Shown piece by piece: positions 1 through 64,000 of a stretch of DNA of 64,000 nucleotides. This DNA comes from Pelagibius marinus. Its GTDB lineage: Bacteria > Pseudomonadota > Alphaproteobacteria > Kiloniellales > Kiloniellaceae. Each line of letters opens with the position of its first letter. Position 1 is the stretch's first letter. A model generated the notes under the pieces. That model had not been told where the DNA came from. It saw only the letters and a list, made by a program, of their open reading frames with translations, and did no database searches. The stretch lies in NCBI RefSeq assembly GCF_014925385.1, contig NZ_JACSDK010000010.1, positions 372,001 to 436,000 of the forward strand. The letters run 5' to 3'. Both the position numbers and the translations under genes were made by a program.

Positions 1-1139
1 TGGGCGAGGACCCGCCGGTGGTGAACGTCTCCTCGCGCTATGGCGCGATGAGCTACAACGGCACCCGCATGGCCGGCTTCAACAACATCGAGCTGATCAC
101 CGACCGGCCGCTGGACGTGAACCTGCGCGAGATCAAGCAGGTGAAGCGCGACTGGCCGGACCGCGCCATGGTGGTTTCCCTCATGGTCCCCTGCGAGGAG
201 GAGAACTGGCGCGCCATCCTGGCCCAGGTGGAGGACACCGGCGCCGACGGCGTGGAGCTGAACTTCGGCTGCCCGCACGGCATGTCGGAGCGCGGCATGG
301 GCTCGGCCGTCGGCCAGGTGCCCGAGTACATCGAGATGGTGACGCGCTGGTGCAAGGCCCACACCCGCATGCCGGTGTTCGTGAAGCTGACGCCCAACGT
401 GACCAACATTCTGGGCCCGGCCCGCGCCGCCAAGGCCGGCGGCGCCGACGCGGTGTCCCTGATCAACACCATCAACTCCATCGCCTCCGTCGACCTGGAC
501 GTCATGGCGCCGACTCCGACGGTGGACGGCAAGGGCACCCACGGCGGCTACTGCGGCCCGGCGGTCAAGCCCATCGCCATGCACATGGTGGCGGAGATCG
601 CGCGCGACGCGGAGACCGCCGGCCTGCCGATTTCCGCTATCGGCGGCATTTCCAACTGGCGCGACGCGGCCGAGTTCATGACCCTGGGCGCCGGCTCGGT
701 GCAGGTCTGCACCGCGGCCATGCACCACGGCTTCAAGATCGTCGAGGACATGATCGACGGCCTCGGTTACTGGATGGATGAGAAGGGCTACAGGACCCTG
801 GACGACTTCCGCGGCGCCGCCGTGCCCAACGTCACCGACTGGCAGTATCTCAACATCAACTACGAGATCGTCGCCAAAATCGACCAGGACCTCTGCATCA
901 AGTGCGGCCTTTGCCACATCGCCTGCGAGGACACCTCCCACCAGGCCATCGCGGCGCAGAAAGCGGACGGCCTGCGCCGCTACGAGGTGATCGACCAGGA
1001 ATGCGTCGGCTGTAACCTCTGCATGCACGTCTGCCCGGTGGAGGGCTGCATCTCCATGGTCGAGGTGGACAACGGCAAGGGTTATCTGAACTGGAAGGAA
1101 GATCCGCGCAACCCGATGAACCAGAAGGCCGCGGAGTAA
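1..1139 (+). CDS. preA: NAD-dependent dihydropyrimidine dehydrogenase subunit PreA, 5' partial
   Basis: This is the catalytic FMN/iron-sulfur subunit of dihydropyrimidine dehydrogenase, which reduces uracil and thymine to the 5,6-dihydro forms, the first step of reductive pyrimidine breakdown in the cytosol. The left edge of the window cuts the gene; the frame is open from base 3 and I see about 379 residues, so roughly 40 N-terminal residues are missing compared with the family. A TIM-barrel with the CPHGM-ERGMG active-site loop (bases 267-305) comes first, followed by two C-terminal 4Fe-4S motifs, CIKCGLCHIAC and CVGCNLCMHVC. The position matching the proton-donor cysteine of mammalian DPD looks like valine (bases 309-311). 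The gene lies 8 bp before an N-carbamoyl amidohydrolase and is likely in one operon with it; its partner preT is probably just outside the window. Confidence 0.95.
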   Translation, partial: GEDPPVVNVSSRYGAMSYNGTRMAGFNNIELITDRPLDVNLREIKQVKRDWPDRAMVVSLMVPCEEENWRAILAQVEDTGADGVELNFGCPHGMSERGMGSAVGQVPEYIEMVTRWCKAHTRMPVFVKLTPNVTNILGPARAAKAGGADAVSLINTINSIASVDLDVMAPTPTVDGKGTHGGYCGPAVKPIAMHMVAEIARDAETAGLPISAIGGISNWRDAAEFMTLGAGSVQVCTAAMHHGFKIVEDMIDGLGYWMDEKGYRTLDDFRGAAVPNVTDWQYLNINYEIVAKIDQDLCIKCGLCHIACEDTSHQAIAAQKADGLRRYEVIDQECVGCNLCMHVCPVEGCISMVEVDNGKGYLNWKEDPRNPMNQKAAE

Positions 1140-1147
1140 GAGAGATT

Positions 1148-2395
1148 ATGGACGCGCAGAACCCCAAGAACCTGAAAGTGAACGGCGACCGCCTGTGGGA
1201 CAGCCTCATGGAGATGGCGAAGATCGGCCCGGGCGTGGCCGGCGGCAACTGCCGCCTGGCGCTCAGCGACTTCGACAAGGAAGGCCGCGACCTCTTCGTG
1301 CGCTGGTGCCAGGAGGCCGGCTGCTCCATCGCCGTGGATAAGATGGGCAACATCTTCGCCCGGCGGCCTGGCAAGAATCCCGACCTGCCGCCGGTCACCA
1401 CCGGCAGCCACCTGGACACCCAGCCCACCGGCGGCAAGTTTGACGGCGTCTTCGGCGTGCTGGCGGGCCTGGAAGTCCTCCGCACCCTCAACGACAACAA
1501 CATCGAGACCGAGGCGCCGGTCGAGGTGGCGGTCTGGACCAACGAGGAAGGCTCGCGCTTCGCCCCCGCCATGGTCGCCTCCGGCGTCTTCGCCGGGGTC
1601 TTCGACCTGGACTACGGCCATTCCCGCGCCGATGTGGACGGCAAGACCATCGGTGAGGAGCTGCAGCGCATCGGCTACCTGGGCGACCAGACGCCGGGCG
1701 ACCATCCGATCCGCGCCTTCTTTGAGGCCCATATCGAGCAGGGGCCGATCCTGGAGGCGGAGAAAAAGACCATCGGCGTGGTCACGGGCGCCCAGGGACA
1801 GCGCTGGTTCGAGGTGACGCTGACCGGCGCCGAGTCCCACGCCGGCACGACGCCGATGAACCGGCGCAGGGACGCCCTGGTCGCCGCCTCCAGGCTGGTG
1901 ACGAAGGTGAATGAGATCGCGCTGGCCCATCCGCCCCACGCGGTCAGCACCGTCGGCATGATGCAGGTCAGCCCCAATTCGCGGAACACCATCCCCGGCA
2001 GCGTCTTCCTGACGGTGGACCTGCGCCACCCCGAGGACGAGACGCTGAGCGCCATGGAAGCCGAGTTGCGCGCGGCCTGCGACGAGATCTGCGGGCCGGC
2101 GGGGATCTCCGCCGATGTCGACATGATCTGGTATTCGCCGCCCATCGTCTTCGACAAGGACTGCGTCGGCGCGGTGAAGCAGGCGGCCGGCGATGCCGGC
2201 TACGAGAACATGGAGATCATCTCCGGGGCCGGGCACGACGCCTGCTATGTCAGCCGCGTGGCGCCCACGGCCATGATCTTTGTGCCCTGCGAGGACGGGG
2301 TCAGCCACAACGAGAGCGAAAGCGCGACGCCGGAGGACCTGGCGGCGGGCTGCAACGTGCTGCTTTATGCCATGCTGGAGCGGGCCAGTGCTTGA
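1148..2395 (+). CDS. M20-family Zn-dependent N-carbamoyl amidohydrolase (beta-ureidopropionase / N-carbamoyl-L-amino acid hydrolase type)
   Basis: The enzyme hydrolyses an N-carbamoyl group to give the free amine, CO2 and ammonia; in this context the likely substrate is N-carbamoyl-beta-alanine, the third step of reductive pyrimidine catabolism. The 415-residue length is normal for the family. Visible metal-site motifs are TGSHLDTQPTGGKFDGV, NEEGSRF and, near the end, VSHNESE. The start is the first ATG, 8 bp after the preA stop. Family members also include allantoate amidohydrolase and hydantoin-pathway enzymes, so the exact substrate is inferred from its neighbours. A second, unrelated nitrilase-type enzyme able to do the same step lies at 23961-24824. 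Confidence 0.9.
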   Translation: MDAQNPKNLKVNGDRLWDSLMEMAKIGPGVAGGNCRLALSDFDKEGRDLFVRWCQEAGCSIAVDKMGNIFARRPGKNPDLPPVTTGSHLDTQPTGGKFDGVFGVLAGLEVLRTLNDNNIETEAPVEVAVWTNEEGSRFAPAMVASGVFAGVFDLDYGHSRADVDGKTIGEELQRIGYLGDQTPGDHPIRAFFEAHIEQGPILEAEKKTIGVVTGAQGQRWFEVTLTGAESHAGTTPMNRRRDALVAASRLVTKVNEIALAHPPHAVSTVGMMQVSPNSRNTIPGSVFLTVDLRHPEDETLSAMEAELRAACDEICGPAGISADVDMIWYSPPIVFDKDCVGAVKQAAGDAGYENMEIISGAGHDACYVSRVAPTAMIFVPCEDGVSHNESESATPEDLAAGCNVLLYAMLERASA

Positions 2396-2450
2396 CCTTT
2401 GGGTTCGAAAGGGTCGGAATGGCCGCACCCCCGCCAGAGGGGACTAAGGG

Positions 2451-3290
2451 ATGGCGATAGAGGCGGTTATGCGGCAGGAGCAGGCGGCGGAAGGACCCGC
2501 GGGGCAGGCGGCGAAACCTGTCATCGAGGTTGAAGACCTTTCGCTAACCTTCCAGACTGCCGACGGTCCTGTCTATGCGCTCTCCGAGGTCAACCTGACG
2601 GTCAAGGCCGGGGATTTCGTCTCCTTCATCGGCCCCTCGGGCTGCGGCAAGACCACCCTGCTGCGCGTCATCGCCGACTTGGAGCGCCAGACAGCCGGCC
2701 GGATCTCCGTGAACGGCGTGACCCCGGAAGAGGCGCGCCTGGGCCGCGCCTACGGCTACGTCTTCCAGGCTCCGGCGCTCTATCCCTGGCGCACGGTGGA
2801 GCGCAACGTCATGCTGCCCCTGGAGATCATGGGCATGAACGCGGCGGAGCGCAAAGACCGGGCGGCGCGCTATCTGGACCTGGTGAACCTGAAGGGCTTC
2901 GAGAAGAAGTTCCCCTGGCAGCTTTCCGGCGGCATGCAGCAGCGGGTCTCCATCGCCCGCGCGCTCTCCTTCGAGCCGGAGCTGCTACTGATGGACGAGC
3001 CCTTCGGCGCTCTGGACGAGATCACCCGCGACCACCTGAACGAGCAGCTGCTGCGCCTCTGGGAGCGTACCGGTAAGACGGTGATCTTTGTCACCCACTC
3101 GATCCCCGAGGCGGTCTTCCTTTCTTCCAAGATCGTGGTGATGTCGCCGCGCCCGGGCCGCGTCACCGACATCATTGACTGCAACCTGCCGCCGGACCGC
3201 ACCTTGGACGCCCGCGAAAGCAAGGAGTTCGCGGAGATCGCCCACCGGGTGCGCGAGGGGCTGCGCGCGGGGCACAGCTATGACGACTGA
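2451..3290 (+). CDS. NitT/TauT-type ABC transporter ATP-binding protein
   Basis: This cytoplasmic ATPase powers import by the transporter encoded in the next three genes. It shows Walker A (GPSGCGKTT, about residues 63-71), a Q-loop (FQAPALYPW), the signature [15 protein letters not shown] and Walker [14 protein letters not shown], followed by the switch His in VTHSI. At 279 residues it is typical of the SsuB/TauB/ThiZ group. It follows preA and the amidohydrolase after a 55 bp gap, so a pyrimidine, or a breakdown intermediate, is the likely cargo. The substrate assignment is inference from context only. Confidence 0.92.
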
Positions 3291-4206
3291 GGCGCTCAAC
3301 TCGCCTCATGCTGCCGCGCCGGGATGGTTGTCCCGCGTCTTCGCCGGCCGCGGCGGCCCGCTCGCCGTCGTCGTCTTCTTTCTCTTCGTGCTCTGGTACC
3401 TCGGCACCGTCTGGCTGAATGCCCCGCTGCTGATCGACGGCTACGAGCGCCGTGACGTCGACTGGTCCTTCTCGCAGCTGGTCGAGGATTCCATGGCCAT
3501 GGAGCGGCCGATCCTGCCGGCGCCGCACCAGGTCGCCGTGGAACTCGACAAGTCGATCCTGGGGCGCAAGGTCACCTCCAAGCGCAGCCTCGTCTACCAC
3601 GCCTGGGTGACGCTCTCCTCGACACTGCTCGGCTTCGTCATGGGCACGGTGCTCGGCATCGTGCTGGCGGTGGGCATCGTCCACGTGAAGACCCTGGACC
3701 GCAGCCTCTTGCCCTGGGTCATCGCCTCGCAGACCATCCCGATTCTCGCCATCGCGCCGATGATCATCGTGGTGCTGGGCAACATCGGCTTCACCGGCCT
3801 GGTGCCCAAGGCGCTGATCTCCATGTACCTCTGCTTCTTCCCGGTGACCATCGGCATGGTGAAGGGCCTGCGCTCGCCCGACCCGCTGCAGCAGGACCTC
3901 ATGCGCACCTACTCGGCCAACACCAACCAGGTGTTCTGGAAGCTGCGCTGGCCCTCCTCGGTGCCCTTCCTCTTCGCCAGCCTGAAGGTCGCCATCGCCA
4001 TCTCCCTGGTCGGCGCCATCGTCGGCGAGCTGCCGACCGGCGCCCAGGCCGGGATTGGGGCTCGTTTGCTGGTCGGCTCCTACTACGGCCAGACCGTGCA
4101 GATCTGGGCGGCGCTGCTGACCGCCGCCGCCATGGCCGGCCTGCTGGTCGCCGCCATGGGCGGGCTAGAGAAGCTCGTGCTGAAGCGCATGGGGGTGCAG
4201 GGATGA
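3280..4206 (+). CDS. NitT/TauT-type ABC transporter permease 1
   Basis: This inner-membrane permease subunit has about six predicted membrane segments and a BPD_transp_1 domain, with the EAA-like coupling loop around MRTYSANTNQVFWKLRWP. I chose the ATG at 3280, which overlaps the end of the ATPase gene by 11 bp, because the product then begins [12 protein letters not shown] and reaches the usual length (308 residues). An upstream in-frame start at 3175 only adds arginine-rich shadow sequence. The gene ends in an ATGA overlap with the second permease, indicating translational coupling. Confidence 0.88.
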   Translation: MTTEALNSPHAAAPGWLSRVFAGRGGPLAVVVFFLFVLWYLGTVWLNAPLLIDGYERRDVDWSFSQLVEDSMAMERPILPAPHQVAVELDKSILGRKVTSKRSLVYHAWVTLSSTLLGFVMGTVLGIVLAVGIVHVKTLDRSLLPWVIASQTIPILAIAPMIIVVLGNIGFTGLVPKALISMYLCFFPVTIGMVKGLRSPDPLQQDLMRTYSANTNQVFWKLRWPSSVPFLFASLKVAIAISLVGAIVGELPTGAQAGIGARLLVGSYYGQTVQIWAALLTAAAMAGLLVAAMGGLEKLVLKRMGVQG

Positions 4207-5411
4207 AGATCGCCGCCCGGCTGCGGACTGACCTCTGCTGTCTGCTTTATGTGGGCTGCACCTTGGTGGCCTTTTTGCTACCCGTGGATATCTTTCAGCT
4301 CAGCAGTGAGCGGGGGCCACTCTCCCTAGGTTGGTTCGATGAATGGAGCGGCGGCGGTATTCTAGTAGTGCCTGTCATTGCGGCTTTCTTGTTGATTGCA
4401 TCCTATCTTTGGATGCGTCCGAGCCCTTCCAAAGCCTCTGTTCTGCTGACCTTAGCCGCCGTTCTCGGAACCATTCCACCACTCCTGGTCATCGGGCGCG
4501 CGTTCTTCCCGTTTTTTGATGACTCTTCGGTTCTTGCTGCCCCCATCGGTCCTGGAGCACTCGGCATCTGGATATATGTCATCGGCCTCGGCTTTCTGGT
4601 TTGGCGGGCGTTGAGTCTGCTGTCGGAGGCGGCCTCGCAGCGGGAGGCGCCGCGCGCCCTCGGTCTGCTGGTGCCGGCGCTCTTCGGGGCCTGGCTGATT
4701 TACCTTTGGCAGGTACTGGTGACCGGCTTCGGCGTGCCCTCGGTGCTGCTGCCGGCGCCCTCGCTCATCGCGCAGGTTTTCGCTGCCTCCACCCATACGC
4801 TCTGGGCCGACTTCTACCAGACCTTCCTGAAGTCGGTACTCTCGGGGTTCGCGCTGGGCTGCGGCAGCGGCTTCCTGGTGGCCCTGCTGGTCGACCGCGT
4901 GCCCTTCCTGCAGCGCGGCCTGCTGCCGCTGGGCAACTTCGTCTCGGCGCTGCCCATCGTCGGCGTGGCGCCGATCATGGTCATGTGGTTCGGCTTCGAC
5001 TGGCAGTCCAAGGCGGCGGTGGTGGTCATCATGACCTTCTTCCCCATGCTGGTGAACACCATCGCAGGGCTGCACGCCACCCAGGCCATGGAGCGCGACC
5101 TCATGCGCTCCTACGGCGCCAGCTACCTGCAGACCCTGATCCGGGTGCGGCTGCCCAACGCGTTGCCCTTTATTTTCAACGCTCTCAAGATCAACTCCAC
5201 CCTTGCGCTGATCGGCGCGATCGTGGCCGAATTCTTCGGCACGCCCATCGTCGGCATGGGGTTCCGCATTTCCACGGAGATCGGCCGCATGAACGTCGAG
5301 ATGGTCTGGGCGACCATCGCGGTGGCGGCGGTGGCCGGGTCCCTGTTCTACGGCCTGCTGGCGCTTGCCGAGCGGACCACGACTTTCTGGCATCCGTCCT
5401 ATCGACAATAG
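4203..5411 (+). CDS. NitT/TauT-type ABC transporter permease 2 with N-terminal membrane extension
   Basis: This is the second permease of the transporter, overlapping the first by 4 bp (ATGA). Residues from about 150 to 402 are a standard SsuC-type permease, with the coupling loop around MRSYGASYLQTLIRVRLP. Residues 1-150 are an extra region with about four hydrophobic segments. Bases 4215-4620, which encode that extension, are visibly poorer in GC and use TTA, CTA and ATA codons that the rest of the operon avoids, suggesting a separately acquired segment. At 402 residues it is well above the family norm of about 260. Confidence 0.85.
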   Translation: MKIAARLRTDLCCLLYVGCTLVAFLLPVDIFQLSSERGPLSLGWFDEWSGGGILVVPVIAAFLLIASYLWMRPSPSKASVLLTLAAVLGTIPPLLVIGRAFFPFFDDSSVLAAPIGPGALGIWIYVIGLGFLVWRALSLLSEAASQREAPRALGLLVPALFGAWLIYLWQVLVTGFGVPSVLLPAPSLIAQVFAASTHTLWADFYQTFLKSVLSGFALGCGSGFLVALLVDRVPFLQRGLLPLGNFVSALPIVGVAPIMVMWFGFDWQSKAAVVVIMTFFPMLVNTIAGLHATQAMERDLMRSYGASYLQTLIRVRLPNALPFIFNALKINSTLALIGAIVAEFFGTPIVGMGFRISTEIGRMNVEMVWATIAVAAVAGSLFYGLLALAERTTTFWHPSYRQ

Positions 5412-5500
5412 GGGAATAACAAATAGGACGTGGCCGGCTATGAGGCGAGGAAGCCTTCTTTAGGACAAAAATGAACCTTCATGAGAAGAGGAGAGGCGAA

Positions 5501-6508
5501 ATGAGTAAGTGGTATGTAAATGCCTTGGGCGCGGCGGCAGGGGCGGGGCTGCTGCTGGCCGCGGGCAGCGCCGCGGCGGCGGACGCCGTGACCATTCAGT
5601 TGAAATGGGTGACCCAGGCCCAGTTCGCCGGCTACTACGTGGCCCAGGACAAGGGCTTCTACGAGGAAGCCGACCTCGATGTCACCATCAAGCCGGGCGG
5701 TCCGGACATCGCCCCGCCGCAGGTCATCGCCGGCGGCGGCGCCGACGTCATCATCGACTGGATGCCCTCCGCGCTCGCATCGCGCGAGAAGGGCGTGCCC
5801 CTGGTCAACATCGCCCAGGTCTTCGAGAAGTCGGGCATGATGCTGACCTGCCGCAAGGACAGCGGCATCACCTCGCCGAAGGACTTCCCGGGCCACACCC
5901 TGGGTGTCTGGTTCTTCGGTAACGAGTATCCCTTCCTGTCGTGGATGGCCAAGCTCGGCATCCCGACCGAAGGCGGCGACAAGGGCGTCACGGTGCTGAA
6001 GCAGGGCTTCAACGTCGACCCGATCCTGCAGAAGCAGGCGGCCTGCGTCTCCACCATGACCTACAACGAGTACTGGCAGATCATCGACGCCGGCCTGACC
6101 GAGGACGACCTTATCGTCTACAAGTACGAGGACCAGGGCGTGGCGACGCTGGAGGACGGTCTCTACGTGCTGGAGGACAGCCTCAAGGACGCCGCCTTCG
6201 TCGACAAGATGTCGCGCTTCGTGAAGGCCTCCATGAAGGGCTGGGAATATGCCCGTGAGCATCCCGACGAGGCCGCGGAGATCGTGCTGGAGAACGACGC
6301 TACCGGTGCCCAGACCGAGAAGCACCAGAAGCGCATGATGGGTGAGATCGCCAAGCTGCTCGGCAGCGAGAAGCTGGGCTTCCTCGATCCGGCCGACTAC
6401 GACCGCACGGTGGACACCCTGTTGTCCAACGAGTCGACCCCGGTCATCACCAAGAAGCCGGAAGGCGCCTGGACCCACGAGGTCTGGGAGAAGGCCATGG
6501 GGATGTAG
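5501..6508 (+). CDS. NMT1/THI5-like ABC transporter substrate-binding protein
   Basis: This is the periplasmic binding protein of the transporter. The ATG at 5501 follows a good ribosome-binding site (GAGGAGAGG) and gives a clean Sec signal peptide, with likely cleavage after the SAAAA run near residue 27; an ATG 30 bases upstream is less likely. The mature protein opens with VTIQLKWVTQAQFAGYYVA, the hallmark of ThiY/THI5-like pyrimidine-binding proteins. The family carries hydroxymethylpyrimidine, riboflavin precursors and similar rings. With preA next door, uracil, thymine or a reduced pyrimidine is a reasonable guess. Confidence 0.88.
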   Translation: MSKWYVNALGAAAGAGLLLAAGSAAAADAVTIQLKWVTQAQFAGYYVAQDKGFYEEADLDVTIKPGGPDIAPPQVIAGGGADVIIDWMPSALASREKGVPLVNIAQVFEKSGMMLTCRKDSGITSPKDFPGHTLGVWFFGNEYPFLSWMAKLGIPTEGGDKGVTVLKQGFNVDPILQKQAACVSTMTYNEYWQIIDAGLTEDDLIVYKYEDQGVATLEDGLYVLEDSLKDAAFVDKMSRFVKASMKGWEYAREHPDEAAEIVLENDATGAQTEKHQKRMMGEIAKLLGSEKLGFLDPADYDRTVDTLLSNESTPVITKKPEGAWTHEVWEKAMGM

Positions 6509-6554
6509 GCGTCCTCGAAAGCCTGTTGGAAGACCCGGACCGAGGTTCGGGGGG

Positions 6555-6584
6555 AGGGGGAGCGCCGGGGCGCTCCCCCTTTTT
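6555..6584 (+). terminator. Rho-independent terminator after the pyrimidine transporter operon
   Basis: A perfect 10 bp stem (AGGGGGAGCG / CGCTCCCCCT) with a six-base loop is followed directly by a T run. It lies 46 bp after the stop of the binding-protein gene and closes the preA-transporter operon. Confidence 0.85.
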
Positions 6585-6906
6585 CCGTGGCGGTGTCGCG
6601 GGAGTCCGAAGAGGCGCAGCCGCTCCCGCCACCCAACCGATACTTGATTGAGAAAGGCGCCGTTGACGCCCTTGGGGAAAGGCGCCGCCGCAGGGTTGGA
6701 GCGAGCTTGGCGGTTCAAACTGCGGTAGCGGAGAGGCGCGTCCGGCATCGCCTGACATTTCTTCGCCAAACAACTCCCGGCTGCTTCACGGCCTTAGCGG
6801 TCTGGGGTGATACTACACGGAGCCCGTAGCGCGGCAGACAAAGTCGCGCCAGCGGGGCAGGGGTCTGCCACCTTCGCCGGATCACGCTGTGATCGGGGGG
6901 TGTCTT
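6585..6906. other. Intergenic stretch, no gene seen
   Basis: About 320 bases lie between the terminator and the next gene. Open frames here on either strand have no recognisable protein features. The stretch presumably holds the promoter of the downstream pair; I could not pick a convincing -35/-10. Confidence 0.5.
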
Positions 6907-7488
6907 ATGCGGGCCCTTGCCTTCGTTCTGTGCTTGCTGCTGCCTGTCTCTGCCGCGGCGGATCCCTACTATCCATCGCCTCCCGCCCACAGCGAGCTGC
7001 TGGCCCGGCAGCCGGAGCTGGCATTCACCGGCTGGGACAGCTGGCCCGTCGATCTGGAGCTGCTGGACCGCGTCAATCGCGGGGTCAACGCCTCCATGAG
7101 CTATCGGCCGGAGGTGCGGGACGTCTGGGGCGCCGGGTCGGACTGTGAAGACTACGCCCTGGGTAAGCTCACCGCGCTTTTGAAGGCCGGCGTGCCGCGC
7201 GGGGCGCTGCGGCTCGCCATTGCCAGGGTCGGCGGGCACGGCCACGCCGTGCTGGTGGTGCGCGACCTTTGGGTGCTGGACAGCCGCCACGACGAGCCGC
7301 TCCGCCTCGACCGTTCGGGCCTGCGGCTCGCGGCCTGGGAGACGGCGAAGGGCAAGTGGAACCCGGCCGGCGGTTTCGCCAGCCTCGCCGATCATCTGCG
7401 TTGGGCCGGGCGGCAATCGGCGTCTTGGGGCAGCGTCGCGCGAAGTGAGCAGCTTTACCATCAACCTTCCGTTCGGAGGAAACAATGA
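6907..7488 (+). CDS. Transglutaminase-like cysteine peptidase (BTLCP family), secreted
   Basis: This small exported protein (193 residues) belongs to the bacterial transglutaminase-like cysteine proteinase family. Residues 1-18 are a signal peptide. The catalytic triad is visible as Cys in GSDCEDYA, His in GGHGHAVLVV and Asp in LDSRHDE. The ATG at 6907 is preferred to a GTG at 6889 because a G-rich site (GGGGGG) sits at the right distance before it and the signal peptide then starts correctly. Family members are often periplasmic proteases, the best known being LapG-like enzymes that cleave adhesins. No LapD or adhesin gene is visible here. It overlaps the next gene by 4 bp. Confidence 0.82.
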   Translation: MRALAFVLCLLLPVSAAADPYYPSPPAHSELLARQPELAFTGWDSWPVDLELLDRVNRGVNASMSYRPEVRDVWGAGSDCEDYALGKLTALLKAGVPRGALRLAIARVGGHGHAVLVVRDLWVLDSRHDEPLRLDRSGLRLAAWETAKGKWNPAGGFASLADHLRWAGRQSASWGSVARSEQLYHQPSVRRKQ

Positions 7489-8900
7489 GCGCTTTTGAAA
7501 TGGCGGCGAGAGATGCTGCCAGCGTGAAGGTCGATTCGACTGCGATCGAGGCCCTGGAAGGGGATCTCCGGGGGTCGGTGCTGCTCCCCGCGTCGGCCGG
7601 CTACGATCAGGCACGGCTTATCTGGAACGGCATGATCGACCGCCACCCGGCGATGATCGTTCGCTGCGCCGGCGCCGCCGATGTCGCCGCCGCGGTGAAC
7701 TTCGGCAGGGAGCACGATCTGCTGATCGCCGTGAAGGGCGGCGGCCACAACGTGGCCGGCAACGCGGTCTGCGACGGCGGCCTGATGATCGACCTCTCCG
7801 ACATGCGCTATGTGCGCGCAGACCCGGGGACTCGCCGCGCCCGGGCCGGCGGCGGCGCCACCTGGGGCGACTTCGATGCCGAGACACAGATCTTCGGACT
7901 TGCGACCACCGGAGGCCTGATCAGCGGCACGGGGGTTGCGGGGCTGACCCTGGGCGGCGGTATCGGCTGGCTCAGCCGCTCCCACGGGCTGGCCTGCGAC
8001 AATCTCGTTTCCGTCGACGTGGTCACGGCCGCGGGTGATCGGGTGAGGGCGAGCGAGGACGAGAACCCCGATCTCTTCTGGGGCCTCAAGGGCGGCAGCG
8101 GCAACTTCGGGATCGCCACCTCCTTCGAATTCCAGCTGCATCCGGTAGGACCGTCGGTTTTCGCGGGCATGACGCTCTATCCCCTGGACGAGGCGCAGGA
8201 AATGCTCCTCTGGTTCCGCGATTTCATGGCGCAGGCCCCCGATGCTCTGGGCGGCCTGGCGGGACTGGTCGCCACGCCCGACGGCGCGCAAGTGCTGGCC
8301 CTCATCGGCGTCTACAACGACGAACCATCGCAGGGCGAGGCCGTGCTCAAGCCCCTGCGGCAGGCGCGCCAGCCGCTGCTGGATACCTTCGCAGCGACCC
8401 CCTACCGCAGAATCCAGACGCTCTTCGATGCGGGTTCGCCGCCGGGGCTGCGCTACTACTGGAAGTCCAGCTTCCTGGACAGCCTGCCGGCAGAGGCCGC
8501 CGAGACCGTCGTTGCCCAGGCCCGCAAGAGCCCATCGCCGAGTTCCAAGGTCTTCGTGGAGTTCCTCGGCGGTGCCGTCTCCCGGATTCCACGGGAGAGC
8601 GCGGTCTTCGACCACCGCGGCTCGTCCTACAACCTGCTGATTATCGGTGGCTGGGAGAACCCGGCGCAGGACGAGGCCAATCGTACCTGGGTCCGGGAGA
8701 CATGGCAGGCAATGAAGCCCTTTGAGTCGGAAGGGGTCTATGTGAACTACCTGGGGACCGAGAGCGACGAGGGCGGCAATCGGCTGGCGGAGGCCTACGG
8801 GCCCGGAAAATACGAAAGGCTGGTGGCGCTGAAGCGCAAATACGATCCGACGAACCTCTTCCGGATGAACCAGAACATCAGGCCCGACGCCTCCGGCTAG
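7485..8900 (+). CDS. FAD-binding oxidoreductase, berberine-bridge-enzyme-like
   Basis: A flavoprotein of 471 residues with an N-terminal PCMH-type FAD-binding domain and a C-terminal BBE domain. GGGHNVAGNAV carries the histidine expected to bind FAD covalently, and GLTLGGGIGWLSRSHGL is the second flavin motif. The C-terminus has the BBE signature, ending KYDPTNLFRMNQNI. Substrates in this family range from sugars to alkaloid-like compounds and cannot be read here. The ATG overlaps the peptidase stop, suggesting co-translation, although the two products have no obvious shared pathway. Confidence 0.88.
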   Translation: MSAFEMAARDAASVKVDSTAIEALEGDLRGSVLLPASAGYDQARLIWNGMIDRHPAMIVRCAGAADVAAAVNFGREHDLLIAVKGGGHNVAGNAVCDGGLMIDLSDMRYVRADPGTRRARAGGGATWGDFDAETQIFGLATTGGLISGTGVAGLTLGGGIGWLSRSHGLACDNLVSVDVVTAAGDRVRASEDENPDLFWGLKGGSGNFGIATSFEFQLHPVGPSVFAGMTLYPLDEAQEMLLWFRDFMAQAPDALGGLAGLVATPDGAQVLALIGVYNDEPSQGEAVLKPLRQARQPLLDTFAATPYRRIQTLFDAGSPPGLRYYWKSSFLDSLPAEAAETVVAQARKSPSPSSKVFVEFLGGAVSRIPRESAVFDHRGSSYNLLIIGGWENPAQDEANRTWVRETWQAMKPFESEGVYVNYLGTESDEGGNRLAEAYGPGKYERLVALKRKYDPTNLFRMNQNIRPDASG

Positions 8901-9045
8901 CGCCCTAGGGTTTTCGGCTCTTTTTCGCTGAAAATCCCTTTATCCGGGGTAGTTTATGTTGCCGCCGGTTCATGTATAGTCCCGGTCGCCGCCGGTTGCA
9001 GCGCCGGGCCGGCGACCAGGAGCCCCCCAGTACCGAAGCCAGATT

Positions 9046-9963
9046 ATGCCCATCAAGATTCCCCATGACCTGCCGGCCCGCGAGTCGCTCGAGCGCGAAG
9101 GCGTGCTCATCATCCGCGATACCGACGCCATCCGGCAGGATATCCGCCCGATGCGGATCGCCCTGCTGAACCTCATGCCGAAGAAGATCGAGACCGAGAC
9201 CCAGATCGCCCGGGTCCTCGCCGGCACGCCGCTGCAGGTGGAGATGACGCTCTTCGCGCCGGAGGGCTACGTGCCCAAGAACACCCCGCGCGAACACATG
9301 CTGGACTTCTACCGGCCCTGGCAGGACATCCGCGACGAGAAGTTCGACGGCCTGATCGTCACCGGCGCGCCCATCGAGCAGCTGCCTTTCGAGGAAGTGA
9401 CCTACTGGGACGAATTGTGCCGCATCTTCGACTGGTCGCTGACTCACGTCCACGGGCTCTTCGCGCTGTGCTGGGGCGGGCAGGCGGCGCTCTACCATTT
9501 CCACGGCGTGCCCAAGCACCAGCTGCCGGAAAAGCGCTTCGGCGTCTTCACCCACCGGGTGCTGGACCACACCTCGCTGCTGATGCGCGGCCTCGACGAC
9601 GAGATCCACATTCCGGTCTCCCGCCATACGGAGAACCGCCGCGAGGACCTGGAGGGCCATGAGGACCTGGAGGTGCTGATCGACTCAGACGAGGCCGGGC
9701 TCTGCCTGGTGCACGACAGGCGCCTGCGCCAAGTCTATATGTTCAATCACCTGGAATACGATTCAACGACGCTGGACGCCGAGTACCGCCGCGACCTGCA
9801 AAAGGGCGAGGCCATCGGCCTGCCGCAGCATTACTACCCGCACGACAATCCGTCGGAGCAGCCGGTCAACACCTGGCGCGGCAACGCCCACCTGCTCTAT
9901 TCCAACTGGATCAACTACCTCTACCAGACCACGCCCTTCGATCTGGAGAAGATCGGAACCTGA
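9046..9963 (+). CDS. metA: Homoserine O-acyltransferase MetA, probably acetyl-CoA specific
   Basis: The enzyme activates homoserine for methionine synthesis. The 305-residue length fits the MetA family (class I glutamine-amidotransferase-like fold). Catalytic Cys is in ALCWGGQA, and catalytic His and Glu are in FNHLEYD. The specificity loop reads TGAPIEQLPFEEV. A glutamate at this position is what is found in acetyl-CoA-using MetA proteins such as that of Bacillus cereus, whereas E. coli MetA has glycine and uses succinyl-CoA, so acetyl transfer is expected. The 145 bp leader contains a GTCGCCG/CGGCGAC hairpin but no recognisable SAM-II riboswitch. Confidence 0.93.
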   Translation: MPIKIPHDLPARESLEREGVLIIRDTDAIRQDIRPMRIALLNLMPKKIETETQIARVLAGTPLQVEMTLFAPEGYVPKNTPREHMLDFYRPWQDIRDEKFDGLIVTGAPIEQLPFEEVTYWDELCRIFDWSLTHVHGLFALCWGGQAALYHFHGVPKHQLPEKRFGVFTHRVLDHTSLLMRGLDDEIHIPVSRHTENRREDLEGHEDLEVLIDSDEAGLCLVHDRRLRQVYMFNHLEYDSTTLDAEYRRDLQKGEAIGLPQHYYPHDNPSEQPVNTWRGNAHLLYSNWINYLYQTTPFDLEKIGT

Positions 9964-9989
9964 CGTGCCGGAGGGCTTGCCGAGCGGAT

Positions 9990-11222
9990 TCAGGCGACGC
10001 TGCTCGCGGCGTCTTCCGCCTCGTAGTTCCAGATCCGGCCTCTTCGCCCTTTCACCCAGATGGGCAATTTATCCCCCCTGGCGCGTGCCAGGTTTGCAGA
10101 GGCGTAGGGCTGGGCCTCGGATTTCCTGAAATCGATGGGAAGCTGGCGATCCAGCGCTTCGACCGCCGTCCAGTGCACAGACTCGTTGACGCCGGTCTTC
10201 TTCTTTTCATCACCGATCTGCTTATCACCGATTTCCCGGTCATACGGTAGCACATTGAGCGCCCGAAGCGCCTTGTAGGCGAGGGAGTAAGAAGGTTCCA
10301 CCTTGCCACTGGATATTTCCCTGGGTTCCAGAGTGTGAAGGTGCTCTTTGAACTCGAGCCCGCATTCCTCGGCCCGGTCAGCCATCCATTTCAAGGAGAT
10401 GTCGGAAAGGGTCCTGTTACGGTAGCCGCCGCCGATGTTGGAGTGCACGCCCGCGAACCAGACCTGCTCGACCACATGGTCCTTGTCGCCCATGGAGGTC
10501 CATAGATCGGGTTTGAAGGGCCGTCGCCGCTCGTCGATGGCAAGGGCGTGGTAGGCGTGTTTCACGTCCTTTCCCAGACCCGTATCGTGGAAGCTGACCC
10601 ACTTCCTGGACAGGCGCTGTAGCATTGGCGTGGGTACGCCAAGCGCGCCGACCGTGTCCCAAACGCCCAGGAAGTGAATCGGAATGCTCTTTACGCATTT
10701 GATGCCCAGGTCGTCGAGTACCCTCTGTTCTTCAGAGGTCTGCCGCTTGTTCTTTTCGGTGCGGTACAGACGGTAGGCCTCGGGCAGCCAGGCGAGGTGC
10801 TTCTTGTCCATCAGCCCTATCGAACCGATGAACCCGGCAAGCGAACGGGCGGAGAAGGCGCCCCGGCTGAAACCGAAAATGTAGAGTCGGTCTCCGGACT
10901 GATAGTTGTTGGCGATGAAGCGGTAGGCATCCTGGATATCGTTCGATATCCCTGCACCCACAGCGCCGCCGATAAACCTGTCGTAGAAGCCGGCGTCCGT
11001 TCCGACCCCCGTATGATAGTAGGTGATCTGTGCCGTGCCCCGGCTGTCCCGCTGTTTCACACCGCGGACGACCTTCAAGACATTGGTGGGCTCTTGCTTG
11101 AACTTGGAATTGCTGGACTCTTCCTCGGGCTCGTTCCAAGTCCCGTCCATGCAGATCACGATCTTCTTGTTGGGTGCCAGCAAGGGGCTCGATTCGAGGC
11201 CTGCGGCAGCAAAATCAGACAT
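9990..11222 (-). CDS. DUF2235 alpha/beta-hydrolase-like protein
   Basis: The 410-residue protein begins its domain with KKIVICMDGTWNE and carries the nucleophile elbow GFSRGAF (Ser119), both hallmarks of DUF2235. Family members include type VI secretion phospholipase effectors as well as uncharacterised cytoplasmic hydrolases. No VgrG, PAAR or immunity gene is adjacent, and there is no signal peptide, so a secretion-effector role is not supported by context. It converges on metA with a 26 bp gap. Composition is lower in GC than its neighbours, which hints at acquisition. Confidence 0.82.
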   Translation of the reverse strand: MSDFAAAGLESSPLLAPNKKIVICMDGTWNEPEEESSNSKFKQEPTNVLKVVRGVKQRDSRGTAQITYYHTGVGTDAGFYDRFIGGAVGAGISNDIQDAYRFIANNYQSGDRLYIFGFSRGAFSARSLAGFIGSIGLMDKKHLAWLPEAYRLYRTEKNKRQTSEEQRVLDDLGIKCVKSIPIHFLGVWDTVGALGVPTPMLQRLSRKWVSFHDTGLGKDVKHAYHALAIDERRRPFKPDLWTSMGDKDHVVEQVWFAGVHSNIGGGYRNRTLSDISLKWMADRAEECGLEFKEHLHTLEPREISSGKVEPSYSLAYKALRALNVLPYDREIGDKQIGDEKKKTGVNESVHWTAVEALDRQLPIDFRKSEAQPYASANLARARGDKLPIWVKGRRGRIWNYEAEDAASSVA

Positions 11223-11378
11223 CTCACCAGCTTCCCCAGTAGTGAATGTCGACTTCTTTGTAGCTTAGACGATAACGGTCTGAAGCAGCAATAAGGGGCA
11301 ACGGCCGGCGCATCGGGGGGATCAGGTACATGACAACGCGCGCCGGCCAACCGCAAGTTGCCGGAATCTGCGAAGGGA

Positions 11379-11392
11379 GGCGGCAAGCCGCC
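11379..11392 (-). terminator. Hairpin after the ketopantoate-reductase-like gene, possible weak terminator
   Basis: GGCGGC-AA-GCCGCC forms a perfect palindrome 14 bp past the stop of the minus-strand gene. The tract that follows in transcript sense is C/T-rich rather than a clean T run, so termination here is uncertain. Confidence 0.35.
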
Positions 11393-11405
11393 CCCGGTAT
11401 CGGCT

Positions 11406-12413
11406 CTAGCTGGCCTTCTTCAGCGCGACGCCGGCGTCCTCCATCAGCATGGTCTTGTTGAGCAGTTTCACGCAGGCGTAGATGGCCTCGATGGCGGGCG
11501 AGGAGACCTCGACCAGCTTGCCCATTTCCAGGATCGCGCCGATCAGGGCCTCGGTCTCCAGCGAGCGGCCGGCCTCCACGTCCTGCAGCATGGAGGTCTT
11601 GTGCTTGCCGACCGACTGGGCGCCGTCGATGCGCTTTTCGATGGTGTGGCGGAAGTGGACGCCCAGCTTCTCGCCGATGACCTGGGCCTCGGCCATCATG
11701 GTGGCGGCAAGCTGGCGGGTCTCCGGGAAGGTGCAGATATCCTCCAGGGTCGCGTGGGTCAGCGCGCTGATCGGATTGAAGGAGAGGTTGCCCCAGGCCT
11801 TCAGCCAGATCTCCGAACGGATGTCGTCCAGCACCCGCGAGCGGAAGCCGGCCTCGACCAGCAGGTCGTGCAGCTTCTGGACGCGCGCGCTCTCGGAGCC
11901 GTCCAGCTCGCCGACAGGGAAGCGGTCGCCCTCCACGTGCTTGACCACGCCGGGCTCGGTCACCCCGGCGGCCGGGTAGACCACGCAGCCGACGATGCGG
12001 TTGCCGGGGATGTAGCGGTCCAGCACGCCCGAGGGGTCGAGGCTCTTCAGGCGCGTGCCGTTCAAGGGACCCTTGAAGTTGTGGAAGTACCACCAGGGCA
12101 TGCCGTTCTGCACGGTCATGATCATGGTGTCGTTGTCCAGCAGGGCCTCGACGTCGCGCGCCACCTGGTCCAGGAAGTGCGCCTTCACGGCCAGGATCAC
12201 CAGGTCCTGCGGCCCGGCTTCCTTGGCCGAGCCGACGGCCTTCAGCTTGGCGACGATCTCGCTGCCGTCTTCCCAGATCAGCTTCAGGCCGTTCTGTTGA
12301 ATGGCGGTCAGGTGCGCACCCTGGTCGATGACGGTGACATCATTCCCCGCCTGGGACAGCTTGGCGGCCATCAGCCCGCCGATGGCGCCGGCGCCGACTA
12401 CGCAGATTCTCAT
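11406..12413 (-). CDS. Ketopantoate reductase family NADP-dependent dehydrogenase
   Basis: A 335-residue enzyme of the PanE/ApbA family, with the N-terminal nucleotide-binding motif GAGAIGG at residues 7-13 and a helical C-terminal ketopantoate_PanE_C domain. True PanE makes pantoate for coenzyme A, but many paralogues act on other 2-oxo acids. Because it is followed upstream on the same strand by a fumarylacetoacetate-hydrolase-family gene (81 bp gap), a catabolic role is at least as likely as pantothenate synthesis, so I give no gene symbol. Confidence 0.85.
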   Translation of the reverse strand: MRICVVGAGAIGGLMAAKLSQAGNDVTVIDQGAHLTAIQQNGLKLIWEDGSEIVAKLKAVGSAKEAGPQDLVILAVKAHFLDQVARDVEALLDNDTMIMTVQNGMPWWYFHNFKGPLNGTRLKSLDPSGVLDRYIPGNRIVGCVVYPAAGVTEPGVVKHVEGDRFPVGELDGSESARVQKLHDLLVEAGFRSRVLDDIRSEIWLKAWGNLSFNPISALTHATLEDICTFPETRQLAATMMAEAQVIGEKLGVHFRHTIEKRIDGAQSVGKHKTSMLQDVEAGRSLETEALIGAILEMGKLVEVSSPAIEAIYACVKLLNKTMLMEDAGVALKKAS

Positions 12414-12494
12414 GGTCTTCTTTCCTCTGTCTTGCGCCGCTGTTGCCGCGGCTTGCTTTCCGAGCCTTCGAACGCCTGCCTTTGGCGGCAGGTT

Positions 12495-13268
12495 CTATTC
12501 GTTCAGGTAGGTATTGATCAGGGCGCCGATCCCGTCGATGACGATGCTCACTTCGTTCTTCGGCTGCTTCATGGAGCCGACCCCGATGGAGGTGCCGCAG
12601 GCGATAACGTCGCCGGGCAGCAGCGTCATGTCGTGGGACAGCAGGCTGACCAGCCGGTGGGGCGGGAAGATCATGTCCGCGACCGGGTAGTTCTGCCGCT
12701 CGTCCCCGTTCAGGACGGTGCGGATCGACAGCGTCATGGGGTCGAGATCGGTGGCAATCATCGGCCCGAAGGCGCCGAAGCCGTCATAGCTCTTGGCGCG
12801 CGCCCACTGGGCGAAGGTCGGGTCCTTCTGGATGATCTTGGCCGCGGTCACGTCGTTGACGCAGGTGTAGCCGAAGATGTGCTCGGCTGCCTGGTCCTCG
12901 GAGATTCCGCGACACTCCTTGCCGATGACGATGCCCAGCTCACCCTCGTAGACCACCGGGCCGTCGTAGCTGCCCGGCCGCCTGATGGTGGTACCGCCGG
13001 CGGTAAAGGCGCTGGGCGCCTTCAGGAACCACAGCGGCTCCGGCGGCTCGGCCACCTCCAGCTTGGCCGCCAGGGCATGGAAGTTGTTCCACAGGCAGAT
13101 CATCTTGCTGGGGTCGCAGGGCGTCATCAGCTCGACCTCGGCCGCCTTCACGGTCTGGCCGGTGGGGGACGCCCCGTCGAAGATGTCGCCTGAATAGACC
13201 TTGAGACTGTCGCCCTCGAGCTGGCCATATCCCACATGGTCGCCGCGGCGGAACCGCGCCCAATGCAT
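12495..13268 (-). CDS. Fumarylacetoacetate hydrolase family protein
   Basis: A 257-residue protein of the FAH superfamily, which cleaves C-C bonds or hydrates or decarboxylates dicarboxylic intermediates of aromatic and sugar-acid breakdown. The metal site is visible in VYEGELGIVIGKECRGI followed by GYTCVNDVTA; the end of the domain shows LLPGDVIACGTSIGVGSM. The start is preceded by GGAGGAAAG. It likely shares a transcript with the ketopantoate-reductase-like gene downstream. The particular substrate cannot be deduced. Confidence 0.88.
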   Translation of the reverse strand: MHWARFRRGDHVGYGQLEGDSLKVYSGDIFDGASPTGQTVKAAEVELMTPCDPSKMICLWNNFHALAAKLEVAEPPEPLWFLKAPSAFTAGGTTIRRPGSYDGPVVYEGELGIVIGKECRGISEDQAAEHIFGYTCVNDVTAAKIIQKDPTFAQWARAKSYDGFGAFGPMIATDLDPMTLSIRTVLNGDERQNYPVADMIFPPHRLVSLLSHDMTLLPGDVIACGTSIGVGSMKQPKNEVSIVIDGIGALINTYLNE

Positions 13269-13723
13269 GCTTTCCTCCCTCAGGTGCCTTCGTTTTTTCT
13301 TTTCAGCTTAGCACTGAAGGGGACGATTGTTGACAATCGAAAGCGGCCCGGAAAGCAGACCGGTGGATCACAAATCGTGCCGGGCGGCCGCGCGGTACGA
13401 TAAGCCCGCGGCGCCGGCTTCTCACCACGGTGAGCCGCCGTCAGGCGACGTCCCGAAGGGCGAGGCGAATAGCACTCGAATAAATCACCTGGCGCCCGAA
13501 TAGTTTTCGCTATGTATAGCGGCAAAAAACAGGTGTTGTTTATATCTCAAAAATAGCCATGTATATTTTGGCTGAATATGATTTCAGCTAATTCGAAAGA
13601 AAAGCATATGGTTGAACAGAGAAATGGACCTGCCGGCGACAAGCCAGGCGTGGCATCCATGGCTCCGACGAGGCGCCGACAGCTCGACCACGGCGCTGCC
13701 GATCATCCTGAAAGAGGTGCGCC
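13269..13723. other. Divergent intergenic region, AT-richer, with a palindrome
   Basis: This 455 bp gap separates the FAH-family gene (minus) from a small plus-strand gene. Bases 13490-13610 are much richer in A and T than the surroundings and contain CGCTAT-GT-ATAGCG (13508-13521), a perfect inverted repeat that could be an operator. No coding region here looks real. Confidence 0.4.
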
Positions 13724-14143
13724 ATGACCCTGCGCCCGGAATACTCGCTCGTTCATTCGGAATTCAACAACTTCCTCTTCGCCTATGTCGGCGAGGAGAA
13801 GAGCGGCCTGCAACTCACCGTGCTCTCGGCGCTGGCGCGGCTGGGACTCGATCCTTGGGCCGAGGCCGCCCGTCTGTCCGGCCTGACAAAGGAAGCGGCG
13901 ACCTCCGCACTGACGGAGACGATTTCCGGTCTTCCCGGGGGCGACTGGGAGGCGGCGGACCAGCGCGCCATCGCCGTTCGTCTGGTGGGCTTCCTGCCGA
14001 GGCGCAGCGGGACTTCGGCGAAGTCCCCGCAAGGCGATGAATCCGGAGGCGCGAAGTCCAAGGCGGCCGCGCCGAGCTGGGTGCCCTGGGTCATGCTGGG
14101 CGCGGCGCTGCTCCTGTACTTTCTCTGGCAGCAGAACGGCTAA
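13724..14143 (+). CDS. Hypothetical protein with a C-terminal membrane anchor
   Basis: I do not recognise this 139-residue protein. Residues 1-80 are mixed helical sequence without cysteines, 85-115 are a Ser/Lys/Ala-rich linker, and residues 117-135 (WVPWVMLGAALLLYFLWQ) form a single membrane helix at the very end, so it looks tail-anchored with its bulk in the cytoplasm. The ATG at 13724 follows AAAGAGGTGCGCC. It is monocistronic and is followed by a terminator. Confidence 0.7.
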   Translation: MTLRPEYSLVHSEFNNFLFAYVGEEKSGLQLTVLSALARLGLDPWAEAARLSGLTKEAATSALTETISGLPGGDWEAADQRAIAVRLVGFLPRRSGTSAKSPQGDESGGAKSKAAAPSWVPWVMLGAALLLYFLWQQNG

Positions 14144-14179
14144 GCTGCCGGACTGAGCCAGAAGGTCCCGGTCTGCAAG

Positions 14180-14211
14180 GCGGCGGTTCCTGGGAGCCGC
14201 CGCAAGTTTTT
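14180..14211 (+). terminator. Rho-independent terminator after the tail-anchored protein gene
   Basis: A 10 bp stem (GCGGCGGTTC / GAGCCGCCGC, one G-T pair) with a CTGG loop is followed by AAGTTTTT. It lies about 37 bp past the stop codon. Confidence 0.75.
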
Positions 14212-14228
14212 CTGCGGCAGGCGGCCTG

Positions 14229-15458
14229 CTAGAGAGAGGCATCCAGGGCCTTGACCAGTTTGTCGATTTCCTCCGGCGCGGTGTAGTGCACGAAGGAGAG
14301 GCGCAGGACGCCGGTTTCCGGATCGATCCCCAGGGCCTGCACCAGGCGGTAGGCGTAGAAGTTGCTGACCCCGGCGGCGATGCCGCGCTTGGTCAGTTCC
14401 TCCAGCACGGCCTCGGCGGGCTTGTTCTTGGGGTGCAGCGCGACAGTCGGCGCCCGCTCGGCCGGATCGGTGGGGCCGAGCACTCGGAGGTCGTTGCGCT
14501 GCCGCAGGTAGTCGAGGAGCGGCCCGAGCAGGGCCTTCTCCTGCGCCGCCATCAGGCCGTGCACCCGCCGCCCGCGCTCGGCGGCGCCCACCTCGTCGCT
14601 GAAGTGATGGGCGTGCAGGGCGTCGAAGTAGTCGGCGATGCCGGCGGAAGCGGCGATCTGCGCGTGGTCCGGCCCGGCCGGAGTGAGACGCTTCAGTACA
14701 CTGCCCGCATTGAAGAAGTGCGCCTGGTTGGGCAGGCGTTCGGCGAGCTCCTTCTTCACCACCATGAGGCCCTGGTGCGGGCCGTAGGTCTTGTAGAGCG
14801 AGAAGAGGTAGATGTCGGCGCCCAGTGCCTTTGCGTCGGGAAAGCCGTGTGGCGCGTAGGAGACGCCGTCGACCACCGCCACCGCCCCGGCGGCCTGCAC
14901 CTTGGCGCAGATCTCCGCCACCGGGTTGATATGGCCAACGATGTTGGAGCAATGCGGGAAGGCGACCAGCTTTGTCTTGCGGGTCAGGACCTCATCGAGA
15001 TCGGCGGGGTCCAGCTTGCCGCTTTCCGGATCGACCCGCCATTCGCTCACCACGACGCCGCTGTCGGCGAGCTTGCGCCAGGCCCCGGAGTTGGCCTCGT
15101 GGTCCTGGTTGGTGACCACGATCTCGTCGCCTTCCTCCAGCATCTCCCGGAAGGCCTGGGCTAGGACGTAGGTGTTCTGCGTGGTCGAGGGCCCGAAGTG
15201 CACCTCGTCGGTGGCGACATTCAGGTAGCCCGCCAGCCGCGCCCGCGCCGCATCCATCTCCTCGCCCGCGCGCCTGGAGGCCGGGAAGGGGCCGTAGGGC
15301 TGCACCTTGGTCTCGCGGTAGAAGCGGTTCAGCCGCTCGATCACCGGCCCGCAGGCGTAGGAGCCGCCGGCGTTCTCGAAGAAGGCCCAGTCCTGCAGGG
15401 AAGGCTCGGAAAAGGCGGGGAACTGGGAACGGACGAAGGAGAGGTCGAGGGAGGGCAT
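14229..15458 (-). CDS. Class V aminotransferase / cysteine desulfurase-like PLP enzyme
   Basis: A 409-residue fold-type I PLP enzyme. The cofactor lysine is in FSLYKTYGPHQGLMVV, and the FGPSTTQNT loop is the phosphate-binding turn. It resembles the cysteine-desulfurase-like subfamily rather than IscS or SufS; I see no catalytic cysteine loop near the end. The gap to the upstream hypothetical gene is only 3 bp, so the two are co-transcribed, perhaps as the tail of the cytosine deaminase operon. The substrate is unknown. Confidence 0.85.
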   Translation of the reverse strand: MPSLDLSFVRSQFPAFSEPSLQDWAFFENAGGSYACGPVIERLNRFYRETKVQPYGPFPASRRAGEEMDAARARLAGYLNVATDEVHFGPSTTQNTYVLAQAFREMLEEGDEIVVTNQDHEANSGAWRKLADSGVVVSEWRVDPESGKLDPADLDEVLTRKTKLVAFPHCSNIVGHINPVAEICAKVQAAGAVAVVDGVSYAPHGFPDAKALGADIYLFSLYKTYGPHQGLMVVKKELAERLPNQAHFFNAGSVLKRLTPAGPDHAQIAASAGIADYFDALHAHHFSDEVGAAERGRRVHGLMAAQEKALLGPLLDYLRQRNDLRVLGPTDPAERAPTVALHPKNKPAEAVLEELTKRGIAAGVSNFYAYRLVQALGIDPETGVLRLSFVHYTAPEEIDKLVKALDASL

Positions 15459-15461
15459 GGG

Positions 15462-16070
15462 CTAGTGAAGGCCTTTATTCCGCTGCTCAAAATACCGATC
15501 GAAATTCTCCGCCAGATCCGCCAGGGGCGAGGCGTCGTCGGCTCTTTCGTCGGCTGCGGAAATGAACTCGATGAAACCGACCCTCGTTTCTACGTCATAT
15601 TCGCCCAGTGCGTGATCGAGAAACAGCATTCCGATTTCCTGATGAAACTTGCGATCCTCTTCCGTCAGGCCTTTCATAAAGATCTCAAGCCCCACCTTCC
15701 CGTCATCCTCGTACATCTTGTATGTGACGTCGTTCGAGGAATACTCGCGGCCCTCGAGGACCATGTGGTCGCTCATGCCCAGCCTTGGCCGATACTTGAT
15801 CCAGACCCAACGGGGCAGTTCCGGTGCCGCGTCATGCAGCGCTTCGACCGCCGGGAATGACCTTTTGATACCGTCGGCGCTGATGATGAACTCGCGCTTT
15901 CCATCATCTCTTACAGGTCCGAACAGAAAGGTCAGGTACGGATCAACTTTCGCCATCCGCCGTTGCAGGTCATTACATATCGTCTCTCCTGCCGTCACGA
16001 CGTCGAACAGGCGATCCTCGTTCTTCTGAAACCAGTTCCAGAAGCGCTTTTCCTTCGAGCCACCGAACAT
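15462..16070 (-). CDS. Hypothetical protein, acidic, cytoplasmic
   Basis: I do not recognise the family. The 202-residue product starts MFGGSKEKRFWNWFQKNEDRLFD, with no signal peptide or membrane segment, is rich in Asp, Glu and aromatics, and has an alpha/beta pattern. Its style resembles small soluble proteins of the DUF695 or immunity-protein kind, but that is only an impression. It sits 14 bp downstream of cytosine deaminase and 3 bp upstream of the PLP enzyme, so it is probably co-expressed with both. GC is lower than in its neighbours. Confidence 0.7.
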   Translation of the reverse strand: MFGGSKEKRFWNWFQKNEDRLFDVVTAGETICNDLQRRMAKVDPYLTFLFGPVRDDGKREFIISADGIKRSFPAVEALHDAAPELPRWVWIKYRPRLGMSDHMVLEGREYSSNDVTYKMYEDDGKVGLEIFMKGLTEEDRKFHQEIGMLFLDHALGEYDVETRVGFIEFISAADERADDASPLADLAENFDRYFEQRNKGLH

Positions 16071-16084
16071 CGAATTGTCCTACG

Positions 16085-17356
16085 CTACCGCTTCAGGAAA
16101 TCGATAGCCTCGTTTCCCAGCACCTTCAACTGTGCCTTCACCGGCGGAGTCTCCGCGATCACTTTTCCGCGACGGATGATGGCGAGGCGGGCGGGCTTGA
16201 GGCGCAGAGCCTCCAGCACGTCCTGGGCCTGGAGGATCACCATGTCGGCGTGGCAGCCGGGCTTCAGGCCGTAGCCGTCGAGCTGCATGACCTTGGCGCC
16301 GTTCCCGGTGACGGCGGCGAAGCAGGCCTGCTGCTCGGCGACGCCCGTCATCTGGCCGACGTGGAGGCCCATGTGGGCTACCTCCAGCATGTCGTGGCTG
16401 CCCATCGGATACCAGGGGTCCATGACGCAGTCGTGGCCGAAGGCGACATTGATACCCTGCTGCAGCAGTTCCTTCACCCGGGTCATGCCACGGCGCTTGG
16501 GATAGGTGTCGTGGCGGCCCTGCAGGGTGATGTTGATGAGCGGGTTGGCGACGGCGTGGACGTCGGCTTCCTTCATCAGCGCCATGAGCTTGGTGACGTA
16601 GTAGTTGTCCATGGAGTGCATGGAGGTGAGGTGGGAGCCGGTGACGCGGCCCTGCAGCCCCAGGCGTTGGGTCTCGAAGGTCAGGGTCTCGATGTGGCGC
16701 GACAGGGGGTCGTCGGACTCGTCGCAGTGCATGTCGACCAGCAGGCCGCGTTCGGCGGCGACTTCGCAGAGCAGGCGCACGGAAAAGGCGCCGTCGGACA
16801 TGGTGCGCTCGAAGTGTGGGATGCCGCCCACCACGTCGACGCCCTTGTCGAGGGCGCGCTTCAGGTTCGCCGGCGACTTGCCGTAACGCAGGTAGCCGTC
16901 CTGGGGGAAGGCGACGAGCTGCAGGTCGATCCAGTCCTTCACTTCCTCGCGCACGTCCAGCAGCGCATCCACCGCCAGCAAGCGGTCGTCGCAGATGTCG
17001 ACGTGGCTGCGGATCGCGAGCGTCCCCCGGGCGATGGACCAGCGGCAGAGGGCGAGGGCGCGCTGCTTGATGGCTTCGACGGTCAGCTCGGGCTTCAGCT
17101 CGCCCCACAGCGCGATACCCTCCAGCAGGGTGCCGCTCTGGTTCAGACGCGGCAGGCCGAGGCTCAAGGTCGCGTCCATGTGGAAGTGGCTGTCCACGAA
17201 GGGCGGACTGACCAGGTGGCCGGCGGCGTCGATGGTTTCCGCCGCCTCGGCCTCGATCTGCGGGCGCACCTCGGCGATGCGGCCGTCCTGCACCGCAATG
17301 TCCTGGCCGGTCTCGCCGGAGGGCAGGGTGGCGTTGCGAACGATGAGATCGAGCAT
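16085..17356 (-). CDS. codA: Cytosine deaminase-like amidohydrolase (CodA family)
   Basis: This metal-dependent deaminase of 423 residues aligns along its whole length with E. coli CodA, which converts cytosine to uracil and ammonia. Visible matches are the HxH motif in FVDSHFHMD, the substrate glutamine in VAFPQDG, HCDESDD, GSHLTSMHS, and FGHDCVMDPWYPMG. In E. coli the last motif reads GHDD; here the second Asp (E. coli Asp314), which shapes ring specificity, is Cys. Placed at the end of a hydA-BMP transporter operon, it would feed uracil into the reductive pathway. The Cys substitution leaves room for a related substrate. Confidence 0.85.
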   Translation of the reverse strand: MLDLIVRNATLPSGETGQDIAVQDGRIAEVRPQIEAEAAETIDAAGHLVSPPFVDSHFHMDATLSLGLPRLNQSGTLLEGIALWGELKPELTVEAIKQRALALCRWSIARGTLAIRSHVDICDDRLLAVDALLDVREEVKDWIDLQLVAFPQDGYLRYGKSPANLKRALDKGVDVVGGIPHFERTMSDGAFSVRLLCEVAAERGLLVDMHCDESDDPLSRHIETLTFETQRLGLQGRVTGSHLTSMHSMDNYYVTKLMALMKEADVHAVANPLINITLQGRHDTYPKRRGMTRVKELLQQGINVAFGHDCVMDPWYPMGSHDMLEVAHMGLHVGQMTGVAEQQACFAAVTGNGAKVMQLDGYGLKPGCHADMVILQAQDVLEALRLKPARLAIIRRGKVIAETPPVKAQLKVLGNEAIDFLKR

Positions 17357-17368
17357 GGTCTCCTCCTC

Positions 17369-18310
17369 CTAGCGTTCGCCCTTGCGGAAGGGCACCAGCA
17401 GCGCCTTCGGGTAGGCCGCGCGCCGCGACATTACGATCATGGCGAGGATCGACAGGATGTAGGGCATCATCAGGAAGAACTGGTAGGGGATGACGGCGGA
17501 GGAGGCCTGCTGCACGCGAATCTGCAGGGCCTCGAAGGCGGCGAAGAGCAGGGCGCCGGCCAGCGCCTTGCCGGGCCGCCAGGAGGCGAAGATCACCAGG
17601 GCGATGCAGATCCAGCCGCGTCCGTTGATCATGCCGATGTAGAAGGCATCGAAGACCGAGATGGTGAGGAAGGCCCCGCCCACGGCCATGAAGGCGCTGC
17701 CCAGCATGACGGCGCAGGTGCGCAGGCGGTGCACGTCGATGCCCTGGGCCTCCACCGCCATGGGGTTCTCGCCGACCATCCGCACCGCCAGCCCCAAGGG
17801 GGTGCGGTAGAGGCCATAGCCGACGATGGGCACCAGGATGAAGGCCAGGTAGGTCAGCGGGCTCTGGGTGAAGAGCACCTCGCCGATGTAGGGGATCTCC
17901 GAAAGGCCGGGAATGGCGAAGGGCTTGAAGGGCTCGATCTTCGGCGGCGTGGTGACGTCGGGCAGCAGCATGCGGAAGACGAAATAGCTGAGCGAGGCGG
18001 CCAGCAGGGTGATGCCGATGCCGGTGACGTGCTGGGAGAGGCCCAGGTAGACGCTGAAGACCGCGTGCAGCAGGCCGAAGAGGGCGCCGCAGGCGGCGGC
18101 CACCAGCACCGCGGTCCAGAGGTCGCCGCCCTGGTAGACCCACATCCAGGCAACCATGGCGCCCATGGTCATGATGCCCTCGATGCCGAGGTTGAGGACG
18201 CCCGCGCGCTCGCAGATCAGCTCGCCCAGGGTGCCGAAGATGAGCGGCGTGGCCATGCGCACCAGCGCGCCCCAGAAGCCCAGCGTGATGAAGATGTCGA
18301 GCAGTTCCAT
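17369..18310 (-). CDS. BMP-family nucleoside ABC transporter permease (YufQ-like)
   Basis: An inner-membrane permease (313 residues, about eight membrane segments) of the branched-chain-amino-acid/ribose permease superfamily. The ERAGVLNLGIEGIMTMGA motif near the N-terminus is characteristic of transporters paired with BMP lipoproteins for purine and pyrimidine nucleosides. It lies 12 bp from its sister permease and 12 bp from codA, so it is tightly within the operon. Confidence 0.9.
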   Translation of the reverse strand: MELLDIFITLGFWGALVRMATPLIFGTLGELICERAGVLNLGIEGIMTMGAMVAWMWVYQGGDLWTAVLVAAACGALFGLLHAVFSVYLGLSQHVTGIGITLLAASLSYFVFRMLLPDVTTPPKIEPFKPFAIPGLSEIPYIGEVLFTQSPLTYLAFILVPIVGYGLYRTPLGLAVRMVGENPMAVEAQGIDVHRLRTCAVMLGSAFMAVGGAFLTISVFDAFYIGMINGRGWICIALVIFASWRPGKALAGALLFAAFEALQIRVQQASSAVIPYQFFLMMPYILSILAMIVMSRRAAYPKALLVPFRKGER

Positions 18311-18322
18311 CGCGTTGGTCCC

Positions 18323-19372
18323 CTAACGCAGGCGCGGCCGGAAGCGCACGAAGAGCACGCTCGCCAGCACCAGCAGCAGGGCGGTGGCGGTCAGCACGTC
18401 GGCCAGGTAGTTGGAGATCGACATGGCCCGGCTCATGGCGTCGGCGCCGTTGTAGATGGCGGCGATGAAGATGGCCGAGGCGATGACCCCCAGGGGATGC
18501 AGGCCCGCCAGCATGGCCACGGCGATGCCGGTGTAGCCGAAGCCCGGCGAGATATCGAGGGTGAGATAACCCTTGAGGCCGGCCAGCTCGCAGACCCCGG
18601 CCATGCCGGCGAGGCCGCCGGAGAGCAGGGCGGTGCGCAGCACCGTGGCGCCGATCGGCATGCCGGCGAAGGCCGCCGCTTCGGGATTATAGCCGACGGC
18701 GCGGATCTGGAAGCCCCACTTGGTGAAGCGGATGAAGGCCCAGGCGAAGACCGCGAAGGCGATGGCCCAGATGAAGCCCTGGTGCAGGCGCATGCGCGGC
18801 ACCAGGGGGCTGAGCACGCCCTCGTCGATGATCGGCGCGGCCTGGGGCCAGCCCATGGCGAGCGGGTCCTTCCAGGGACCGAACAGCAGGTAGTTGGCGA
18901 AGAGCAGGACCACGAAGTTCAGCAGCAGCGTGGTCACCACCTCGTCGACGCGCAATTTGAGCTTGAGAATCACCGGGACCAGCAGCAGCAGGCCCCCGGC
19001 GACGGCGCCCACCAGGAAGAGCAAGGGGATCATCAGGTAGGGCGGCAGGGTGACGAGGCCGGTGCCGAAGTAGGTGGCGGCCAGGGCGCCGGCATAGAGC
19101 TGCCCCTCGCCGCCGATGTTCCACAGCTTGGCGCGGAAGGCCACGGCGGCGGCCAGGCCGGTGAAGATCAGCGGCGCCGCGCGGGTCAGGGTCTCGGTGA
19201 GGGCGAAGGTCGAGCCGAAGGCCCCCTTCACCAGTGCCGTGTAGGCGGGAATGATCGGCGCCCCGGCCCAGAGGATCAGCAGGGCGCAGAAGGCGAAGGC
19301 CAGAACGACGGCGCCCAGCGGCGCGGTGATGTTCAGCCAGAAGGGGACATGGGCCCGGGGCTCAAGCCGCAT
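18323..19372 (-). CDS. BMP-family nucleoside ABC transporter permease (YufP-like)
   Basis: The second permease of the nucleoside-type importer, 349 residues with about nine or ten membrane segments. It shows the family features NIGGEGQLYAGALAATYFG and, near the C-terminus, GFGYTGIAVAMLAGLHPLGV. It overlaps the end of the upstream ATPase gene by 11 bp, indicating coupled translation. Confidence 0.9.
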   Translation of the reverse strand: MRLEPRAHVPFWLNITAPLGAVVLAFAFCALLILWAGAPIIPAYTALVKGAFGSTFALTETLTRAAPLIFTGLAAAVAFRAKLWNIGGEGQLYAGALAATYFGTGLVTLPPYLMIPLLFLVGAVAGGLLLLVPVILKLKLRVDEVVTTLLLNFVVLLFANYLLFGPWKDPLAMGWPQAAPIIDEGVLSPLVPRMRLHQGFIWAIAFAVFAWAFIRFTKWGFQIRAVGYNPEAAAFAGMPIGATVLRTALLSGGLAGMAGVCELAGLKGYLTLDISPGFGYTGIAVAMLAGLHPLGVIASAIFIAAIYNGADAMSRAMSISNYLADVLTATALLLVLASVLFVRFRPRLR

Positions 19373-20942
19373 GGCCGTGTGCTCCTTTCTGCCGCTGGAA
19401 CTCGCCGTGGCCGGACATCAGCAGTCCCAGGGTTTTGAGGTCGGCTTCCTCCACCGCCACCGGCGTGGAGAGGCGGCCCTGGTAGAGCACGGCGATGCGG
19501 TCGGAGACCTGCAGCAGTTCCTCCAGGTCCTCGGAGATGAGCAGGATCCCGGCGCCCTCAGCGCGCGCCTCGAACAGCAGCTCCTGCACCTTGGCGGCGG
19601 CGCCGACGTCCAGGCCGCGGGTCGGCTGGTTGGCCAGGATGACCTTGGGCTGCTCGCTCAGCACGCGGGCCAGGATGACCTTCTGCATGTTGCCGCCCGA
19701 CAGCGCCCGGGTGGTGGTGGTGGGATCGGCGCCGCGGATGTCGAAGCGCTCGATCTTCTCGCGGGCGTTGCGGCGGATCACGCCGCCTTTCAGGAAGCCC
19801 AGGTTGCAGAAGCGCGGGCTGCCGGCGGCCTCCAGGATCAGGTTCTCCTCGACGCTGAGGTCGCCGATGACGCCGGTGGCGTGGCGGTCTTCCGGGATGC
19901 GTCCGACGCCGTGCTCCTGCATGGCCAGCGGCGAGGTCTCCTTGACCGGCTGGCCCAAGATCTCGAAGGCGCCCTCGTCGGGCAGGGCGAGGCCGGAGAT
20001 GAGCGCGGCCAGCGCCCCCTGGCCGTTGCCGGAAACCCCGGCGATGCCCAGGATCTCGCGCCCGCAGAGCAGCAGGTGCAGCTCGTCCAGCAGCGCCTTG
20101 CCCTGCTCGTTGCGCAGCGTCACGCCGGCCAGCTGCAGCACCACGGGCCCCAGGGGCTGCGGTTTGCGCTCCGGCATCTCAATGGCGTGGCCCACCATGG
20201 CCTCGGCCAGGGCCTCCTTGCTGGTCTCGGCGATGGGGAAGTCGCCCACCAGCTTGCCCAGGCGCAGCACCGCTACCCGGTCGGCCACGGCCATCACTTC
20301 GTTCAGCTTGTGGGAAATGAAGATGATGGAGAGCCCCTCGGCCACCATGGTCTTCAAGGTGGTGAAGAGGGTCTCGACCTCCTGAGGGGCCAGCACGGCG
20401 GTCGGCTCGTCGAGGATGAGGACACGGGCGCCGCGGTAGAGCGCCTTCAGGATCTCCACCCGCTGGCGCTCGCCCACCGAGAGGTCGCGCACCAGGCGCT
20501 TGGGGTCGACGCTGAGGCCAAAGTGCTCGGCCAGCTCTGCGATGCGCCGGCGCGCCTTGGCGGTATTCCGGCGCGGCGCGAGGAGGGGCTCGGTGCCGAG
20601 GACAATGTTGTCCAGCACGGTCAGGTTCTCGCCCAGGGTGAAGTGCTGGTGGACCATGCCGATGCCGGCGGCGATCGCGGCCTTGGGCGAGCCGGCGGAC
20701 AAGCGCTTGCCGAAGGCCTCGATATGGCCTTCGTCGGCGACGTAGTGGCCGAAGAGGATGGACATCAGGGTGGTTTTGCCGGCGCCGTTCTCACCCAGCA
20801 GGGCCAGGATCTCGCCGGACTTCAGGTCCAGCGAGATGGCGTCGTTGGCGGTCAGCCCGCCAAAGCGCTTGGTAATGCCGCTCAGGCGCAATACCGGCTG
20901 GGCGCCGGCGCCTTGCGGCGCGGTGTCTTTGACCTCTGGCAT
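19362..20942 (-). CDS. BMP-family nucleoside ABC transporter, dual ATP-binding protein (YufO-like)
   Basis: A double ABC ATPase (526 residues from the chosen start). The first half has Walker A GENGAGKTTLM, signature LSVGERQRVEI and Walker B LILDEPTAVL. The second half is degenerate at Walker A (GVSGNGQGAL) but keeps the signature LSGGNMQKVILARVL and NQPTRGLDVGA, the normal pattern for sugar/nucleoside dual ATPases. I chose the ATG at 20942 (product begins MPEVKDTAPQ) over the one at 20999 because CAGGGGGAAC precedes it and the upstream residues look non-coding. Confidence 0.9.
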   Translation of the reverse strand: MPEVKDTAPQGAGAQPVLRLSGITKRFGGLTANDAISLDLKSGEILALLGENGAGKTTLMSILFGHYVADEGHIEAFGKRLSAGSPKAAIAAGIGMVHQHFTLGENLTVLDNIVLGTEPLLAPRRNTAKARRRIAELAEHFGLSVDPKRLVRDLSVGERQRVEILKALYRGARVLILDEPTAVLAPQEVETLFTTLKTMVAEGLSIIFISHKLNEVMAVADRVAVLRLGKLVGDFPIAETSKEALAEAMVGHAIEMPERKPQPLGPVVLQLAGVTLRNEQGKALLDELHLLLCGREILGIAGVSGNGQGALAALISGLALPDEGAFEILGQPVKETSPLAMQEHGVGRIPEDRHATGVIGDLSVEENLILEAAGSPRFCNLGFLKGGVIRRNAREKIERFDIRGADPTTTTRALSGGNMQKVILARVLSEQPKVILANQPTRGLDVGAAAKVQELLFEARAEGAGILLISEDLEELLQVSDRIAVLYQGRLSTPVAVEEADLKTLGLLMSGHGEFQRQKGAHGHAA

Positions 20943-21068
20943 TGCCAGTTCCCCCTGGCCCCGGGGCTCCGGGGCGATTGCCGCCCGATCATAGCGCAAG
21001 CGGCACGGGGCGGTGACGATTTCTCGCCGCCGCCCCGTTTTTGATTTGTCCGCCCTCTGAACCTCAAC

Positions 21069-22124
21069 CTAGAAAGTCGACTTGGGCTCCTCGTCGTTGA
21101 TCTCGACGACCATGTCGCCCGCTTTGATCTTGGCGGCCAGGGCGTCGATCTTGGCCTTGGTTTCCGCCGGGACCTTGCCCTCGAACTCGTAGAAGGGCGA
21201 GAGGGAGGCGCCGCCGGCCTTCATCATCGTCCATTCCTTGTAGTTCTCGGCCTTGAAGGTGCCCGCCTTGACCTGCTCGATGGCGTAGTTGATGGCCGGC
21301 TCCATGTGCCACAGGGCGGAGGCGACCACCACGTCGGTTCCGTTCTCCAGCTTGTTCATGTCGTTGACGTTGCCGAAGGCGATGATGCCCTTCTCGCGGG
21401 CCGCGTCGACCACGCCCGCGCGCTCGGCATAGAGCACGTCGACGCCGGATTCCACCTGGGCGAAGGCGAATTCCTTGGCCTTCGGCGGGTCGTACCAGGA
21501 GCCGATGAAGGAGATCTTGAACTCCACATCGGGGTTTACCGACTTGGCGCCGGCCATGAAGGCGTGGAACAGGCGGTTGACCTCGCCGATGGGGAAACCG
21601 CCGACCATGCCGATCTTGTTGGTCTTGGTCATGGTGCCGGCCACCACGCCCATCAGGTAGCAGGGCTCGTGGATCCAGTTGTCGAAGACCGAAAAGTTGC
21701 TGCCGTGCTCGACGCCCGGATCGCCCATCAGGAAGGCGATCTTGGGGTAATCGTCGGCCACCTTGCGCGCCTCGCGGCTGATGCCGAAGGCCTCGCCGAC
21801 GATCAGGTCGACGCCGCCTTCCGCGTACTCGCGCATCACGCGGACGTAGTCGGTGTTCGGCACCTTCTCGGAAAAACTGTACTCGATCTCGCCGCGCTTC
21901 TCGGCGGCGGCCAGCGCGCGGTGCAAGGTGCCGACCCACTTCTGCTGGATCGGCACGGTGTAGATGCCCGCGACCTTGATCTTCTCCTGCGCCAGCGCGC
22001 TTTCGCCGCTGAGGCCGAAGGCGGCCACGGCCGCGAAGGCCAGGCCGATAGCCTTCACGGCGCTACGCCGCCCGAACGCGCTCTTGAGCAACGCGCAACC
22101 GTTTCCCTGTTTCAGAGATGTCAT
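21069..22124 (-). CDS. BMP-family ABC transporter substrate-binding protein
   Basis: The periplasmic binding component of the nucleoside-type importer, 351 residues. A long N-terminal segment ends in a signal sequence (AFAAVAAFGLSGESALAQ), cleaved near residue 45, and the mature protein begins EKIKVAGIYTVPIQQKW. Unlike Gram-positive relatives it has no lipobox, fitting a soluble periplasmic protein. It lies 39 bp after hydA and 126 bp before the ATPase. A nucleoside or nucleobase ligand is inferred from hydA and codA in the same operon. Confidence 0.9.
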   Translation of the reverse strand: MTSLKQGNGCALLKSAFGRRSAVKAIGLAFAAVAAFGLSGESALAQEKIKVAGIYTVPIQQKWVGTLHRALAAAEKRGEIEYSFSEKVPNTDYVRVMREYAEGGVDLIVGEAFGISREARKVADDYPKIAFLMGDPGVEHGSNFSVFDNWIHEPCYLMGVVAGTMTKTNKIGMVGGFPIGEVNRLFHAFMAGAKSVNPDVEFKISFIGSWYDPPKAKEFAFAQVESGVDVLYAERAGVVDAAREKGIIAFGNVNDMNKLENGTDVVVASALWHMEPAINYAIEQVKAGTFKAENYKEWTMMKAGGASLSPFYEFEGKVPAETKAKIDALAAKIKAGDMVVEINDEEPKSTF

Positions 22125-22163
22125 GCCCCCTGTCTCCCGTTAATTTATTGGAGTTGTCGTACG

Positions 22164-23783
<1,620 letters not shown>

Positions 23784-23861
23784 TCAGCGGCGAAGCCCTT
23801 TTCCGCCATTGGTTACACGCGAACGAACGACCTCGACCGCAAGAAGCCCTTGCCAGAGAAC

Positions 23862-23877
23862 CTGACCAAATGGTCAA
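23862..23877. promoter_or_regulatory. RutR-like operator, copy 2 (strong)
   Basis: CTGACCAAATGGTCAA matches the RutR consensus at 13 of 14 fixed positions and contains the perfect palindrome TGACCA-AA-TGGTCA. It lies 83 bp before the beta-ureidopropionase start and 131 bp from copy 1. Uracil-relieved control of both divergent operons is the likely meaning. Confidence 0.75.
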
Positions 23878-23960
23878 ATCTTCCGGCGATGCGACGCGGA
23901 CAGCGCCGCCAGGAGATCAGGGACGCGACAGGCGCCGAAAGCAATAGGGGAGACCAGGAG

Positions 23961-24824
23961 ATGGCGACGGTGAGGGCGGGCCTCATTCAGATGGCCTTGA
24001 AGGCGGATACCAGCGACACGCCGGAAGCGATCCGCGACAAGATGAACGAGGCGCACCTGCCGCTGATCGACGAGGCCGGCAAGAAGGGCGTGCAGGTGCT
24101 GTGCCTGCAGGAGGTCTTCAACCAGCCCTACTTCTGCCCCAGCCAGGACGCAAAGTGGTACGGCGCGGCGGAGAAGATCCCCGACGGCCCGACGGTGAAG
24201 CTGATGCAGGAGTACGCCAAGAAGCACTCCATGGTCATCGTGGTGCCGATCTACGAGGAGGACATCACCGGCGTCTACTACAACACCTGCGCGGTGATCG
24301 ACGCCGACGGCAGCTACCTGGGCAAGTACCGCAAGACCCACATTCCCCAGGTCGCCGGCTTCTACGAGAAATTCTTCTTCAAGCCCGGCAACTCCGGTTG
24401 GCCGATGTTCCAGACCGCCTACTGCAAGCTGGGCGTCTACATCTGCTACGACCGCCACTTCCCGGAGGGCTGGCGCGCGCTTGCGCTGGCGGGGGCCGAA
24501 TACATCGTCAATCCCTCGGCCACCGTGGCGGGCCTCAGCCAGTATCTCTGGAAGCTGGAGCAGCCGGCCTCGGCCGTCGCCAACGGCTGCTACATCGGCG
24601 CGGTAAATCGCGTCGGCACCGAGGCGCCCTGGAACATCGGCAAATTCTACGGCTCCAGCTACGTGGTCGACCCGCGCGGCGAGTTCCTGGTTGAGGCCAG
24701 CGAGGACCAGGACGAGCTGGTCACCGCCGATATGGACATGGACAAGGTGCGCGAGGTGCGCAATCTCTGGCAGTTCTTCCGCGACCGCCGGCCGGAGGCC
24801 TACGGGCCGCTGACGGAGATTTAG
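23961..24824 (+). CDS. Nitrilase-family beta-ureidopropionase (N-carbamoyl-beta-alanine amidohydrolase)
   Basis: A carbon-nitrogen hydrolase of 287 residues. The catalytic Glu-Lys-Cys triad is visible in CLQEVFNQPYF, YRKTHIP and ICYDRHFPEG. It most resembles eukaryote-type beta-ureidopropionase and N-carbamoylputrescine amidase proteins. Its position divergent from hydA, behind a RutR-like operator, supports beta-ureidopropionase: N-carbamoyl-beta-alanine to beta-alanine, CO2 and ammonia. The ATG at 23961 directly follows CAGGAG and gives the standard N-terminus (MATVRAGLIQM). The frame is open far upstream, but that stretch contains the operator and is not coding. Confidence 0.9.
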   Translation: MATVRAGLIQMALKADTSDTPEAIRDKMNEAHLPLIDEAGKKGVQVLCLQEVFNQPYFCPSQDAKWYGAAEKIPDGPTVKLMQEYAKKHSMVIVVPIYEEDITGVYYNTCAVIDADGSYLGKYRKTHIPQVAGFYEKFFFKPGNSGWPMFQTAYCKLGVYICYDRHFPEGWRALALAGAEYIVNPSATVAGLSQYLWKLEQPASAVANGCYIGAVNRVGTEAPWNIGKFYGSSYVVDPRGEFLVEASEDQDELVTADMDMDKVREVRNLWQFFRDRRPEAYGPLTEI

Positions 24825-24951
24825 GGACAGGGCGGGGAAGTACCCATTTCCGCACTTCCTTTCAGTCCGCCCGCTATGCATTGCTTGCCCTTCGTAGCTG
24901 CCGTGCTAGGTCGGGCAGCAGTGCAATTTACCACATGGGAGTACGTGAAGA

Positions 24952-25374
24952 ATGCGCAGCATGATCCTGGCGGCCGCGCTGGCCCTGTTTGCCGGACCGG
25001 CCCTGGCCGGCGAGACCCCGGCGCCGGCGGGCGCCGCGCTTTATTTCATCTCGCCACAGGACGGTGCCACGGTCAGCTCGCCGGTCACAATGCGCTTCGG
25101 TCTGAAGGGCATGGGCGTCGCCCCGGCCGGCACCGAGAAGGATAAGACCGGGCACCATCACCTGCTGATCGATACCGCGACGCCCAGCGGGGATGCCCTG
25201 AACGAGCCGATCCCGGCTGACGACCACCACAAGCACTTCGGCGGCGGCCAGACGGAAGCCAGCATCGAACTGGCGCCGGGCAGCCATACCCTGCAGCTGG
25301 TGCTGGGGGACTGGAGCCACATCCCGCATAATCCGCCGGTGATGTCGAAGCAGATCACCGTCACCGTCAAATAG
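24952..25374 (+). CDS. DUF4399 domain protein, exported
   Basis: A 140-residue protein with a signal peptide (residues 1-19, cleavage after ALAG) and a DUF4399 domain. Visible features are YFISPQDGATVSSPVTMRFGLKGMGVAPAG, the His cluster GHHHLLID, and DDHHKHFGGGQTEA, suggesting a metal-binding beta-sandwich. Function in the family is unknown; it is often predicted to be periplasmic. It stands alone, 127 bp after the amidohydrolase. Confidence 0.85.
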   Translation: MRSMILAAALALFAGPALAGETPAPAGAALYFISPQDGATVSSPVTMRFGLKGMGVAPAGTEKDKTGHHHLLIDTATPSGDALNEPIPADDHHKHFGGGQTEASIELAPGSHTLQLVLGDWSHIPHNPPVMSKQITVTVK

Positions 25375-25558
25375 ACCCCGGGAGCGGCCCTCTACCGCCT
25401 CCAGAGGGCCGCTTTCCGGCAATTTTCGTCGGCAAGGGCGCTGCAGCCCCGATTCGGCATCGATTCGCTCAGCCGGGGCGGCCGTTTGACCCTTATCCCT
25501 AGGTTTGCTAAGCGAATTGCGTTAGTTTTCGTAATTGTTGCCTGGCTTGGGGGGCCTA

Positions 25559-27355
25559 ATGACTACCGACGGCCGGAAGAAGCAATTTGTCATCGAGCTG
25601 ATCAAGCCGTCGCACTATGACGACGACGGCTACGTCATCCAGTGGGCCAAGGCCTGGGTTCCGTCCAACACCCTGTCCAGCCTTTACGGCATCACGCTGG
25701 ACGTGATCGACCGCAAGCTGCTGGGCGACGACGTCGAAGTGGTCCTCAACGGCTACGACGAGACCAACACCATCATTCCGATCCAGGAGATCACCGAGCG
25801 CCTGAAGGCGCCGGACACGACGGGCGTGGTCTGCCTCGTCGGTGTCCAGTCGAACCAGTTCCCCCGCGCCCTCGACATCGCGCGCCAGTTCCGCGCCGAA
25901 GGCCTGCAGGTCGCCATCGGCGGCTTCCACGCCAGCGGCTGCATCGCCATGCTGCCCGAGTTGCCGCCGGACCTGCAGGAAGCCCTCGACCTGGGCATCA
26001 CGCTCTATGCCGGCGAGGGCGAGGGGCGGCTGCACGAGTTCTATCTCGATGCCCTGAAGGGCGAGTTGAAGCCGATTTACAACTACATGAACGATCTGCC
26101 GGGCATGGACGGCCAGCCGACGCCCTATCTGCCGGAGAGCATGGTGCGGCGCTACGGCGGCTCGGTGGCCTGCTTCGACGCCGGACGCGGCTGCCCCTTT
26201 CAGTGCTCCTTCTGCACCATCATCAACGTGCAGGGCCGCAAGTCGCGCTTCCGCGAGGCCGACGACGTGGAGCGCCTGGTGCGCGCCAACATCAAGCAGG
26301 GCATCTGCCGCTTCTTCATCACCGACGACAACTTTGCCCGCAACAAGAACTGGGAAGCGATCTTTGACCGCCTGGGCGACCTGCGCGAGGAGACCGGCCT
26401 GCCGTTCTCCATCATCATCCAGGTCGATACCCTCTGCCACAAGATCAAGAACTTCATCCCCAAGGCCAAGCGGGCCGGGGTGGCGCGGGTCTTCATCGGC
26501 CTGGAGAACATCAACCCCGACAACCTGATGGCGGCCAAGAAGCGCCAGAACCGCATCACCGAATACCGGGCGATGCTGCAGGCCTGGCGCGAGCAGCAGA
26601 TCCTGACCTACGCCGGCTACATCCTGGGCTTCCCGGCCGACACGCCGGAGAAGATCGTCCACGACATCGAGGTGATTAAGAAGGAACTGCCCATCGATAT
26701 CCTGGAGTTCTTCTGCCTGACGCCGCTGCCGGGCTCCGAGGACCATAAGAACCTCTACCTGAAGGGCGTCCCCATGGACCCCGACATGAACATCTATGAC
26801 CTGGAGCACGTCTGCACGGGGCACTCGCTGATGTCGAAGGAGGAGTGGCAGGGCATCTACAACAAAGCCTGGGAGCTCTATTACTCGGAGGAGCACCTGG
26901 ACACGCTGATGCGGCGTATGGTGGTCAGCGGCAACAAGCCGGAACGCATCTGGGCGCATGCCCTGCAGTTTGCCGGCTGCATCCGCTACGAGAAGGTCCA
27001 CCCGCTGCAGGGCGGCTACTTCCGCCGCAAGGTGCGCGGCCAGCGCCGTGCCGGCCTGCCGTTGGAATCGCCCTTCGTCTTCTATCCGCGCCGGTTGTGG
27101 GAGATGGTCACGACCTACGGCCCCTTCGCCTGGTTCGCCCTCCGGCTCTGGCTCAGGTGCCAGCAGATCAAGCGCGATCCGGCGACTCGGAGCTATAGCG
27201 ATCTGGCCCTGACGCCGGTCACCGACCACGGCGAGGACGAGGAGTTGGAGATGTTCGCCCACACCGAGGCGGCCCAGGCCGCGGTCGCCAAGGCCCACAA
27301 GGAGACCGAGGCGCGCGAGAAGCACACCAAGCAGGCGGTCGACGCGGCGGAGTAG
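25559..27355 (+). CDS. B12-binding-type radical SAM protein
   Basis: A 598-residue protein with a cobalamin-binding-like N-terminal domain (to about residue 160, ending GGFHASGCIAMLPE) and a radical SAM core. The iron-sulfur cysteines are C212, C216 and C219 in GCPFQCSFC. The classical DxHxxG cobalamin-ligand motif is not seen, so B12 may be bound base-on or not at all. The C-terminal 60 residues are charged and Ala-rich. Relatives act as methyltransferases or ring-forming enzymes with varied substrates. The ATG at 25559 gives MTTDGRKKQF; an in-frame start 24 bases upstream seems less likely. Confidence 0.85.
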   Translation: MTTDGRKKQFVIELIKPSHYDDDGYVIQWAKAWVPSNTLSSLYGITLDVIDRKLLGDDVEVVLNGYDETNTIIPIQEITERLKAPDTTGVVCLVGVQSNQFPRALDIARQFRAEGLQVAIGGFHASGCIAMLPELPPDLQEALDLGITLYAGEGEGRLHEFYLDALKGELKPIYNYMNDLPGMDGQPTPYLPESMVRRYGGSVACFDAGRGCPFQCSFCTIINVQGRKSRFREADDVERLVRANIKQGICRFFITDDNFARNKNWEAIFDRLGDLREETGLPFSIIIQVDTLCHKIKNFIPKAKRAGVARVFIGLENINPDNLMAAKKRQNRITEYRAMLQAWREQQILTYAGYILGFPADTPEKIVHDIEVIKKELPIDILEFFCLTPLPGSEDHKNLYLKGVPMDPDMNIYDLEHVCTGHSLMSKEEWQGIYNKAWELYYSEEHLDTLMRRMVVSGNKPERIWAHALQFAGCIRYEKVHPLQGGYFRRKVRGQRRAGLPLESPFVFYPRRLWEMVTTYGPFAWFALRLWLRCQQIKRDPATRSYSDLALTPVTDHGEDEELEMFAHTEAAQAAVAKAHKETEAREKHTKQAVDAAE

Positions 27356-27441
27356 CTTTCTTTTCCAGCCCCTCCCCGATGCATTGCCGCGCCGCGGCAA
27401 AACGGATAAGAACCCTCTGAGCAACAGCTAAGGGGGGCGGC

Positions 27442-28707
27442 GTGGCGCTGTCGATCTTCGAGCTTATCGCGATCCTCTTCGGGCTGGTCGCGCTCTTCGG
27501 CTACATCAACCACAAGCTCCTGGGCCTGCCGCACAGCATCGGCCTGATGGTGATCGCCCTGGGCGCGGCCCTGGCCCTGGTGGCCTTCGAGCTGGCCTTC
27601 CCGGCGACCGACGTCGACGGGCCGGTGACCGCCGCCCTGCGCCAGGTCGACTTCGACGACACCCTGCTGAAGGGCATGCTGAGCTTCCTGCTCTTCGCCG
27701 GGGCGCTCCACGTCGACCTCACGGCCCTGCGCAGCCGGCTCGCGGCCATCAGCGCCATGGCGACCCTGGGGGTGCTGATCTCCACCTTCGTCGTGGGAAC
27801 CCTCTCCTGGCTGGTCTTCGGCCTGCTGGGCCTGGATATCCCCTTCATCTGGGCCCTGGCCTTCGGGGCGCTGATCAGCCCGACCGACCCGGTCGCGGTG
27901 CTGGGCGTCCTCAAGACCATCAAGGTGCCGGCCTCGGTGGAGGCCAAGATCGCCGGGGAATCGCTCTTCAACGACGGCGTCGGCGTGGTGGTCTTCCTCA
28001 TTGTCGTCGCCATCGCCGCCGGCGGGGCGCACGCCGAGGTCGGCCCCCTGGAGGTGGCGCGCCTCTTCGCCCAGGAGGCCGGGGGCGGGGCCCTGCTGGG
28101 TGCGATCGCCGGCTACATCGCCTACCGCGCCCTGGCCAGCCTGGACGAGCATAACCTGGAGATCATGATCACCCTGGCCCTGGTGACCGTGACCTATGCT
28201 CTGGCCCAGGTTATTCACGTCAGCGGACCTATCGCGGTCGTGGTGGCGGGCATCTTCATCGGCAACCACGGCGTCGCCTACGCCATGAGCGAGAAGACCA
28301 GGGAGCACCTGCTGAATTTCTGGGAGTTGCTGGACGAGATCCTGAACTCGATGCTGTTCCTGTTGATCGGCCTGGAGGTTCTGGTGGTGCGGGTCGATCT
28401 GATCTCCGCCGAGGCGGCGCTGCTGGCGATTCCCATCGTCCTGCTGGCGCGCTTCTTCGGCGTGTCGATCCCGCTCAGCCTGCTGTCGCTGCGTCAGACC
28501 TTCACCAAGGGCGCCATCCCCGTGCTGGTCTGGGGCGGCCTGCGCGGGGGCATCTCCGTCGCCCTGGCGCTCTCCCTGCCGGAAGGCCCGGAAAAGGCGC
28601 CGATCCTCGCCATCACCTACGCGGTGGTGATCTTCTCGATCATCGTTCAGGGCCTGACCTTCAAGGCCGTGGTGAAGCGGTCATTGCGGGGACAGGAGGA
28701 GAGCTAG
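27442..28707 (+). CDS. CPA1-family Na+/H+ antiporter
   Basis: A membrane antiporter of 421 residues with about twelve predicted helices. Diagnostic motifs are LISPTDPVAVLGVLK and ESLFNDGVGVVVF, which carry the ion-binding aspartates of NhaP/NHE-type exchangers. It would export Na+ in exchange for protons across the inner membrane and help salt and pH balance. The start is GTG at 27442, placed after AAGGGGGGC. The short C-terminus lacks a TrkA-C or cNMP regulatory domain. It converges on the anti-sigma gene with a 6 bp gap. Confidence 0.92.
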   Translation: MALSIFELIAILFGLVALFGYINHKLLGLPHSIGLMVIALGAALALVAFELAFPATDVDGPVTAALRQVDFDDTLLKGMLSFLLFAGALHVDLTALRSRLAAISAMATLGVLISTFVVGTLSWLVFGLLGLDIPFIWALAFGALISPTDPVAVLGVLKTIKVPASVEAKIAGESLFNDGVGVVVFLIVVAIAAGGAHAEVGPLEVARLFAQEAGGGALLGAIAGYIAYRALASLDEHNLEIMITLALVTVTYALAQVIHVSGPIAVVVAGIFIGNHGVAYAMSEKTREHLLNFWELLDEILNSMLFLLIGLEVLVVRVDLISAEAALLAIPIVLLARFFGVSIPLSLLSLRQTFTKGAIPVLVWGGLRGGISVALALSLPEGPEKAPILAITYAVVIFSIIVQGLTFKAVVKRSLRGQEES

Positions 28708-28713
28708 GGGAGC

Positions 28714-29358
28714 CTAGCTCTCGTGATACAGTTCCTCGACCTTCACCCAGTCGCCGTCGCCGGCGCGGCAGGCGATGGCGCGGGTCTTCTGCTCTATGTC
28801 GTTGGCCACCTTGGAAGCCAGGTATTCCCGGCACCAGTGATCCGACTTGCTGCGGTAGGTGCGCACCGGGATCACCTGCCCATAGCTGCCGCTGTCGGGG
28901 TTTTGCCAGGCCACCGGCTCGCCGGAGGCCGTGTGCTCCAGGGCCCGTTCGATCGCGGCGGCGAGAATACGCTGGTCTTCCGCCTGGCGGGCGGCGATCA
29001 CCTCCAGCTCGCTGCGCAGCCGGTATTCCCCGGCCAGGTAGCCGGCCAGCGTACCGACCACGGCCAGCGCGATGGCGGCGGCCAGGGCGAAGCGCGGGGA
29101 GGGACCGGCCCTGCGGCTGCGCTGTGCCCGTTCGGCGAAGCCGCGGTCGATGGCGGCGAGCAGTTCCGGCGGCGGCGGCGCCTCGGCAGCCTCCTGGTAG
29201 GCGGCGCGGAGCAGGGCGCAGTCGCCGTGCAGGGCGCGGACCCGGGCCAGGGCCTCGGGGTCCTGCATCAGGTGTTCCGCAATTCCAGCCATGGCTTCTG
29301 GCTCCAACTGACCGTCGACATAGGCGGCGATGCTTTCAGGGTCGAGACGCTTGGTCAT
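28714..29358 (-). CDS. Anti-sigma factor with periplasmic surface-antigen-like domain
   Basis: A 214-residue membrane protein. Residues 1-80 are the cytoplasmic part (DPESIAAYVDGQL opening, typical of ECF anti-sigma factors, without a zinc HxxxCxxC motif). Residues 89-110 form one membrane helix. Residues 140-214 are a periplasmic domain whose pattern W...G..G.V.PVRTYRS....CREY....TR..ACR..DG.W matches the 17-kDa surface-antigen-type domain. The same pattern forms the body of the lipoprotein at 31065-31451, so both may recognise the same envelope component. It overlaps the sigma factor gene by 4 bp. Confidence 0.82.
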   Translation of the reverse strand: MTKRLDPESIAAYVDGQLEPEAMAGIAEHLMQDPEALARVRALHGDCALLRAAYQEAAEAPPPPELLAAIDRGFAERAQRSRRAGPSPRFALAAAIALAVVGTLAGYLAGEYRLRSELEVIAARQAEDQRILAAAIERALEHTASGEPVAWQNPDSGSYGQVIPVRTYRSKSDHWCREYLASKVANDIEQKTRAIACRAGDGDWVKVEELYHES

Positions 29359-29906
29359 CCCACGCCTCCTTCCAATCGAGTGTCCGGTTGCGGCGCCTCC
29401 TCCCCGGCAGCGGGGGGACCTTCGGACAGATGTTCACGCAAGGCCGCTCTCGCCCGGCCCAGGCGGCTGGTCACGGTGCCGACGGGCAGGCCGGTGATCG
29501 CGGCGACGTCCTTGTAGGAGCGGCCTTCCACGCAGACCAGCAGCATGATCGTCCGCTGGTCCTCGGGCAGGCGCTCGACGAAGTGGCGGACGGCCTGCAG
29601 GGTGGCGCGGTTTTCCTGGTCGCGCCGGCCGTCGCTGCTGTGTTCCAACTCGTCGCCCAGGGCCTGCAGCTTGCGAGCGCGTGAGGCGCTGTCCCGCAGG
29701 GCGTTGCGGTGCAGGTTCTGGGCGATCCGGTACATCCAGCTGTCCAGCCGGGTGCCGATCTCCCACTTGTCGAGATTGGCGATCGCCCGCTCACAGGTCG
29801 CCTGAACCAGATCGTCCCCATCGGGGATCGATCCGGTCAACCCATAGGCGAAACGTCGCAGCTGCGGTAAGACGGCGATCATTTCCTTACGGATGCCCTC
29901 GTCCAA
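29355..29906 (-). CDS. ECF (RpoE-like) RNA polymerase sigma factor
   Basis: An extracytoplasmic-function sigma factor of 183 residues. Region 2 is visible as RFAYGLTGSIPDGDDLVQATCERAI and DSWMYRIAQNLHRN, and region 4 as LPEDQRTIMLLVCVEGRSYKDVAAITGLPVGTVTSRLGRAR. I place the start at TTG 29906 (M-DEGIRKEMIAVLPQLRRF) because GGAGGGAAC precedes it at good distance and the N-terminus then matches the group; the ATG at 29882 has an ill-placed ribosome site. The long open frame further upstream is shadow. It should control its own promoter and probably the neighbouring Hint genes. Confidence 0.9.
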   Translation of the reverse strand: MDEGIRKEMIAVLPQLRRFAYGLTGSIPDGDDLVQATCERAIANLDKWEIGTRLDSWMYRIAQNLHRNALRDSASRARKLQALGDELEHSSDGRRDQENRATLQAVRHFVERLPEDQRTIMLLVCVEGRSYKDVAAITGLPVGTVTSRLGRARAALREHLSEGPPAAGEEAPQPDTRLEGGVG

Positions 29907-29962
29907 GCGTTGTTCCCTCCGCCAGCAGTGCGCGACGAACGCGCGATGCTGCTCCCCAACGC

Positions 29963-29989
29963 TCTGACAACACCTGGGCGGGCGGTTCC
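29963..29989 (-). promoter_or_regulatory. ECF-type promoter for the sigma/anti-sigma operon
   Basis: Reading on the minus strand, GGAAC (29985-29989) is followed after exactly 16 bases by GTCAGA (29963-29968), about 57 bp before the sigma factor start. This is the classical layout of an RpoE-type promoter and suggests autoregulation. I did not find an equally good copy in front of the two Hint genes. Confidence 0.55.
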
Positions 29990-30141
29990 ATCCGGCCGAA
30001 TCGGGTAGAATTGCGTTGTGGAACGTATTTTCTTTCGATGATGGACGGAATCCGGATGAAAAGACAATCTTGAGGGTTGTTAAAGTATTCCGGGCTTTCC
30101 AATGGAGGCCCGGCCCACTGTCGATCGAGGGACCTATTGCG

Positions 30142-31065
30142 ATGAAACGCCGGAACAGGGTCATTTTGACCCGCCTAATGGCCACCACCAGCATCGTTGC
30201 CCTGACGCTGACCGCCGCACCGATCGTGCTGGACCCGGAGATCGGCGGCGCGTCCCTGAGCTTTGCGGAATCGGGGAGTTCCTGCTTCGTTGCCGGCACC
30301 AAGGTGCTGATGGCCGACGGCAGCGAACGCCCGATCGAGGCGGTGCGGCCCGGTGACCTGGTGCGCGGTGGGCGCGGCGGCGTCAATCGGGTGGTGACCG
30401 TCGAGGCACCAAGGCTGGGCACCCGGCGGCTTTACGCCTTCAACGGTGGCCGCGCCTTCGTCACCGCCGAACACCCCTTCCTGACCATGGCCGGCTGGAA
30501 GGCCGTCGACCCGGCGGCGACGGCGCGCGAGAACGCCGCGCTCCAGGTGGCGGCCCTGATGACCGGCGACCTGCTGACCATGGCGCGGCCGGCGGTGCCG
30601 CAGGGCGGCGGCGACAACCTGGCGCGGGATCGCGAGATCGAGTTCTGGCTGATGCCCCTCAAGTCCATGAGCGCCTGTGCCGCCGATCCCGAGACCACGG
30701 TCTATAACCTGCTGCTCGACGGTGATCACAGCTACATCGCCGACGGCTTTGTCGTCCACAACAAGGGGGGCGACGATGGCGGTGGCGATGATGGCGGCGG
30801 CGGCGAAGGTGGTGGTGGAGAAAGCGGCGGCAACAGCGGAAGCGGCGGCGGTGGCGGTGAGTCCGGCGAGAGCGGCGAGAGCGGCGAGTCCGGGGAAAGC
30901 GGCGAAGGCGGCGAGTCCGGCGATGATGATGACGACGATGACGACGACGCCGGCGAAAGCGGCGAGCGCGGCGACGACGACTTCTTCCCTGGCGATCCAG
31001 GACGCGCGGATCGGGACCTCTCTCCCGCCGAAGAAGCGGATTTGATCGGTCGGGGGTGGAAGTGA
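30142..31065 (+). CDS. Secreted Hint (intein-like) domain protein with acidic Gly/Ser tail, copy 1
   Basis: A 307-residue exported protein. Residues 1-43 include a signal region (SIVALTLTAAPIVL). Residues 48-207 form a complete Hint domain: it opens with Cys48 (SCFVAGTKVLMADG), carries the block-B motif TAEHPF (108-113) and ends GFVVHN (His206, Asn207). The next residue is Lys, not Cys/Ser/Thr, so it is a bacterial-intein-like cleavage domain rather than a splicing intein. Residues 208-280 are Gly, Ser, Glu and Asp repeats. The last 30 residues share a DDFF...EEA..I..GW motif with the copy at 32236. The ATG at 30142 follows CGAGGGACC; the longer frame is not coding. Confidence 0.82.
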   Translation: MKRRNRVILTRLMATTSIVALTLTAAPIVLDPEIGGASLSFAESGSSCFVAGTKVLMADGSERPIEAVRPGDLVRGGRGGVNRVVTVEAPRLGTRRLYAFNGGRAFVTAEHPFLTMAGWKAVDPAATARENAALQVAALMTGDLLTMARPAVPQGGGDNLARDREIEFWLMPLKSMSACAADPETTVYNLLLDGDHSYIADGFVVHNKGGDDGGGDDGGGGEGGGGESGGNSGSGGGGGESGESGESGESGESGEGGESGDDDDDDDDDAGESGERGDDDFFPGDPGRADRDLSPAEEADLIGRGWK

Positions 31066-31451
31066 TGGCTGCGCGCGGCAAGCTGAACCTGGCGCTGCCT
31101 TCCACGGCGGGCAGTGTCATGTTTCTCCTGCTGGGCGCCTGCGCCCAGTCTCCGGCGCCGGAGCGTGGCGACCCGGTCTACAACGCCCTGGCGCCGCGGG
31201 CCGAGGTGCTGGCCCGCAACACGGTCCAGGAGGCGCTGGAGACGGTACGCAGCCGGACCACCTTGTCATGGAGCTATGTCGAGGACGGCAGCCGCGGCGA
31301 GATCACGCCGCTGCGCACCTATCGCAGCTCCGCCGGCTTCTATTGCCGGGAATACGTGGAAGTGGTAGATGCGGGCCCTGACGGACGGGCCCGCCGGCAA
31401 CGCACGGCCTGCAGGGACGATGACGGCTTGTGGAAGCCGATAAGGTCATAA
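31065..31451 (+). CDS. Small lipoprotein with surface-antigen-like domain
   Basis: A 128-residue protein whose N-terminus ends in the lipobox LLGAC, so it is probably an outer- or inner-membrane lipoprotein. Residues 55-128 carry the pattern W.....G..GEITPLRTYRS...YCREY......RQRTACRDDDGLW, closely matching the periplasmic part of the anti-sigma factor next door. The ATG overlaps the TGA of the Hint gene (TGATG), so the two are translationally coupled. A sensor or ligand role with the sigma/anti-sigma pair is inference. Confidence 0.8.
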   Translation: MAARGKLNLALPSTAGSVMFLLLGACAQSPAPERGDPVYNALAPRAEVLARNTVQEALETVRSRTTLSWSYVEDGSRGEITPLRTYRSSAGFYCREYVEVVDAGPDGRARRQRTACRDDDGLWKPIRS

Positions 31452-31461
31452 GGTAGGGTGC

Positions 31462-32133
31462 ATGCTTGCGACAATCGACGGGGTACTGGACTGGCCTGCC
31501 CTGAAGAAGATCAGAAAGGCCGTGGCGGAAGGCGAGTTCGTCGATGGTCAGAAAACCGCCGGCTTCCGCGCCAAGCGGGTCAAGCATAACGAGCAGCTGA
31601 GCCACACTGACGCCAGCCGCAAGGTCATCGACAAGATGGTGGTCGATGCCCTGATGGCAAATGCGGAATTCCAGCGGGTCGCTCTGCCCAAATCCCTTCA
31701 CCGTCCGCTGTTCAGCCGCTACCTCCCGGGGATGGACTACGGTCTGCACGTCGATGACGCGCTCATGGGCCGCGGCGAGAAGGTGCGCAGCGATCTCTCG
31801 GTCACCGTCTTTCTCAGCAGTCCCGATGACTACGATGGCGGGGAGCTGGAGATGGCCAGCCCCTATGGACCGCAGGAAGTGAAGCTCCCGGCGGGCTCGG
31901 CGGTGGTCTATCCCTCCAGCACGTTGCACAGGGTAAAGCCGGTGACCAGGGGCGAGCGGCTGGCGGCGGTCACCTGGGTGCAGAGCTATATCGCCGATCC
32001 CGCGCGGCGCGAGGTTCTTTACGACGTCGACAAGGTGCGCCGGCGCCTCATGAACGCCGAGCCGGATGCCGAGGAGACGGATATCGCGTTCAAGATCTAT
32101 GCGAACCTGCTTCGCATGTGGTCCGATCTGTAA
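31462..32133 (+). CDS. PKHD-type Fe(II)/2-oxoglutarate-dependent hydroxylase (PiuC/YbiX-like)
   Basis: A 223-residue dioxygenase of the PKHD (prolyl/lysyl hydroxylase) family. The iron-binding facial triad is visible as HVD in YGLHVDDALM and the distal His in STLHRVKPV, followed by the 2-oxoglutarate-binding Arg in RGERLAAVTW. PiuC-type members are usually linked to iron uptake, but no TonB receptor lies here. Instead it sits 10 bp after the lipoprotein and 102 bp before the second Hint gene, so it appears to belong to this locus. The start could be a codon or two later. Confidence 0.88.
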   Translation: MLATIDGVLDWPALKKIRKAVAEGEFVDGQKTAGFRAKRVKHNEQLSHTDASRKVIDKMVVDALMANAEFQRVALPKSLHRPLFSRYLPGMDYGLHVDDALMGRGEKVRSDLSVTVFLSSPDDYDGGELEMASPYGPQEVKLPAGSAVVYPSSTLHRVKPVTRGERLAAVTWVQSYIADPARREVLYDVDKVRRRLMNAEPDAEETDIAFKIYANLLRMWSDL

Positions 32134-32235
32134 TTTGAACTAAATCCAAAATAAAAAAATCTCCTGGCGCGGGATCGTTTTCCCGGCATGAAGTGTTGTC
32201 CAAGTATCAGCACTCTTATGGATGGGAGATACCAA

Positions 32236-33258
32236 ATGTCTGCGAAGAAAAGCACCGGGCATTTTCGGCTTCTGGCCAGCACCAGTATCCTCGGCCTCGC
32301 CCTCGCGGCGGCGCCTCTGACCGTCTCGGTCGATTGGCAGGGACCGGACGTGGCCCTGCAGACGGCCGAGGCGAAGAGCTGCTTCACGGCAGAGACTCTC
32401 GTGCTCATGGCCGACGGCAGTGAGAAGCGCATCTGCGATATCAAGGCCGGCGACCGTGTCATGAGCGGTCGCGGGCAGGTGAACCGCGTGGTGGCGGTGG
32501 AACGGCCACGGCTGGCCGGGCGCAAGCTCTATGCCTTCAACGGCGGTGCGGCCTTCGTGACGGCGGAACATCCCTTCCTGACGCCGGCGGGCTGGAAGTC
32601 CCTCGACCCGGCCGCGACGGCGGAGGAGAACCCGGCGCTGAGAGTGGCGAGCCTGAGCCGTGGTGACCTCGTGACCGTGGCGATGCCGCAGCGCGGCGGC
32701 GCGTTCGGCAACCTCGCTCTGGCGCTCGAACTGGAGACCAGCCTGTTGCCCCTGGAACGGATCGACAGCGTCGATGCCGACCCGCAGCTTCGCGTCTATA
32801 ACCTGCTGCTCGACGGCGATCACACCTATATCGCCGGCGGCTATGTCGTTCACAACAAGGGCGGCGAGTCCGGCGGTGGTGGCGGTGGTGGTGGTGGCGA
32901 TCGCGGCGGCGACGACCGTGGTGGTCACGACCGGGGCGGCGACCGGGGCGGCGAGCGGGGCGACGACGACCACGGCGAGGGCGGTGAATCAGCCGAGAGC
33001 GACGACGACGATCATCACGGCCGGGGCCGTGGCCGCGGGCGTGGCCGGGGCCGTGGTGGCGACGACCTTGCTGGCGAGCATGGCGAGCACGGCGAAGAAG
33101 GCGAGTTGGGTGAGCTCGAAGAGGAAGGCGACGACCATCGGGGCCGTGGGCGTGGCCGCGGGGCCGACGACTTCTTCAACGAAGAGGAGATCGAAGGCGA
33201 GGGCGATTCCCTGCCGGCGGATCAGGAAGCCTCGGCCATCGATAACGGTTGGCAATAG
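32236..33258 (+). CDS. Secreted Hint (intein-like) domain protein with Gly/Arg/acidic tail, copy 2
   Basis: A 340-residue paralogue of the protein at 30142. It has a signal region (residues 10-45), then a Hint domain from Cys49 (SCFTAETLVLMADG) through TAEHPF (109-114) to YVVHN (His206, Asn207), followed by Lys. Spacing of the motifs is the same as in copy 1 within one residue. The tail (208-310) is built of Gly, Asp, Arg, His and Glu repeats (GRGRGRG, EHGEHGEEGE), different in wording from copy 1. The end again shows DDFF, then an acidic stretch and QEASAIDNGWQ. The ATG follows GGGAGATACCAA. Confidence 0.82.
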   Translation: MSAKKSTGHFRLLASTSILGLALAAAPLTVSVDWQGPDVALQTAEAKSCFTAETLVLMADGSEKRICDIKAGDRVMSGRGQVNRVVAVERPRLAGRKLYAFNGGAAFVTAEHPFLTPAGWKSLDPAATAEENPALRVASLSRGDLVTVAMPQRGGAFGNLALALELETSLLPLERIDSVDADPQLRVYNLLLDGDHTYIAGGYVVHNKGGESGGGGGGGGGDRGGDDRGGHDRGGDRGGERGDDDHGEGGESAESDDDDHHGRGRGRGRGRGRGGDDLAGEHGEHGEEGELGELEEEGDDHRGRGRGRGADDFFNEEEIEGEGDSLPADQEASAIDNGWQ

Positions 33259-33273
33259 GCACCGTCGTAGCGA

Positions 33274-33304
33274 AGAGCCGTGGGGGCTGCCCCACGGCTC
33301 TTTT
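33274..33304 (+). terminator. Rho-independent terminator closing the Hint locus
   Basis: A perfect 12 bp stem (AGAGCCGTGGGG / CCCCACGGCTCT) with a GCTG loop followed by TTTT lies 16 bp after the second Hint gene and 15 bp before the convergent doeB stop. Confidence 0.88.
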
Positions 33305-33318
33305 CGCTTGCCGGCGGT

Positions 33319-34314
33319 TCAGTTCTGCGGGACGGCAATGACCGCCAGGGTGTCGCCGCTCTGGACCAGGCCGGGGTAGTGCCGCCCGGCCACAACACCA
33401 TCGCGATAGGCCGTATATTCGACCGGGCGCCAGCCGCTGCGGTCCAGGTCGTAGACCCGTGCGATGATGTCGCCCTCGCGGACGCTTGCCCCCAATTCCA
33501 CCATGAATTCCAGCATGCCCGCATGCTCGGAGGTGACGAAGCAGCGCTCGTCGGGCATGTCGAGCTGAAAGCTCTCTTTCATCGCCACCTTGCCCGGCAG
33601 GATGCCGACGTGCTGCAGGATGTTGCGCAGGCCCCGTTTGGCCACGGCCACGGTCTGGGGCGTGGTGCTTCCGCCGCCGCCCAACTCGGTGGTGACGAAG
33701 ATCTTGCCGCGGGCCTCGGCTTCCGTGTCCAGCATTCCGACCGCGTCCAGTTCCAGCATGATCATCGAGTAGGGCGCATTGAAGGCCTGCATGGCCGCCG
33801 TGCAGCGCGCTTCCAGTGCCGGGTCCTGCGGCAGGCGGTGGCTGGCCGCGTAGGGAACGAACTCCAGCGTCTTACCGCCGGAGTGGAGGTCGGCGATGAC
33901 ATCGGCCAGAGGCAGCAGGGTCGTGGTGACGTAGTCGGCGATCTTTTGGGTGATGGTGCCGTCGGGCTTGCCGGGGAACAGACGGTTGAGGTTGCCGCCG
34001 TCGATCGGCGAGGTGCGCCGGCCACCGCGCACCGCCGGGTAGTTCATCATCGGCAGCAGGATCACCCGGCCGGAGATTTCCGATGGTTCCAGATTCAACG
34101 CCATGTCCAGCAGCGCAACGGGACCTTCGTACTCGTCACCGTGATTGCCGCCGGTGAAGAGCGCCGTCGGGCCGTCGCCGTTCTTGATGACGGTGATGGG
34201 GATGAGAATGGCGCCCCAGGCGGAATCGTCGCGCGAGTAGGGCAGCTTCAGATGCCCGTGCTGGACGCCGTCTTGGTCGAAGTCGAGGGAACAGGAAATC
34301 GGATTGATGGCCAT
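33319..34314 (-). CDS. doeB: N-alpha-acetyl-L-2,4-diaminobutyrate deacetylase (ectoine catabolism)
   Basis: A 331-residue zinc deacylase of the succinylglutamate desuccinylase/aspartoacylase family. The zinc site is visible in GGNHGDEYEGP and in ADLHSGGKTLEF; DGGNLNRLFPG is a substrate-binding motif. It acts on the ring-opened product of ectoine to give acetate and diaminobutyrate. The assignment rests on family and on pairing with the ectoine hydrolase gene 25 bp upstream. Further steps (doeC, doeD) are not in the window. Confidence 0.88.
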   Translation of the reverse strand: MAINPISCSLDFDQDGVQHGHLKLPYSRDDSAWGAILIPITVIKNGDGPTALFTGGNHGDEYEGPVALLDMALNLEPSEISGRVILLPMMNYPAVRGGRRTSPIDGGNLNRLFPGKPDGTITQKIADYVTTTLLPLADVIADLHSGGKTLEFVPYAASHRLPQDPALEARCTAAMQAFNAPYSMIMLELDAVGMLDTEAEARGKIFVTTELGGGGSTTPQTVAVAKRGLRNILQHVGILPGKVAMKESFQLDMPDERCFVTSEHAGMLEFMVELGASVREGDIIARVYDLDRSGWRPVEYTAYRDGVVAGRHYPGLVQSGDTLAVIAVPQN

Positions 34315-34339
34315 GAAGAACCCTGGTTTCTAAAGAACG

Positions 34340-35518
34340 CTAGTCTTTGACGAAGAGCTTGCGCGGCACCTTGGCCAGGCAGCGCGCGCCTTCCTCGGTG
34401 ACGACGATACTCTCAGTGGTTTCGAAGCCCCAGTCGTCGAGCCACAGCCCGGTCATGAAGTGGAACGCCATGCCCGGCTGCAGTTCCGTGCGGTCGCCGG
34501 CGCGCAGACTCATGGTGCGTTCGCCCCAGTCGGGCGGATAGCTGAGCCCGATGGAATAGCCGGTGCGGTTGTCCTTTTCGATGCCGTAGCGCGCCAACAC
34601 GGCGAAGAAGGCCTTGGCGACGTCTTCACAGGCCCGCCCCGGCCGCGCCTCGGCTAGTCCCGCCTCCATTCCCTCCAGCACCGCTTTCTCGGCCTCGACG
34701 AACTGCGGCGTCGGCTTGCCCAGAAAGACCGTGCGCGACAGGGGGCAGTGGTAGCGCCGGTAGCAGCCGGCGATCTCGAAGAAGGTGCCCTCGCCGGACT
34801 TCAGGGGGCGGTCGTCCCAGGTGAGGTGCGGGGCGGCGGCGTCGGGCCCGGACGGCAGCAGCGGCACGATCGCCGCATAGTCGCCGCCGGTCTCTTCTGT
34901 GCCCTTTGCGCCGGCGTGCAGGATCTCGGCCACCAGGTCGTTCTTGCGCATCCCTGGCTCGATCACGTCGAAGATTCTCTCGTGCATGCGCTCGACTATG
35001 CGCGCGGCGTGCTCCATGTAGGCCAGTTCCTGCGCCGACTTCACGGCGCGCTGCCAGTTCACTAGGTAAGTCGCGTCCCGAAAAGTCGCGTCGGGCAGGC
35101 CCTGCTGCAGGTTGGCGTAGGCGGCGGCGCTGAAATAGTAATTGTCCATCTCGACGCCGATCCGGCGCTTGCCCCAGCCGCGGCGCTCGATGACTTGCGC
35201 CAGCACCTGCATGGGATGGCGCTCGGTCGATTGAACGTAATGGTCGGCGTAGCTCTCGAGACGGTCCGGCGCCAGCCAGGTCGTGCGCCGGGCGCCGTTG
35301 ACGTCCTGGGAGCGGCCGAACCAGATGGGGTCGTCGTCGACCGGCAGCACAACGGCTTGGTGCACGTAGAACGACCAGCCGTCATAGCCGGTCAGCCAGG
35401 CCATGTTGGAGGGGTCGCTGATAATGAGGGCGTCGATGCCCTCGCGCTCCATCGCCTGCTGGGTTCTCTCGATTCGGGCCGCAAACTCCGCGCGGCTGAA
35501 GTGCAACGTCGGTACCAT
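34340..35518 (-). CDS. doeA: Ectoine hydrolase DoeA (M24 peptidase family)
   Basis: A creatinase/aminopeptidase-fold enzyme (392 residues) that opens the ectoine ring to N-acetyl-diaminobutyrate. Visible features are MAWLTGYDGWSFYVHQ near residue 40 and the catalytic half from VEPGMRKNDLVAEI-like sequence to GYSIGLSYPPDWGERTMSLR. The metal-site residues differ from true M24 peptidases, as is usual in this subgroup. Together with doeB it allows use of the compatible solute as carbon and nitrogen source, pointing to a saline habitat. Confidence 0.88.
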   Translation of the reverse strand: MVPTLHFSRAEFAARIERTQQAMEREGIDALIISDPSNMAWLTGYDGWSFYVHQAVVLPVDDDPIWFGRSQDVNGARRTTWLAPDRLESYADHYVQSTERHPMQVLAQVIERRGWGKRRIGVEMDNYYFSAAAYANLQQGLPDATFRDATYLVNWQRAVKSAQELAYMEHAARIVERMHERIFDVIEPGMRKNDLVAEILHAGAKGTEETGGDYAAIVPLLPSGPDAAAPHLTWDDRPLKSGEGTFFEIAGCYRRYHCPLSRTVFLGKPTPQFVEAEKAVLEGMEAGLAEARPGRACEDVAKAFFAVLARYGIEKDNRTGYSIGLSYPPDWGERTMSLRAGDRTELQPGMAFHFMTGLWLDDWGFETTESIVVTEEGARCLAKVPRKLFVKD

Positions 35519-35835
35519 ACTTGCTCCTGCGAAGGCGTCAGCCGCCAGAAAGGGGCGGGGCCGCCGGAAGGGCGGAAGTCTAGGGGAGGGCGGCTTGGCG
35601 TTGGAAGCCCCTAAGTTGGGCGCCGCTCAGACTTCGCTTGTCGTTCCATTCAGCCGGTGAGGGCCGGCTGGGCCTGTCCGTTCGCGGCATGCTTTCGCTC
35701 GAGGGCGACGGCTGGGGCCGGAATGCGGGCGGATGCACGCAATGGTAGTGCTCGGAGTATTGCTTGCGGAAGGCGCGAGGCAGCGGCCATACTTTTCGCG
35801 GATACCGCGAGGCAATACGCCGGAATGAGGAGCGG
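35519..35835. other. Divergent intergenic region upstream of doeA
   Basis: About 317 bases lie between doeA (minus) and a small plus-strand gene. It must hold the doeA promoter. No convincing gene, hairpin or operator was seen. Confidence 0.45.
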
Positions 35836-36027
35836 ATGAATTTAAGGCCAGGCGGACCATCGGATTCGGGCGAGACCAGGCTCGTCTTCGAGAAATTCAT
35901 AGACTCTGCGGCAGGTGGCTTGCTGATGCGGCGCCTGCGCCCGAATTGCGATCCGCAACTTCTGGGAGAATTGGCGCCCTTTTACCAGATCTGGCGCGCT
36001 TTCTATCGCTTGCCGCAGGACGAATGA
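35836..36027 (+). CDS. Small hypothetical protein coupled to a PAS protein
   Basis: A 63-residue open frame starting MNLRPGGPSDSG after the ribosome site GAGGAGCGG and ending in an ATGA overlap with the PAS_5 gene. The sequence is plausible for a small helical protein (FEKFIDSAAGGLLMRRLRPN, then aromatic FYQIWRAFYRLP). I do not recognise a family. The coupling and the ribosome site are the main reasons to call it. Confidence 0.5.
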   Translation: MNLRPGGPSDSGETRLVFEKFIDSAAGGLLMRRLRPNCDPQLLGELAPFYQIWRAFYRLPQDE

Positions 36028-36560
36028 CGGGGCAGTTCGGCAAAGGGGGAAGACCCCTGCCTTTCGGCGTCGGCTATGAGAGGACGAACGCCAAGGCCTG
36101 GCTGGAAAAGGACGCCCCGATCCTGCCCTTGGGGCGCGAGTTTCTGGCCTATTGGCTTTCGAAATGCCCGTCTTCGGAAACCGGACAAGCCTTTCCCCGG
36201 CGCGAGGACATCCACCCGGAAGATATCCCGCACCTGCTGCCTTACATTTTCATCGTCGATGTGCTGCGCGGGGGCGGGGAGCTGGACTTCCGGTTCCGTC
36301 TGGTCGGTACCAAGATCGTGACAATCGAAGGAGAGCACACCGGCCAGCGGATCAGCGACATGTTTCCCGATCGCGAGGGCTACAGTGTGCTGTGGCAGCA
36401 ATACCGGGACGCGGCCGCCGGCGCGGTCTGGGTCCGGCACGAGATTCTGCGCTGGCCGGAGCAGGACCAGGTCGCTTACGAAGTCGTGCTCGCGCCGCTG
36501 CAGGACGACCGCGGCCAGGTGACAATGCTGCTCGGCCTGGCCCACCCGCCAGAACACTGA
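36024..36560 (+). CDS. PAS_5 (DUF1457-type) domain protein
   Basis: A 178-residue soluble protein consisting essentially of one PAS_5 domain: a helical lead (LGREFLAYWLSKCPS), then P..EDI.PE.IPHLLPYIFIVDVL, FRFRLVGTKIV and an end in VVLAPLQDDRGQVTMLLGL. Such proteins are common in Rhodospirillales and have no attached output domain; the role is unknown, possibly ligand sensing. The ATG at 36024 after CAGGACG is preferred; the frame is open upstream to 35946. Confidence 0.75.
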   Translation: MTGQFGKGGRPLPFGVGYERTNAKAWLEKDAPILPLGREFLAYWLSKCPSSETGQAFPRREDIHPEDIPHLLPYIFIVDVLRGGGELDFRFRLVGTKIVTIEGEHTGQRISDMFPDREGYSVLWQQYRDAAAGAVWVRHEILRWPEQDQVAYEVVLAPLQDDRGQVTMLLGLAHPPEH

Positions 36561-36604
36561 CACCGACCCGCCGTGCTACGTCCGGAAAGGCGAAGTAACC
36601 TCTG

Positions 36605-37588
36605 TCAGCGCTTGAGCAGCGGCCCCAGGCGCGGCTCCACCTCCACGGCCAGGTCGAGACGGTCGGCGAAGGCCGGGCGGTCCTGCACGATCGCCGAAGC
36701 GCGGTCGGCGGAGGCCTGTGCCTGCGGCGTGTCGTTCAGGGCCAGGCCGATGCGCGCCAGGGCGAGTTGCAGCTGCAGGGCAGAGAAGGGCTGTAGCGGC
36801 GCCCGGCCCAGCCGCGACAGCAGCGCGCGGCTGCGCTGATAGTCGGGCGGGCGCACCTTGCCGATGGAATAGTCCCGAAAGCCGCGGCTGAGGCTCAGTC
36901 CCAGGGCGAGGCGGGCGTAGTCCGCTTGGATCTGCTCGGGATAGCGCTCGATCAGGGTCTCCAGATGGGCGATCCCGCGGCGCAGGTGGTCACCGCCTTC
37001 CCACAGCATGAAGAGCCCGGCTTCGTCGCCGGCCTTGCTGTCCTCGGTCAGCAGGTCGCCGGCCGGCCCGCCGGCGGCGACGTTCAGGGTGACCGGCTCG
37101 GAGCGGAGCTCCCGGTCTTCCCCGAGGCTGGGATGCCGATAGTGGCCGGTCAACTGGTAGCTGCCGGGCGCCGGGAAGGTCCAGCCGCCGGCGCCGTAGA
37201 ATATGGCGAAGGTGGCGCTGATCGACTGCCCGGGCGCGAGTTCGCTGACCTGGGTTTCCACGTCATCCACGCCGATGGGGACAAAAAGGGCGCTGCGACC
37301 CTGGTAGCTGATCGCCACGGCGCCGACGCCCACTTCCGGATAGAGGTCGGGGAAGACCGGCTGGCTTTGCTTGCTGGTGTTGGTGAGGGTCAGCGTGGCG
37401 TAGACCGGCTCGCCCACCACGACCTGCGGCTTGCCGATGTCGAGCGTCAGGCGAAGCGCACCCCCGGGGGCCTGGGCGGCAGCCGGCAGGGCCGTGGCGA
37501 GCAACCAGACGGCGGCGAGCACGACGGGCAGGCAGAGAAGGCCGCGGGACGAGGGGCGGTTCAGGCGTCGTGTGGCGGTGGTGTTCAT
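36605..37588 (-). CDS. Exported hypothetical protein with Ig-like and helical-repeat parts
   Basis: A 327-residue exported protein. Residues 1-38 are a signal peptide (ending ALPAAAQA). Residues 45-170 look like a beta-sandwich (LRLTLDIGKPQVVVGEPVYATLTLTNTS), similar in style to BsuPI or late-embryogenesis-like folds. Residues 195-327 are helical, TPR-like (ARLALGLSLSRG, LARIGLALNDTPQAQASAD). I do not know a function. The ATG at 37588 follows GGGAGGCGACC and lies 16 bp after the metalloprotease stop, so the pair is one operon and the protein may be a partner or inhibitor of that protease. Confidence 0.7.
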   Translation of the reverse strand: MNTTATRRLNRPSSRGLLCLPVVLAAVWLLATALPAAAQAPGGALRLTLDIGKPQVVVGEPVYATLTLTNTSKQSQPVFPDLYPEVGVGAVAISYQGRSALFVPIGVDDVETQVSELAPGQSISATFAIFYGAGGWTFPAPGSYQLTGHYRHPSLGEDRELRSEPVTLNVAAGGPAGDLLTEDSKAGDEAGLFMLWEGGDHLRRGIAHLETLIERYPEQIQADYARLALGLSLSRGFRDYSIGKVRPPDYQRSRALLSRLGRAPLQPFSALQLQLALARIGLALNDTPQAQASADRASAIVQDRPAFADRLDLAVEVEPRLGPLLKR

Positions 37589-37604
37589 GGTCGCCTCCCT
37601 CTTC

Positions 37605-38369
37605 TCACATGCAGCTCGGGTCGGACGAGCCATGGGCGCCCGTCCAGCCGGCATGGGTGGCGTTTACTTCGCCGAAGCCGCCGGTGCCGGCATTGGCGCA
37701 AACGTCCCGGTGGTCGTCCAGGTGCGTCTGGCTTTGCGTCGAGAACTCGAAGGTGAACGAGTTCCCGACCACGCTGGTCTGGTTCATGATGGTCTGGCTG
37801 CCGTCGCCGTCGTCGTGATGCAGGTTCAGCGCGTGGCCGATTTCATGGGCGGCGCTGCGCAGGTACTTCATGCCGTTGGTCTGCACCGTGTTGTTCTTGT
37901 AGAAGATGGCGAAGGCGCTGCGGTCGCCGGTGCGCCACATGCGTCCGATGAGCGTCGTCGAACAGGCTCCGCTGCCGCCGGAGCGTCCGAAGTGATCCAC
38001 GACGATGCCATAGACCTGGTACCGGGTGCAGGTAGCGGCGTTGTTGAGGCCGCAGGGGTAGGTCACGACGCCGATCTGGCTGCTGCGGTTGGCGGACATC
38101 AGGGAATCGAGCTCGGCGTTCGAGATGCAGTTCTGCGGCGTGCCGGTCGCGCCGGTGAGCGGCGCTATGTTGATGTCGTCCTCCTGGACGATCAGCAGGC
38201 GGCCGGCATCCAGGTAGATACTCTCCAGGTTCACCGTGTCGCCGCTGACGGTCTGGTCCTGCGGGAAGGCCGTGCCGGTCATCCTGTCGAACTCCAGGTT
38301 CGTCGCCGTGCAGGCGGAAGCCAGCAGGGCGGCGGCGAGGACGGTTATCTTGGCGATGGACTTGATCAT
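37605..38369 (-). CDS. Secreted zinc metalloprotease, metzincin-like lipoprotein
   Basis: A 254-residue protein with an N-terminal lipobox (LLASAC, Cys20) and a metzincin zinc site HEIGHALNLHH (His175, Glu176, His179, His185) with a probable Met-turn at TIMNQT (Met195). Six or more further cysteines suggest disulfides, fitting an extracytoplasmic location. The ATG at 38369 is preceded by GGAGCC and gives a clean signal peptide; an in-frame start at 38483 is rejected because it runs through a repeat found again at 43.6 kb. Substrate unknown. Confidence 0.82.
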   Translation of the reverse strand: MIKSIAKITVLAAALLASACTATNLEFDRMTGTAFPQDQTVSGDTVNLESIYLDAGRLLIVQEDDINIAPLTGATGTPQNCISNAELDSLMSANRSSQIGVVTYPCGLNNAATCTRYQVYGIVVDHFGRSGGSGACSTTLIGRMWRTGDRSAFAIFYKNNTVQTNGMKYLRSAAHEIGHALNLHHDDGDGSQTIMNQTSVVGNSFTFEFSTQSQTHLDDHRDVCANAGTGGFGEVNATHAGWTGAHGSSDPSCM

Positions 38370-38615
38370 GAAGAGGCTCCTTTCCCAAGCCGGCCGCTGT
38401 GCATAGCGGGCCGTCGCTTCTTCCCCTCGGGGCAAAGGGCTGTTCCGAAATCCGAGCGTTTTGATTAAACCGCGTTTGGGCAACCGCCGCTGGCACGAAA
38501 TTGGAGAGAAGGCCTCACCAAATAGTGGTGCTGCCGTTATATGTTGTCGTTAAGAACAACATACTAGAGAACTTTGCCGCAATTTCAGTTCCGCAGCGGC
38601 CTCACAGTTGTCACA
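38360..38615. repeat. Long diverged direct repeat, copy A (metalloprotease upstream region)
   Basis: The start and upstream region of the metalloprotease gene, about 255 bp, is repeated in the same orientation at about 43546-43800. Shared blocks include TTCTTCCCCTCGGGGCAAAG, ATCCGAGCGTT, AAACCGCGTTTGGGCAAC, AATAGTGGTGCTG and GTTGTCACA. By eye the two are roughly four-fifths identical with small indels. This copy keeps the intact gene. Confidence 0.8.
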
Positions 38616-38618
38616 CGT

Positions 38619-39551
38619 TCACCTTTGGCTCCGCTCTCGCTGCTGTGGGTCCATCGCCGCCTGATCGCCATGCTCTAGCCAGGCCCTCTCCAGACGATCC
38701 GGCACAAGCTCAGCGAGCCGCGCCTCGTAAAGCAGGAGTTCCTGTTGAGAAAGGTGCCCTTCCCATTTCCGCGAAGTCGCTGAATCAAAGAATGCAGCAT
38801 CTGATTTCCAGAACCCGGTCCCCCCGACAGGCGCATAGTCCGCCGCGCGGGACTTCATCGATTCAAATTTTGTCGCTTCGGTGACGCTTTCTATCAGCGA
38901 GTTGTCCGCCTCGATCCCTGCGGCATGGGCAAGGCGCTCGACGGTCCGCCGTCCATCGCGGACCATATCCGCATAGTGAAAAAGCTGAAGCTCGGGCAGC
39001 CGCCCGGACAGGGCAGTTTCGACGTAGTGCCGCGTCAGCGTGCTCAGGAAGTCGTTGTCGAAGTCGTCGAGATCGACCTCGCCATTCAGATAATGCCTGA
39101 TCGATGCCGGCACCGGCAGGCGCATCGGGTGGCTTTCTTCGGCGCTCACCCTGTTGACGATGTGCTTGCGCAGCGAGAAAAAGACGTCGAGCGGATGGCG
39201 GTAGACCGCAATCACCGTGACGCCATCCCAGACGGGAAATCCGTCGGCGGGCGTGTGTGTTTTGACGACCCGCCTCTCTCCTTGCATTGCCAACGCGGCC
39301 GCGACCTCGCTTGCGGGAACGCCGAGATCGGCATCGATCCAGGGCGACAGATCCGGGAGCCTGCCCGGCAAATCCGGCCCGCCACTGACAAGCATGGAGA
39401 GGATCGTTTGCGCCCACGTCGTCCCGCATTTCGGCGGCGTAGAAACCAGGATATCGCCCCTTCGAGGCTCCCACGCAGCCCAGCGTGCCGGATCGGTGAG
39501 GTCGCCGCGATAGGCGCGCCGTGCGGGGTGGAGCATTCGGGCCTGGGTCAT
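38619..39551 (-). CDS. PAPS-dependent sulfotransferase
   Basis: A 310-residue cytosolic sulfotransferase that transfers sulfate from PAPS to an unknown acceptor. The 5'-phosphosulfate loop is visible as STPPKCGTTWAQ (residues 38-49) and the 3'-phosphate motif as VIAVYRHPLDVFFSLRKH. The family is common in animals and scattered in marine bacteria. It stands alone in an accessory segment; no sulfated-product pathway is visible nearby. Confidence 0.88.
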   Translation of the reverse strand: MTQARMLHPARRAYRGDLTDPARWAAWEPRRGDILVSTPPKCGTTWAQTILSMLVSGGPDLPGRLPDLSPWIDADLGVPASEVAAALAMQGERRVVKTHTPADGFPVWDGVTVIAVYRHPLDVFFSLRKHIVNRVSAEESHPMRLPVPASIRHYLNGEVDLDDFDNDFLSTLTRHYVETALSGRLPELQLFHYADMVRDGRRTVERLAHAAGIEADNSLIESVTEATKFESMKSRAADYAPVGGTGFWKSDAAFFDSATSRKWEGHLSQQELLLYEARLAELVPDRLERAWLEHGDQAAMDPQQRERSQR

Positions 39552-39833
39552 TCTGGTGGCGTCCTCGCTGAGGGGCCCACAGTGAGTGGTCCATGGTGAT
39601 TGTTGATGTTAGCTACTCCGGCCAACGATTCACCATCAGACTTGCGAAGTTGCCGGACTTCGGACAGCTGCCGCAACCCTGCGAGAGAAGATACACGGAG
39701 GATCTCAGCCCGATCGGGGCGCGCGATGAGGGAGGCTCGTCCTGGCTGAGACATTCGGCAACGGAGTTCTGGTCGAGGATGCCTGAGCGCGCGAGCCCTC
39801 TCGCACAAAAGGGCTAAGCCTCCCAGGAATTCC

Positions 39834-40634
39834 TCAGGCAGCCGCCTCGAACCGCGGCGGTAAGTCGCCCAGCCGCTTGGCCTCGTCGATCATCCCGGCG
39901 ATATCACCGTCAAGCGCCGCCACCATCTGCTCGAAGGTGTCGATGACGAAATAGGCGGGCTGTAGGATGTCGATCCGGTAGGGCGTGCGGAAGATCGTCA
40001 TCAGGTCGAAATCCAGCATCTCGGCCCGGCCGCTTGCCGCATGCGCCGCCTCCGCCGGAGAGGATACGATGGCGGCACCGAAGGCCCCCAGCCCCTCCGG
40101 CGTCCGGATCATGCCTAATTCCACCGTGAACCAGAAGAGGCGGAACAGCCGCCAGCTGTAGGGCTTGCCAAGGGCCACGGCGAGTCGGCCGAATTTCTCG
40201 ATGAAGGCGGCATAGGCGGGATTGGTCAGAAGCGGGCAATGCCCGAACACCTCATGGAAGATATCCGGCTCTTCGCAGAACTCCATCTCTTCTCGCCGTC
40301 TGAGGAAGGTCGCCACCGGAAACTTCCGCGCCGACAGGAGCGCGAAGAACTGCGACGGCTGGATGATCCCCGGCACCCCTTCGACACCGGCCCCCGTCAG
40401 CGCCGCCAGCCGCGCGTCGATCTCCTTGATCTGCGGCACATGTGCCGCTGTCAGCCCGAGCGCCTCGACCCCGGTGAGATAATCCGGCGCAACCCGTCCC
40501 GGCAGATAGGCCATCTGCTGCGCGAAAAGCTGGCCCCAGAGCGCGTCTTCCTCCGGCGTGTATGCATAATGCCCAGCCGCATCCGGCTCCTTGAAGCGGT
40601 AGTCCGGCCTGCCTGCCTGCATCTCCCCTGTCAT
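39834..40634 (-). CDS. phhA: Phenylalanine 4-monooxygenase
   Basis: A non-haem iron hydroxylase (266 residues) converting phenylalanine to tyrosine with a pterin cofactor. Iron ligands are in FHEVFGHCPLL (two His) and FTVELGMI (Glu). The length is typical of bacterial enzymes. I take the ATG at 40634 (MTGEMQAGRPDYRF) because GGAGGA precedes it; the longer frame to 40700 is an overlap shadow. The first base overlaps the stop of a DUF1127 gene (ATGA), indicating coupled translation. No dehydratase (phhB) is adjacent. Confidence 0.93.
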   Translation of the reverse strand: MTGEMQAGRPDYRFKEPDAAGHYAYTPEEDALWGQLFAQQMAYLPGRVAPDYLTGVEALGLTAAHVPQIKEIDARLAALTGAGVEGVPGIIQPSQFFALLSARKFPVATFLRRREEMEFCEEPDIFHEVFGHCPLLTNPAYAAFIEKFGRLAVALGKPYSWRLFRLFWFTVELGMIRTPEGLGAFGAAIVSSPAEAAHAASGRAEMLDFDLMTIFRTPYRIDILQPAYFVIDTFEQMVAALDGDIAGMIDEAKRLGDLPPRFEAAA

Positions 40635-40960
40635 TCCCACGTCCTCCTCCGGACTATCCAACGCGATACCTCGCTCTCGCTCACCGGGCTCGGCCGGCAA
40701 TGCGGCATTCCCCCGGCCTCGTTCGCTACCTCGCGTGCCCTGTACCAGCTGCGGATCTCCTGGTCTGACAGTTCGCTGACGACACCGAGCTGGGCACGAT
40801 AAAGGCCGATATCGCGCAAAGTGTGATCGTTGATCATCGACATGGCGGCGATGACCTCTAGGGCGCGCTTCTTGCGTTTGGACGGATGCAGCTTGCCGGC
40901 CACGGCTTTGCCGAGCCGCGACGGCGCTATAACTAAGCCCTCCATAAGCAGATCAACCAT
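40631..40960 (-). CDS. DUF1127 domain protein
   Basis: A 109-residue protein with a central DUF1127 segment (KKRALEVIAAMSMINDHTLRDIGLYRAQL), a short basic helical motif common in alphaproteobacteria and linked in a few species to RNA turnover or metabolic regulation. The second ATG (40960) sits at ideal distance from AAGGAGG and is preferred to the one at 40966. The C-terminal 45 residues are not part of the domain. It overlaps phhA by 4 bp, so it may set phhA expression. Confidence 0.78.
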   Translation of the reverse strand: MVDLLMEGLVIAPSRLGKAVAGKLHPSKRKKRALEVIAAMSMINDHTLRDIGLYRAQLGVVSELSDQEIRSWYRAREVANEAGGMPHCRPSPVSESEVSRWIVRRRTWE

Positions 40961-40986
40961 TTGCATGGCCTCCTTGGAAATGCTCT

Positions 40987-41123
40987 CACACAGAATGTCA
41001 TTCCGAGTTCGATAACGCCGTCACCAGTCGCCGCTCGAAAACCGGCACGGTGGCAGAGGTAGAGTTACGCTCCTGTCTGCCGACCGCATGAGAGGAGAGA
41101 TCGTTGCGACTGGCAAAGTACTC
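40987..41123 (-). pseudogene. Decayed fragment of a DddP-like M24 gene
   Basis: This stretch aligns without gaps to bases 41346-41482 of the neighbouring M24 gene (constant offset 359), matching for example CACAGA-TGTCAT, GTGG-AGAGGTAG, TGCCGACC-CATGAG and GGCAAAGTACT. It corresponds to about residues 332-377, contains frame-disrupting changes and has no start, so it is a remnant of a partial tandem duplication. Confidence 0.75.
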
Positions 41124-41220
41124 TCCTGCGCTCTGTCGTAGGCCGGGTCCTACGGCGGAATCGACCATGGTGATGGAAGTTGAGCTGATCATCGTTTCCA
41201 GGTCCGAGCCGGCCGTTGCG

Positions 41221-42477
41221 TCAATCAAGCAATGCCGCTTCGAACGGAAACCTCGACAGGAGGTCGCAGCCCGTCTCGGTGATCAGCACCTGTTGCTCCA
41301 ACTTCACGCCTTCGGCGCCGCCGTTCTCGCCAATGTAGCTTTCGACACAGATTGTCATGCCGGGTTTGAGGACGCCGTCGTAACCCGCTGACGGAAAATC
41401 GGCGCGGTGGTAGAGGTAGGGATACTCGCCCGTCATGCCGACCCCATGAGCGGAGATGTAGTAGCGGTTGGCAAAGTACTTGTCGGGGATATCCCAGGAT
41501 TTCTCGGCGTAATCGCGAAAGGTCATCCCTGGGCGGAGAATGCCGATGTTGTGATGGAGCTGTTCGTAGGCGACGCTGTATAGCGTCCGCTGCGCCTGTG
41601 TCGGTTCTCCCGGCCCCGAATGGAAGGTCCTGGAGAAATCCGAATAGTAGCCGTGGCAACCGACCACATCCGTATCAAGGGCGATCAGTTCGTTTTCCCC
41701 GATGACCTTGGTCCCCGCTTCCTGAAACCACGGGTTCGTCCGTGTGCCCGAGTTCAGAAGCCGGGTCTCGCAGTAGTCACCGTTCTGCTCGATTACAGAC
41801 TGGTGGAGCAGCGACCACAGCGCATTCTCCGTAATGCCAGGCCGGATTGCTTCGCGCAGCTTGCCGACGGCGGCCTCCGTCGCCCGGAGCGAGGCTTCCA
41901 CACATTTGATCTCCTCAGTCGATTTGATGGCGCGGGCCATTTCGACTGGCTCCTGCGCATCGACGACCACGTAACCGAGTTCCTGCAACGCAAAGGCGGC
42001 GCCGGCGTTCATCCTCTCCATGCCGACCCGCACGCCCCGGCCAACAAGACGGCGCAGTGGGCGCGCGATATCTTCTGCCCAGGCCCGTTCCCTTTCCGCC
42101 ACCATCGGCCCGGCGGCGACAAAACTTGCGGTCAAGGCGGGGCGAACCTCATCGACGGTTTCGAAGCCGGCGGCAAGGTGCAGGCATCCGGTGAACTCAT
42201 AGAGAACTGTGCGCTGCGGGGTCACCAGCAGATAGCGCGAGGGCGCGTTGCGCTGTGAGAACACCTGCATGTTCCGCGTGCCGGTGGCGTAGCGGATATT
42301 GATCGGGTCCGACAAGATGACGGCGGCTATGTCGCGCTGCGCCATCTCTTGGCGCAGCCTGCCGAGGCGGTATCTTCGAACGGCGCCGTGGTCGATGTCC
42401 GCGTTTACCGACGACATGTTCAAGGGCAACAAGCCGGATAAGCTGCTGCTTTTTGCGTGCCAATCCAGCATGTTCAT
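41221..42477 (-). CDS. M24-family protein related to DMSP lyase DddP, catalytic Asp replaced
   Basis: A 418-residue creatinase-fold protein that aligns well with DddP, the iron-dependent DMSP lyase: DPINIRYATGTRNMQ, ETRLLNSGTRTNPWFQEAG, LDTD and SDFSRTF are shared. All five metal ligands are in register (Asp270, Asp280, His344, Glu379, Glu394). However, the residue equivalent to the catalytic Asp377 of Ruegeria DddP (six after the ligand His) is Gly350, so DMSP lyase activity is doubtful and the protein may be a peptidase or act on another substrate. A LysR gene is divergent, 111 bp away, and is its probable regulator. Confidence 0.82.
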   Translation of the reverse strand: MNMLDWHAKSSSLSGLLPLNMSSVNADIDHGAVRRYRLGRLRQEMAQRDIAAVILSDPINIRYATGTRNMQVFSQRNAPSRYLLVTPQRTVLYEFTGCLHLAAGFETVDEVRPALTASFVAAGPMVAERERAWAEDIARPLRRLVGRGVRVGMERMNAGAAFALQELGYVVVDAQEPVEMARAIKSTEEIKCVEASLRATEAAVGKLREAIRPGITENALWSLLHQSVIEQNGDYCETRLLNSGTRTNPWFQEAGTKVIGENELIALDTDVVGCHGYYSDFSRTFHSGPGEPTQAQRTLYSVAYEQLHHNIGILRPGMTFRDYAEKSWDIPDKYFANRYYISAHGVGMTGEYPYLYHRADFPSAGYDGVLKPGMTICVESYIGENGGAEGVKLEQQVLITETGCDLLSRFPFEAALLD

Positions 42478-42588
42478 TTAGCCATCTTTTCCTGCACTGG
42501 AAGTTACGATGTTCCGGCCAGGAATCTGGTTTGCTGCGGCAATTTTGCCCACTGTACAAATATTCGACCTTTTGCAATACTTTAAGTT

Positions 42589-43503
42589 ATGAAACGCTAC
42601 CGTTCGTCGCTCCCCCCGCTGGATGCCTTGATATTTTTCGAGGCAGCGGCGCGTATGAACTCTTTCACCCATTCGGCGGCGGAACTGAACGTCACCCAGG
42701 CTGCGGTCAGCAAACGCATTCGCGAGCTCGAAACGCACCTGGGAACGGCCCTGTTCGAGCGGGAGGGTCGGAAGCTCGCGCTTACCGACGCGGGCGCCGC
42801 GCTCTACGATAAAACGGTCATGGCGTTGGAATTTTTAGACAGCGCCTGCAAAAACTTCGGCGACGACCGCGTGGAGATCATAAAGATCGCGGCCAATAAT
42901 TCTGTTTCCCACTTTTGGCTCAGTCCGCGCCTGAAGAAGTACAGTCTGACCAACCCTGCGCAAGCCGTGGAAACGCGCACGTCGGACCGTTTGAGTGACA
43001 TCATCGACACCGGAAACGATCTTGCCATCATATACGGCTATGGCGACACACCCGGGTGGGACTGCAAACTGCTTTTCTCCGAGCGCTTGGTTCCGGTGGC
43101 TTCGCCGGGCTATCTGAGGTCCCTGGGATTAATCGACGATGATTCTCTCGGTGGCCTCGATGCCGAAACGGCGTCACGTTTGGTGCTGTTGAATTTCGAC
43201 CGCCTTGCGCCCGACTGGGTCAATTGGTCAGTCTGGATCGCGGAAAGCGGCTTAACTGTCTTGCGGCACGCCCAATTACACCGTTGCCAGAACTACGCGC
43301 AGACGGTCGGCCTCGCCACCGAGGGGCGAGGCCTGGCGCTCGGAAGTCACGGCATAATCGACGCGGAGCTTTCCGCCGGCGGTCTCCAGGTTCTCGGCAG
43401 TACGGTGGTTGAAACCGGGCGCGGGTATTTCTTGGGAGCAAATGCGACGCGCCGGCAATCCGATGGCGTGCGCGCGCTTTTCCATTTCCTGGAAGAAGAT
43501 TAG
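42589..43503 (+). CDS. LysR-family transcriptional regulator (GcvA-like)
   Basis: A 304-residue regulator. The N-terminal winged helix-turn-helix is plain (SLPPLDALIFFEAAARMNSF, ELNVTQAAVSKRIRELE, LFEREGRKLALTDAG), followed by a periplasmic-binding-like effector domain. The style matches GcvA/TrpI-type regulators. It is divergent from the DddP-like M24 gene; the 111 bp gap is AT-rich and should carry the LysR box. The inducer is unknown. Confidence 0.9.
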   Translation: MKRYRSSLPPLDALIFFEAAARMNSFTHSAAELNVTQAAVSKRIRELETHLGTALFEREGRKLALTDAGAALYDKTVMALEFLDSACKNFGDDRVEIIKIAANNSVSHFWLSPRLKKYSLTNPAQAVETRTSDRLSDIIDTGNDLAIIYGYGDTPGWDCKLLFSERLVPVASPGYLRSLGLIDDDSLGGLDAETASRLVLLNFDRLAPDWVNWSVWIAESGLTVLRHAQLHRCQNYAQTVGLATEGRGLALGSHGIIDAELSAGGLQVLGSTVVETGRGYFLGANATRRQSDGVRALFHFLEED

Positions 43504-43545
43504 AACTTTTCACGCCCTTGACGGCCTAGCCAGGTTTTCGCCGAA

Positions 43546-43800
43546 CTTGATCATGAAGGGCTCCTTTCCCACCCCCGAAGCTGTTCGCGCCGGGCCGCCG
43601 CTTCTTCCCCTCGGGGCAAAGGGCTGTTTCGAGATCCGAGCGTTCTGCTTAAACCGCGTTTGGGCAACGGCCGCAGGCACGGAGTAGGAGAGAAGGCCCC
43701 ACAAAATAGTGGTGCTGTCATTACATGTTTTCATTAAGAACAGTGGCCTAGGGGACTTTGTAGCTATTTTGGGTCTGCTGCGGCCCCAGAGTTGTCACAT
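43546..43800. repeat. Long diverged direct repeat, copy B, with vestigial protease start
   Basis: Second copy of the sequence at 38360-38615, same orientation, about 5.2 kb away. It preserves the ribosome-site region and ATG (minus strand, 43554) of the metalloprotease, but the frame then reads only MIKFGENLARPSRA and stops, so the coding part is lost after three or four shared codons. It marks the right side of a segment holding the sulfotransferase, phhA, DUF1127, M24 and LysR genes. Confidence 0.75.
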
Positions 43801-44057
43801 GGCATGGTCAGTAGAGCTCACCGGAGGCATTCAATAACTCTTCAGGCCAGCCGCTTTCCGGTTGCATGGCTGAGGGGACGTCAGTTCCGGCAAGGCTTTG
43901 CGAAGAGCCGCGTGGCAACAGTCGGAAAAGGAGAAAGTTTTGTCGCTGGCAGCTTAGATTGCGGGCCTCGGATTCTGAGCAATTGCCTGTCTCGCGGCGA
44001 ACGCCGCCTCAACCAGCCGCCGGGCAAACCGGCTGACAGCCGCTTGGGAGTCCGGAA

Positions 44058-44963
44058 TTGAGTACAAGCCTGAAAGACACGATTTTGAGCCACCGGATGC
44101 TTGACGGTCGGGCCGTGCAGCAGAGGATTTTGAAGGAAGTAGCGAGCGAAGTCGAAAAATTCGGTGCGGAGGGCCGCCCGGTCGGCAAACTCGTCTCCAT
44201 CAGCATCGGTGCCACGCCCGAGGTGGATATCTATATTCGCAACCAGGCGCTGGCTGCCGCCGGTTGCGGGATTGAATTTGAGAAGCGCGCCTGGCCCGAA
44301 AGCATAACGCAGGCGGAATGCAAGGCCGCCCTGACGGAAATGAACGACGATGCCGGCGTTGTTGGTGTCATCCTGCAAAGGCCGGTACCGGCGCACATCA
44401 ATCTGAGATCATTGCAGGGGGCGATCCATCCGCTGAAGGATGTCGAGGGCATGAACCCCGCTTCCATCGGCAACATCATCTACAACGATATCGCGCTGGC
44501 TCCCTGCACCGCTGCCGCTGCCATACAGCTCATCCGCGAAACCGGCCTCAACATGCAGGGCTTGGAAGTGGTGATGATCGGCCATTCCGAGATCGTCGGA
44601 AAGCCTGTGGCCATGATGTTGATGGCGGAAGGCGCTACGGTCACGGTCTGCCATCACCTGACGCGCTCCGTTGCCTCACATTCGCGCAGAGCCGATGTGG
44701 TGATCGTTGCCGTGGGCAAGCCGCATCTTATCGGGCCGGACCTGGTGCGGCCCGGCGCGGCCGTCATCGATATCGGGATCAACCAGGTCGCCGATGAGGA
44801 CGGAAAGACGCGCATCGTCGGCGATGTCGACACTGCCGCGGTGAAGGAGGTGGCGAGCTGGATCACACCGGTTCCGGGTGGCGTCGGCCCCGTCACGACC
44901 GCGATCCTGATGCGCAACGCCCTGACCGCACATTCACGGCAAATGGAAGCCGGCTGGATCTGA
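44058..44963 (+). CDS. folD: FolD-like methylenetetrahydrofolate dehydrogenase with altered cyclohydrolase site
   Basis: A 301-residue FolD family protein, normally a dehydrogenase and cyclohydrolase interconverting methylene-, methenyl- and formyl-tetrahydrofolate. The core is clear: LQRPVPAHI, HPLKDVEGMNP, GHSEIVGKPVAMML and TPVPGGVGPVTTAIL. Two active-site positions differ: the lysine four after the conserved Tyr (Tyr59) is Gln63, and the second Asp of KDVDG is Glu130. That lysine is required for cyclohydrolase activity in human MTHFD1. The start is TTG 44058 after GGGAGTCC; ATG 44097 is an alternative. It lies in the accessory segment, so it is probably not the housekeeping copy. Confidence 0.82.
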   Translation: MSTSLKDTILSHRMLDGRAVQQRILKEVASEVEKFGAEGRPVGKLVSISIGATPEVDIYIRNQALAAAGCGIEFEKRAWPESITQAECKAALTEMNDDAGVVGVILQRPVPAHINLRSLQGAIHPLKDVEGMNPASIGNIIYNDIALAPCTAAAAIQLIRETGLNMQGLEVVMIGHSEIVGKPVAMMLMAEGATVTVCHHLTRSVASHSRRADVVIVAVGKPHLIGPDLVRPGAAVIDIGINQVADEDGKTRIVGDVDTAAVKEVASWITPVPGGVGPVTTAILMRNALTAHSRQMEAGWI

Positions 44964-45848
44964 TGGCGGGGACTTAGGCACGAATCTGGGTCCGTCACCT
45001 CATCCGTATCCCCAACGCCAAAGGACACCCAGCGCCGCCGGGGGTCTTTAGGTGTGGCGGAGGGGGTGGGATTACCTCTTTCCAGAAGAATCAATAACTT
45101 ACATTGGCTAACCTGCTAAATTCCAGCTATTGATCTCAATTGGCTTTTCGGAGATTTGGCTAACCGATCTTCGATGACAGTTCACCCGGTCTTGGCATGG
45201 CCAGAGCGGCGTAGGCGTCGAGCTCGGCAGTGATGCTGGTGGTAGCTTCATCGTAGATGTTGCGATGAGCCTTCATGTAGGGGCTTTCATTGATGGCAGC
45301 GACAGCGCATGTGTAGACCGTTTGGCCCGAATGCCTGAACCGTAATTTGCCCTGCTTTTCATAATCCGGTCGGCAAAGCAGGTGCTCCCTAGAAAAGCCT
45401 CCACCGCGCCTTGCAGCGGGGCCGATCTGAATGACGCCCTCTCAGATTTCGCTCCCGGGCCCGCTACAGCTCTGTACAGTTCCGTGGAAGCGACAATTGC
45501 GAGTTGATGCACCGAGTGCCAAGCAATCGACGCGCCCGCTACCCATTCAATTGCAAAAATCTGCTGCGAAACGGGTACCCTCAAATGACGCCACGGCAGA
45601 CGGGGTTAACCGGCCGCTCACGATGAACTGACCAAGGCCGAGGATTTACAGGGCGCTTGGGCGGTCTCTATGGCGACGTTCGAAAGCATCGGCGTTCGTG
45701 GCGCCGAGTGCATTAAGCTGCAAGAGTATTGCCGCTGGCAACGGAACTAGGCGCCCGGGGTACGGCTTGGGTTCTACTGTCTATTAGGGGGAAAAGATGA
45801 GTACCGGAGAATGGCTGGGGTGGAGCCCAGCCTTGACGAGCTCTAGGC
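44964..45848. other. Long stretch without a confident gene, left edge of the mobile island
   Basis: Roughly 885 bases with only short frames on either strand, none with recognisable domains. A minus-strand frame around 45165-45280 reads NIYDEATTSITAELDAYAALAMPRPGELSSK and stops, which could be the tail of a degraded gene. Composition falls in GC here, and this appears to be where conserved chromosome gives way to the island. Confidence 0.4.
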
Positions 45849-47213
45849 TTACGCGTCATCAGCGACAGGAAAGATTACGACATCTCCATACGTCGACTCG
45901 ATAGCCGCCCGGCACTTCTCTTTGAATGCTTCATCCTTGGGATTATCTAGAGCATGCACGATCACGTCGTACAGATCTCTGGACCTTACCAATGCAGTAC
46001 CGAGCCGCTGGGCGTTGACTAGACATTTTTTTGTGAATTCGTTTTCGCGTTTCCCTGGCTCAACCAGCCGGTATCCGTTGCCGAATAGGACCCCTTTTGC
46101 AGGAGTATCTACGTCTTCTCGGGCGAAGTCCTCATTGATATTGGATTCGAGCTGGCGAAACTTGGTGATATCAATTGCCGAATTGTCCTTACCCTCCGAT
46201 TCGCCGATCATTCTAATGCCGCTCGGCCCAACAATAACGTGATCTATCTCGATATCCCCATTCCTATAATTTTCGACTTTGTAACCGAGCAGCTCCAGGC
46301 TTCTTTCGATCGCGTCTTCCAAGGTTTTCCCATTCTCGTACAGCAATGCCTCATACTTTCGAAGCCTAGCCTTTTCGGATATTTTCTCTTCTTTGGTTTC
46401 CTCTAGGGCCGATATCTCTCTTTCGATTTTGGCTATTGCGCGATCGATCTTTGCGACACCTGCGGGCTGTCGTATCGACTCAATCCATCCCGGCGTTGGG
46501 GTTCCCCCAAGCTCCGCCCTTAGAGCTTTGTCAATTGCAACGAGCTGTCCGATGAACCGCTTTGATATCTGGATGGCTTCGGCGGTCCACACTTCACCTT
46601 CTTCGCCTTCTTCAGTCATCTCGGATAAATCGAAATGGGGTAGGAGTACTAAGTGCCCAGAAAGACCTTTGATGCGCACGACCCCACCAAGAACTCCGCT
46701 TCCATCGTTAGTCGAAAACAACGTCTGGGTCAGCGCTGAATTGATGATGACCTTATACTCCGCAATATCCTTGATTGCTGCGTGGAGCTCACGGTAGTGA
46801 GCCTGCGTGACCTTGAATCGGCGACCTTTGGCATTCCTTAGGTCGAGGCGAATGGGTAGTGCATCATAATTGTTCACCTCCTGCGTACTATAATCGCGGT
46901 AACCTTTCCTTAGCGTCGTGGAGCTGACTGCGATGCTATCGCTCTCTGAACTGCTCATGAGCACAAAGACAGTCTTCCCAGACTGCAAGGCGTCCCTGAT
47001 TTCGTTCCGCCAATGCGCCATAGCCTTGGCGAGCAGGGAACCGCCCTCGATCGATACACATGATCCTCCGCCACTAAAATCAATCCTCGATAGGTAAGGA
47101 AACTCGGGATTAAAAACTGCGATATCGTAGTCACGCAGCGACGAATCAGAGAGATACTCGATGTAGTTATCGATACTAGGTAGCTCGAAATTGACAGTGC
47201 TGATAATTTTCAT
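45849..47213 (-). CDS. Hypothetical protein with coiled coil and PD-(D/E)xK-like nuclease domain
   Basis: A 454-residue protein I do not recognise as a named family. Residues 1-250 are alpha/beta with no clear motif. Residues 255-300 are a charged coiled coil (IAKIEREISALEETKEEKISEKARLRKYE). Residues 305-375 look like a restriction-endonuclease fold: GYKVENYRNGDIEIDHVIVG followed by MIGESEGKD, where Asp and ExxGK-type residues would bind metal. The ATG at 47213 has AAGG at good spacing, better than 47237. Its low GC and place beside mobilisation and defence genes support a role in phage or plasmid defence, but this is inference. Confidence 0.68.
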   Translation of the reverse strand: MKIISTVNFELPSIDNYIEYLSDSSLRDYDIAVFNPEFPYLSRIDFSGGGSCVSIEGGSLLAKAMAHWRNEIRDALQSGKTVFVLMSSSESDSIAVSSTTLRKGYRDYSTQEVNNYDALPIRLDLRNAKGRRFKVTQAHYRELHAAIKDIAEYKVIINSALTQTLFSTNDGSGVLGGVVRIKGLSGHLVLLPHFDLSEMTEEGEEGEVWTAEAIQISKRFIGQLVAIDKALRAELGGTPTPGWIESIRQPAGVAKIDRAIAKIEREISALEETKEEKISEKARLRKYEALLYENGKTLEDAIERSLELLGYKVENYRNGDIEIDHVIVGPSGIRMIGESEGKDNSAIDITKFRQLESNINEDFAREDVDTPAKGVLFGNGYRLVEPGKRENEFTKKCLVNAQRLGTALVRSRDLYDVIVHALDNPKDEAFKEKCRAAIESTYGDVVIFPVADDA

Positions 47214-47407
47214 TTGCCGTACCTTGTCAGAAAACACTTAAGACGAGGATGTGTGACCGTCCGGCGGAGGTTCATTGGCGCGCAGTCGCTGGTCCCGGTT
47301 GCGCTGCGGTCGCAGCTTAATGCCACGGCATGAGTTCGTCGAGACGGGTGATTTTGTGGCCGGCGGGAGCGCCCGCTTTCCGGGTGACAAGCTCTGTCGC
47401 GAATTCC

Positions 47408-47632
47408 GTGCAGGGTACTCGCCCGGGAAAGGTTCCCGATATCGATATATGGCGATCAGCGCGTGTGATGATGAAGCGCTTTGGCAATAAGGCCGCCAAG
47501 GAACCCGACGAGCGGGCGAACTGCCTCTTTGAGAAGGGCGAGCCGGACGGCGCGGTGGTGTGGTGTCGGATCCGCGATGTGATCATCCAGTCGGACGCGA
47601 CCGGCCAACTGAACGGGGAGGAGCAACGCTGA
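47408..47632 (+). CDS. Small alphaproteobacterial protein of the DIWR-motif type
   Basis: A product of about 74 residues whose body reads DIDIWRSARVMMKRFG, followed by DERANCLFEKGEPDGAVVWCRI. This is the pattern of small proteins very common in alphaproteobacteria, often near mobile elements. The start is uncertain (GTG 47408 is a guess; ATG 47330 gives a longer product). The ending CTGA overlaps a second small frame. Function unknown. Confidence 0.45.
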   Translation: MQGTRPGKVPDIDIWRSARVMMKRFGNKAAKEPDERANCLFEKGEPDGAVVWCRIRDVIIQSDATGQLNGEEQR

Positions 47633-47955
47633 AGGGCGCAAAAGGATGGAACAGTTTCTGGGATGTCGCGACACCAGAGCAGGCGGCGCGCGGACTGGTA
47701 GCAAGTTATGGCGTGAGTGCCGCCGACGCAGCGGCTTCCTGTGCTGAAGTAGCTCACCTAGATGATGGGGACGAGGATTTCCGCTTCTGGGCGGCAGGGG
47801 TAAGTCTGCCGGGCTCTTCGGGCAATAGGGGGGCGGAGTTGGCAACAGCCCGCCTCGAGGCGCCGGACGTTGCTCTCTGTATATTCACCCAAAAAAGTTC
47901 TCTTGTGACATGGCCGCCGCAAAAGAATGCGGGTCGCGTCAGCGGTCGATGTTAG
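47629..47955 (+). CDS. Small protein, second of a pair, uncertain start
   Basis: The frame reads WDVATPEQAARGLVASYG, then GDEDFRFWAAGV, which resembles another widespread small alphaproteobacterial helical protein. No ATG lies before the conserved part; CTG 47629, preceded by GGGGAGGAGC and overlapping the previous stop, is the best candidate. The last 40 residues overlap the 3' end of the relaxase gene and may not be real, so the gene could be degraded. Confidence 0.35.
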   Translation: MKGAKGWNSFWDVATPEQAARGLVASYGVSAADAAASCAEVAHLDDGDEDFRFWAAGVSLPGSSGNRGAELATARLEAPDVALCIFTQKSSLVTWPPQKNAGRVSGRC

Positions 47956-49582
47956 CTCCTCGGCCGCGGCGACGTCCACGCGGCTGAGGACGCCGCTTCC
48001 GGGCCTCCTCGATGGGTTTCTGAATCTGCGCGGCCTTGGTCCGGTCGTGAGCCCCGCCGCGCGCAAGAATGCGGATCTCCTCAGCAAGGGCTTTTTTCGC
48101 CGGGTCCCGCTCGATCTGGCCGGCAAAGTCGTTCAGGTGGCGAGCTGCCGCCTCGGCGTCTCGCCTGGCGGTCTCCTGGTTTCGTGCCTGGAGCCGCCGC
48201 CGGCGCAGCTCGTCGGCTTGCCCGGCGCTGCGGGCCAGTTCGGCCGAATTCACCCGGTCGGCCGGTGGTAAAGCCTGCAGGGCGGCGTTCATGACCCGGC
48301 CGGAAAAGGGAGCCCCCGGATTTCCAGTCGACTGCCCGAAGGCCTCCGGGTGATGGTTGATGGCCCAGGTCGCCAGGCGGGGCGCTTCGCGGTACATGGC
48401 CGCGAAAGAGTCGCGGGCTGCCTTGGGATCGGCGTGGGTGAGGCTGAACCGCTCATCGAGGCGCCGCAGAGCGGGATTCTCAAAAAGGGCAGGGGACCTG
48501 GAAGGAGCCGCGGTCGATTTCGAGCCTCTGAGAGCCCTTGTCATGCGCGAGAAAAGCCCCGGGCGTCCGCTTGGTCGCGCTTCTCTCAGGGCTTGTGTGG
48601 GCCGCAGGCGGCGGGCTTCGTAGTCCAGGCCGTGACGGGCGTACCAGTTCGGTGCCTTGGCCTCGAAGATCGAGCCCTGGCGGGTCTGGGCCCGCCAGAG
48701 CTTCCCTCTGGTCTGGTTCTCCCGTAGCGGCGCCCGGCCCTTGGCAATCTCCTTGCGGGTGCGCGCGCGATCGAGACGGCGGGTCGCGATCACATCGAGG
48801 CCTTGGGATCGTGCTTCGGCAGTGAGGACCTGGCGCAGGACATCCAGATCGGCCGGGTTCAGGCGGAGCTGGCGCCGGCTTTTCCCCCGGCCGCCAAACC
48901 CCTCATCTCGGGCCTTCACGAGGATATGGGCGTGAGGCCGGCTGGAGTGGTCGCTGTGGATCGCAAAGACGTAGCGATGCCCCTTCGCACCTAAGGTAGC
49001 GGCCAGGCCGGCCCTGACGGCGTCTTGGAGCTTCCGGGCATCGGCCTTGCGGTCGGCCGGGACGGAAAAGATCAGGTGTACCGACTGGCGGCGCTTTAGC
49101 GCCTGGTCGGCCCGCATTTCGGCGCGGTCCTCGGGGGAGGCCTGCTCCCAGGCCTTCGAGCGGTTCGCCGCCGCCGGCTCCAACTCCCAGCTCGCCAGCT
49201 CGGCCGCGATGGCCTCCTTGCCCTCGATACGCTCGCCGTTCTCGTTCTCGATCGACAGCATTTGAGATGGATTGTCGGCATCCCGAGTCCTGGTGACATA
49301 GAACGCCTGGTTCCTGGCGCTGTGCTGGGACTTGCTCCAGCCGATCACTTTCAGGACGCTCTCGCGGCTCCTGGAGGCTCTTGGGCTCGTCGTGCCGCCG
49401 GCGCCCTGAGGGCTCCTGGAGCGCCCTGGGGCGATCACACGGCTACCGGAAGCCGCCCGGGTCTCCAGGGACAGCAGGCGGGCTGTACGGGCCTCTACGG
49501 CCTTGGCGTGCTGGGCCTCGTTGACGGCGCGGCCGCGCTTTTCGAAGTCGAAGTCTTCATCACGCTCGGAGAAAGACGGCAT
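47939..49582 (-). CDS. Relaxase/mobilisation nuclease (MobA/VirD2-like)
   Basis: A 547-residue DNA-strand transferase that nicks at an origin of transfer. The histidine metal cluster is visible as AIHSDHSSRPHAHILVKA, and a candidate catalytic tyrosine lies in NQAFYVTRT earlier in the protein. The C-terminal half is long, basic and Arg/Ala-rich. It lies 4 bp after a MobC-like gene in the same direction. No coupling protein or mating-pair genes are in view, so the element is mobilisable rather than self-transmissible. The ATG at 49582 lacks a strong ribosome site, consistent with coupling to the upstream gene. Confidence 0.85.
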   Translation of the reverse strand: MPSFSERDEDFDFEKRGRAVNEAQHAKAVEARTARLLSLETRAASGSRVIAPGRSRSPQGAGGTTSPRASRSRESVLKVIGWSKSQHSARNQAFYVTRTRDADNPSQMLSIENENGERIEGKEAIAAELASWELEPAAANRSKAWEQASPEDRAEMRADQALKRRQSVHLIFSVPADRKADARKLQDAVRAGLAATLGAKGHRYVFAIHSDHSSRPHAHILVKARDEGFGGRGKSRRQLRLNPADLDVLRQVLTAEARSQGLDVIATRRLDRARTRKEIAKGRAPLRENQTRGKLWRAQTRQGSIFEAKAPNWYARHGLDYEARRLRPTQALREARPSGRPGLFSRMTRALRGSKSTAAPSRSPALFENPALRRLDERFSLTHADPKAARDSFAAMYREAPRLATWAINHHPEAFGQSTGNPGAPFSGRVMNAALQALPPADRVNSAELARSAGQADELRRRRLQARNQETARRDAEAAARHLNDFAGQIERDPAKKALAEEIRILARGGAHDRTKAAQIQKPIEEARKRRPQPRGRRRGRGANIDR

Positions 49583-49586
49583 TTGT

Positions 49587-49934
49587 CTAAATCTTCGTTT
49601 GGAGCCAGGCGCGGATCTGGCCCAGTGCGCCATCCAGGTCAGTCTTGACCTCGCCGAAATGCTCATCGAAAGGCGGGCGCCGGCTGGATCCTCCGTTGAA
49701 GGCCTGCAGCTCACGGAGGAGGGTGTTGAGGTTAATACCGGCGCGGCGCAGCTGTTCGCGGAGCTGGTCGAGCGCGTCGATCTCCTCGCGCGTCAAAAAA
49801 GGCTGCCTGGTCATCGCGGCATTGGTCGCCGCCACGACGAATCCGGAAATGGTCAGTCGCTCCCGGTCGGCGGCCTCCTTTAAGCGGGCCTTCTGCTCGG
49901 GCGACAAGCGGACTTCGATTTTCGATCTCGGCAC
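49587..49934 (-). CDS. MobC-like relaxosome accessory protein
   Basis: A 115-residue protein with an N-terminal ribbon-helix-helix (PRSKIEVRLSPEQKARLKEAA, ISGFVVAATNAAM) and a MobC-type helix (LDQLREQLRRAGINLNTLLREL). It would bind the transfer origin and help the relaxase. The start is GTG 49934, chosen because AAGGAGGCGC precedes it; the frame upstream to 50288 is open only because it reads through the repeat array. The probable origin of transfer is the 49.9-50.3 kb region just upstream. Confidence 0.82.
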   Translation of the reverse strand: MPRSKIEVRLSPEQKARLKEAADRERLTISGFVVAATNAAMTRQPFLTREEIDALDQLREQLRRAGINLNTLLRELQAFNGGSSRRPPFDEHFGEVKTDLDGALGQIRAWLQTKI

Positions 49935-50155
49935 GCGCGCCTCCTTCCTGGTTCGCCTCAGCACCGGCCCTGCAGGGGCCGGTAAGCTACCCGCCTGGCG
50001 CCGCTTCCTGCGTCGATCTTGGCGGGTCTGGCCGGCCGCTTCAGCGGGCAGCCGGCCTGGCGTTTTGTCATGACAAAATGCGTATCCTGCCCCACATGTT
50101 GATTGTTGTTGGTCATGGAATAACAAGGACTTAACGGGGGCCATCTCGGGAAATT

Positions 50156-50282
50156 CGATGGCACTTGCCTTATCACGGTCCGAAATTCGATGGCACCCCC
50201 TCCGAAACTCGATGGCACCCCCCTGAAAACCCGATGGCACTACGGATTTACTCGATGGCACCGCCCGGAAACCCGATGGCAC
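50156..50282. repeat. Six iteron-like repeats with about 21-22 bp phasing
   Basis: The nonamer CGATGGCAC occurs at 50156, 50188, 50210, 50232, 50253 and 50274. Five copies are spaced 21-22 bp, two helical turns, and most are preceded by GAAAYY. This is the layout of plasmid replication iterons or a multi-site protein-binding array. It lies 222 bp upstream of the mobC start and could be an origin of replication, part of the transfer origin, or an operator. No replication initiator gene is visible nearby. Confidence 0.8.
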
Positions 50283-50614
50283 GTCCAAGAGGGGAGGTCG
50301 GCGCCAGAGTCAGAAAAAATGGAATGCGGACGCCCTTCGGGCCCACCCTGTCTCTAGCGGGCTGCCCTTCGTTGGTCCGTCTCGAAGCTGGCCGGCGGGA
50401 AGATCGAATGCCAGGCAAGGCGGAGGCGCGTCCGACACACAGGATGTGATGGGCGTGCCTTTGCCGTAGAATACCTTTGCATGCTCCGAGTCTCGGGCTC
50501 GGCCTGACGGCCAGGCGCGCTTGCTGTCTTTGACCTCTTCCCCCATCTCCACCGGCTGTATACAATCGAAGGTCGAAATTGGCTCCTCCCGATAACCCGG
50601 CCCCCCTCCCGAAG

Positions 50615-51529
50615 ATGAAGTTCAGCCTGGATCACCTGCCGCCGAAGAAGCAGCGCGAACTGGAGCGGGTGCTGGAGATCCTCCATGAGGAGTTCGAGGA
50701 CGCCCTCAAGGGCTCCAGCGCCGACTGGAAGAAGCGCGGGCGCATCCTCAAGGTCATTCTCTTCGGGTCCTATGCCCGGGGCTCCTGGGTGGACGAGCCG
50801 CACACCACCAAGGGCTACCGCTCAGACTTCGATCTGCTGATCATCGTCAACAACAAGAAGCTGGCCGAGTTCGAGCCCTACTGGAACAAGGCCAGCGACC
50901 GCTTCATGCACGACCGGGGCATCAAGACGCCGGTCAGCTTCATCGTGCACAGCCGGCGGGAAGTGAATGAGGCCATCCGCAGGGGCCAGTATTTCTTCAC
51001 GGACATCCGCAAGGAGGGCATCGTCCTCTACGAGCTGGATGACGAGCCGCTTGCCGAGCCTCGGCCCCGTTCGCCGAAGGAGGCGTACGAGGCGGCCAAG
51101 GAGCACTGCGAGGAGCGCTTTCTTCTCGCTGAAGAGTTCCTTGTTGGCGTCGAGACATACCTAGAAAGAGGGAGCAATAAGCTCGCCGCTTTCATGATGC
51201 ACCAAGCGGTCGAGAATGCTTATTCGTGCTTACTACTGACGCTGACCAACTACACGCCGCCAGCGCACAACATCAAATTCCTGCGCTCTCTGGCGGAGGA
51301 CCAGGATCGGAGCCTGGTCGAGGCCTGGCCGCGCGAGCAGGCGACCCACCGCGCGTGGTTCAACACTCTGGTCGAAGCCTACGTCAAAGCGCGCTATTCC
51401 AAGCACTATCAGATCGATCGAGAGGCGCTGCTCTGGCTTGGTGAGTGCACCCAGCGCCTCCACAAGCTGGTCAAGGTCGCCTGCGAGAAGCACCTCGCTA
51501 AGCTCGCCGGAAATGCGGGCAAGGACTAG
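50615..51529 (+). CDS. Nucleotidyltransferase-HEPN fusion protein
   Basis: A 304-residue protein joining an N-terminal minimal nucleotidyltransferase (FGSYARGSW at 50-58, then SDFDLLII with Asp71 and Asp73) to a C-terminal HEPN helical domain (about 155-300). In the HEPN part, MHQAVENAYSCLLL and ARYSKHY are visible; the RNase-type RxxxxxH motif is not clear, so toxicity is doubtful. MNT and HEPN are usually encoded as two genes forming a toxin-antitoxin pair; here they are one chain. The ATG at 50615 is preferred to TTG 50579. It is the first gene of the plus-strand defence run. Confidence 0.8.
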   Translation: MKFSLDHLPPKKQRELERVLEILHEEFEDALKGSSADWKKRGRILKVILFGSYARGSWVDEPHTTKGYRSDFDLLIIVNNKKLAEFEPYWNKASDRFMHDRGIKTPVSFIVHSRREVNEAIRRGQYFFTDIRKEGIVLYELDDEPLAEPRPRSPKEAYEAAKEHCEERFLLAEEFLVGVETYLERGSNKLAAFMMHQAVENAYSCLLLTLTNYTPPAHNIKFLRSLAEDQDRSLVEAWPREQATHRAWFNTLVEAYVKARYSKHYQIDREALLWLGECTQRLHKLVKVACEKHLAKLAGNAGKD

Positions 51530-51570
51530 GGGATCCAAAGACAATGGAAAACCGAAGGAGGGTATTTGCA

Positions 51571-51816
51571 ATGCCTAGGCTACCAAAGTTCACACTTTCT
51601 CGGGACAAGAACAACAATGACTGGGTTTTGAAGGCAGATGGCTCCGGCAGATCCGTGCGCCGCTTCGAAACCAAGGCTGAAGCAACCGCAGGCGGTGTCC
51701 TTCAAAACGCGGTTGGCGGCGCCGGCGGCTCTGTGAAAATCAAGAAGTCAAACGGTCGAATTCAGGAAGAGAGAACCTATCCGCGGAGCAAAGATCCTAA
51801 AAGATCGCCCGGCTAA
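51571..51816 (+). CDS. DUF2188 family protein
   Basis: An 81-residue protein. The family pattern is clear: W.LKADGSGRSVRRFETKAEAT and near the end NGRIQEERTYPRSKDPKRSPG. The ATG at 51571 is placed 8 bp after AAGGAGGG, better than 51544. DUF2188 proteins are small, widespread, often on mobile DNA and of unknown function. It lies 41 bp after the MNT-HEPN gene. Confidence 0.85.
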   Translation: MPRLPKFTLSRDKNNNDWVLKADGSGRSVRRFETKAEATAGGVLQNAVGGAGGSVKIKKSNGRIQEERTYPRSKDPKRSPG

Positions 51817-52156
51817 TTGAGTGTCCTGATGCCGGGTCGAATCCCTGCTCCAACTTCGCCACGATTTGTGCGGTGATCCGCATAGCTGCCGTTCTACTTC
51901 CATGGCCATTAGAGCTTTTGCTGCTAGAGGAATTCGGAAGATGTCGGCAGGAAAACGATCGCCTGGATAATAAACTCGCCATCCGTGTCGCGCTGCCAGT
52001 AATCGACCTCAGAAACAACGCGTACACGCAAAGCAGGCGTAGATCGATGGCCGGTCATGCTCCAGAATAGCGGGCGGCCAGCGCCGCTGACAGTAACGAT
52101 GAGCGCTATGATATCGTCAATGCAGGCAAGCATGCCCGTAAAAAAATGCAATTGGT
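51817..52156. other. Intergenic stretch with a tRNA-3'-end-like fragment
   Basis: About 340 bases without a gene. Bases 51832-51849 read GCCGGGTCGAATCCCTGC, similar to the T-arm of a tRNA (one T short in the loop) and followed by TCC-AACTT-CGCCA. It could be a vestige of a tRNA-targeted attachment site, but no complete tRNA folds here. Confidence 0.3.
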
Positions 52157-53182
52157 ATGAGAATGAGCAATTCAAAGCGAAAAGGGGACTTTCTCGAAAA
52201 GCTGGTTCGAGATCTGCATCAGATAGTTGGCGACCAGGTTGAACACGATGTGCGCCTGCCTGTTACTGACGGCTCGGGCCGGACAAGGCAAATCGATGTG
52301 CTGCTTACCGTGGCGGGTGAGGAGTTCGGCGATTGCCCGGTCCAGTTCCCCATCGAATGTAAGAACTATGGCGAAAGGGTCGGTATCAAGGACATCGATT
52401 CCTTTATAGGCGTACTGCACGATGTCGGCATACCGGTGCAATTCGGAATTTACGTCGCAGCGTCGGGTTATACGGCCGACGCGCTGCTTCGGGCAAAGAC
52501 AGCTGGCATCAAGTTGCTGACTGCCGAAGGTCTATCCGAGGACCGGCTGGCGGTGGAAATTCAGCAGGTGCTTCACGGAGTAGTGTTCTGGGTGGCAACC
52601 TGGATGGCGACGAGCATGTTTTCGGACCTCCCGATTGGCTCGGCGCCTGATGGGGCGATCTGCGTAAAAGCCCCGCGCGGTGCAAAAGACCCAATTACCG
52701 CAACATGGCATGTGATCTGGTGTCTTTGGCTGGCCGGCAAAATTCCCTGCGAGTTTGGCGAGCATACGGTTTTCGTCACGCTGGAGTCGGGCGAATGCGC
52801 CATCGGGGATGTGCAAGTTAGTGCCTATGTAGCGAACCTGCCCGGGCAAGTCGGCACGGCCGGTTTGGCGCGGGCAGAGACCGGCAAGAAAGAGAGGCTG
52901 CACATTCAGGCCCAGGCAGAAATTCCATCAGAAGGCATAGCCCTGCGCCAGTACGCCGACCGGGAAGAAATGGATAAAGGACTTTCCGGGATAGGTCTCC
53001 GTTTGGATATCCGCACGCCGCGCATCGTCACGGAAAGAATGTACTGGCCGCCGACCCATGAAACGGCAAAACGGGTTCGGGCTATTTTACAAACGGGTGG
53101 GGCCGCAACCTTTGACGACATTGAGGGACGGAATCTGCTGCGGTCGTGGGCCTTTAGCCTATCGGGAACGGCCGAAACCTGA
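52157..53182 (+). CDS. Mrr-like restriction endonuclease-fold protein
   Basis: A 341-residue protein with an N-terminal PD-(D/E)xK nuclease domain: KGDFLEKLVRDL helix, Asp47 in RQIDVLL and Glu67-Cys-Lys69 in FPIECKNYG, then the KDIDSFIGVL helix and the end AGIKLLTAEGL. Residues 140-341 are an uncharacterised domain. Such nucleases cleave modified or foreign DNA; alone it could be a type IV-like restriction enzyme. The start could also be the second ATG (52163). It is a separate unit, 340 bp from the DUF2188 gene. Confidence 0.75.
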   Translation: MRMSNSKRKGDFLEKLVRDLHQIVGDQVEHDVRLPVTDGSGRTRQIDVLLTVAGEEFGDCPVQFPIECKNYGERVGIKDIDSFIGVLHDVGIPVQFGIYVAASGYTADALLRAKTAGIKLLTAEGLSEDRLAVEIQQVLHGVVFWVATWMATSMFSDLPIGSAPDGAICVKAPRGAKDPITATWHVIWCLWLAGKIPCEFGEHTVFVTLESGECAIGDVQVSAYVANLPGQVGTAGLARAETGKKERLHIQAQAEIPSEGIALRQYADREEMDKGLSGIGLRLDIRTPRIVTERMYWPPTHETAKRVRAILQTGGAATFDDIEGRNLLRSWAFSLSGTAET

Positions 53183-53403
53183 CCTTTCTGAATTGGTATC
53201 CTCTCATAGAATCTTCTAAGGCTACTCGGAGCTGCCTAAGCTCCAGGGCGTGCCCGTCCTTGCGCTGTGGGGATTCCGCAATAGCGCCGCCCCAATCTAG
53301 TGGAGCCATCGGGGGAAATCCAAATGGCCAATTCCTCTCGTTTTGTCCTCCCTTATGGCTATGCAATCCCATACACTCAGGAAGGTGAAGAGGAGAGAAG
53401 TCG

Positions 53404-54378
53404 GTGAGCAAAGCGAGTATTGGAGAGGGCGCGCGCAAGCGTTGCTACCTGATTGCTCCCGCAAAATCGGGGGCGGGGCAAGTTGCCACGTTTCTGGCCG
53501 AACTCGGGCTAGAGGTAACCCGCGCAGTAGAGGGCCCCACCAACAAAACAATCTCGGACGAGTTGCTGCGTCACCTCGCCGAGGTGGACTTTGTGATTGC
53601 AATTATGCCGCCCGTCCAATCGGCAGGCGTTCTGTTCGAGCTTGGTATGGCATATGCCCTCCGAAAGCCGGCACTTGTCCTCGGCATCGGCGAGCAGGAA
53701 CCAAACTTGTCGGGGGTTCTGCGTTTCCGAGGCGTTGAGTTTATCCGGTTGCCCGATCTCCGACACCTTGATGAGGTAAAAGGGGACGTTGACCGATTCG
53801 CCCGCATATCCACCTCTCTTAGGCCAACGGAGAGCGGTCAACCGGGCAAACCAACAGCTCCGCCAGTCGGAGACTTTGGATGGGCGAGGAAGAGGCTTCA
53901 GGCGTTGCGGTCCACTACGGGCCCTAGGCGAGGGTTCAGGTTTGAAGAGCTAGTGGCGGAGATTTTTCGCCGCGCGGACGGTGACGTCGAGTTTGCGGGC
54001 GAGAAGGCGGCCGCTGTCAAAGAGTATGAATCCGACCTTATCGTTTGGCTAAACGATCTCGCTTTTGAGGTGGGCGGGCCGATCATTGTCGAGTGCAAGG
54101 TCTATCGCGGCGGAACTGGAAGCGTCGTGAAGAATCTTGAACATGCGATACAACGACTCGATCGCTTGGTCGGGCGCACCAATTCTGGAATTGCGCTCGT
54201 CGTGTATGATCACGATCGACGGCGCACACCGCCCTCACTGAACGAAACGCCGCGAGTTCTTGCCTATGCGGCAGAATCGCTTATCGACAATCTCGAGAAG
54301 GGCACATTGGTTGCGGATGTCGCCAAACGGCGACGCCTCGCTGCTTTTAGGACTGGGGCAAGCGATGACAGCACTTGA
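53404..54378 (+). CDS. TIR/deoxyribosyltransferase-like sensor fused to a PD-(D/E)xK nuclease
   Basis: A 324-residue two-domain protein. Residues 12-140 look like a nucleoside-deoxyribosyltransferase or TIR-like domain: RCYLIAPAKSG, then VDFVIAIMPPVQSAGVLFELGMAYAL, with Glu79 in the position of the catalytic glutamate of those folds. Residues 170-290 are a nuclease domain: FRFEELVAEIFRR, Asp211, and Glu230-Cys-Lys232 in IIVECKVY. Such pairings occur in anti-phage proteins, where one domain senses or makes a nucleotide signal. It overlaps the next nuclease gene by 14 bp. The annotated start GTG is supported by GGAGAGAAG. Confidence 0.75.
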   Translation: MSKASIGEGARKRCYLIAPAKSGAGQVATFLAELGLEVTRAVEGPTNKTISDELLRHLAEVDFVIAIMPPVQSAGVLFELGMAYALRKPALVLGIGEQEPNLSGVLRFRGVEFIRLPDLRHLDEVKGDVDRFARISTSLRPTESGQPGKPTAPPVGDFGWARKRLQALRSTTGPRRGFRFEELVAEIFRRADGDVEFAGEKAAAVKEYESDLIVWLNDLAFEVGGPIIVECKVYRGGTGSVVKNLEHAIQRLDRLVGRTNSGIALVVYDHDRRRTPPSLNETPRVLAYAAESLIDNLEKGTLVADVAKRRRLAAFRTGASDDST

Positions 54379-54973
54379 CCCATCTCACATTGCCGCTGAA
54401 ATTGAAGCTATACGGGCGGAGACCAACAATTCCAGCGGCAAGGGTAAGCGGTTGGAAGCACTGATTGCTACTATCTTCCGCGCCGTGCCTGGACTGTCCC
54501 TTGAAGATCAGGACATCACAAGCAACTATCGCACACAAGAAATCGATCTCTATTTCATGAATGAGCGTCCGCTCGATGGTCTGCACTTCCTTGACTGTCC
54601 CCTGATCGTCGAGTGTAAAGGTTGGTCGTGTGCGGTGGATGGTCGCGAACTGCGCTATTTCGCCACCACCTTGAAAGATAAAGGACGTCGAAGCGGGGTT
54701 TTCGTTGCACTTGAGGGAATCACGGGCAACGCCGATGACCGGACGGCAGGCTTTTTTCACGTTACGACCGCGATGGCGGAGGGTCAGACCGTGCTCATCG
54801 TGACAGGGGAAGATCTTCTCGGTATTGCCTCGGGCGACGACCTTGTGAAGCTACTTAAGCGCCGCTTGATGGATCAGGTAAAATCGCAGGTTTCGGCAGG
54901 TGTCGGTGGTACGAGCGTCAAGCAGCGTAAAGCGGAACGGGCTGCAGAAAGGAAGAACGTCGGCGGTTCCTAA
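54365..54973 (+). CDS. PD-(D/E)xK restriction-endonuclease-like protein
   Basis: A 202-residue protein with a single nuclease domain: GKGKRLEALIATIFRAVPG, Asp61 in QEIDLYF and Glu83-Cys-Lys85 in LIVECKGW, then LRYFATTLKDKG. The C-terminal 35 residues are basic. I chose the ATG at 54365 inside the end of the previous gene because the long upstream extension is that gene's shadow. Translational coupling suggests the two nuclease proteins work together. Confidence 0.75.
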   Translation: MTALDPSHIAAEIEAIRAETNNSSGKGKRLEALIATIFRAVPGLSLEDQDITSNYRTQEIDLYFMNERPLDGLHFLDCPLIVECKGWSCAVDGRELRYFATTLKDKGRRSGVFVALEGITGNADDRTAGFFHVTTAMAEGQTVLIVTGEDLLGIASGDDLVKLLKRRLMDQVKSQVSAGVGGTSVKQRKAERAAERKNVGGS

Positions 54974-55001
54974 TTGGGATACAAATACCGAGAAATATGG
55001 C

Positions 55002-56465
55002 TCAGTCAAAAAAGAAGTCGCGGCGTTGCGTTCTTGAGAAGTTATCGTGCTCAGCCTCACGCTTCCAAGCATTAAGCTCGACAAACCATCCAAGTTGCAT
55101 GCCACTTCTGTTCAAGGTCTCTGCAAGCTCCCTCTCTCGCAGCTCGGTAAGCATTCCACATCGGGTGCCTCCGCTACTTGCGTAAAGCGGCGTCCAGCGG
55201 TCGTGCCATACACGCCAGTGCCCAATCACACGGTCATCGGTCCTTATCTGGATTGAGCCATCTACCACTGCGATTTGTTGTTGATCGAAGTACGGCGCCG
55301 GGAACGATACTCCTATCTGAAAATAGTCATTGTGCCAGAACCCGCTCGGTAGCGGATAGATATCTAGGCAAAGCGGTGCCGCTGCCCCAGCGATGCCCCG
55401 CGAAGTATATGTGGCGATGTCCTCCCTGGCGACCTTGCCAGAGAACGTGACACGATCTGCGAGTTCCCAGGGAAGAGCTCTGAGCAGGGTGGTGTGCTGC
55501 CCGGTAAGGTCGGGGATGAAATCGGGGCTAGCGAGGATTGCCGATATCGTTAATTCGCCAAACTCTGTGATGTCCGCGGAGATTGGAATCTTCAAGTTAA
55601 TCGGACGCATGCTCGGACAATTGATCGCAGTAGCGACCATTCTCCGGACGAGTGGCTCCAACGGCACGCCAGGCACGCAGCATTTCTCAGGCAGATCATT
55701 AAGCCAGGTCGGTCGATCGATAGGATCCACATTGAGAAGTCCGCGGTTGGCGGGAAGTGTGTACATTGAAGTAAAGGCAGCCTTTGAGGCTGGCATGTCC
55801 CAGCAATCAACCGCACAGGCGAGTGTCCTTAGGAAGGCCGAGCTAAAGACGTCGGCTTGGGCTTGGCTAAATTGCCCGTGAATTCCTGATTGACTAAGAA
55901 TCGCGTCCACAAAATAGTAGGGATAGCCCGATTTCGGTGTACCGGTCTTCTCTGTTAGCTGTTGCCATTCAAAAGCCCATTGCCGCTCGAATGGGAATCC
56001 ACTCGTCTTCTCAAGCATAGCAAGTTGATTGCTAAGGATAGGAGGGACATGCGCAGATTTATGATCGTGAAAATACTGAGTTGCTTCAAATGAGGGAGGG
56101 GCTTCGCCCGAGTGACATCTTTCCCACCCGCCCATCGCATTTCCCCAGCCGTATACAAACTGCAGAAGCAACTCTGAAAGGAGAGAAGGCCGCGAGATAT
56201 GGCCTCCAATCTCTCGAAATGTGGGTAGGCCGCGTTCTGGCGTACATAGCAAGACGCTCAGAGCGGAGGTGACCTGGCTTTCGAGCTGGCGGCTCGAAAG
56301 CCAATCCAGGAAGATGCCGCGCGCCTTCTTCGAGTGAGTATTTGATGCAAGCAGAGCCCCATACTCACGGGCAGCGCGCCACCGAACCAAGCGAACCGGC
56401 CAGTTGAGACGCTCGATCAACATCCTTAGCGTGGATTCGGAGGAATCTACTGAAACCATGGGCAC
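55002..56465 (-). CDS. Uncharacterised partner protein of the STAND ATPase
   Basis: A 487-residue protein with no family I recognise. Residues 1-250 are helical (MLIERLNWPVRLVRWRAAREYGALL; HEAT-like style), and the remainder is richer in beta pattern (ATYTSRGIAGAAAPLCLDIYPL). No membrane segment, signal peptide or catalytic motif is seen. Its start overlaps the end of the 4.4 kb STAND gene by 19 bp, so the two are translated together and probably form one defence module. It ends 28 bp from the convergent nuclease gene. Confidence 0.72.
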   Translation of the reverse strand: MPMVSVDSSESTLRMLIERLNWPVRLVRWRAAREYGALLASNTHSKKARGIFLDWLSSRQLESQVTSALSVLLCTPERGLPTFREIGGHISRPSLLSELLLQFVYGWGNAMGGWERCHSGEAPPSFEATQYFHDHKSAHVPPILSNQLAMLEKTSGFPFERQWAFEWQQLTEKTGTPKSGYPYYFVDAILSQSGIHGQFSQAQADVFSSAFLRTLACAVDCWDMPASKAAFTSMYTLPANRGLLNVDPIDRPTWLNDLPEKCCVPGVPLEPLVRRMVATAINCPSMRPINLKIPISADITEFGELTISAILASPDFIPDLTGQHTTLLRALPWELADRVTFSGKVAREDIATYTSRGIAGAAAPLCLDIYPLPSGFWHNDYFQIGVSFPAPYFDQQQIAVVDGSIQIRTDDRVIGHWRVWHDRWTPLYASSGGTRCGMLTELRERELAETLNRSGMQLGWFVELNAWKREAEHDNFSRTQRRDFFFD

Positions 56466-59400
56466 GCCGGAATCGGTTGGTCCGAGACCTCTTCGACAAC
56501 GATTCGGACGCAGCGGTCGGTAAATTTGACTGCTAATTCATTCTGACCCGCTAAGAGGAGGAAGTGCACCAGATATTTCGTTCCAATGGCGAAATCGTAC
56601 TTTCGGTCTTCCCAGTACTTTGTCCGCTTTGAGGTATCCTGGATAAAGTCGGCCCACTTATCGATGTAGTGAGTGGCCGCCCAACCAAGGCGACGCAGAT
56701 TGTCCTCGCTAGAAGACCAATAGCTTTGCCAGCCCCGGTGATGAATTTGAGCCATTACAAGCCATCGATAAGCGGCCTGCTTGCCCTCGACTTCAAGGCT
56801 CACCTGGAAAACTGTATCTAGGAGGTCCTCTGCGGAGTATGGGTTCTCTTCAGAGTCGAAATAGCTACAAAGTGTCCCCAGCGCATCAGCTGCTTTTCCT
56901 TTCTCCTTCCAATAGAGCAGCCAATCTCGCAATGCTTTTCGCCGCAGCTCATACCCGAGTGTGTGATCGGATACGCTCTCTAGCAAAGTGGCGAACTCTG
57001 TCGGCCCATATCGAGTAATGTCAGGAGCGGTGCCTCCCCAAAGGAAATCGTCGTTGCTTCCATCCGACCGTGTGTCCCGGTCAGGTGGGACGCCTCCTAG
57101 GAAGCGAATCTGATCGCTTTCGAGGCGGCCAGCCACAGCATCCCCTTCCTTACGAAGTCTCGCTAGCGTGAGGATATCCACGGGCTCCACGAATGTGTGC
57201 GCCAGGGCAGCGCTTGCCGGATCGGAGAAATCCAAAAGCTTGCTAAAGGCGGATAGAGTCTCCTCTGCGTAGCGATGTTCGTCTTGCGAAATGTGATGTG
57301 CGTAGAAGTCCGGAAGCCTGGTAGGAGCAACAACAGCGAGAGTGTTGATCAATTCAGACCTTATATGATCTGTCTCGTCGCCGTCGGTGAAGTTGGTAAT
57401 CTGCTCGACTATCGGGGTCAACAATTTCAGCCAACCTAGGCCGTTGGCTGCCCCCTTTCTGTGAACATCGGCGATTGCCTCCAGGACGTCATTGAGCCAC
57501 AGATCTTTTCTCCACCCGTAACCCACCATGCAATTTGCGGCCCTGAACACCAGCTCATCGGTGCGCGCCAAACCGTAAAGCAGTGCAAACTTAGACAGTT
57601 CGGTCCAGTTGTCGGCTCGCTCATTAAACTCAGTAACGGTGTCGTTCTCAGACGCCATTGCGGCGAGAAGCGTTTGTTCTGCTGACTCGGTATCCAGGAG
57701 TGTCAACCTCTCCTGGACTTGTTCTGAGATCCATACTCTCTCATTCCAATGTTCAGAACGGCGGGCGATCTCCATCTCCTCCTTGCCGATCCGTGGCGTC
57801 CGACCGGCTGGGCTCTTTAGGCAATGAAGATCAATCGCAATATGCCGGAGCGCCTGCGTGAAGGCGTGATACTGTGTCGCTTTCGTGCTAGATGGCCGTT
57901 CGCCGATTACAGGGGGCATCTCCTCCGTCGCAAAGTACGGCGCTGAGAATGAAAGTTGTGCCCCGCCCGCGGCAACGTTTCTTGCACACTGCTCAAGAGT
58001 GTCAACCGCAGCGTCGATCCATCGTGGCTCTCCCGACGAATTAACCGGTAGTAGGGATGAAGCGGCTGTCCCGGTGAGCGCTTTAGCCAACGCGGTGAAA
58101 AACGCGTCGTGGAAGAATTTTTCTAGCGCGATGTTGCGTCCATATGAATAGTTTTCCTTGAGAAGGCTATCGGGGGCCTGCGGAATAGCCAAAGGAGGTT
58201 GTACTCCTGCCTTATGATAGTGCAGCCAGCACAACATTAATGGCGTGACCGGCGAGCGCCGCGGTCGAAAATGAGCTGCGATATTGATGCCCTCAAGTGC
58301 TGCTATTCGAACCAAGCCGTCCTGGATGCTTAATCGCCAAGGTTCTCTTGCTTTTGACCTAATGCGTCGGTGAATTTCCATTAGCTCGACGAAACGCCTT
58401 TCTCGAATTAGACAGCTTGAGAGCCTCCGAAAAAGCACATTGGGGTCGCGAAAGCCGGAAACGAACCGCAGCACCGATTCTACTTTGATTTCTGGGGCAA
58501 CGGCCAATACTTCGAAGAAATAGCCAACCAAGGCATCAAAGTCGCGACCAGGGCGATGCCGCAGGCTGATCCAGAGGTTGACCCGGCGTGCAAGTTCGTT
58601 GAGACACTCACGCCGTATCTCGAGCGCGTCGCCTGATGCGGATCTTGCAAGCGACACAATTTCTTTTTCTGTCAACGTCGGAAGGCTATCAACCATATTG
58701 ACGATCTGTTGGTCGTTGCCTGCCAAGCGGATCGCTGCTTCCTGGAATTCATCGTATCGGCTCATCTGGTATTCAGGGCCATTCATCACTCGCGTTTTCA
58801 GTGAGCGAATTTCTATTGTCCGCGAATAGTCTCTATCCGCAAATGCCTTCCGTTCTGCTTCAGCTAGAATTGCTATGATCTGTTTTGGAGGCCAGCCTCT
58901 GGACAACGAGCCGACCACCCAGGCTCTGACCGTCCCTTTCACCAGTGGTGCGTAGTCTCCATTCTTTGCCTGCATCAGCCACAGCCAACCCCATCGCCAA
59001 TACTCGGGCGCCTCCGCTCTCAACCATTCTACAATTCCAGGCAAGAGCGATTGGAACGACGCTGTGTGATCCAGCTGCTCTCTTGCAAATGCCAAGATGC
59101 TTCCGTGAAACGGGATTACGCCACTCCGTCGATATTCCAGAAGGTGATCAACTTCGTCGGGAGGGCCCGCGCAGCGACGAATGCCGAGGGGTGGCCAGTG
59201 AAAATCAGAACCAGCTATCAAATGTATGATCAGCTTTGCTGTTGGGGATAGGCGTCCCCACAGACCTTGGTAGTACCTGCGGATGTCTCCGTCTGGACAG
59301 GTAGGCAGAAGACGAATCTCGTCTGGACTGAACAAAGTCCCACGGCGAACTAAGGCCTCGAACGAGTAGATCAGGTGCAGCGGATGTCCCTGGGATATCT

Positions 59401-60814
59401 CAAAGAATGCCTCTCCGATCTCTCCCAATTGCTCCTCTGTGTTGGTTGCATGGGTGTACTCGCGTAAACGGATTCTGCCGGCAACGTTTTGCCCGCGTAT
59501 CCAGGTTTGGACGGCTCCCAAGCTCATTGGCGGGATTTCGATCCAGCTGTCCTCAATTGCGTTCTGAATCAGTCGGAAGGGCAGCTGGTTGTCTGGAACA
59601 CGCTGTGTTCCAACCACCAGGGTTACGTTTGCAGGACAAGGAAGAAGATAAGCAAACAACTGTTCCATTTGCGCGATGTTGCCTTGTTCTCGCCAAACGT
59701 GATCCAAACCATCGACCACGACAACGAACCGTTTGCCTTTCTTAGCGAAATGCGCGCCACATGCCTCAATCCATTTGCGAAGATTATTGTGTTCTTCCTC
59801 CAAGCCCGTCACCGCTTCCGGATAACGCACGATCATCTGGTCCATCAGGGAAGTGGCAATATCCGGAAATGAGAGGCGGTCGTTCGTAGTATCGTCAAGG
59901 GAAAGGAAATAGTGATGTCGGATAACTGGAATGTCGCTCTTCTGAAGCGCGTCAACCGCGTAGCTTAGGTAGGTGCTCTTCCCGCGACCAGGTGTTCCCC
60001 AAAGAATAATGGGGCGCCCGCGTTTTCTGAGAACTTGTTCGTTGAAGTTGGCGTGAAACTCGTTGCTTGGCGGGCTATAGCCGTCAGGTACAAGAAAATC
60101 CTGAGAAATCGGCTGCGCACGCCGCTTCGTAATAATCTGGACAAGATGTTGATGAGTAATCTTCCCATCGGGTTGTGGCTCTCGTTTTCGCGTTGCCCAA
60201 CGCCGTGCTTGTTCTCTGAGTGTTAGCCAGCCTTCGCTGGTTGTGTCAGTGGGAACGAGTGCGCTTCGTAGCGTATTCTCTAGATGATCGATCAGGGGTT
60301 CCGAATGGGAGAACTGGAAGTGGCGAAAGAAAGCTCTTGCGCGGTGTTCGCCGCCTAGCTCTACCTCGACCAACGGCCGGTCCGCTTCATCGATGGAATC
60401 AAAATTGATAAAGCCATCCATCAGACAGGCTTCGAAGCGTTGTGTCGGGATCCGATTGGTTCTTAAACGTGCAGAGTGAACCGGCCCAAGTTTAGAGACA
60501 GCATCAAGCGATCGAGCCCATTTCTCCAGGAGCGAAGTGCCATTCGGACGCTTTGCCAACAGCCATTGCCAGTCGAGACGGTGTTCTGTGGGATTAACTG
60601 TGAACTTAACCTGGATAAACTCGAAACTTCCGTCGGAGCGCGCGGCGACGATGTCATCAAGATACTCTGCACTTTCGTCTTCCGATTCCAGCTCTACCCA
60701 CAGATAGCGGTCTGGCTCGCGGTAGAATTTTATCAATAGGTCGATGCCGATCAGGTCCTGGTATTCGAATCCTGTTCGTATGATTCCTGCTGCTTTGAAG
60801 ATACGGCTCGCCAT
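56447..60814 (-). CDS. Cap4-type nuclease / STAND ATPase defence protein (Avs-like)
   Basis: A 1455-residue protein. Residues 10-180 resemble the Cap4/DUF4297 dsDNA nuclease: FEYQDLIGIDLL, then EYLDDIVAARSDGSFEFIQVKF, with Asp53/54 and Gln68-Val-Lys70 as the DxQxK active site. Residues 240-560 are a STAND NTPase, with Walker A GTPGRGKST (273-281) and Walker B VVVVDGLD (364-371). From about 600 to the end it is helical-repeat sequence, the usual sensor region. Such proteins (Avs family) recognise a phage protein, oligomerise and cut DNA. The gene is lower in GC than core genes and is followed by a coupled partner gene. Confidence 0.82.
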   Translation of the reverse strand: MASRIFKAAGIIRTGFEYQDLIGIDLLIKFYREPDRYLWVELESEDESAEYLDDIVAARSDGSFEFIQVKFTVNPTEHRLDWQWLLAKRPNGTSLLEKWARSLDAVSKLGPVHSARLRTNRIPTQRFEACLMDGFINFDSIDEADRPLVEVELGGEHRARAFFRHFQFSHSEPLIDHLENTLRSALVPTDTTSEGWLTLREQARRWATRKREPQPDGKITHQHLVQIITKRRAQPISQDFLVPDGYSPPSNEFHANFNEQVLRKRGRPIILWGTPGRGKSTYLSYAVDALQKSDIPVIRHHYFLSLDDTTNDRLSFPDIATSLMDQMIVRYPEAVTGLEEEHNNLRKWIEACGAHFAKKGKRFVVVVDGLDHVWREQGNIAQMEQLFAYLLPCPANVTLVVGTQRVPDNQLPFRLIQNAIEDSWIEIPPMSLGAVQTWIRGQNVAGRIRLREYTHATNTEEQLGEIGEAFFEISQGHPLHLIYSFEALVRRGTLFSPDEIRLLPTCPDGDIRRYYQGLWGRLSPTAKLIIHLIAGSDFHWPPLGIRRCAGPPDEVDHLLEYRRSGVIPFHGSILAFAREQLDHTASFQSLLPGIVEWLRAEAPEYWRWGWLWLMQAKNGDYAPLVKGTVRAWVVGSLSRGWPPKQIIAILAEAERKAFADRDYSRTIEIRSLKTRVMNGPEYQMSRYDEFQEAAIRLAGNDQQIVNMVDSLPTLTEKEIVSLARSASGDALEIRRECLNELARRVNLWISLRHRPGRDFDALVGYFFEVLAVAPEIKVESVLRFVSGFRDPNVLFRRLSSCLIRERRFVELMEIHRRIRSKAREPWRLSIQDGLVRIAALEGINIAAHFRPRRSPVTPLMLCWLHYHKAGVQPPLAIPQAPDSLLKENYSYGRNIALEKFFHDAFFTALAKALTGTAASSLLPVNSSGEPRWIDAAVDTLEQCARNVAAGGAQLSFSAPYFATEEMPPVIGERPSSTKATQYHAFTQALRHIAIDLHCLKSPAGRTPRIGKEEMEIARRSEHWNERVWISEQVQERLTLLDTESAEQTLLAAMASENDTVTEFNERADNWTELSKFALLYGLARTDELVFRAANCMVGYGWRKDLWLNDVLEAIADVHRKGAANGLGWLKLLTPIVEQITNFTDGDETDHIRSELINTLAVVAPTRLPDFYAHHISQDEHRYAEETLSAFSKLLDFSDPASAALAHTFVEPVDILTLARLRKEGDAVAGRLESDQIRFLGGVPPDRDTRSDGSNDDFLWGGTAPDITRYGPTEFATLLESVSDHTLGYELRRKALRDWLLYWKEKGKAADALGTLCSYFDSEENPYSAEDLLDTVFQVSLEVEGKQAAYRWLVMAQIHHRGWQSYWSSSEDNLRRLGWAATHYIDKWADFIQDTSKRTKYWEDRKYDFAIGTKYLVHFLLLAGQNELAVKFTDRCVRIVVEEVSDQPIPACPWFQ

Positions 60815-61277
60815 GATGCACCCCTGCTATTGTGCTCTTCCACACAATTGCATTGCAACCATCAGTTTGGTTGGCGCGTGTCCGGCATCGCCTGACCAGA
60901 CTCTTGTAAACGGAGCGCGGCGTCTCGCTACTCAGCTTCGACCCCTCGCATTTGGCATGCGCACATTGCTGGTGACCCAGCCCCCAGATCCGGGCCGTTG
61001 GTCGGTAGAGTCTGTTCGCATTACCTTCTGCTGGGGGACAGGGGCTCAAGGTCCGGCGAGTCGTTTACTCAACGCTAATCATGGGGGAGGCACTCTTCGG
61101 CGGCGATCACAGCGCAGAGGTGTTCTGGCAGCTCCGCGGGTGCTGCCGGTAAGGACTTTGAGGTACAGAGATGGGGCGCGATGGCGGCTAGGCAGGGTGA
61201 AGTAGCCCACTTCCAGATGCCGCACCTGCACACGATGGAATGAGAGGGGCACGCTCCAAGCGGCGATCCGCCTGTAA
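60815..61277. other. Divergent intergenic region, no gene called
   Basis: About 463 bases between the STAND gene (minus) and the helicase (plus). GC recovers across it, so the island may end here. Short frames occur on both strands but have no features I can support. Confidence 0.4.
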
Positions 61278-64000
61278 ATGACGCAGATCGAAAGAAGCAA
61301 GATTGCTGGCCTGATTTCGCGCCTCCTCGGTGAGGAAGCCCGTGGCCTTTGCCTGAACGAAGCGGGGCTTCAGGTTCTGGGACCTTCTTTGCAGGAGGTC
61401 TCCTTTCGCGATTTCGCTGGTCCGGTGGCCGTGACGAGGCGGCTATGGTTCCGCGGGCTTCTGCTGCCGCTCACCGACGGATCGAGTCTCCAGCTCCTCG
61501 GCGTTAGGCGGGAAGCCGCCGAGAGCTTCGCTGAAGCGGCGAACGCGGCGTGGCGCCAGCACGTCGTAGAGCTCTTTGACGAGATCGATCCGGAGCTGCG
61601 TACGCTTTCGCAGGTCGTCGAACGTCTGTCGGCGCCCCGGCGCTATCCGGCGGCCTGCCTCTTGGTCCCCTATCTGGAGAGAGCGGCTGCCCTGCTTTCC
61701 AGGATCCCGACGCAGGTTCCCGGCGACTTCATCAGCCCCGAGCAACAACAGAGGTTGGCGGCCATTGCAGCGTTCGCGAAAGATCCCGCCGGACTGCGCG
61801 ACGCCGCGATCGAAACCTTCATAGGGACCGAACTGCGGGAAACCGCGGTCTTCCTGGACAGTATCGAATCTAACCCCTTGACCCCCGAGCAGCGTTTGGC
61901 CGTGGTGAGCGATGAGGATGCGACGCTGGTGCTCGCCGGGGCGGGCTCGGGCAAGACCAGCGTCATCGTCGCCAAGGCCGCCTACCTCATGCGCCAGGGG
62001 ATCCGCCAGTCGGACGAGATCCTCCTGGTGGCGTTTGGCGCCAAGGCGGCCGAGGAGATGGCGAGCCGGATCGAGACGCGCAGTGGCGCGGCGGTCGATG
62101 CCAGGACATTTCATGCGCTGGGTTTGAGCATCATCAAGGAGGCCGAGGGCCAGGCGCCGGCGCTGGCGCCTCATGCCAGCGACGATGTGCAGTTCCGGGC
62201 ATTGTTGCGCGATATTCTCAAGCAGGAGATTGTTCGAAGCGAGGCAACGGCCCGTCTCGTGCTTCGCTGGTTTTCCGAGTTCTTCTGGCCCTACCGCAGC
62301 GAATGGGACTTTAAGACCCGCGACGCCTACTACCAATACATAGAGTCCCACGAGCTGCGCACGCTCCAGGGCGAGGTGGTGCGGAGTTTCGAAGAGTGCG
62401 AGATCGCCAACTGGCTCTATCTCAATGGGATCGCCTACGTCTACGAGCCGGCCTACAAGCATGACCTCCCTGGCAACAATCGGCGCGCCTATACGCCAGA
62501 CTTCCGCCTGTCAGAAAGTGGTGTCTACATTGAGCATTTCGGTGTCCGCAAGGAGCGTGGGCCAGACGGCAAGGAGCGTCTGACGACGGCGCCCTTTGTC
62601 GACCGTGAACGCTACTTGGAAGACATGATCTGGAAGCGTCAGGTTCACCAGGAGCACGGTACCACCCTCATCGAAACCTACAGCTACGAACGCATGGAAG
62701 GGCGTCTCACTGAGGCGCTCGCCGAAAAGCTGGCGCCTTTTGCCACGCCGGCGCCGATCCCGCCCGAGCAAATCTTTGAGAAGCTGAATGAGCTCGGTCG
62801 GGTGGACGCCTTCACGCAAACCCTGGGTACCTTCCTCAGGCACTTCAAGGGCGCGGGTCTGTCGCTGGAGGCCTGCCGCCGCCGCAGTGAAACAGGCGCA
62901 GAGGCACGACGGAACAAGGCATTTCTCGACATTTTCGACCCGGTGCTATTGGTGTATCAGCGTCGCCTGGCGGATCGGATCGACTTCGAGGACATGATTG
63001 CCCGCGCCACGGATCATGTGGCAGCCGGCCGCTACAAGAGCCCCTATCGGCACCTGTTGGTCGACGAGTTTCAAGATATCTCGGAAGGCCGGGCGAAACT
63101 CCTGCGGGCGCTGAAAGCACAACACGAGGACGCCAGGATCTTCGCGGTGGGGGACGATTGGCAGTCGATCTATCGCTTTTCCGGCTCCGACATCCACCTG
63201 ATGCGTGATTTCGGAGATGAGTTCGGCGGCGCCTTTGCTGGCGCCACTGGAATCCACCGGTTGGTGGATCTCGGGCGCACGTTCCGCAGCGTCGACAAGA
63301 TCGCACTGCCGGCACGCAGCTTTGTGCTCAAAAACCCCTCGCAGATCGAAAAGCAGGTGATCTCGGCAGGGACGGCCGATGCCGCGGCCATCAAGGTAGC
63401 CTACTACGGCCGGGGCCAGGAAGAGGCGGCGCTCAGGGCCACCCTCGAGGACATTCGGGGGAGAATATCCAGCGGCCGTACACAGGCAGTGCCATCGGTG
63501 CTGCTGTTGGGCCGCTATCACCATGTCTGCCCGAAGAATCTCTCCAAGCTGGAGGCGGACTATCCGGAGCTATCAATCCGCTTCTTAACCGTGCACGCTT
63601 CCAAAGGGCTTGAAGCCGACCATGTCATTATCTTGAAGGTCGAGGCCGATCGCTTTGGGTTTCCCTCGGCGATCGTCGATGACCCGCTGCTCGACATGGT
63701 CCTGCCGGCGCCGGAGGCCTTCGAGCATGCCGAAGAGCGCCGGTTGTTCTACGTCGCTCTTACCCGGGCACGGCAGTCGGTGAGTATTCTGGCCGCTCAG
63801 GACAGGCCTTCTGTCTTTGTGCGGGAGCTGGTCGAGGGCGCCGAGTACGGTGTCGTACTGCTTGGCGAGGCGGGGCTCGCTGAGCACAAGTGTGCGGCCT
63901 GTGGGGGCAGAATGGTTCCGAAAGAGGCCGGCAATGGCAGGCGTCGCTTTGTCTGTGAGCATGGGTACCTCTGTGGTGCTTCGCTCCCGACCTGCGGTGT
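61278..64000 (+). CDS. helD: DNA helicase IV-like (HelD/UvrD superfamily), 3' partial
   Basis: A superfamily I helicase truncated by the right edge (about 907 residues seen). After a 220-residue N-terminal region come NPLTPEQRLAVV, Walker A LAGAGSGKTSVI, LVAFGAKAAEEM, DEFQDISEGRAK, FAVGDDWQSIYRFSGSD, FLTVHASKGLEADHVII and YVALTRARQSV, which follow E. coli HelD motif by motif. The last visible residues form a topoisomerase-type zinc finger start (HKCAACGGRM ... FVCEHGYLCG), an extension E. coli HelD lacks. It begins at ATG 61278. It could be a core repair gene flanking the island or an island-borne helicase. Confidence 0.88.
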   Translation, partial: MTQIERSKIAGLISRLLGEEARGLCLNEAGLQVLGPSLQEVSFRDFAGPVAVTRRLWFRGLLLPLTDGSSLQLLGVRREAAESFAEAANAAWRQHVVELFDEIDPELRTLSQVVERLSAPRRYPAACLLVPYLERAAALLSRIPTQVPGDFISPEQQQRLAAIAAFAKDPAGLRDAAIETFIGTELRETAVFLDSIESNPLTPEQRLAVVSDEDATLVLAGAGSGKTSVIVAKAAYLMRQGIRQSDEILLVAFGAKAAEEMASRIETRSGAAVDARTFHALGLSIIKEAEGQAPALAPHASDDVQFRALLRDILKQEIVRSEATARLVLRWFSEFFWPYRSEWDFKTRDAYYQYIESHELRTLQGEVVRSFEECEIANWLYLNGIAYVYEPAYKHDLPGNNRRAYTPDFRLSESGVYIEHFGVRKERGPDGKERLTTAPFVDRERYLEDMIWKRQVHQEHGTTLIETYSYERMEGRLTEALAEKLAPFATPAPIPPEQIFEKLNELGRVDAFTQTLGTFLRHFKGAGLSLEACRRRSETGAEARRNKAFLDIFDPVLLVYQRRLADRIDFEDMIARATDHVAAGRYKSPYRHLLVDEFQDISEGRAKLLRALKAQHEDARIFAVGDDWQSIYRFSGSDIHLMRDFGDEFGGAFAGATGIHRLVDLGRTFRSVDKIALPARSFVLKNPSQIEKQVISAGTADAAAIKVAYYGRGQEEAALRATLEDIRGRISSGRTQAVPSVLLLGRYHHVCPKNLSKLEADYPELSIRFLTVHASKGLEADHVIILKVEADRFGFPSAIVDDPLLDMVLPAPEAFEHAEERRLFYVALTRARQSVSILAAQDRPSVFVRELVEGAEYGVVLLGEAGLAEHKCAACGGRMVPKEAGNGRRRFVCEHGYLCGASLPTCG

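Follow-up and report, generated by a model that had tools for sequence, protein, structure and literature searches.

The window, a 64,000-nucleotide stretch of the Pelagibius marinus genome (contig NZ_JACSDK010000010.1, positions 372,001 to 436,000), contains a compact divergent locus, the features of which are collected in Table 1. The open reading frame (ORF) list and Pfam placed six genes, encoding an ECF sigma factor and its anti-sigma factor, two Hint proteins, a lipoprotein, and a dioxygenase, at the positions given for them in a preliminary description of this DNA. The overlap described there for the lipoprotein was also confirmed in the ORF list, the lipoprotein ATG overlapping the Hint1 TGA within TGATG, and the dioxygenase gene does lie between the Hint copies, flanked by the lipoprotein and Hint2. 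Folding supported the strong terminator said to close the gene set: a 12-bp GC-rich stem is followed by UUUU, and the 61-nt stretch has a folding energy of -38.2 kcal/mol, a z-score of -5.1 against 200 shuffles. The terminator was absent from the output of a consensus scanner, probably because of its short T run. One further ORF (25535) resembles a radical-SAM protein and plays no part in our conclusions.

Table 1. Features of the locus, with positions in the window
Feature	Position	Strand	Basis
Anti-sigma factor	28714-29358	-	ORF list; gene kept next to sigma in relatives
ECF sigma factor, TTG start, 183 aa	29355-29906	-	ORF list and Pfam
ECF-type promoter, sigma side (GGAT...GTGT)	29970-29993	-	Pattern present there in 17 of 24 divergent regions
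Probable ECF-type promoter, Hint1 side (GGATGAAA-N12-GGGTTGTT)	30054-30081	+	By eye against G022
Hint1 / LC protein 1	30142-31065	+	ORF list, Pfam, structure model
Hint domain, protein 1 (Cys48...His206-Asn207, next Lys208)	30283-30762	+	Residues, fold, dN/dS
C-terminal tag DLSPAEEADLIGRGWK, protein 1	31015-31062	+	Alignment and profile
17-kDa-antigen-domain lipoprotein	31065-31451	+	PF16998; start overlaps Hint1 stop
PKHD-type Fe(II)/2-oxoglutarate dioxygenase	31462-32133	+	PRK05467.1-3
Hint2 / LC protein 2	32236-33258	+	ORF list and Pfam
Hint domain, protein 2 (Cys49...His-Asn, next Lys208)	32380-32856	+	Pfam, dN/dS
Probable intrinsic terminator 3' of Hint2	33272-33306 (about)	+	Folding

The sigma factor matched Sigma70_r4_2 (E 2.4e-16) and Sigma70_r2 (E 3.9e-12) in Pfam, as well as TIGR02937 above its cut-off, and it carries regions 2 and 4 only, which identifies it as an ECF sigma factor. 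Its anti-sigma factor consists of a sigma-binding part in the cytoplasm, a single hydrophobic (transmembrane) segment, and a periplasmic 17-kDa-antigen domain at the C-terminus (residues 127-204; PF16998, 17kDa_Anti_2, E 2e-12, 47.4 bits, cut-off 26.6). Two further matches of the anti-sigma factor, to zf-HC2 (weak, E 0.036) and NF052375 (E 1.8e-10), fell below the respective cut-offs. The 17-kDa-antigen domain is, to our knowledge, common in the envelope and of unclear function. The lipoprotein carries the same domain (PF16998, E 4e-7, 30.3 bits, cut-off 26.6), which is 30% identical to that of the anti-sigma factor and keeps the Cys pair. By eye, the lipoprotein also has a lipobox, LLGAC. The membership of a lipoprotein in the system thus holds for the window gene but not as a fixed part, since no lipobox could be seen by eye in 7 of 15 orthologues (G040-G043, G045, G047, and G023).

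We then compared the divergent regions between sigma and the opposite operon. An ECF-type promoter pattern occurred on each side in 17 of 24 regions (shuffle means of 1.8, with a maximum of 5 on the sigma side). Single-base shuffling and the relatedness of the loci mean that this significance is overstated. Both sides carried the pattern in 13 of the 24, and one or both were missing in 11; the 24 were drawn from 26 regions, with G032 and G055 dropped as near-duplicates and the second G050 locus not included. The divergent pair with an ECF-type promoter had been proposed for the window itself, where the sigma side matches the pattern but the Hint1 side has no strict match. The probable promoter on the latter side was found by eye against the close relative G022, whose corresponding element reads GGATGAAA..GGGTTAT. 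A sigma-70 promoter scan found none.

Both Hint proteins are built in the same order. Protein 1 has a leader with a signal-peptidase-like SFA↓ES site, a BIL-like Hint domain (Cys48-Asn207), a low-complexity acidic/Gly/Ser tail, and a C-terminal tag, while protein 2 has a leader (AEA↓KS), a Hint domain, a low-complexity tail with GRGRGR stretches, and a C-terminal tag. Identification of the Hint domains by sequence alone is borderline to moderate: Hint2 passes the Pfam cut-offs (Hom_end_hint, 36.6 versus 32.1; Vint, 33.0 versus 27), and Hint1 lies just under the first (31.4) and just over the second (27.3). By predicted structure, the identity is clear. An AlphaFold model of the Hint1 domain (pLDDT 92.7) matched BIL domains and inteins best; its top PDB matches were 6y75 and 6tmm (BIL2; Foldseek E 2.6e-8), with 2lwy also recovered, and the best structural match is a BIL domain of a ciliate BUBL locus. 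The best PDB sequence match of Hint2 was likewise 2lwy, a bacterial intein-like domain, though weakly (E 0.0044). In this sense, the two proteins, both predicted to be secreted, carry Hint domains as the preliminary description had it.

The residues needed for autocleavage are present in the alignment. Cys1, TxEH (T-A/E-E-H), and the C-terminal HN are kept in all 12 module copies, with position 1 of the CCF copies being whichever Cys the alignment selected. The following (+1) residue is Lys in 12 of 12 copies and not C, S, or T, and we rejected a true intein on this ground. A polymorphic-toxin pretoxin Hint was also rejected, as neither protein has a Pfam domain after the Hint, where only the low-complexity tail and the tag follow. 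Type A BILs are defined by the lack of a C/S/T nucleophile at +1, according to an excerpt of PMC4031507. By sequence, the domain is BIL-like, with a signal-peptidase-like site on its N-terminal side and the LC chain (the Gly/Asp/Glu/Ser-rich part) on its C-terminal side, and it most likely cuts at Asn-Lys, freeing that chain. A different outcome would be ligation, in which a thioester at Cys1 would link the LC chain to the N-terminal segment or to another amine, thereby anchoring the chain. The same excerpt describes ligation of flanks by aminolysis in type A BILs whose +1 residue is not a nucleophile, and the match to the BUBL domain fits such a role; however, cleavage products dominate in the excerpted account, and a small-x-Ala motif lies only 2-5 residues N-terminal of Cys1 in 12 of 12 copies, leaving little to join. 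Because so few residues separate the AxA site from Cys1 and +1 is Lys, attachment of the tail is less likely than its release, and we regard ligation as improbable. The Lys may itself be a trait of this Hint family and not the mature LC start, because non-module Hint proteins that end within a few residues (G075, G254, G332, and G364) also have Lys after HN.

Next, we examined how the locus is conserved. A Hint domain of this type occurs in 9 of 61 genomes of the order, and in all nine it adjoins sigma, the 17-kDa gene, and the dioxygenase in the same cluster, a gene set that is conserved and not scattered (in G038, left out of the sigma/anti-sigma tree, the anti-sigma gene lies beyond the contig end). 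The Hint is absent, however, from 18 of the 27 loci having this sigma, six of the 27 having been fetched because of the tag profile. At these 18 loci, a secreted Gly/Asp/Glu/Ser-rich (LC) protein occupies the slot, and in 11 of them it ends in the same tag, DLS..EE..I..GW. A related leader and tag without a Hint were found within the order (G043, G047, G023, and G053-G056) and outside it (G100, G322, G207, and G061, the tag of the last being atypical with a GFSQ end). G100 and G322, from another family outside the order, have sigma divergent from LC1-17kDa-PKHD-LC2 as in the window, with both LC proteins Hint-less. The gene set on which the preliminary description centered is therefore conserved, but the Hint is not its core.

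This distribution bears on what the Hint is for. The account in the preliminary description makes Hint self-processing, possibly after hydroxylation, the purpose of a system whose antigen-like domain senses envelope stress and switches on the Hint proteins. The gene set and promoters are as that account describes and the Hint active-site residues are intact, yet sigma, the 17-kDa gene, the dioxygenase, and an LC protein occur in the same order without any Hint in G043, G047, G023, G100, and G322, and we consider it very unlikely. Another possibility is that the Hint is a passenger BIL element that entered an LC gene and persists without a role. Its sporadic distribution, its absence from 18 of the 27 module loci, and its loss in G043 favor this reading. 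G043 clusters with the Hint-bearing G045 and G042 at 100% support, and its second, Hint-less LC gene is a mosaic: the upstream 60 bases are closest to the Hint-bearing G045 gene (0.667), and codons 21-45 are 0.889 identical to its own Hint-less paralogue. Against a passenger stand the conservation of the catalytic residues in all 12 copies and a dN/dS, measured for Hint1 against G022, of 0.155 (0.149 for the Hint2 domain), values of about 0.15 that resemble those of the two neighboring genes measured. As a passenger forced to cleave in order to spare the LC protein would show the same conservation, the two readings overlap, and we judge a roleless passenger to be unlikely. The Hint alignment and tree covered 16 of 21 sequences (those of G423 and G174, two of G238, and L011 were dropped for misfit to the domain pattern), and because the deep nodes are weak, several below 60, one gain with losses and several gains cannot be distinguished.

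For the tag, an alignment of 21 C-termini gave the consensus GPDLSxxEExxxIxxGW, with L, E, I, G, and W invariant, and the tag of protein 1 matched the resulting profile at E 2.9e-12, the same sequence being included in that profile. The LC protein carries the tag (in trans) in at least 19 loci and the anti-sigma factor (in cis) in at least seven, counts that are neither exhaustive nor unbiased, some loci having been chosen via the tag profile. Among the matches listed, none had the tag on both proteins. The cis tag of G057 scored only E 0.035, those of G021 and the second G050 locus were below the profile's listing limit and were read by eye, and the LC gene of G048 runs off its contig, where a tag is possible. 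The profile also matched in G002, G013, and G056:C99; around its match in G227, no sigma, anti-sigma, LC protein, or tag was found. In the order of G423, one of 22 genomes gave a tag match (G423 itself), and in that of G207, two of 17 (G207 and G467). GPSLS replaces GPDLS in G053-G055, which lack the dioxygenase; a link between this tag residue and the dioxygenase was considered, but these genomes represent a single genus. Three sigma/anti-sigma pairs without a 17-kDa domain had no LC neighbor within the 6-11 kb fetched. L246 (G056:C89), considered as an anti-sigma candidate, was rejected, having turned out to be other 17-kDa-domain proteins. Because the tag sits on either the LC protein or the anti-sigma factor, and on both in none of the matches listed, these sequences suggest that it binds the 17-kDa domain. 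A model of this domain gave no PDB structure below E 0.001 (best 0.079), and PDB sequences matched at E 0.51 and 0.94 only, which gave no independent sign of peptide binding by the domain.

The dioxygenase matched 2OG-FeII_Oxy_3 (E 2e-14) plus PKHD_C in Pfam, and NCBIfam PRK05467.1-3 over its full length and above cut-off (E 8.5e-82); with 180 bits, it did not reach the 399-bit cut-off of the YbiX model itself. All 14 adjacent copies keep the HxD...H...R spacing of the PKHD iron site and Arg. Its proposed place in the set stands for the 14 of 27 loci that it adjoins, but the sequence fetched around the remaining 13, including G053-G055, G207, and G061, showed no copy. It may accordingly be an independent iron-linked gene that shares the operon, with sigma, the LC protein, and the 17-kDa domains as the core. 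Such independence fits those 13 loci and the PKHD homologues of 41 of 61 genomes, many of which lie elsewhere in the genome. Nevertheless, 13 genomes of the order have the dioxygenase beside the 17-kDa gene (G037 and 12 in which sigma is on the contig), as do G100 and G322, and we hold its independence to be possible but short of probable.

Taken as a whole, we lean, with modest confidence, toward an ECF-sigma-linked operon for secreted, probably disordered LC proteins with a C-terminal tag, involving Hint cleavage, sensing of the tag by 17-kDa domains, and a dioxygenase step. A divergent, self-regulated promoter pair would drive sigma and anti-sigma in one direction and the LC operon in the opposite one. 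The LC proteins would be exported by Sec, and signal peptidase would cut at the AxA-like site, which in Hint-less proteins directly precedes the LC chain. Where the BIL-type Hint sits between site and chain, in Pelagibius and some relatives, the exported domain would fold and cleave its own C-terminal Asn-Lys bond, yielding an LC chain that starts Lys-Gly-Gly. This start would resemble the signal-peptidase end in some Hint-less relatives, such as AQA↓KGG in G043; the position that follows the AxA-like site is, however, variable among Hint-less LC proteins (K, D, E, S, A, G, and F). Judging from how the tag swaps between cis and trans, the 17-kDa-antigen domains would recognize it, the one in the co-made periplasmic protein or lipoprotein acting as anchor or carrier and the one in the anti-sigma factor as sensor, so that the state of the secreted product would tune the sigma factor that drives it. 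Before export, the dioxygenase might hydroxylate the LC protein or some other product of the operon; hydroxylation and stress sensing are guesses. The stricter version, a closed loop in which the anti-sigma 17-kDa domain reads the tag of the LC protein made by its own sigma, the tag can move onto the anti-sigma factor itself in other species, and the BIL provides self-timed release of that secreted ligand, is tentative and somewhat unlikely.

Should the tag hold, the 17-kDa-antigen domain gains a testable ligand in a short C-terminal peptide, and a possible role as the sensor of an ECF anti-sigma factor. Within one genus, the Hint-bearing G042 and G045 and the Hint-less G043 form a natural comparison of one secreted protein, which opens the use of BIL domains to their hosts to direct testing. 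Literature searches found no published description of this gene set, in line with the preliminary description, and none pairing an ECF sigma factor with a Hint domain; the sigma factor may belong to an existing ECF group. In an excerpt on Sphingomonas, the listed salt-induced genes include two for 17 kDa surface antigens as well as an ECF/anti-sigma pair.

Several known systems share parts with this locus. With type A BILs, the Hint domains have in common Cys1, TxxH, a C-terminal His-Asn, no +1 nucleophile, the BIL/intein fold, and a length of about 160 residues with no room for an endonuclease part; here, however, they belong to a conserved ECF-sigma operon, with a signal-peptidase-like site before them and a tagged LC chain after them, and their activity is predicted. 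The fold, active-site residues, and in-frame insertion into a junction that relatives have without an insert recall inteins, whereas the +1 Lys of all 12 copies makes ordinary splicing chemistry unavailable and there is no homing endonuclease. PiuC and YbiX are PKHD dioxygenases linked to siderophore receptors. The dioxygenase shares with them the above-cut-off PRK05467.1-3 match and HxD...H...R but differs in its place in an LC operon and its score under the YbiX cut-off. In the sigma-E system, DegS senses porin C-termini. Like such ECF sigma/membrane anti-sigma pairs, the locus has a periplasmic anti-sigma domain, divergent ECF-type promoters, and a C-terminal peptide as a possible signal, but here the periplasmic part is a 17-kDa-antigen domain common to the partner protein, and the tag can be on the anti-sigma factor itself.

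The window carries the sigma/anti-sigma cluster set out in the table below, as identified from ORFs and domain searches, and the ECF sigma/anti-sigma pair, two Hint proteins, lipoprotein and PKHD hydroxylase of the preliminary description are all present, with a probable terminator at the place where a strong one had been proposed. Domain searches of the window proteins found sigma, dioxygenase, and 17-kDa-antigen domains. The last of these (PF16998) is common to the lipoprotein and the periplasmic part of the anti-sigma, which share 30% identity and two cysteines, and at the level of sequence the two are the same domain. Searching the window genome with Hint1 (E ≤ 1) returned Hint1, Hint2, the tail of Hint2 as a third match, and one further weak match elsewhere (E 0.31); by this search Hint1 and Hint2 are the sole close pair of Hint proteins in the genome. 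The ORF with a CPFQCSFC cluster in the table is 97% identical in G022, the closest relative, and by eye we take the cluster to suggest a radical-SAM enzyme.

Features of the window around the Hint genes
Feature	Position	Strand	Remarks
ORF with cysteine cluster CPFQCSFC	25535-27355		
Antiporter-like gene	27442-28707		Adjoins the preceding ORF
Anti-sigma, ECF sigma	Part of six-gene set 28714-33258	Minus	
Hint1, small lipoprotein, PKHD dioxygenase, Hint2	Up to 33258	Plus	Divergent from sigma/anti-sigma
Terminator (probable)	After Hint2	Plus-strand gene run	

The Hint domain itself is real, as judged from its predicted fold. Pfam placed Hint1 at the borderline and Hint2 above the cut-offs, and the fold, modeled from 31 sequences with pLDDT 92.7, matched the bacterial intein-like (BIL) domains of the Tetrahymena BUBL1 locus in a structure search (E 2.6e-8), as well as inteins, one Clostridium BIL and, more weakly, Hedgehog. 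All 12 Hint copies, which come from nine genomes, retain Cys1, the T-(A/E)-E-H motif, and His-Asn-Lys. Values of dN/dS between the window and G022, computed for four items, came to 0.155 for the Hint1 domain, 0.149 for that of Hint2, 0.124 for the dioxygenase, and 0.129 for the lipoprotein.

A Hint-domain query found matches in 3 of the 23 family genomes, in 9 of the 61 from the order (those of the family included), and in 11 of the 385 making up the class sample, own genome counted. The gene order across relatives on which the preliminary description had staked its proposal is conserved: in all nine Hint-bearing genomes of the order, the Hint gene is clustered with the 17-kDa gene and dioxygenase and divergent from sigma (in G038 the anti-sigma lies off the contig). 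Seven of the ten other class hits were followed up, G069, G135, and G142 being the other three. Around six of them (G364, G075, G254, G332, G174, and G238), no homologue of sigma, anti-sigma, the 17-kDa gene, or the dioxygenase turned up (E 1e-3, 10–17 kb fetched); the seventh, G423, at the end of its contig, has a Hint with tail and tag as well as a 17-kDa gene. Beyond the order, Hint therefore occurs mostly away from sigma and within other proteins. The closest Hint of the genome-contig scan (46% identical) lies in a Cys-rich protein, a 694-aa open frame (L011, 4231-6315) on a contig labeled Flavobacteriales; nothing on that contig matched sigma, the 17-kDa gene, or the dioxygenase.

Clusters without Hint came to light when the anti-sigma and the dioxygenase were used as queries against the order. 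In G043, G047, G023, G053, G054, G055, and G056, a secreted low-complexity (LC) protein fills the slot facing sigma; it has a leader and carries the tag at its C-terminus, but no Hint. In G040, G041, G042, G045, and G050, a first LC paralogue has neither Hint nor tag and the second has both. G100 and G322, of one family outside the order, keep the window's arrangement (sigma divergent from tagged LC1, 17-kDa gene, dioxygenase, and LC2) with both LC proteins Hint-less. Hint is present in 9 and absent from 18 of the 27 tabulated loci with this sigma, a sample neither unbiased nor complete, because 6 were brought in by the tag profile (G019, G048, G061, G100, G207, and G322; G048 in the anti-sigma listing as well) and the rest were among the matches listed. 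Of the 27, 23 belong to the order, namely the 20 fetched first together with G019, G048, and a second locus of G050; the other 4 (G061, G100, G207, and G322) lie outside. By gene content, Hint is thus optional in the module: the claimed set holds together wherever Hint occurs in the order, but its being built on Hint proteins does not stand, as the slot lacks Hint in those 18 loci.

G043, G040–G042, G045, and G050 each encode an untagged LC protein alongside a tagged one, the first paralogue being the one that ends without tag (e.g., ..SKG, ..NRG; L184 5061-5894 in G043, and the first LC genes of the others). Further secreted low-complexity proteins, with leader RRRALARLGLG...AY.PVLLTLS.A.A, lie near the module in G054 (L188, 1896-2198 and 6470-7027), with similar genes in G053 (L187) and G055 (L189). 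In these three genomes, the module LC protein also contains a similar leader piece, which follows the protein's own leader and precedes the LC chain, at about the Hint position of others.

Hint was probably lost recently in G043, through recombination between the two paralogues, as tree placement and a mosaic second LC gene suggest. A tree built from sigma plus anti-sigma of 25 loci places G043, which lacks Hint, with G045 and next with G042 at 100% support; both of these relatives carry Hint. Compared over short stretches (55–75 bases), the 60 bases upstream of its second LC gene are nearest to the Hint-bearing gene of G045 (0.667), but codons 21–45 match the genome's own first gene, which has no Hint, at 0.889 identity. 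The removal would have left AQA-KGG where the Hint-bearing form reads AQA-(two residues)-Cys...His-Asn-KGG.

The tag is invariant at L, E, I, G, and W across 21 aligned C-termini, one of them the G033 anti-sigma. Its profile matched 24 of the order's 61 genomes (E ≤ 0.05) and 7 of 385 in the class sample (E ≤ 0.001), some weak matches being apparently spurious. At seven loci, the tag ends the anti-sigma, behind its 17-kDa domain: the profile detects it clearly in G033, G032, and G048 (E 3e-10 to 2e-4) and more weakly in G019 (0.005) and G057 (0.035), and inspection by eye places it in G021 and at the second G050 locus. There, the divergent gene encodes a low-complexity protein without tag (in G048, continuing off the contig). 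Elsewhere it is a secreted chain, fused to a subtilase in G057 (L194; Peptidase_S8, E 5.7e-31), the only case tested with Pfam, and by eye in G021 (L195), G032 (L197), G033 (L196), and G019 (L238); at the second G050 locus (L242), the subtilase-like low-complexity protein is encoded by the next gene. The remaining 19 loci in which the anti-sigma can be seen carry the tag on an LC protein, and their anti-sigma stops untagged shortly past its 17-kDa domain; no tabulated locus was seen with the tag on both. G028, G029, and G030, whose anti-sigma lacks the 17-kDa domain, showed no LC neighbor within the stretches fetched. Mainly because the tag swaps between cis and trans, there is reason to think that it binds the 17-kDa domain. 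A model of that domain from two sequences (pLDDT 81.6) had no significant relative in a structure search.

Of 24 divergent regions, 17 show an ECF-type pattern on the LC side (GGA(A/T)-N16-19 and then GT(G/T)T, GTTAT, or GTTTT), 17 show it on the sigma side, and 13 show it on both; shuffled regions averaged 1.8 per side (maximum 6 for LC, 5 for sigma), a significance overstated because the loci are related and shuffles preserve base composition only. Elements of this kind also emerged from an unbiased word-pair count, in as many as 13 loci (4–5 in shuffles). The divergent ECF-type promoter of the preliminary description thus finds support across loci, though the window's LC side offers no strict fit.

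A small-x-Ala site lies 2–5 residues ahead of Cys1 in all 12 Hint copies, and immediately ahead of the LC chain in the Hint-less proteins read (G047 with Gln at −3). From this placement, the LC chain start would come from signal peptidase alone in Hint-less species, whereas in Hint-bearing ones it would come from the Asn-Lys cut. Lysine cannot serve as a splicing nucleophile; Lys at +1 is less likely to be special, because it also follows His-Asn in non-module Hint proteins that end a few residues on (G075, G254, G332, and G364). Cleavage and release would be the likeliest outcome for the module Hint. For type A BILs, published accounts (PMC4031507; also PMC7765530) describe His-Asn without a +1 nucleophile, possible ligation by aminolysis, and a predominance of cleavage products.
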